Translations under genes and position numbers: made by a program
Notes under the pieces: model-generated
Seen by the model: the letters and a program-made list of their open reading frames with translations, nothing else
What the model was told of the DNA's origin: nothing
Database searches by the model: none
Part shown: piece by piece, positions 1-17,993 of the stretch
Layout of the letters: every line of letters begins with the position of its first letter
Numbering within the stretch: position 1 is the first letter of the stretch
Source of the DNA: Rhodospirillaceae bacterium UBA6608
GTDB taxonomy: Bacteria > Pseudomonadota > Alphaproteobacteria > Rhodospirillales_A > Casp-alpha2
NCBI GenBank assembly: GCA_002433335.1
Contig: DJHY01000291.1
Location: 8,890-26,882, forward strand
Direction: 5' to 3'
DNA: 17,993 nt

Positions 1-1
1 C

Positions 2-73
2 AAGGACCCGACCCAGAACATCAACTGGGTCACGCCGCAGGGTGGCGAGGGGCCGAACTACCCCAACATGTAA
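2..73 (+). CDS. C-terminal tail of an unrecognised protein (5' partial)
   Basis: An open frame enters from the left edge and stops at TAA 71-73. The 23 visible residues end in NWVTPQGGEGPNYPNM. This is too short for me to assign a family. It is supported as a real gene end by the strong hairpin that follows 22 bp later, which looks like its terminator. The sequence cannot show whether it is functionally tied to the genes on the right. Confidence 0.5.
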   Translation, partial: KDPTQNINWVTPQGGEGPNYPNM

Positions 74-95
74 TCCTGCAATTCCTGGTTATCGG

Positions 96-130
96 TTCGG
101 CCGCGGACGCATACAGCGTTCGCGGCCGAA
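96..130. terminator. Bidirectional terminator hairpin between convergent genes
   Basis: Bases 96-110 pair with 116-130 around a five-base ATACA loop. This gives a 15-bp stem with one G-T pair. The outer ten pairs, TTCGGCCGCG with CGCGGCCGAA, are perfect. It lies between the end of the rightward gene at 73 and the end of the leftward gene at 158, where a shared terminator is expected. T-richness is modest on both sides. Confidence 0.7.
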
Positions 131-157
131 TTGCGTCTGATCCCTGCCTCTATAAGG

Positions 158-397
158 TCACTCGTCCTTGTCCGGCATGGACAGGATGGCGAAGGCGATC
201 TGCGCACCCGCGAAGGTGACGAAGAACAGAAAGGTCATGGCCATGAACGCAAGCACCCCGGCTTCGGACCGATTGGCCAGCGACCACAGCCCGGCGAAAT
301 CCGTCACCGCGATCAGCCCCGACACGATCAGCGCCAAGACGAAGCCGATCGCCATATGCTTGGCGAGGAAGCGCAGGAACGGGTTATGCAGCGGCAT
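158..397 (-). CDS. Small membrane protein of unknown function
   Basis: The 79-residue protein has two clear hydrophobic segments, about residues 15-37 and 47-71. They are joined by a short polar stretch and followed by a charged tail ending PDKDE. I recognise no family signature. The ATG at 397 follows a GAGG about six bases upstream on the minus strand. The gene lies downstream of the TauE/SafE permease in the same direction, with about 70 bp between them, so co-transcription is possible. It is probably an inner-membrane protein. Confidence 0.6.
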   Translation of the reverse strand: MPLHNPFLRFLAKHMAIGFVLALIVSGLIAVTDFAGLWSLANRSEAGVLAFMAMTFLFFVTFAGAQIAFAILSMPDKDE

Positions 398-469
398 GTC
401 TGCCTCGAGGCTGATCCAAGGATGTCGATACGTTAGGGGCCGATGGACGCCGCTGTCCAGCGACGGTGA

Positions 470-1195
470 CTATTTGAACGCGGTCCATAGCAAGGTCAGG
501 CCCGAGCACAGCAGGACCACGTCCAAGACCCGCTCGAACGCCTGCAAGCTCATCCGCATGACCACCCATTTGCCGACATAGGCCCCGGCCATGACCGAGC
601 CGCCGACGATCAATCCCTGCACGATCAGATGCTGGGGCAAGGCGCCCAATTGCTGGAAGGTCGCGACCTTGCTGACCATCAGGGCGAGGGAGGCAATGGC
701 CTCGGTCGAGAGCAACGCCCCCTTGACCAGCCCTACCGCGAGGAAGGCCGGAATGCTGAGGGGACCGGTCGAAATCACGATCCCGCTAAGGAACCCGATC
801 CCTCCGCCGATCACCGCCAACTGCCACAGGGTCAGGCGGAATTCGCGCGCCTGCATCCAGCGCCGCCCGGGGATCATCAACAGAAAGAACGCCCCCAGCA
901 CCGTTTCGACGACATGCGGCGACAACTCCAACAGGGTCCGGGCGCCCAGGGCCGCCCCCGGCACGCCCAGCACGGAATAGGCGGCGAAGACTCGCCAATC
1001 GACCTCGCGCCACCAAGCGGTGGCCTTGCCCAGATTGCTGAAGATCGCGGCGATGGCCATGATCGGCACCGCCTGTTGCGGGCCGTATTGATAGACCAAG
1101 ATGGGCATCAGGACGATCGAAGCCCCGGTGCCGATAATGCCGCTGAGCGAGCCCGCGGCCAGCCCCGCCGCCAGCACGAAGATATAACCGGTCAC
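470..1195 (-). CDS. TauE/SafE family permease (sulfite exporter-like)
   Basis: This 241-residue polytopic membrane protein belongs to the TauE/SafE (DUF81) family, whose members are proposed to move sulfite, sulfoacetate or other organic anions across the inner membrane. The N-terminal half has the glycine-rich first helix (AGLAAGSLSGIIGTGASI) typical of the family. The C-terminal half repeats the pattern with GGGIGFLSGIVISTGPLSIP. About eight membrane segments are visible. The open frame continues upstream to an ATG at 1396, but that extension is Arg-rich and non-hydrophobic. The GTG at 1195 has GGGAGG about eight bases upstream and places the first helix at the N-terminus, so I chose it. 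The substrate cannot be read from the sequence. Confidence 0.85.
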   Translation of the reverse strand: MTGYIFVLAAGLAAGSLSGIIGTGASIVLMPILVYQYGPQQAVPIMAIAAIFSNLGKATAWWREVDWRVFAAYSVLGVPGAALGARTLLELSPHVVETVLGAFFLLMIPGRRWMQAREFRLTLWQLAVIGGGIGFLSGIVISTGPLSIPAFLAVGLVKGALLSTEAIASLALMVSKVATFQQLGALPQHLIVQGLIVGGSVMAGAYVGKWVVMRMSLQAFERVLDVVLLCSGLTLLWTAFK

Positions 1196-1340
1196 GCGAC
1201 ATTCCTCCCAAAGGCCCCTCTCAGCTTGATGGATCGGAGCCGCCGGGATGGTAGTCAACGCGGGCTTGTCACAAAAACGTAAAAAAGCGCCCGACCGGCG
1301 GACGCTTCCTAATCCGTTGAAACGGGGGCTGAAAAAGGCC

Positions 1341-1381
1341 CAGAAAAGGAAAGGGCCATCCGCCCTACGACGGATGACCCT
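1341..1381 (-). terminator. Rho-independent terminator of the cold-shock gene
   Basis: On the minus strand, bases 1381-1371 pair with 1362-1352 around an eight-base loop. The stem is 11 bp, AGGGTCATCCG with CGGATGGCCCT, with one T-G pair. A T-rich run (TTTCCTTTTCT) follows. The hairpin lies about 55 bp downstream of the cspA stop codon. Confidence 0.75.
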
Positions 1382-1390
1382 GGAACCGTA

Positions 1391-1407
1391 CTTCAACGCA
1401 GTTGAAG
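1391..1407 (-). other. Perfect 7-bp hairpin in the cspA 3' region
   Basis: CTTCAAC and GTTGAAG form a perfect stem around a three-base loop between the cspA stop and its terminator. It lacks a T tract, so it is not a second terminator. It could protect the 3' end or bind a protein. Only the pairing is seen; the role is inferred. Confidence 0.4.
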
Positions 1408-1434
1408 ATGGATTCTAGTCTGGATCCTTTTGGA

Positions 1435-1638
1435 TCAAGCTTCCTGAAGGTTCACGGCCTTGGGGCCGCGGGCTTCGTTTTGCACTTCGAAGCTGACCTT
1501 CTGCCCTTCGTTCAGGCCGGCCATGCCGGACTGCTCGACGGCGGTGATGTGAACGAACACATCCTTGGAGCCGTCGTCGGGGGTGATGAAGCCGTAGCCC
1601 TTCTGCGTGTTGAAGAATTTAACCGTTCCAGTGGTCAT
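1435..1638 (-). CDS. cspA: CspA-family cold-shock protein
   Basis: This is a 67-residue single cold-shock domain, the usual length for the family. It is an OB-fold RNA/DNA chaperone that melts mRNA structure. RNP1 is present as KGYGFI (residues 13-18) and RNP2 as VFVHI (residues 27-31), and the N-terminus reads TTGTVKFFN as expected. The ATG at 1638 has AGGA about ten bases upstream. A longer in-frame extension to 1785 is open but unlike any cold-shock protein, and it fits better as the long 5' leader typical of csp mRNAs. The gene is monocistronic with its own terminator. Which CspA paralogue this is cannot be told. Confidence 0.93.
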
Positions 1639-1800
1639 GTACTTAAAGTCCTGTACTAATCGCCTGATAGAGATGGCATATGCCGCCATCAAGGCACGGT
1701 GAGATACCGGAGTAGCAACCGCGCGCTCCGGGTGATCGACGCTTCCTGAGGGTTGGTGGGGATGTGGGCATCTGCGCCCGGGCACCGCCTGCCAAAACCG
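1639..1800 (-). promoter_or_regulatory. Probable long 5' leader of the cspA mRNA
   Basis: There is no convincing gene in this interval upstream of the cspA ATG. Cold-shock mRNAs commonly carry leaders of 100-200 nt that refold with temperature, and this interval has that size and position. A weak promoter-like pair on the minus strand (TTCGCA, 17 bp, GATTAT, near 1810-1840) would start transcription near 1800. No specific cold-box was identified by eye, so this call rests mainly on position. Confidence 0.35.
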
Positions 1801-1864
1801 GCTGGGGCATAATCACACGCCGATTGGTACTTGCGAATCGGCAGTAACACAAGGGAATTCTTTT

Positions 1865-2116
1865 TTACGAAACAGTATCCGCAAGCCATTGAACCGCTTG
1901 TTCTGCGGCCTTTCGCGCGGCGTTTTCATCATCGAAAACACGCGTGCCGAACCCGGCCGCGCCGGACCATCCACGGGGGTCTTCCGGGTCGCGACGATAC
2001 TCTTCAAATCCGAAAGTTCCGTCCGGACGACGGAACAGATCGACGCAACGGGTTCCGTCGCCGTTTTCCAACGAGGCCAGAACCAAGGGGCGGGTCGAGG
2101 GCGGAAAGATCGTCAT
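1865..2116 (-). CDS. Small hypothetical protein
   Basis: This 83-residue soluble protein starts MTIFPPSTRPLVLASLENG, has an acidic-aromatic middle containing FGFEEYRRDPEDPRGW, and ends with a helix rich in Ala and Glu. I know no function for it. A TTG start 12 codons earlier (2152) is possible, but the added residues are basic and low in information, so I prefer the ATG at 2116. No strong ribosome-binding site precedes either start. The gene is divergent from the TPR gene and looks like a compact conserved alphaproteobacterial protein. Confidence 0.6.
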   Translation of the reverse strand: MTIFPPSTRPLVLASLENGDGTRCVDLFRRPDGTFGFEEYRRDPEDPRGWSGAAGFGTRVFDDENAARKAAEQAVQWLADTVS

Positions 2117-2291
2117 GCCGCCAACTATGGCGCAACGCCCTTTTTTCGCCAAACACTACTGGCACTGCCTATATTTACCGGGTCGCCGATGGTGACGACC
2201 CCGCCCGCCGTCGGCTAGACTGCGGATAAAGCACGCCAATGATTTATTCCTTTCGTTCTTTCCTTCATTCCAGCCTGAGGTTCGACCGCCC

Positions 2292-3992
2292 GTGACCCAG
2301 CCCCGCCGCCTTAACCGATCCCTCGCCGCCGGGCTGTTCTGCCTGATGACCGCGACCGTCGTTCCGGCGCACCACGCCCAGGCCAAACAGGCCGAGAAAC
2401 CGGACTTCAGCGCCAACACTTTCGTCGGCAACTATCTGGCGGGCCGTCAGGCCCAGCGGATGGGCGACCTGTCGTCCGCCGCCGATTATTACGGCGCGGC
2501 CCTGGCCCAGGAACCGACGACGCCGGGCCTGTTGCGTCAGGCCTTCATCGTCAACCTGATCGACGGGCGGATGGACGCGGCGGTCAAGCTGGCCCGTGAA
2601 TACCTGAAGGACGACCCGGGCCAGACCATCGCGCAGCTGACCATCGCGGTCGACCACCTGAAGCACAAGCGCTTCAAGGAAGCGCAAGCGCTGCTCAAGA
2701 AGCTGCCGAAACAGGGCCTGTCTATCTTCACCCAGCCGCTGCTGTCGGCCTGGAGCCAATACGGCCAGGGCAAAGGCGATGACGCGCTCAAGGCGCTGAA
2801 ACCGCTCGAGGATAAAAAGGGCCTGGAGAACCTTGTCGAAATTCACGAGGCCCTGATCCTGCAACTGACCGGCAAGGCCGACGAAGCCGGTAAGATGCTG
2901 ACCGACGTGCTGGGCCGGCAGTCGCCGCCGTCATCCCGCGTCACGCACCTGCTGGGGGCGTTGTTGGAACGCGCGGGCGAGGGTGAAAAGGCGAAAGCCG
3001 TTTATCAACTGTACCTGGACTCGCACCCGGTCTCGCGCCTGATGGATACAGCCCTGGCCCGGATCGAAGCAGGCAAGAAACCGCCGCTGGCGATCAAGGA
3101 TGCCCGCGACGGCGCCGCCGAGGCGCTATACGACATCGGCTCGTCCCTGCGTCGTCAGAACGCCCATGAAACCGGGATCGCGCTGATCCGCATGGCGCTT
3201 TATCTGAAGCCCGATTTTCCCGTCGCCCGGTTCGTCCTGGCCGACGTGCTGCAGGCCGAAGATCGGCTCGACCGGGCGGTTGAGGAATATGACGCCATCG
3301 CCGCCAAATCCGCCTATGGCTGGAGTGCGCAACTTCAGGCCGCATCGCTGCTGGGTGACCTGAACCGCTCGGAAGACGCCATCGCCCGTTTGAAGAAACT
3401 GGCCAAGCTGCGCACCGACCTGCCCGATCCGCACCTGCACATGGGCGACGTCTATCGCCGCATGGAAAAGTATCCGCAGGCGGCCAAGGCCTATTCGGAA
3501 GCAATCGAGCGGGTCAAAAACCCGCAGCCCCATCATTGGAGCCTGTATTACGCGCGGGGCATCGCCCTGGAGCGGGCCAAGCGGTGGAAAGATTCGGAAA
3601 AGGACCTGCTGAAGGCCTTGGACCTGCGCCCCGATCAGCCCTACGTCCTGAACTACCTGGGCTATACCTGGATCGACCAGGGCGAACAGCTCGACCGCGC
3701 CACGGACATGATCAAGAAAGCCGTGTCCCTGGCCCCCAACGACGGCTTCATCGCCGACAGCCTGGGCTGGGCCTATTACCGCCTGGGCAAGTTCGACAAG
3801 GCCGCCGAGGAACTTGAACGCGCCGTCGAACTGCGCCCCCAGGACCCGGTCATCAACGACCATCTGGGCGATGCCTATTGGAAAGTGGGGCGCAAGCTCG
3901 AAGCCCGCTTCCAATGGAAACGCTCCCTGTCCCTGAACCCGGACAAGGACCTGATCCCCAAGATCGAAGCCAAGCTCGAAAAAGGGCTGTAA
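2292..3992 (+). CDS. Secreted tetratricopeptide-repeat protein
   Basis: The 566-residue protein opens with a signal peptide (basic RRLNR, then a hydrophobic stretch, then AHHAQA before KQAEKP, cleavage near residue 31), so it is probably periplasmic. The rest is tandem TPR-like helical repeats. The clearest are at about residues 375-405 (DPHLHMGDVYRRMEKYPQA), 450-485 (YVLNYLGYTWIDQGEQLDRA), 487-520 (SLGWAYYRLGKFDKAAEEL) and 520-555. TPR arrays mediate protein-protein contacts, and no catalytic domain is seen. The start is GTG 2292, with GAGG about 12 bases upstream. Only three bases separate the stop from ispE, so the two are almost certainly co-transcribed. The partner protein is unknown. 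Confidence 0.88.
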   Translation: MTQPRRLNRSLAAGLFCLMTATVVPAHHAQAKQAEKPDFSANTFVGNYLAGRQAQRMGDLSSAADYYGAALAQEPTTPGLLRQAFIVNLIDGRMDAAVKLAREYLKDDPGQTIAQLTIAVDHLKHKRFKEAQALLKKLPKQGLSIFTQPLLSAWSQYGQGKGDDALKALKPLEDKKGLENLVEIHEALILQLTGKADEAGKMLTDVLGRQSPPSSRVTHLLGALLERAGEGEKAKAVYQLYLDSHPVSRLMDTALARIEAGKKPPLAIKDARDGAAEALYDIGSSLRRQNAHETGIALIRMALYLKPDFPVARFVLADVLQAEDRLDRAVEEYDAIAAKSAYGWSAQLQAASLLGDLNRSEDAIARLKKLAKLRTDLPDPHLHMGDVYRRMEKYPQAAKAYSEAIERVKNPQPHHWSLYYARGIALERAKRWKDSEKDLLKALDLRPDQPYVLNYLGYTWIDQGEQLDRATDMIKKAVSLAPNDGFIADSLGWAYYRLGKFDKAAEELERAVELRPQDPVINDHLGDAYWKVGRKLEARFQWKRSLSLNPDKDLIPKIEAKLEKGL

Positions 3993-3995
3993 TCC

Positions 3996-4886
3996 GTGAC
4001 CGCACCGACCGTTACCGTCGCCGCCCCGGCGAAGCTGAACCTGTACCTGCATGTCACCGGGAAACGGGACGACGGCTATCATCTGCTCGACTCGTTGATC
4101 GCCTTCGCCGATATCGGCGACGAGATCACCGCCCGCGCCACCGACAACGGCTCACTCAGCCTGTCGGTCAAGGGACCGTTCGCCAAAGACCTTGCCGAAG
4201 AAGCGGATAACCTCGTCCTGCGCGCCGCGCGCCGCCTGCGCGAAGCGGCGGGCATCGGCGCCGGGGCGCATATCGTTTTGGAAAAGCGCCTGCCCGTGGC
4301 GTCGGGCATCGGCGGCGGCTCGGCCGATGCGGCGGCGGCGTTGAAGGCCCTGACCCGGCTGTGGGGCGTGACCCTGCCCGAGACCGAGATGCGCGCCCTG
4401 GCGCTGGAACTCGGCGCCGACGTGCCGATCTGCTGGGTTGGCGAGCCGGCCTTCGTCGGCGGCATCGGCGACGAGATCGACGCCGCCCCGAAGCTTCCGA
4501 CCGTGCCGCTACTGCTGGTCAACGCGCGCGTGCCGGTGTCGACCCCGGCGGTGTTCAAGGCCCGGACCGGCGGTTTCCAACCCGCCGACCGGTTCAAGGA
4601 AACGCCGATCGACGCGGCCCATCTGGCGTTCCTCTTGAAAGCCCGCGGCAACGGCCTGACGGACGCCGCCTGCACCTACTGCCCGCCGGTGGCGGGGGTG
4701 CTGGCCGCGCTGGAGGCCACGGACGCGCCGTTGCTGGCCCGCATGTCCGGGTCGGGCGGCACCTGTTTCGCGCTTTACGAGACCATGGAACAGGCCCTGG
4801 CCGCCGCCGATATGCTGTACCAGGCCGAGCCCGAATGGTGGATTGCCGCCGGGCATCTGCGCACGCCGGACAGCGGCCTTCACTAA
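3996..4886 (+). CDS. ispE: 4-diphosphocytidyl-2-C-methyl-D-erythritol kinase
   Basis: IspE phosphorylates the 2-hydroxyl of CDP-methylerythritol with ATP, a step of the cytosolic MEP pathway to isoprenoid precursors. The 296-residue protein has the GHMP-kinase layout: PAKLNLYLHV at 11-20 with the conserved Lys13; the glycine-rich ATP loop GIGGGSADAAA at 104-114; GADVP at 140-144 with the catalytic Asp142; and the C-terminal MSGSGGTCFAL at 250-260. Length matches the family. Translation starts at GTG 3996, three bases after the TPR gene stop, which suggests translational coupling. Confidence 0.95.
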   Translation: MTAPTVTVAAPAKLNLYLHVTGKRDDGYHLLDSLIAFADIGDEITARATDNGSLSLSVKGPFAKDLAEEADNLVLRAARRLREAAGIGAGAHIVLEKRLPVASGIGGGSADAAAALKALTRLWGVTLPETEMRALALELGADVPICWVGEPAFVGGIGDEIDAAPKLPTVPLLLVNARVPVSTPAVFKARTGGFQPADRFKETPIDAAHLAFLLKARGNGLTDAACTYCPPVAGVLAALEATDAPLLARMSGSGGTCFALYETMEQALAAADMLYQAEPEWWIAAGHLRTPDSGLH

Positions 4887-4923
4887 ATCGACCGCGAGCG
4901 GACATTTCGCCCCTCGCCATCCC

Positions 4924-4952
4924 TTGCCCAAGGGGCGGAGATGGTCTAAGAA
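4924..4952 (+). promoter_or_regulatory. Possible promoter of tRNA-Gln
   Basis: TTGCCC (4924-4929) and TAAGAA (4947-4952) are 17 bp apart and would place the start about 30 bp upstream of the tRNA. A GC-rich stretch follows the -10 box, as in stringently controlled promoters. Both boxes are weak matches. The same bases also form a small hairpin (CCCTT with AAGGG, 4921-4934). Confidence 0.3.
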
Positions 4953-4990
4953 GTCGGCCCGCCCACAAGGCGGCAGCAAGCGCATCGCGT

Positions 4991-5067
4991 TGGGGCGTGG
5001 TGAAGCGGTCTAACACACCGGTTTTTGGTACCGGCACTCCCAGGTTCGAATCCTGGCGCCCCAGCCA
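4991..5067 (+). tRNA. tRNA-Gln (anticodon UUG), CCA encoded
   Basis: The cloverleaf is complete. The acceptor stem is TGGGGCG (4991-4997) with CGCCCCA (5057-5063). The anticodon stem is CCGGT (5018-5022) with ACCGG (5030-5034) around loop TTTTGGT, giving anticodon TTG at 5025-5027. The T arm is CCAGG, loop TTCGAAT, CCTGG (5040-5056). The discriminator base is G at 5064, followed by an encoded CCA. The gene is intact. A transposon terminus lies 36 bp past the discriminator base, so this gene is the likely attachment landmark. Confidence 0.96.
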
Positions 5068-5095
5068 TCTTTCGCCGCATTTCAAAATATGTAAT

Positions 5096-5100
5096 CCAGC
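5096..5100. other. Candidate target-site duplication (one copy)
   Basis: Tn7-like elements duplicate 5 bp of target. CCAGC lies immediately before the TGT terminus at 5101 and would be the duplicated pentamer. The second copy must lie beyond the right edge of the window, so this is a prediction only. Confidence 0.35.
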
Positions 5101-5165
5101 TGTCGGAAACATCTTAGTTTGTCCAATCACAGCTTAGATTGTCCAAATGACAATTTAACTTGTCC
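5101..5165. repeat. Tn7-like transposon end with four TnsB-type binding repeats
   Basis: The stretch starts with TGT, the conserved terminus of Tn7-like and Tn5053-like elements. TGTC(C/G) recurs at 5101, 5120, 5140 and 5161, spacings of 19, 20 and 21 bp. The last three copies are preceded by a shared AT-rich half, giving TTAGTTTGTCC (5114-5124), TTAGATTGTCC (5134-5144) and TTAACTTGTCC (5155-5165). An inverted copy, TTAAATTGTCA on the minus strand, overlaps at 5148-5158. Helically phased tandem sites that start at the terminus are the architecture to which TnsB transposases bind. The tniQ and tnsA genes further right support the reading. Confidence 0.8.
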
Positions 5166-5475
5166 GCTTCCGCACCAAAATTCCTTCATATAGAACACGA
5201 TAGAAAGCGCCGGAGATGTCCGGATCTTCCGTCGAGGTTTTTTTGCCTTCCGACCGATGCCCGGAAATTTAGAAACCGAGCAATGCTAAATCCGCTCCGG
5301 ATTTGTACGCGCTTGAAATCGGGCGCCGCATCCAGTATCTAAGGCACAAGCGACAACCATACCTCACATAGCCGCGGCCACCCGCGGACATCGAAGCGCG
5401 ACAGCGAAGCTGGCCCGCGCTTTTTGTGTTTGTCGTTTGCTCTCAAAAACTCAAATCAATCGGGAGGCAGAAGTC
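5166..5475. other. Gene-free 310-bp stretch with several hairpins
   Basis: I see no convincing gene here. A 60-codon frame from 5160 lacks a ribosome-binding site and any protein-like pattern. The interval holds a 7-bp hairpin (AAATCCG/CGGATTT, 5288-5304), a 6-bp CCGCGG hairpin (5372-5387) and a nested hairpin followed by five Ts (5394-5425). Together they could be a structured leader for the following gene or a small RNA. T7 at 5239-5245 follows no clear stem. Confidence 0.4.
5394..5425 (+). terminator. Terminator-like nested hairpin or attenuator
   Basis: AAGCGCG (5394-5400) pairs with CGCGCTT (5416-5422), enclosing a second hairpin CAGC-GAA-GCTG (5402-5412). Five Ts end the structure at 5425. 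It reads as a rightward intrinsic terminator, yet no protein gene precedes it on the + strand within the element. It could end a small RNA, block transcription entering from the chromosome, or attenuate the gene that starts 50 bp later. Confidence 0.5.
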
Positions 5476-6201
5476 ATGCGCAATGACATTGCCAAAGTCA
5501 TCGTCGAGCGCCCACGCCAAGGCGGTCACGGCGCGCGCAAGGGGCGCGCCTCGCGTGACCTTGAACTTGCGCGGTACGCGGTCGGCATGAAGCGTGCAGC
5601 GTCCGAGTCCGGCGACCGCAAGATGCTCAACGAGAACCTCGCGCCGCTCCGGCGCTACTTTGGCCGCCAGGTCGGGCGCCCTTGGAACAAGGTGTGGTCG
5701 GAGGTCTGCGCCAACCTTCGTGTCACCTCGACCGTGCAACAGCATGTCCGCGATCACATCAGCGACTTCGTCGCGTACGAAGGTGTTTCGCGGCGCAACG
5801 GCCAGGTGTACGTCCACTCGTACTGGGGCGGCGCAAGACCACTGGAAATCTCCTTGTTTGAGTTCTGGGTCGATCCGGCAACCGGGATCCTCCGCCGGAA
5901 CAAGAGACAGCAAACCTACCGTATGAAGCAGAAGGCTCGCCAAGCAGCATGGATCTCGGAACTGGGCAAACGGATGGTCGAACGCGACGCCTGGCATCAG
6001 TTCCATCTTTTGGACGACGGAGCTTGGTGGGAAGTTGCGCTGGAACAGGAACCCCCGAAACCGCCGGTCGTCGACGTTGTCTTGAGCGCCGGGTTGTCCG
6101 CCCTCTCGCCGGGCCGACTGTACGGCCGTTCAGGCGTCTATGCGATCGGCAAACGGCAACTCTCTAAGAAAGAGATCAAACGCTTGAAGCTGTCCCGTTA
6201 A
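5476..6201 (+). CDS. Conserved hypothetical protein of unknown function
   Basis: This is a 241-residue, Arg- and Trp-rich soluble protein. The N-terminus reads MRNDIAKVIVERPRQGG and is strongly basic. A central block runs LNENLAPLRRYFGRQVGRPWNKVWSE (about residues 51-76), then STVQQHVRDHISDFV (85-99). A later FWVDPATGILRRNK motif and a basic tail (KKEIKRLKLSR) follow. I associate this pattern with a widespread hypothetical family but know no function for it. The basic ends suggest nucleic-acid or ribosome contact, which is inference only. ATG 5476 has GGGAGG eight bases upstream; an upstream TTG (5437) is less likely. It is the first cargo gene inside the transposon end and stands alone in its direction. 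Confidence 0.75.
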   Translation: MRNDIAKVIVERPRQGGHGARKGRASRDLELARYAVGMKRAASESGDRKMLNENLAPLRRYFGRQVGRPWNKVWSEVCANLRVTSTVQQHVRDHISDFVAYEGVSRRNGQVYVHSYWGGARPLEISLFEFWVDPATGILRRNKRQQTYRMKQKARQAAWISELGKRMVERDAWHQFHLLDDGAWWEVALEQEPPKPPVVDVVLSAGLSALSPGRLYGRSGVYAIGKRQLSKKEIKRLKLSR

Positions 6202-6288
6202 CCAGCTAATGCGCCGCATGATCGAAGGGCGGGACAGAAACAGAACCATGGCAGCGCGAATTTCGGCGCCCCGACCTGTTGAATGATA

Positions 6289-6726
6289 TTAGATCATTCG
6301 CTTAATCTCGACGTACTCGCCGCGAACGCGAAGCGTGACCGTAACGTCCTGGCGCCCGCGATTGCGCCAGAACCAGCCGTGGTTGCCGTCGAAAGCGGCC
6401 TCCAGGGTGCCGCTGTGGTTCTTAACCTTGCGGTCTTTCTTGTAGCTGATGTTCTTGCCGCCGCCGTCGCCGTGCAGGTCGTAGTTCACCGCGCCGTTTT
6501 TGACCGTCCACGAAAACTCCGCCTTTCCTCCCTTGGCCATGGTCAATTTGACCTCGGCCCCCTGGCCGGGCTTCAGCGTGATCGACACTTCATCCTTCCA
6601 GGCCGCTTCATTGCTTTGTGCCTGAGCCTGCCCGATTGCACCCGGGATACCGACATGGTGAGGCAGGGACAGGGCTGAGCCGATCAGCAGGGCCGCGGTC
6701 AGGCCGTGAAGAAGACGAGATTTCAT
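6289..6726 (-). CDS. Secreted protein, twin of the HupE-linked anchored domain
   Basis: The 145-residue protein has an N-terminal signal peptide (MKSRLLHG, hydrophobic core, AQAQ near residue 37) and then a single domain from residue 43 to the end. That domain aligns without gaps over 103 residues to the C-terminal domain of the protein encoded at 7193-7870, with 69 identities by eye count (about 67%). The most conserved parts are PGQGAEVKL, DLHGDGGGK and GNHGWFWRN. His, Asp and Trp residues are invariant in the pair and could bind a metal or a ligand, which is inference. It is the last gene of the leftward operon and has GGAG 11 bases before its ATG. It looks like a free periplasmic version of an anchored sensor or binding domain. 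Confidence 0.8.
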   Translation of the reverse strand: MKSRLLHGLTAALLIGSALSLPHHVGIPGAIGQAQAQSNEAAWKDEVSITLKPGQGAEVKLTMAKGGKAEFSWTVKNGAVNYDLHGDGGGKNISYKKDRKVKNHSGTLEAAFDGNHGWFWRNRGRQDVTVTLRVRGEYVEIKRMI

Positions 6727-6776
6727 GATTTAAGTTTCTCCGTTCGATAAAGGGCGCGGACAATGGATCCGCCAAT

Positions 6777-7130
6777 CTAAGGACAGGGCCAACGCTGGGC
6801 ATAGGCCCGCGCGAGGCTGACATGGGCTTCTTCTTCAGGGGGCGTCGGGTTCTTTTCAAGCCAGGCCATTCCAACGATCACCAAATAGACGGATGACGCA
6901 TTCTCCGGAATACAGGCCCGCATGCCATGAATATCACCCGTTTTCAGTTTACCGCGAACATGGGCGATGAGCTTCTCGCATTTGTCGAACCGGCGGGACG
7001 CGTCATGATCTGCGCTCGTCACAAGGCATATCGATTCGAGTTGATCGACACCGATGCTTTCGGCTGCCTTCGCATCGGCGAAAGACACCATCATTGCGAA
7101 GACGATCCCGGCTCCGAGGTGTCGCAACAT
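6777..7130 (-). CDS. Secreted four-cysteine protein, Rap1a/Tai-like
   Basis: The 117-residue protein has a signal peptide (MLRHLGAGIVFAMMVSFADAKA) and four cysteines at residues 35, 51, 73 and 116. The pattern is ESICL, then CEKLIAHVRG, then ACIP, then a C-terminal LARAYAQRWPC. This resembles the Rap1a/Tai immunity-protein fold, in which paired disulfides hold a small helical periplasmic protein. In this context it is unlikely to be an effector immunity gene and more likely a periplasmic partner of the metal module. ATG 7130 with AGGA about five bases upstream is chosen over an in-frame extension to 7187. It sits between the two twin-domain genes, 62 bp after one and 50 bp before the other. 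Confidence 0.7.
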   Translation of the reverse strand: MLRHLGAGIVFAMMVSFADAKAAESIGVDQLESICLVTSADHDASRRFDKCEKLIAHVRGKLKTGDIHGMRACIPENASSVYLVIVGMAWLEKNPTPPEEEAHVSLARAYAQRWPCP

Positions 7131-7192
7131 CGTCCTTTTCCCAGTCTGTTGGCCGCCGGGCGGCGCGGGCCGTGTAGTGGCCTGCATCGCCG

Positions 7193-7870
7193 TTAGATCA
7201 GTCGTTTGAGCTCCAAGTAGTCGCCCCGAACCCGGAGCGTGACCTTGATGGGCTGATTTTCCCGGTTGCGCCAGAACCAGCCGTGGTTGCCGGTAAAGGC
7301 CGCCTCCAGCCTCCCTTCATGGCCCGGCACGCCCCGGCCTTTCTGATAAGCAATGGACTTGCCGCCGCCGTCGCCGTGCAGGTCGTAATTGGCAACGCCG
7401 CCGTCGACACTCCAATGGAACTCCGCCACGGCCCCTTCGTCCATCACCAGTTTGACCTCGGCGCCCTGACCGGGCACCAGCGTGAAGGAGATTTCCTCCT
7501 TCCATGTCGGGGCCTGGGCCTCCGCCGTCTTTTGCGGCTCAGCCGGTTTCGCCGAATCGGCGGAAGGTGCTGCGACTTGCGCGGGCGCCGACGGTTTCGG
7601 CGGCTCCGCGGCCGGCGTCATGGGCTGCTGCTCCATGGCGGCGGTCTGCTCCTGATCCGCCTTGGCTTCCGCTTCCAGTTGCGTCTTGATTTCGCCCATC
7701 TCGGTCAGCCCCAGGACACGGCCGATGCCGGTGGGGTCGATGGCATATTCGGCGGGCAGGACGATCGTGACCAGAATGACGGCCGCCGAAACCAGGGCAT
7801 AGAACGTCGAACGCAGAAGCCTGCCGGTCGTCGGCAATTCGCTCTGAGAAGGGATTTCGGAATTGAACAT
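7193..7870 (-). CDS. Membrane-anchored periplasmic protein linked to HupE
   Basis: The 225-residue protein has a short cytosolic N-terminus (FNSEIPSQSELPTTGRLLRS), one membrane segment at about residues 22-40, then the block PAEYAIDPTGIGRVLGLTEMGEIK (39-62). A Pro/Ala/Glu linker follows (about 65-120), and then a C-terminal 103-residue domain (123-225) shared with the secreted protein at 6289-6726. The N-terminal part matches proteins commonly annotated as transmembrane anchor protein, whose role is unknown. ATG 7870 has AAAGG about eight bases upstream. It follows the HupE-like gene by 17 bp, so the two are co-translated. The domain probably faces the periplasm near the permease. Confidence 0.82.
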   Translation of the reverse strand: MFNSEIPSQSELPTTGRLLRSTFYALVSAAVILVTIVLPAEYAIDPTGIGRVLGLTEMGEIKTQLEAEAKADQEQTAAMEQQPMTPAAEPPKPSAPAQVAAPSADSAKPAEPQKTAEAQAPTWKEEISFTLVPGQGAEVKLVMDEGAVAEFHWSVDGGVANYDLHGDGGGKSIAYQKGRGVPGHEGRLEAAFTGNHGWFWRNRENQPIKVTLRVRGDYLELKRLI

Positions 7871-7887
7871 GGATTGACCTTTCGGGA

Positions 7888-8580
7888 TTAGGAAACGAAG
7901 TAACCGGTGAGCTGGTAGCCGATGAGAATGAACCCGGCGCTCATCATCGCGACGTTCACCGTATAGGCGCGGCGGATGAAGCTGTCGGTGCGCCGCCACC
8001 AACCCATCAGCACGAGGATCGCAGCGAGCGCCGTCAGCTGGCCCAGTTCGACGCCGACGTTGAAGGCCAACAGATTGGGGATCAGGCCGTCTTCGGCAAT
8101 GTCATAGTCGATGATCTTCGAAGCCAGACCGAAGCCATGGCAGAACCCGAAGATCAGGGTCGCCCATTTGGTGTTGGGCTGGAAGCCGAACCAGCGCTGA
8201 TAGGCGCCCAAGTTGTCGAGCGCCTTGTAGACGATGGAAAAACCGATGATGGCGTCGATGATGTAGCTGTTGATGCCGAAGTCGAACAGCACGCCGAGCA
8301 GCATGGTCGTCGAATGGCCGAGCGCGAACAGGCTGACGTAGATGGCGATGTGCTTCATCCGGTAGAGGAAGAAGATCACCCCGAACAGGAACAGAATGTG
8401 GTCGTAGCCCGTCACCATGTGCTTGGCGCCCAGGTACGAAAACGGCAGGAGCAAAACACCCGAGACTTCGAGGATATAGCCCTTGTCGCCCTGGGCGACG
8501 GCGTGGGCCTGCGCGGCATCAATGCTTGCGAGGCAAAGGAAAAGGGCGCCCAAGGCCGCCCCGGCGAGTGTTCTGATCAT
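7888..8580 (-). CDS. HupE/UreJ-family membrane protein (probable nickel/cobalt permease)
   Basis: The 230-residue protein starts with a signal-like helix ending AQAHA (residues 1-26) and has about six further membrane segments. HupE/UreJ proteins are linked to nickel or cobalt transport. Family landmarks are KHMVTGYDHILFL (53-65), FALGHSTTM (85-93) and GFCHGFGLA (145-153), which together supply His54, Asp60, His61, His89 and His148 as candidate metal ligands. The start at ATG 8580 places the signal helix at the N-terminus. An ATG eight codons upstream (8604) is also possible. It heads the leftward operon and diverges from a metal-sensing repressor. Import versus export cannot be decided from sequence. 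Confidence 0.85.
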   Translation of the reverse strand: MIRTLAGAALGALFLCLASIDAAQAHAVAQGDKGYILEVSGVLLLPFSYLGAKHMVTGYDHILFLFGVIFFLYRMKHIAIYVSLFALGHSTTMLLGVLFDFGINSYIIDAIIGFSIVYKALDNLGAYQRWFGFQPNTKWATLIFGFCHGFGLASKIIDYDIAEDGLIPNLLAFNVGVELGQLTALAAILVLMGWWRRTDSFIRRAYTVNVAMMSAGFILIGYQLTGYFVS

Positions 8581-8625
8581 TGTGGCCCTATCTGCGGTTT
8601 GCATCGTTAGCGGTACATCATTGGC

Positions 8626-8658
8626 TTGACCATAACCTATCCAGGGGGATAGGATCAA
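8626..8658. promoter_or_regulatory. Overlapping divergent promoters with a metal-repressor operator
   Basis: The perfect inverted repeat CCTATCC-AGGG-GGATAGG (8636-8653) contains a G5 run, as in RcnR/CsoR/InrS-type operators. It fills the spacers of two opposed promoters. Rightward: TTGACC (8626-8631), 18 bp, TAGGAT (8650-8655). Leftward: TTGATC (8658-8653), 17 bp, TTATGG (8635-8630). One bound repressor tetramer would block both. The rightward start would fall at or next to the repressor ATG, implying a leaderless or nearly leaderless mRNA. The repeat and boxes are seen; binding is inferred. Confidence 0.7.
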
Positions 8659-8660
8659 GC

Positions 8661-8939
8661 ATGGACGGAACGCACAGACATCAAAGTCACCCGGTTGTGA
8701 TCAACCGCCTGAAACGGGCGCACGGCCACCTTCGCAAGGTCATTGAAATGATCGAGGCCGGGCGGCCGTGCCTGGACGTTGCGCAACAACTTCATGCGGT
8801 CGAGAGCGCAGTGGCGAATGCAAAGACCACGCTGATCGAAGACCACCTGGACCACTGCCTGGACACCGTCGTCGGCCCCATGGACGCCGACCAGCGCCAG
8901 GAGATCGCCGATTTCAAGGCGATCGCCAAATACCTCTAG
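8661..8939 (+). CDS. CsoR/RcnR/InrS-family metal-sensing repressor
   Basis: This 92-residue all-helical repressor is of the DUF156 family, which binds G-tract operators as a tetramer and lets go when it binds metal. The family core is clear: VINRLKRAHGHLRKVIEMIE (12-32), GRPCLDVAQQLHAVESAV (34-51), then EDHLDHCLD (60-68). Cys37, His62 and Cys66 match the Cys-His-Cys set of copper-sensing CsoR. His21 and His65, plus an N-terminal HRHQSH, add ligands seen in nickel sensors such as InrS and RcnR. With an NreB/NrsD-like exporter next door, nickel or cobalt is the better guess. The gene starts 7 bp after its own operator and probably represses both directions. Confidence 0.88.
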   Translation: MDGTHRHQSHPVVINRLKRAHGHLRKVIEMIEAGRPCLDVAQQLHAVESAVANAKTTLIEDHLDHCLDTVVGPMDADQRQEIADFKAIAKYL

Positions 8940-8962
8940 TTACGGATCGAACGGGCGCGGCC

Positions 8963-10282
8963 ATGCTGGGCGTCCTTGCCAACAGAACCTATCGCAACCT
9001 TTTCCTCGCCCAGGTGATCTCGCTTGTTGGGACCGGGCTGGGCACGGTTGCGCTGGCCCTGCTGGCTTTCAATATCGCGGGCGACAAGGCGGGTGCAGTC
9101 CTGGGCACGGCGTTATTCATCAAGATGGCCGCCTATGTGGGGCTGTCGCCCATTGCGGGCGCGCTCGCGGGCCTGCTGCCCCGGCGGGCGTTCCTGGTGT
9201 CGCTCGATGCCGTGCGCACGGGCATCGCACTGATGCTGCCTTTCGTGACCCAGACCTGGCAGATCTACCTGTTGATCTTTTTCCTGCAGGCGGCCTCGGC
9301 GGCCTTCACCCCGACCTTCCAGGCCACCATTCCGGACGTCCTGCCGGACGAAGGCGAGTACACCAAGGCACTGTCCCTATCGCGTCTGGCTTATGATCTG
9401 GAAAACCTGCTCAGCCCGGCGATCGCGGGCGCGCTGCTTACCGTGATGACCTTCCACGATCTCTTCGTCGGGACGGCCTTGGGTTTCGTCGCTTCCGCGC
9501 TTTTCGTCCTGTCGGTTTCCCTGCCGTCGCCGAAGACGGCTCAACTCCGCAGCTTCCGCGACCGCCTGTTCCGGGGAACGCGGATTTTCTTCGCCACGCC
9601 CCGGCTGCGCGGGCTGATGGCGGTCAACCTCGCGGTTGCCGCGGGCGGTGCCTTCGTGATCGTCAACACTGTCGTTTTCGTGCAGTCCCGGTTCGGGCTG
9701 ACGGAGCAGCAGACGGCCCTGGCCCTGGCGTCGTTCGGCGGCGGGTCCATGCTGGTCGCACTTGCCCTGCCGCGCCTGCTGGCCCGCGCGCCGGACCGAT
9801 TGGCGATGCTGACCGGCGTTGCGGTCCTGGCCGCCGGCACTGGCTTGGCCTCGATGGCAGGAGACTTCGAACTTTTGCTCGGCCTGTGGTTTGTCCTCGG
9901 CGGCGGATACTCCCTGGCCCTCACGCCGTCCGGACGGTTGCTCCGGCGCTCCACGCATCCTGAGGACCGCCCGGCGGTGTTCGCAGCGCAGTTCGCCCTG
10001 TCCCATGCCTGCTGGCTGATCACCTATCCCCTGGCGGGATGGGTGGGTGCCGCGTTCGGCCTGCCGGTCAGCGCCTCGGTCTTGGCCGGTGTCGCCTTCG
10101 CCGGCGTCGTCGGGGCGGCCCTGTTGTGGCCCAGGACCGACCGGGAAGTCGTCGAGCACGACCATCCCGACCTGCCCGACGGCCATCCGCATCTGGCCGA
10201 GGGCGACCACCGAGGCGATCACCGCCACGCCCACGCCTACGTCATCGACGACCTGCACTACATGTGGCCCCATGGCCGGTGA
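8963..10282 (+). CDS. MFS transporter, NreB/NrsD-like nickel exporter
   Basis: The 439-residue major-facilitator protein has about twelve membrane segments (from residue 12 to about 392) with the first-half motif SRACLLPRRAF-like region at AGLLPRRAFLVSLDAVRTG. Its cytosolic C-terminus (about 395-439) carries ten histidines, for example EHDHPDLPDGHPHL and DHRGDHRHAHAY. His-rich tails of this type mark the nickel exporters NreB and NrsD. It lies 23 bp after the metal repressor and would be induced with it. The ATG at 8963 begins just before the first helix; the frame is open upstream but overlaps the repressor gene. Nickel or cobalt export is inferred from the tail and context. Confidence 0.82.
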   Translation: MLGVLANRTYRNLFLAQVISLVGTGLGTVALALLAFNIAGDKAGAVLGTALFIKMAAYVGLSPIAGALAGLLPRRAFLVSLDAVRTGIALMLPFVTQTWQIYLLIFFLQAASAAFTPTFQATIPDVLPDEGEYTKALSLSRLAYDLENLLSPAIAGALLTVMTFHDLFVGTALGFVASALFVLSVSLPSPKTAQLRSFRDRLFRGTRIFFATPRLRGLMAVNLAVAAGGAFVIVNTVVFVQSRFGLTEQQTALALASFGGGSMLVALALPRLLARAPDRLAMLTGVAVLAAGTGLASMAGDFELLLGLWFVLGGGYSLALTPSGRLLRRSTHPEDRPAVFAAQFALSHACWLITYPLAGWVGAAFGLPVSASVLAGVAFAGVVGAALLWPRTDREVVEHDHPDLPDGHPHLAEGDHRGDHRHAHAYVIDDLHYMWPHGR

Positions 10283-10712
10283 CCTTGCGGCCTACGGCGG
10301 GCTGTTCCTGGTCGCCTTCCTGGCGGCGACGATCCTGCCCGCCCAATCGGAGATCGGCCTCGCCGGCTTGATCCTGTCGGGCGATTACAGCATCGGCCTG
10401 CTGATTGCCGTGGCGAGTCTTGGCAACACCCTCGGCGCCGTCGTCAACTGGGCGCTCGGGCGCTGGGTCGAACACTTCCGGGACCGCAAATGGTTCCCGG
10501 CCAAGCCGCAGCAGTTGGACAAGGCCGTCGGCTGGTATCACCGATATGGACGGTGGAGCCTGCTCTTGAGCTGGATGCCGTTCATCGGCGATCCGCTGAC
10601 CCTGGCGGCGGGCGTGCTGCGGGAGCCGTTCTGGAGTTTTCTCGCAATCGTCGCCTTCGCGAAAACGGCCCGCTATATCGTCGTCGCCGGAATCACGTTG
10701 GGCAGCGTATAA
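10272..10712 (+). CDS. YqaA-family (VTT/DedA-like) membrane protein
   Basis: The 146-residue membrane protein resembles YqaA, a short relative of DedA/VTT-domain proteins. Landmarks are PAQSEIGLAGLI (23-34), VASLGNTLGAVVNWALGRW (47-65), and a second hairpin SWMPFIGDPLTLAAGVLR followed by a final helix. VTT proteins are implicated in lipid scrambling and envelope homeostasis; the role of YqaA itself is not settled. The ATG at 10272 overlaps the end of the MFS gene by 11 bp, so translation is coupled. Its place in the metal operon suggests an accessory role in envelope metal tolerance, which is inference. Confidence 0.82.
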   Translation: MAGDLAAYGGLFLVAFLAATILPAQSEIGLAGLILSGDYSIGLLIAVASLGNTLGAVVNWALGRWVEHFRDRKWFPAKPQQLDKAVGWYHRYGRWSLLLSWMPFIGDPLTLAAGVLREPFWSFLAIVAFAKTARYIVVAGITLGSV

Positions 10713-10819
10713 TCAAGAGACTGATCTTGACGTCGATCAATGTGCCTTACGACCAATCGTGGAATATCTACGCGCGTAAATCGCGAAGGGCCAAGACCCG
10801 CAGCCATTCAGGAATCATC

Positions 10820-11980
10820 ATGAAACGTGCTCTCAAATTAGGTTTGGTCGTTCTCGCGCTGGTCGCAATAGGTGCGGCAACGGCCGCCTATATCCGCTCC
10901 CGTCCATTCACCGTTGCCGTGGCCGCCATAGAGCAAGACGTCCCCGTTCAGGTCTTCGGCCTCGGGACCGTTGAAGCGCGGATCATCTCGCACATCGGTT
11001 TCGAAGCGGGCGGCGCTCTGGTTGAAATCAACGCAGATCACGGCGACCGGGTCGAACGCGGCACCATTCTTGCCCGGCTCGCCGATGCGGAAGCGAAGGC
11101 TCGTGTTGCGAAAGCAGAAGCCGCACTCGCCCAAGCCAAAGCCAATCTAGAGCGCGCCCTGGCTCGGGTACGAAGTGCTGAAGCCACCTTGGTACAGAAA
11201 CGCAGCATAAAGGAACGGCGCCAGGCATTGGTCGGCAGCGGCACGACCTCGAAGGAGGCTGCCGAGGACGCTCGTGCCGCCGCGGATGTCGCCGCCGCCG
11301 AATTGGCCGTCGCCCAGAGCGACGCAACCGTTGCGGAAGCAGCCATCAAGGACGCGGAAGCGCAGGTTCAACTCGAGACCGCAGTGCTTGGCAACCACGT
11401 TCTGTCGGCACCCTACGACGCGCTGGTAATAGGCAGGCGCATGGAATTGGGCGCCGTTGTCGCGCCGGGTGAAGCCATCTTCTCGCTGATCGACCCAAAT
11501 TCTGTTTGGACCCGAGCCTTCGTCGACGAATCCCAGGCTGGCGACCTGAAACTCGGGCAGCCTGCGGAAGTTCGCCTGCGGTCTCTGCCGCGCCAAGTAT
11601 TCACAGCGCATGTCGACCGTATCGAAATCGAAAGCGATCGCGTCACCGAGGAACGCCGCGTCTACCTGAAGTGCGACCAGTGCCCCCCCAACGTCTTCCT
11701 GGGGGAACAAGCCGAGGTCTACATCACGGTGACACGGCTCGAGACCGCCATGCCGGTGCCGGAGACGGCCATCGACCGGTTCGATGGAGTACACGGGATC
11801 GTATGGACCGTGATTGACGGCGCACTGCGCCGCCAGCGGGTCACTTTTAGCCATCGCTTGCTCGATGGCCGGGTAGTGCTAACCGACGGCTTGCCAGCCG
11901 GCGCCGAAGTGGTGATCAATCCAAGAACGAAATTCCGCGAGGGACGTGCAGCCCAGATTTCCAAGGCGGCCACGCCATGA
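10820..11980 (+). CDS. HlyD/RND-type periplasmic adaptor of an ABC exporter (DevB-like)
   Basis: The 386-residue membrane-fusion protein has one N-terminal membrane anchor (about 7-25), a first lipoyl half (GLGTVEARIISHIGFEAGG, 47-65), an Ala/Glu/Lys coiled-coil hairpin (about 88-190), and the second lipoyl half (LSAPYDALVIGRRMELGAVV, 195-214). A beta-barrel and membrane-proximal region follow. Such adaptors link an inner-membrane ABC pump to an outer-membrane channel. It has an unusual CxxC at Cys285-Cys288 in the barrel region. ATG 10820 has AGGA about five bases upstream; a long open extension upstream (from 10490) only overlaps the YqaA gene. It overlaps the permease gene by four bases (ATGA). 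Confidence 0.88.
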   Translation: MKRALKLGLVVLALVAIGAATAAYIRSRPFTVAVAAIEQDVPVQVFGLGTVEARIISHIGFEAGGALVEINADHGDRVERGTILARLADAEAKARVAKAEAALAQAKANLERALARVRSAEATLVQKRSIKERRQALVGSGTTSKEAAEDARAAADVAAAELAVAQSDATVAEAAIKDAEAQVQLETAVLGNHVLSAPYDALVIGRRMELGAVVAPGEAIFSLIDPNSVWTRAFVDESQAGDLKLGQPAEVRLRSLPRQVFTAHVDRIEIESDRVTEERRVYLKCDQCPPNVFLGEQAEVYITVTRLETAMPVPETAIDRFDGVHGIVWTVIDGALRRQRVTFSHRLLDGRVVLTDGLPAGAEVVINPRTKFREGRAAQISKAATP

Positions 11981-13110
11981 ACCTAGCCGCCCGTGATCTA
12001 TGGCACAATTTCAGCCGTTTTCTGCTGACCTGTATTGGGCTTGGACTGTTGTTGGGCGTTGTGCAGTCCATGGTCGGCATCTACCGCGGGATTGTGGTCG
12101 AAGGCGCGACCATGGCCAGAGCCGCGGGCGCTGACTTATGGGTCGTGGAAGCCGGATCTAGAGGACCGTTCGCAGCATCATCGCGGATTCCGGGTGACAC
12201 GCGCGAGGCCGTGGCACGAATGCATGGCGTCGAGGCGGCCGGAAGTCTCACTTACCAATCGGTCGAGGGATTCCACGCAGGGAAAAAGGTTCGTTTGTAC
12301 TTGGTCGGGTATGAGCTCGGCCGTCCCGGCGGACCGGCGGCGATTGCCGCTGGCCGGAACATAGCACGTAGTCACTACGAACTTGTCTTGGACCGCCGTG
12401 CAGGCATTGGTCTGGGCGAGCGCATACAACTCGGCCGCAACAGCTTCACCGTTGTCGGACTGACCGAAAACTTGGTCAGTTCAGGTGGCGATCCTGCCGC
12501 TTTCATTACCTTGCTGGACTCCCAGGAATTACAGTTCGAACTCGCCCCGCCGGCGGCACGCCGAGAAATTGCCCGCGGCACCGGAACGGGAAGCACAGAC
12601 ACGGTGAACGCCGTTGTGGCACGCGTTCACGCCAATGTCCCGGCGGATGAGGTCGCGACAACGGTAAAGCGTTGGAAGCACCTGGCGGCATTGACCGAGG
12701 CGGAACAGGAAGATGTCCTGACGCGCTCCGTGGTCGAGCGGGCCGCCCGCCAGATCGGCCTGTTCACAGTCATCCTGATGCTGGTGTCGACGGTGATCAT
12801 TTCGCTCATCGTCTACACGATGACGCTGGACAAAAGGCGCGAGATCGCGACGCTTAAGCTGATCGGCGCCCCGGACCGGCGCATCGTCGGGATGATCATC
12901 CAGCAGGCTCTGGCGATGGGTTTGGTCGGCCTTCTGTTTGGCGCCACGATGGTCAATCTCATCGTCGATTTTTTCCCTCGGCGCGTCGTCCTGTTGCTGC
13001 CCGACGGGCTCGCCCTGGCAGGCATCGTCGTTTTGGTCTGCTTGCTGGCAAGCACGATCAGCGTGCGGTATGCCCTGAAGATCGACCCCGCGACGGCACT
13101 GGCGGGCTGA
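11977..13110 (+). CDS. ABC exporter permease, FtsX/MacB type (DevC-like)
   Basis: The 377-residue protein has the MacB-type layout without the fused ATPase. There is an N-terminal helix (about 13-35), a large periplasmic domain (about 40-255) with NLVSSGGDPAAF and AALTEAEQEDVL, then the FtsX domain with three helices (about 258-284, 305-330, 342-362). The coupling segment TMTLDKRREIATLKLIGAP after the second helix is the classic contact with the ATPase. The length matches DevC-like permeases that pair with a separate DevA ATPase. It overlaps the adaptor gene by ATGA and ends two bases before the ATPase start. The substrate is unknown; DevBCA relatives export glycolipids or peptides. Confidence 0.88.
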   Translation: MNLAARDLWHNFSRFLLTCIGLGLLLGVVQSMVGIYRGIVVEGATMARAAGADLWVVEAGSRGPFAASSRIPGDTREAVARMHGVEAAGSLTYQSVEGFHAGKKVRLYLVGYELGRPGGPAAIAAGRNIARSHYELVLDRRAGIGLGERIQLGRNSFTVVGLTENLVSSGGDPAAFITLLDSQELQFELAPPAARREIARGTGTGSTDTVNAVVARVHANVPADEVATTVKRWKHLAALTEAEQEDVLTRSVVERAARQIGLFTVILMLVSTVIISLIVYTMTLDKRREIATLKLIGAPDRRIVGMIIQQALAMGLVGLLFGATMVNLIVDFFPRRVVLLLPDGLALAGIVVLVCLLASTISVRYALKIDPATALAG

Positions 13111-13112
13111 CG

Positions 13113-13838
13113 ATGGATCAAGCCGTCCCACCGCTTGTCGAGCTCCACCAAGTGTCGAAGCATTTCGGAGAAGGCGACACACGTGTAGACGCGCTCCGCG
13201 AGATCGATTTGAACGTCGCTCCCGGCGAACTGATCGGTCTCGTCGGACCGAGCGGATCAGGAAAAAGTACGCTGCTCAACGTGATCGGCTGTATTCTGGA
13301 ACCAAGCAGCGGATCGATGCATCTCGACGGCGACTTGGTCTATGACGGCCGTTGGCTGCGCGGAGACCTGCGCCGCCTCCGCCTCGACAAGATCGGTTTC
13401 ATTTTCCAGTGGCATAATCTGCTGCCCTTCCTCAATGCCGTAGACAACGTCGCGGTCGTTCTCGATCTTATCGGCGCAGAACGAGATACGGCCCGAGGGC
13501 GAGCAGAGGAATTGCTGGAATACCTGGATATCGGAAAGCGGCGCGACGCCATGCCCGCGAATCTCTCCGGCGGCGAGGCGCAGCGTGTGGCAATTGCCAG
13601 GGCCCTGGCCAACGAACCTCGCATTATCCTGGCCGACGAACCCACGGCGGCACTGGATTCCGAACGCGCCGCCATCGTCATGGACCTGTTGCACCGGGTC
13701 GCACGCGAGCGTCAGGCAGCGATCATCGTGGTGACGCACGACGAGAAGGTGTTCAATCGCTTCGACCGCATCGTCCGCCTACGCGACGGGCGATTGGAGA
13801 GTGAAGCCACTCCAGCTGCTTCTACAGCGGACGATTGA
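13113..13838 (+). CDS. ABC exporter ATPase, MacB/LolD type (DevA-like)
   Basis: The 241-residue nucleotide-binding protein powers the adjacent permease. Walker A is GPSGSGKST (45-53), the Q-loop glutamine is Gln99, and the signature is LSGGEAQRVAIARAL (151-165). Walker B is IILADEPTAALD (171-182), and the switch histidine is His209 in VTHD. All catalytic residues are intact. The domain order and the short insert LIFLD-like region match the MacB/LolD/DevA exporter group. ATG 13113 lies two bases after the permease stop. A 72-bp gap separates it from the next gene, so the operon may continue. Confidence 0.92.
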   Translation: MDQAVPPLVELHQVSKHFGEGDTRVDALREIDLNVAPGELIGLVGPSGSGKSTLLNVIGCILEPSSGSMHLDGDLVYDGRWLRGDLRRLRLDKIGFIFQWHNLLPFLNAVDNVAVVLDLIGAERDTARGRAEELLEYLDIGKRRDAMPANLSGGEAQRVAIARALANEPRIILADEPTAALDSERAAIVMDLLHRVARERQAAIIVVTHDEKVFNRFDRIVRLRDGRLESEATPAASTADD

Positions 13839-13910
13839 CCTGGAACCCCCAAGACGAAGCCGAACGCCAACAACGAATAATGGGCACCAATCGAGTTGCG
13901 GAGGAAGTGT

Positions 13911-14864
13911 GTGAATACAGCGTCTATCAAATGCTTTGCGCTGGCGGTCCTTGCCATCCTAACGAGCGGCGCTGTATCGGCGCAGGCCGCTGACATCCTG
14001 CCGCCCCCGGAACGCGTTTCGGAAAACGTCTATGCCTGGATCGGCCCCCTCGACGGCCCCAACACGCAAAACCAAGGCTACCGCATGAACCTCGCCTTCG
14101 TCGTCGGCACGGATGCCGTCGCCGTGTTCGACACGGGCTACACGCGGGAAATGGGCGATGAGATGATCGCTCATATCAAACGCGTGACTGCGCTGCCGAT
14201 CCGCTACGCGATCAATTCCAACTCGCAGCCGCATCGATATTTCGGCAACGATGCGTTCCATGCCATCGGCGCGGAGATCATGGCGACGCCAGAGGAACTG
14301 GCCCGCATGGAAGGCATGGGTGGCATGTTCGCCATGTTCAGCGCTCAGGCCCTGGGTCTCAAGGACGGTGCGGTCCCCGCACCAATAGCGCCTGTACAAA
14401 AAGTAACAAGCTCCCGGACGCTCGACCTCGGCGGTGGAATCACCTTGCGCATTCTGCCGGCAGGTGGGAACCACACGCCCAACTCGCTGATCGCCGATGT
14501 TCCCTCCGACAAGGTCCTTCTGGCCGGCGACGTTCTGTATGGAGAACGGTTGCTGGCAGTCCTGGATGTCAGTCAGCCGAAGGAATGGATCGATACCTTC
14601 GACGGCTTGCGTCGGTTCAAGGACTATCTGTTCGTCCCGGGCCATGGCCGGCCCGGACCACTCGCCATTTTCGAGGGGCCGACCTACCGCTATCTCTCCA
14701 ACATATGGGACTACATGTGCAAAGCGGTGGGCGCCGGCGTCGACTTGGATTCGGCGGTCAAGTCCTACGACCAATCCGCCTATTCCGGACTTGTGAACTT
14801 CGATAATCTCAGTGGACGGAACGCCAGCTGGACCTATCAGAAGGCCGAGTTCGCCTGTTTCTGA
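13911..14864 (+). CDS. Exported metallo-beta-lactamase-fold protein lacking HxHxDH
   Basis: The 317-residue protein has a signal peptide (residues 1-26, ending AVSAQA) and an MBL fold resembling the periplasmic quinoprotein-relay zinc hydrolase group. The strand FVVGTDAVAVFDTGYT (63-78) and later landmarks GGNHTPNSLIAD (His188), LLAGDVLY (Asp207) and FVPGHG (His245) are present. At the zinc motif, where HxHxDH should stand, it reads NSNSQPHRYFGN (102-113), so the two His, the Asp and the last His are replaced by Asn104, Gln106, His108 and Arg109. It may be a non-catalytic binding protein or use another metal site. GTG 13911 is chosen because GGAGG precedes it by about seven bases. It follows the ABC operon by 72 bp. 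Confidence 0.82.
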   Translation: MNTASIKCFALAVLAILTSGAVSAQAADILPPPERVSENVYAWIGPLDGPNTQNQGYRMNLAFVVGTDAVAVFDTGYTREMGDEMIAHIKRVTALPIRYAINSNSQPHRYFGNDAFHAIGAEIMATPEELARMEGMGGMFAMFSAQALGLKDGAVPAPIAPVQKVTSSRTLDLGGGITLRILPAGGNHTPNSLIADVPSDKVLLAGDVLYGERLLAVLDVSQPKEWIDTFDGLRRFKDYLFVPGHGRPGPLAIFEGPTYRYLSNIWDYMCKAVGAGVDLDSAVKSYDQSAYSGLVNFDNLSGRNASWTYQKAEFACF

Positions 14865-14900
14865 TGACCTGTTGCCGCGTACCTTTGAGGAAAGCCGAAC

Positions 14901-15932
14901 ATGCGGAAGCGCGTCGCCATCCTGTTTCCCGCCCCGGAGGGATCTCGGAACGTTGTCCTGGAAGATACGCGGTTCGCTGAAACTGCGGCGGCGTTACGTG
15001 CGACGGGTTTGGACGTTGAAGCGGCACCCTATGCGGATCAATTCATCGACGATGCCCGCGACCAACTTCTGGGCGTAGACGGCGTCTTGGTCTGGGTCAA
15101 TCCGGTTGAAGGAGAGCAAAATCGAGCGCTGCTTAACGGATTATTGTCGGACATCGCCGAACGGGGGGTATTCGTCAGCGCCCATCCCGACGTCATTCGA
15201 AAGATGGGCACCAAGGCAATCCTCTATCAGACCCGCTCCATGCCCTGGGGCTGCGACACGCGCCATTACACTTCCCTTGAACAGATGCAGGCGGAACTGC
15301 CGGAGCGCCTGAGCCGGCACGGCGCGGTCGTCTTGAAACGAGTGCGCGGGAACGGCGGCAATGGCGTCTGGCGGGTGGCGCCCGCAGATCCCGCCGCCAC
15401 CGTTACGCTAACCTCCCGGCTCCACGTGCGCCACGCCAAGCGGGGCAGCACCGAGGAGGAAATGGCGCCCGAGGAGCTATATGCCATCTGCGCGTCCTAT
15501 TTCGAAGACGGAGACGGAATGATCGACCAGCCCTATCAGGCGCGCCTGGCCGACGGCATGGTGCGCTGTTACATGGTCCACGACCGTGTCGCGGGGTTCG
15601 GCGAACAACTGATCAACGCGCTGCATCCGGCGGTGCCGGACCCGGGCGAGCGCCTCTATTTCCCGCCGACGCGACCGGATTTTCAGCCGCTGAAGACGAT
15701 GCTGGAAACGGACTGGCTGCCCGAACTGTGCCGCCGCCTTGACCTCCAACCGCATGATCTCCCGATCATCTGGGATGCCGATTTTCTTTACGGCCCGAAA
15801 GATGCGGCGGGCGCCGACACGTTCGTTCTATGTGAGATCAACGTCAGTTCCGTCTATCCGTTTCCCGACGACGCGCTGAAGCCGATCGCCGAAGCGGCAT
15901 CCGCCAGATTGGCAGTTCCGCCGAAAACTTAA
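14901..15932 (+). CDS. Cj0069-family ATP-grasp-like protein
   Basis: The 343-residue soluble protein matches the pattern of the Cj0069 family, which carries an ATP-grasp-like fold. The N-terminal part is a Rossmann-like domain (VAILFPAPEGSR). The ATP lid has VVLKRVRGNGGNGVW (143-157), and near the C-terminus CEINVSSVYPFP (about 311-322) supplies the Glu-x-Asn metal pair usual in ATP-grasp ligases. An ATP-dependent ligase role on an acid substrate is inferred from the fold; the substrate is unknown. Translation starts at ATG 14901 with GAGG about 12 bases upstream, 36 bp after the MBL gene, so the two are probably co-transcribed. Confidence 0.75.
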   Translation: MRKRVAILFPAPEGSRNVVLEDTRFAETAAALRATGLDVEAAPYADQFIDDARDQLLGVDGVLVWVNPVEGEQNRALLNGLLSDIAERGVFVSAHPDVIRKMGTKAILYQTRSMPWGCDTRHYTSLEQMQAELPERLSRHGAVVLKRVRGNGGNGVWRVAPADPAATVTLTSRLHVRHAKRGSTEEEMAPEELYAICASYFEDGDGMIDQPYQARLADGMVRCYMVHDRVAGFGEQLINALHPAVPDPGERLYFPPTRPDFQPLKTMLETDWLPELCRRLDLQPHDLPIIWDADFLYGPKDAAGADTFVLCEINVSSVYPFPDDALKPIAEAASARLAVPPKT

Positions 15933-16149
15933 TCCTCTTGCTGGTGATTTCATCCACTTCCGGCAAAAAGCGGACACCACACCAAAGTCGTCGCAATAAC
16001 TCCTATTCGAGAAAGCAGACGTCTGATTCTTCAGATAAGCCCGTTCCAAATTTCCCTTGCACACGAACCTTCGCATCACTAAATACCCGCCGCTTTAAAT
16101 TGTCCTGACTTGGGCAAAGGCTGCCGCCCATGTTTGCGGCTTAACCACA
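15933..16149. promoter_or_regulatory. Control region upstream of tniQ
   Basis: There is no gene here. A weak promoter-like pair TTGCAC (16057-16062), 17 bp, TAAATA (16080-16085) would start transcription near 16092. The transposon-end motif recurs just downstream at 16095-16105. A ten-base palindrome CAGACGTCTG is at 16016-16025. Two mutually exclusive small stems, TGGGC/GCCCA (16111-16130) and GCCGC/GCGGC (16123-16140), lie just before the tniQ start. The elements are seen; their regulatory roles are inferred. Confidence 0.4.
16095..16105 (+). promoter_or_regulatory. Orphan TnsB-type site before tniQ
   Basis: TTAAATTGTCC matches the element-end consensus TTA(A/G)NTTGTCC at every position and is the only copy I found by eye outside the end at 5101-5165. 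It lies 45 bp upstream of the tniQ start and overlaps the expected transcription start, so a bound TnsB could repress tniQ-tnsA. A chance match cannot be excluded for a single 11-bp site. Confidence 0.5.
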
Positions 16150-17424
16150 TTGAACGGCCCCTGGCCATTCCGACCGCGACCGGTCGATGATGAGACGTTC
16201 TCGTCTTGGTTCTCGCGCCTGGCTTGGGCCAACGGGCTGGAACCTGGCGAGCTGTATCGCATCGCACTACCCGGCGGACGGATGCATCGAGCCGATCTGG
16301 ACAGGCTCGCCTGCGAAGACCTGATCGCCGGTTTATCGGCCCACACGGGTATCGAGCGAGGTGACTTGCTCAAGCGGACGCTGAAAGCCTGGTCCGGCCG
16401 GTTGTATGGAGAAGACGACGGCCGCAACAAGCTGCTTTGGCTGCCCGCCGCCGGCGTGCATCAAAAGTCGAAGTCGTTCGGTCAACAGGCCTGCCCCGCA
16501 TGCCTACAGGATGACGCTGTGTCACACCTCCGCTCGGTGCACCGATTGGCATTCGTCACCAGCTGCCCCCATCACAGCCGCCTGCTGATCGATAAATGCC
16601 CTGAATGCACCGCGCCAATTCAACCGCTCTACGGATCACCTCACCTAGGATCAGTTTGTCTTTGTTGGAATTGCGGTTTCGATCTTCGGCGCGCGGAGCC
16701 GCCGGAGGTCCATACGCATCGCGCCCAAGAAGAGCTGGTCCGCATTGCACAAGGCGATTGGGGCGAGCTGGGTGGGTTCGGCCGCGTCTATCCGCTCGCC
16801 TATTTCCGAATTCTCTGGATCGTTTATCGCCTACTGGCAACAGGCCGGTTTGCCTACCCGCTACGTGAGTGGACACGCCGAAACCTCGGCACGCCTGACG
16901 TACCACCATCTGCCATACCGCGCATCAAAGAGATAGAACGATTGCCGGCCCACAGCCGCCATGTCCTTACTCAGCAAGCCTACGCATTGCTCGGCGATTG
17001 GCCGTTCCGGTTCGTCGCCGCTTGCAAAGGTGTCGGCATCACGTCGCGTGTGCTCCTGAAAAACCCTGCGCAGGTACCCTTCGCATTATGGGCGCCAGCG
17101 TCGAGCGAGCTTCAAGACGGCAACTATCAACCGGCACCATCCGAAGTCGCGGCGGCGAGGGCATTCTTGCAAAGGCAAGACACGCTACCGACACGCGGCG
17201 CCTTGAGCCAAGTCCTCGGCTGCAAATCCAAGCACATCGATGAACTCGCCGTTCCCGCCGGCGACCACTGCGCCTACGGGACGAACCGCTATTGGAAACT
17301 GGACGGCGTCAGTCCCGAGGTTCGCGCGGCCGCACGCGCAGCCGCCATACATGAAGGACATAACGTCGGCCCCTGGGTCGATCAGATATTACGCGAGGCG
17401 CTCAAAAGGCGAGGCTTAGTATAA
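16150..17424 (+). CDS. tniQ: TniQ/TnsD-family target-selection protein
   Basis: TniQ/TnsD proteins bind the attachment DNA, or a CRISPR effector, and recruit TnsC and the transposase. The 424-residue protein begins with the TniQ signature PFRPRPVDDETFSSWFSRLAWANGL (about 6-30). It then carries zinc-binding pairs: Cys115/Cys118, Cys139/His142, Cys150/Cys153 and Cys170-x-Cys172-xx-Cys175. The C-terminal half (about 210-424) is longer than in minimal TniQ. It contains LPTRGALSQVLGCKSKHIDEL, which looks like a helix-turn-helix, so direct DNA recognition as in TnsD is plausible. The start is TTG 16150 without a clear ribosome-binding site; no in-frame ATG or GTG exists upstream before the stop at 16096. 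tnsA follows by 60 bp. Confidence 0.88.
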   Translation: MNGPWPFRPRPVDDETFSSWFSRLAWANGLEPGELYRIALPGGRMHRADLDRLACEDLIAGLSAHTGIERGDLLKRTLKAWSGRLYGEDDGRNKLLWLPAAGVHQKSKSFGQQACPACLQDDAVSHLRSVHRLAFVTSCPHHSRLLIDKCPECTAPIQPLYGSPHLGSVCLCWNCGFDLRRAEPPEVHTHRAQEELVRIAQGDWGELGGFGRVYPLAYFRILWIVYRLLATGRFAYPLREWTRRNLGTPDVPPSAIPRIKEIERLPAHSRHVLTQQAYALLGDWPFRFVAACKGVGITSRVLLKNPAQVPFALWAPASSELQDGNYQPAPSEVAAARAFLQRQDTLPTRGALSQVLGCKSKHIDELAVPAGDHCAYGTNRYWKLDGVSPEVRAAARAAAIHEGHNVGPWVDQILREALKRRGLV

Positions 17425-17484
17425 AAATACATGTTGGGGATTGCAGCCCGGAAAAATCACTACATATAGTATTTAGGAGGAGAG

Positions 17485-17993
17485 ATGCCGGTTAGAAAAA
17501 TTCCCATCAGCAGCCGGAGTCTGACGGGTCGCCACGCATACGGGCGCGGCAAAGATGCTGTTGGATTTGAATCGTCTCTCGAGCGGGATTTCATCTCGCT
17601 GATGCGTTTCGATATCAATGTCACGGACATCGAAGAGCAGCCCGTCCGGATTGCGTTCCAGGACAGTGCCGGCAATCATCGCCACTACACACCGGACTTC
17701 CTGGTTCATCGACGTTCCGGCACCTCGATGCTCGCCGAGATCAAACCTGCCAAGTTCGTGACGGCCGACCTCGACGACAAATTCAATGCCGCCAGGAATT
17801 TCGCCCGCAGGCGGGGTTGGATGTTCGAGGTATGGACGGAACAGCAGATCCGCATTCCCCGGTTGGAGAACGCCAAATTCCTCGTCCCCTACCAGCAAGC
17901 GGAGCCGCCGGCAGGGGCGCGCGACCGCTTACTGACCGCACTAGGTGAAACAGGTCGGACGACGGTTACCCGCCTTCTCGATGCGACATGCCG
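17485..17993 (+). CDS. tnsA: TnsA endonuclease (3' partial, runs off the window)
   Basis: TnsA is the restriction-enzyme-like nuclease that cuts the 5' ends of Tn7-like elements while TnsB cuts the 3' ends. The 169 visible residues hold the N-terminal catalytic domain: FESSLERDFISLM (28-40) with Glu33, VTDIEEQPVRIAF (46-58), HYTPDFLVHRR (68-78) with Asp71, and MLAEIKPAK (82-90) with the Glu85-x-Lys87 pair. The C-terminal domain that contacts TnsC begins near residue 140 (PPAGARDRLLTALGETG). ATG 17485 follows an excellent TAGGAGG. The frame is open to the window edge, and the family length of about 230-270 residues means roughly one third is missing. tnsB and tnsC should follow. Confidence 0.88.
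   Translation, partial: MPVRKIPISSRSLTGRHAYGRGKDAVGFESSLERDFISLMRFDINVTDIEEQPVRIAFQDSAGNHRHYTPDFLVHRRSGTSMLAEIKPAKFVTADLDDKFNAARNFARRRGWMFEVWTEQQIRIPRLENAKFLVPYQQAEPPAGARDRLLTALGETGRTTVTRLLDATC

Follow-up and report, generated by a model that had tools for sequence, protein, structure and literature searches.

Tn7 relies on TnsD to insert at glmS and shows target immunity, which should hinder the stacking of elements of one family. Members of the Tn5053/Tn402 family carry repeats at their ends, do without TnsA and target res sites. This res targeting is also described in the available part of PMC11406308. Homing of TniQ/TnsD to tRNA genes is known from few elements, which are CRISPR-associated. 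TnsD of the type I-D CyCAST directs insertion 30-33 nt past the end of tRNA-Leu (PMC10293859, in part), and TnsD of the type I-B2 PmcCAST homes to tRNA-Val, with insertion again just past the tRNA. Both carry CRISPR-Cas and a second TniQ, and in their subfamily TnsA and TnsB are fused (PMC11406308, in part). The literature passages that we examined hold no statement of how TniQ or TnsD reads a tRNA gene.

We analysed a stretch of 17,993 nucleotides from Rhodospirillaceae bacterium UBA6608 (contig DJHY01000291.1), referred to here as the window, in which a transposon begins just past a tRNA-Gln gene. Insertion in this group of elements likewise falls just past a tRNA, at 28-38 bp compared with 30-33 nt in CyCAST (PMC10293859, in part). 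However, the targets are Gln and Ser, one tniQ was seen, and tnsA and tnsB are separate genes. Unlike Tn7, these elements target a tRNA gene, have a short TnsC (299 aa, TniB family) and can be found stacked within one family. TniQ and the TniB-type ATPase recall Tn5053/Tn402, from which the elements differ in having tnsA and a tRNA target. The solved TnsD structure (8v32) aligns to the window's TniQ up to residue 367 only, and the tail beyond was modelled as a ribbon-helix-helix. Protein-guided tRNA homing by Tn7-like elements is therefore known as a general kind, and it is the tailed TniQ, the Gln and Ser targets and the same-family stacking that look new among the literature searched, a search with most subscription journals outside it that also returned no paper linking Tn7-like elements to tRNA-Gln. 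We consider it highly probable that the window contains a cut-and-paste Tn7-like element that homes past tRNA-Gln via a single TniQ, makes a 5-bp duplication and stacks with the youngest copy nearest the tRNA.

The left end and the genes of the element

The features of the window are as follows.

4991..5067, + strand: tRNA-Gln(UUG) gene (ARAGORN), the attachment site; undamaged by insertion, CCA encoded
5068..5100, + strand: spacer of 33 bp from tRNA to terminus; candidate 5-bp duplication CCAGC at 5096-5100
5101..5165, + strand: left end of the transposon, on the tRNA side; four presumed TnsB sites, TGTC(G/C), from the TGT terminus on
5437..6201, + strand: ORF254, 254 aa (241 aa from ATG 5476), no assigned function; conserved beside the left end in the genus
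6289..15932, no strand assigned: cargo region (Pfam; two names from translations)
16150..17424, + strand: tniQ, 424 aa, predicted target selector (Pfam); tail, residues 376-424, at 17275-17421
17485..17993, + strand: tnsA (Pfam), truncated where the window stops (213 aa in genome G001)

A preliminary description, made from the letters alone, had placed a Tn7-like terminus 36 bp downstream of an intact tRNA-Gln(UUG) and proposed this tRNA as the attachment site. The repeats, their spacing and the tRNA were all found again at those positions, with TGTCG at 5101 and TGTCC at 5120, 5140 and 5161 (spacings of 19, 20 and 21). The distance of 36 bp is correct when counted from position 5064, the base preceding the encoded CCA, and becomes 33 bp from the CCA itself (5067). 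The four-site array occurs once in the window, with both strands scanned, and is beyond chance expectation: dinucleotide-preserving shuffles gave four-site arrays in 0/1000 cases and three-site arrays in 1/1000. As a control, 29 tRNA genes in the comparison loci (L040 masked) were scanned for TGTC[AG]G at 20-45 bp; the motif was present by three, two in element carriers (G003 and G008) and one in G033, where it lies next to a T-run and is probably a chance match. We place the left terminus of a Tn7-like transposon at position 5101. The visible window stops inside tnsA and so shows the left end alone.

Pfam confirmed both tniQ (16150-17424) and tnsA (17485 onward). In G001, which holds an identical copy, and in a related element there (element C, below), tnsB and tnsC follow beyond the point where the window ends, giving the order tniQ-tnsA-tnsB-tnsC with the last two genes seen in relatives. 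TnsA, TnsB, TnsC and TniQ thus occur together, the combination of Tn7-like elements, with tnsB and tnsC supplied by G001 and element C. The Tn5053-like label that the preliminary description had also offered for the end does not fit, because tnsA is present.

By Pfam, the cargo encodes HupE/UreJ-like, MFS transporter, HlyD-type, metallo-beta-lactamase-fold and DUF6815 proteins. From their translations, we read the frames adjoining the HlyD-type protein as a putative permease and ABC ATPase. Two minus-strand cargo frames (6289-6726 and 7193-8002), neither with a Pfam family, have related C-terminal parts and share 72% DNA identity over 312 bp in the G001 copy. A simple repeat scan found no CRISPR array in the window or in G001 from element X to element C, and no Cas families were seen among the scanned proteins, a subset of those that the elements encode. 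The whole element was absent from plasmids (best coverage 9%).

Of 3306 candidates, 2827 are relatives of ORF254 at E <= 0.001. The protein has no family in Pfam, NCBIfam, PHROG or PADLOC, and its model (pLDDT 80.9) has no PDB match at E <= 0.001. Among 199 genomes of the order it occurs six times, in three genomes; five occurrences lie beside tRNA-Gln left ends, including that of an element with a different end type (E1, below), and the sixth shares a contig with a tRNA-Ser element. ORF254 was considered as a target selector and is unsupported in this role: in the stretches of G008 and of elements outside the genus fetched by then, which also lie by tRNAs, it had no match at E 1e-8.

tRNA targets and the tail of the TniQ relatives

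Relatives of the window's TniQ were sought at several depths. Matches were found in four of eight genomes of the genus, 21 of 317 of the order, five of 387 and five of 385 of the class (overlapping sets) and 15 of 396 of the phylum. Among 72,556 plasmids, 278 records matched, and the two that were examined are both from Azospirillum brasilense. A relative at 76% is carried by the MAG EAC36 (L066). The counts below cover 24 tailed and 19 tailless proteins; the G001 copy, identical to the window, was not counted again, and broken or partial tniQ genes (G117, G133, G171 and G146:3104366) and fragments (G002 C2 and G005) were left out, although in G117 the terminus does lie 28 bp past tRNA-Gln.

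A tRNA gene was found in the fetched stretch for 21 of the 24 tailed TniQs: Gln in 16, Ser(GGA) in four and Val in one. For the other three (G205, G135 and G261), the contigs measure 16, 10 and 5 kb. In 15 of the 24 elements the terminus lies 28-38 bp past the tRNA, element C of G001 being counted at its distance before a later insertion; in two more it lies at 65-67 bp (G494, and G173, where it is inside an older end). For the remaining four (two in G146, one each in G144 and A. brasilense MTCC4039), the distance from tniQ to tRNA-Gln is 7.6-26 kb, and no terminus was detected beside the tRNA. Other tRNA calls in the stretches (tRNA-Pro, tRNA-Arg) are not beside an end. G1068, found after the pattern was known, has its terminus 34 bp past tRNA-Gln. 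That a terminus recurs at about 30 bp beyond an intact tRNA, in independent elements and in other genera, argues for tRNA homing and bears out the proposed attachment site.

None of the 19 tailless TniQs was tRNA-adjacent, in stretches of 9-60 kb, 14 of the 19 being distant relatives. Three of them (G154, G157 and G153b) branch within the tailed group on the TniQ tree. Two distant ones (G971 and G952) have no TnsA match, G866 has an in-frame stop, and G731 has tRNA-Thr and tRNA-Leu within 10 kb with no TGTC within 90 bp of either. Before 15 further TniQs were added, tail and tRNA were associated with a Fisher p of 5.7e-4 (20/23 against 0/5), a value that ignores relatedness. On the tree, Gln is clustered, with six changes against a shuffled mean of 9.4 (7 of 500 shuffles as low), near-copies contributing to this; Ser forms no single clade, with four changes for four rows, no better than shuffled.

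The fold of the tail (residues 376-424) rests on one model, that of the window's TniQ, whose mean pLDDT is about 52 over residues 371-380 and 71-90 after them; elsewhere, tailed means sequence similarity at the C-terminus. A six-letter tail pattern missed G1068, whose match reaches residue 418, and matched the short G747, which we counted as tailless. Pfam returned nothing for three of four tail fragments and one weak unrelated match for the fourth (E 0.057), and a PDB profile search gave the antitoxin VapB30 at E 0.51 with unrelated proteins alongside. The predicted strand RYWKLD is invariant in 15 aligned tails; two of these belong to proteins for which no tRNA was located, the others to Gln-, Ser- and Val-associated proteins. 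Therefore, RYWKLD alone cannot separate Gln from Ser. An invariant strand could read the GGTTCGAATCC box common to these tRNA genes. We see about an even chance that the putative ribbon-helix-helix tail is part of tRNA-gene recognition, for which it is the best candidate.

Somewhat short of even, in our judgement, is the probability that the tail is instead a self-repressor or an aid in binding the transposon ends, with the middle part of TniQ or another protein reading the tRNA gene. Separate Arc-like ribbon-helix-helix regulators do lie beside V-K CAST genes, and in the available part of PMC9938897 the term refers to these; RYWKLD, being invariant across Gln-, Ser- and Val-associated tails, also points this way. 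On the other hand, tRNAs accompany tailed TniQs and not tailless ones, including the three tailless proteins that fall inside the tailed group, and an invariant strand could read the shared GGTTCGAATCC box. Tentatively, and with more doubt than confidence, we suggest a distinct protein-guided Tn7-like lineage with one TniQ, in which the tail would read the shared box and the middle region would set Gln versus Ser; target immunity would be weak or absent, so that near-identical elements could pile up, and the layers might move as a unit, from the outer left to the inner right end.

These proteins, with no CRISPR detected, offer a natural panel: their identity to the window's TniQ is 33-89%, and they lie by Gln(UUG), Gln(CUG), Ser(GGA) or Val. 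Sister TniQs of a single genome, G002, lie by different tRNAs (E1 by Gln, C86 by Ser). Since the panel includes these sisters and the tailless relatives, specificity is testable by domain swaps.

An identical copy at a second site

Window positions 5101-17993 match G001 939855-952747 at 12,893 of 12,893 bases, and the identity stops at the terminus. On the tRNA side, the flank is about 80% identical between the window and G001, its nearest genome. The G001 copy (copy B) sits in the cargo of another element, inside a cargo gene and not at a tRNA, and G003 has the uninterrupted version of the sequence that it splits. Therefore, one element begins at the same TGT twice, in different contexts, which agrees with the preliminary placement of the terminus. 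The five bases before it are CCAGC in the window and CCAGG in G001, and the agreement at four of five is probably due to chance. We also considered copy B as a tRNA-guided insertion and rejected this, the site not being tRNA-like: the 120 bp upstream scored 11 against tRNA-Gln, with a background mean of 13.9.

Perfect identity over 12.9 kb next to a flank of about 80% might also arise from misassembly, with the tRNA-Gln flank of one species joined to the element of a G001-like cell, and the nearly identical left ends of the family are where an assembler could switch. We think this unlikely. The junction lies at the expected position, other genomes have the same junction with their own elements, and a switch inside the repeats would still leave a real left end at the tRNA.

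Stacks of elements at tRNA-Gln

Two elements are stacked in G001. Element X (937446-967798; 30,353 bp), which contains copy B, is flanked by TATGT at either end. To the right of element C (967801-980502; 12,702 bp) lies GCTTA, and the left flank of C was also GCTTA before X arrived. The duplication of X includes the first three bases of C. Therefore, X came later than C and entered 3 bp inside C's terminus, and C retains a complete end because X's duplication supplies the missing bases. The two left ends have three differences in the first 75 positions, and the proteins are similar (TnsB 95.8% identical, TniQ 88%). In X, tnsC is split, its parts being separated by an IS-type transposase frame and a set of HlyD/ABC efflux genes (L043:8900-16100). 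Since the gene set of C is intact, C might help X in trans. Twelve bp past the right end of C is a decayed left end.

At the same tRNA-Gln in G002, element E1 (23,366 bp) has ATTGT on both sides and different ends (TGTAGGAAAC with TTTTTAAAA-type repeats); its tniQ is 42% identical. It was inserted 3 bp inside the end of E2, which is of the window's type and whose own flanks are unequal (CTTAT and TTAAT). In E1 (L049-L051, G002:C2), tniQ adjoins the left end and the ORF254 region is common with window-type elements, an arrangement suggestive of an apparent swap of ends and genes. The order of insertion can be read in both the G001 and G002 stacks. At tRNA-Gln in G173, an older window-type element holds, inside its left-end repeats, a 25-kb element with exact ACAGC duplications. 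In G005 (L054), a window-type left end starts 51 bp past tRNA-Gln; in front of it, TTGGAAACGAC looks like a small leftover of an E1-type end. In G114 (L077), the terminus is 33 bp past tRNA-Gln and tniQ-tnsA-tnsB-tnsC are oriented oppositely, which we read as a reversed element or a two-element stack.

Inverted right ends were seen for X and C of G001 and in G002 and G173. Besides the exact duplications of X, C and E1, four of 14 further elements scanned had one (ACAGC in G173, TTTTT in G176, ACTTC in A. brasilense and CTCAC in G150); for nine, the fetched DNA yielded no right end with an equal duplication, and that of G117 was weak. A right-end candidate in G405 was rejected as a chance match, located in tnsB. 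These ends and duplications in relatives agree with the preliminary placement of the terminus.

Recombination between element ends, rather than repeated insertion at the tRNA, could also build such arrays. In its favour, no right end of copy B's own was identified in G001, which makes X a mosaic. However, X, C and E1 have exact duplications on both sides, and their order is simply explained only by successive insertion, so that we regard recombination as quite improbable.

In the insertion scheme that we favour, TniQ, the putative reader, would recognise the tRNA-Gln gene in its 3' part; via TnsC, it would guide insertion by TnsA-TnsB to a point about 30 bp past the tRNA. Insertion would make a 5-bp duplication, and the window copy would have the same kind of right end and duplication. 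The tRNA is left intact and the site is therefore reusable; later elements would enter between the tRNA and the older element, leaving the youngest nearest the tRNA, the order seen in G001 and G002. What was seen directly is the terminus, where it lies with respect to the tRNA across many relatives, and the duplications in relatives.

The landing of X in a near-identical C is an event that target immunity should hinder; in CRISPR-associated transposons, immunity is strongest right beside the resident element (PMC11702153, in part). The ends stacked in G002 and G173 are from different families, and immunity is therefore not expected there, which leaves X on C as the only clear same-family stack. 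The stacks record insertion order and raise the question of whether target immunity holds in this lineage, which bears on tools for multi-copy insertion.

The preliminary description had also expected that, in a relative lacking the element, tRNA-Gln would run straight into the sequence beyond its right end. G004 is similar to G001 up to 6 bp past tRNA-Gln and again from 52 bp past it, where its sequence corresponds to that 56.7 kb further on in G001. This passage from tRNA into the right flank concerns the entire array rather than the element of the window, and supports the attachment site. The match to G001 extends 22 bp past the tRNA in G006 and 34 bp in G003. Among the eight genomes of the genus, all eight left ends with at most one mismatch lie within tRNA-Gln arrays; the pattern had 15 matches, seven of them with two mismatches, and three of these seven are outside arrays (G008:C146, G004:C7 and G002:C71). 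The same repeats in relatives lacking tniQ/tnsA had been named as evidence against the transposon reading, and, taken literally, G003 is such a relative, with a window-type left end 29 bp past tRNA-Gln and no tniQ in the genome at E 1e-5. We read G003 as probably carrying an incomplete or decayed element of this family, because elsewhere the repeats accompany transposon genes or decayed elements in the same array. The evidence supports the preliminary description on both the terminus and the attachment site.

That the tRNA is a mere neighbour, the window holding a tRNA-integrating island of the tyrosine-recombinase type with incidental repeats, is suggested by what we read as an integrase-like frame after tRNA-Gln in G146 and G144 and is scarcely credible, since identity with the G001 copy breaks off at the TGT terminus rather than within the tRNA, relatives show 5-bp duplications and inverted TnsB-type ends, and the same distance repeats in many genera. 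In G146 and G144 themselves (L079 and L084), the integrase-like frame directly follows tRNA-Gln and the Tn7-like cluster lies 20-26 kb further on; in these genomes, two kinds of mobile element may share tRNA-Gln.
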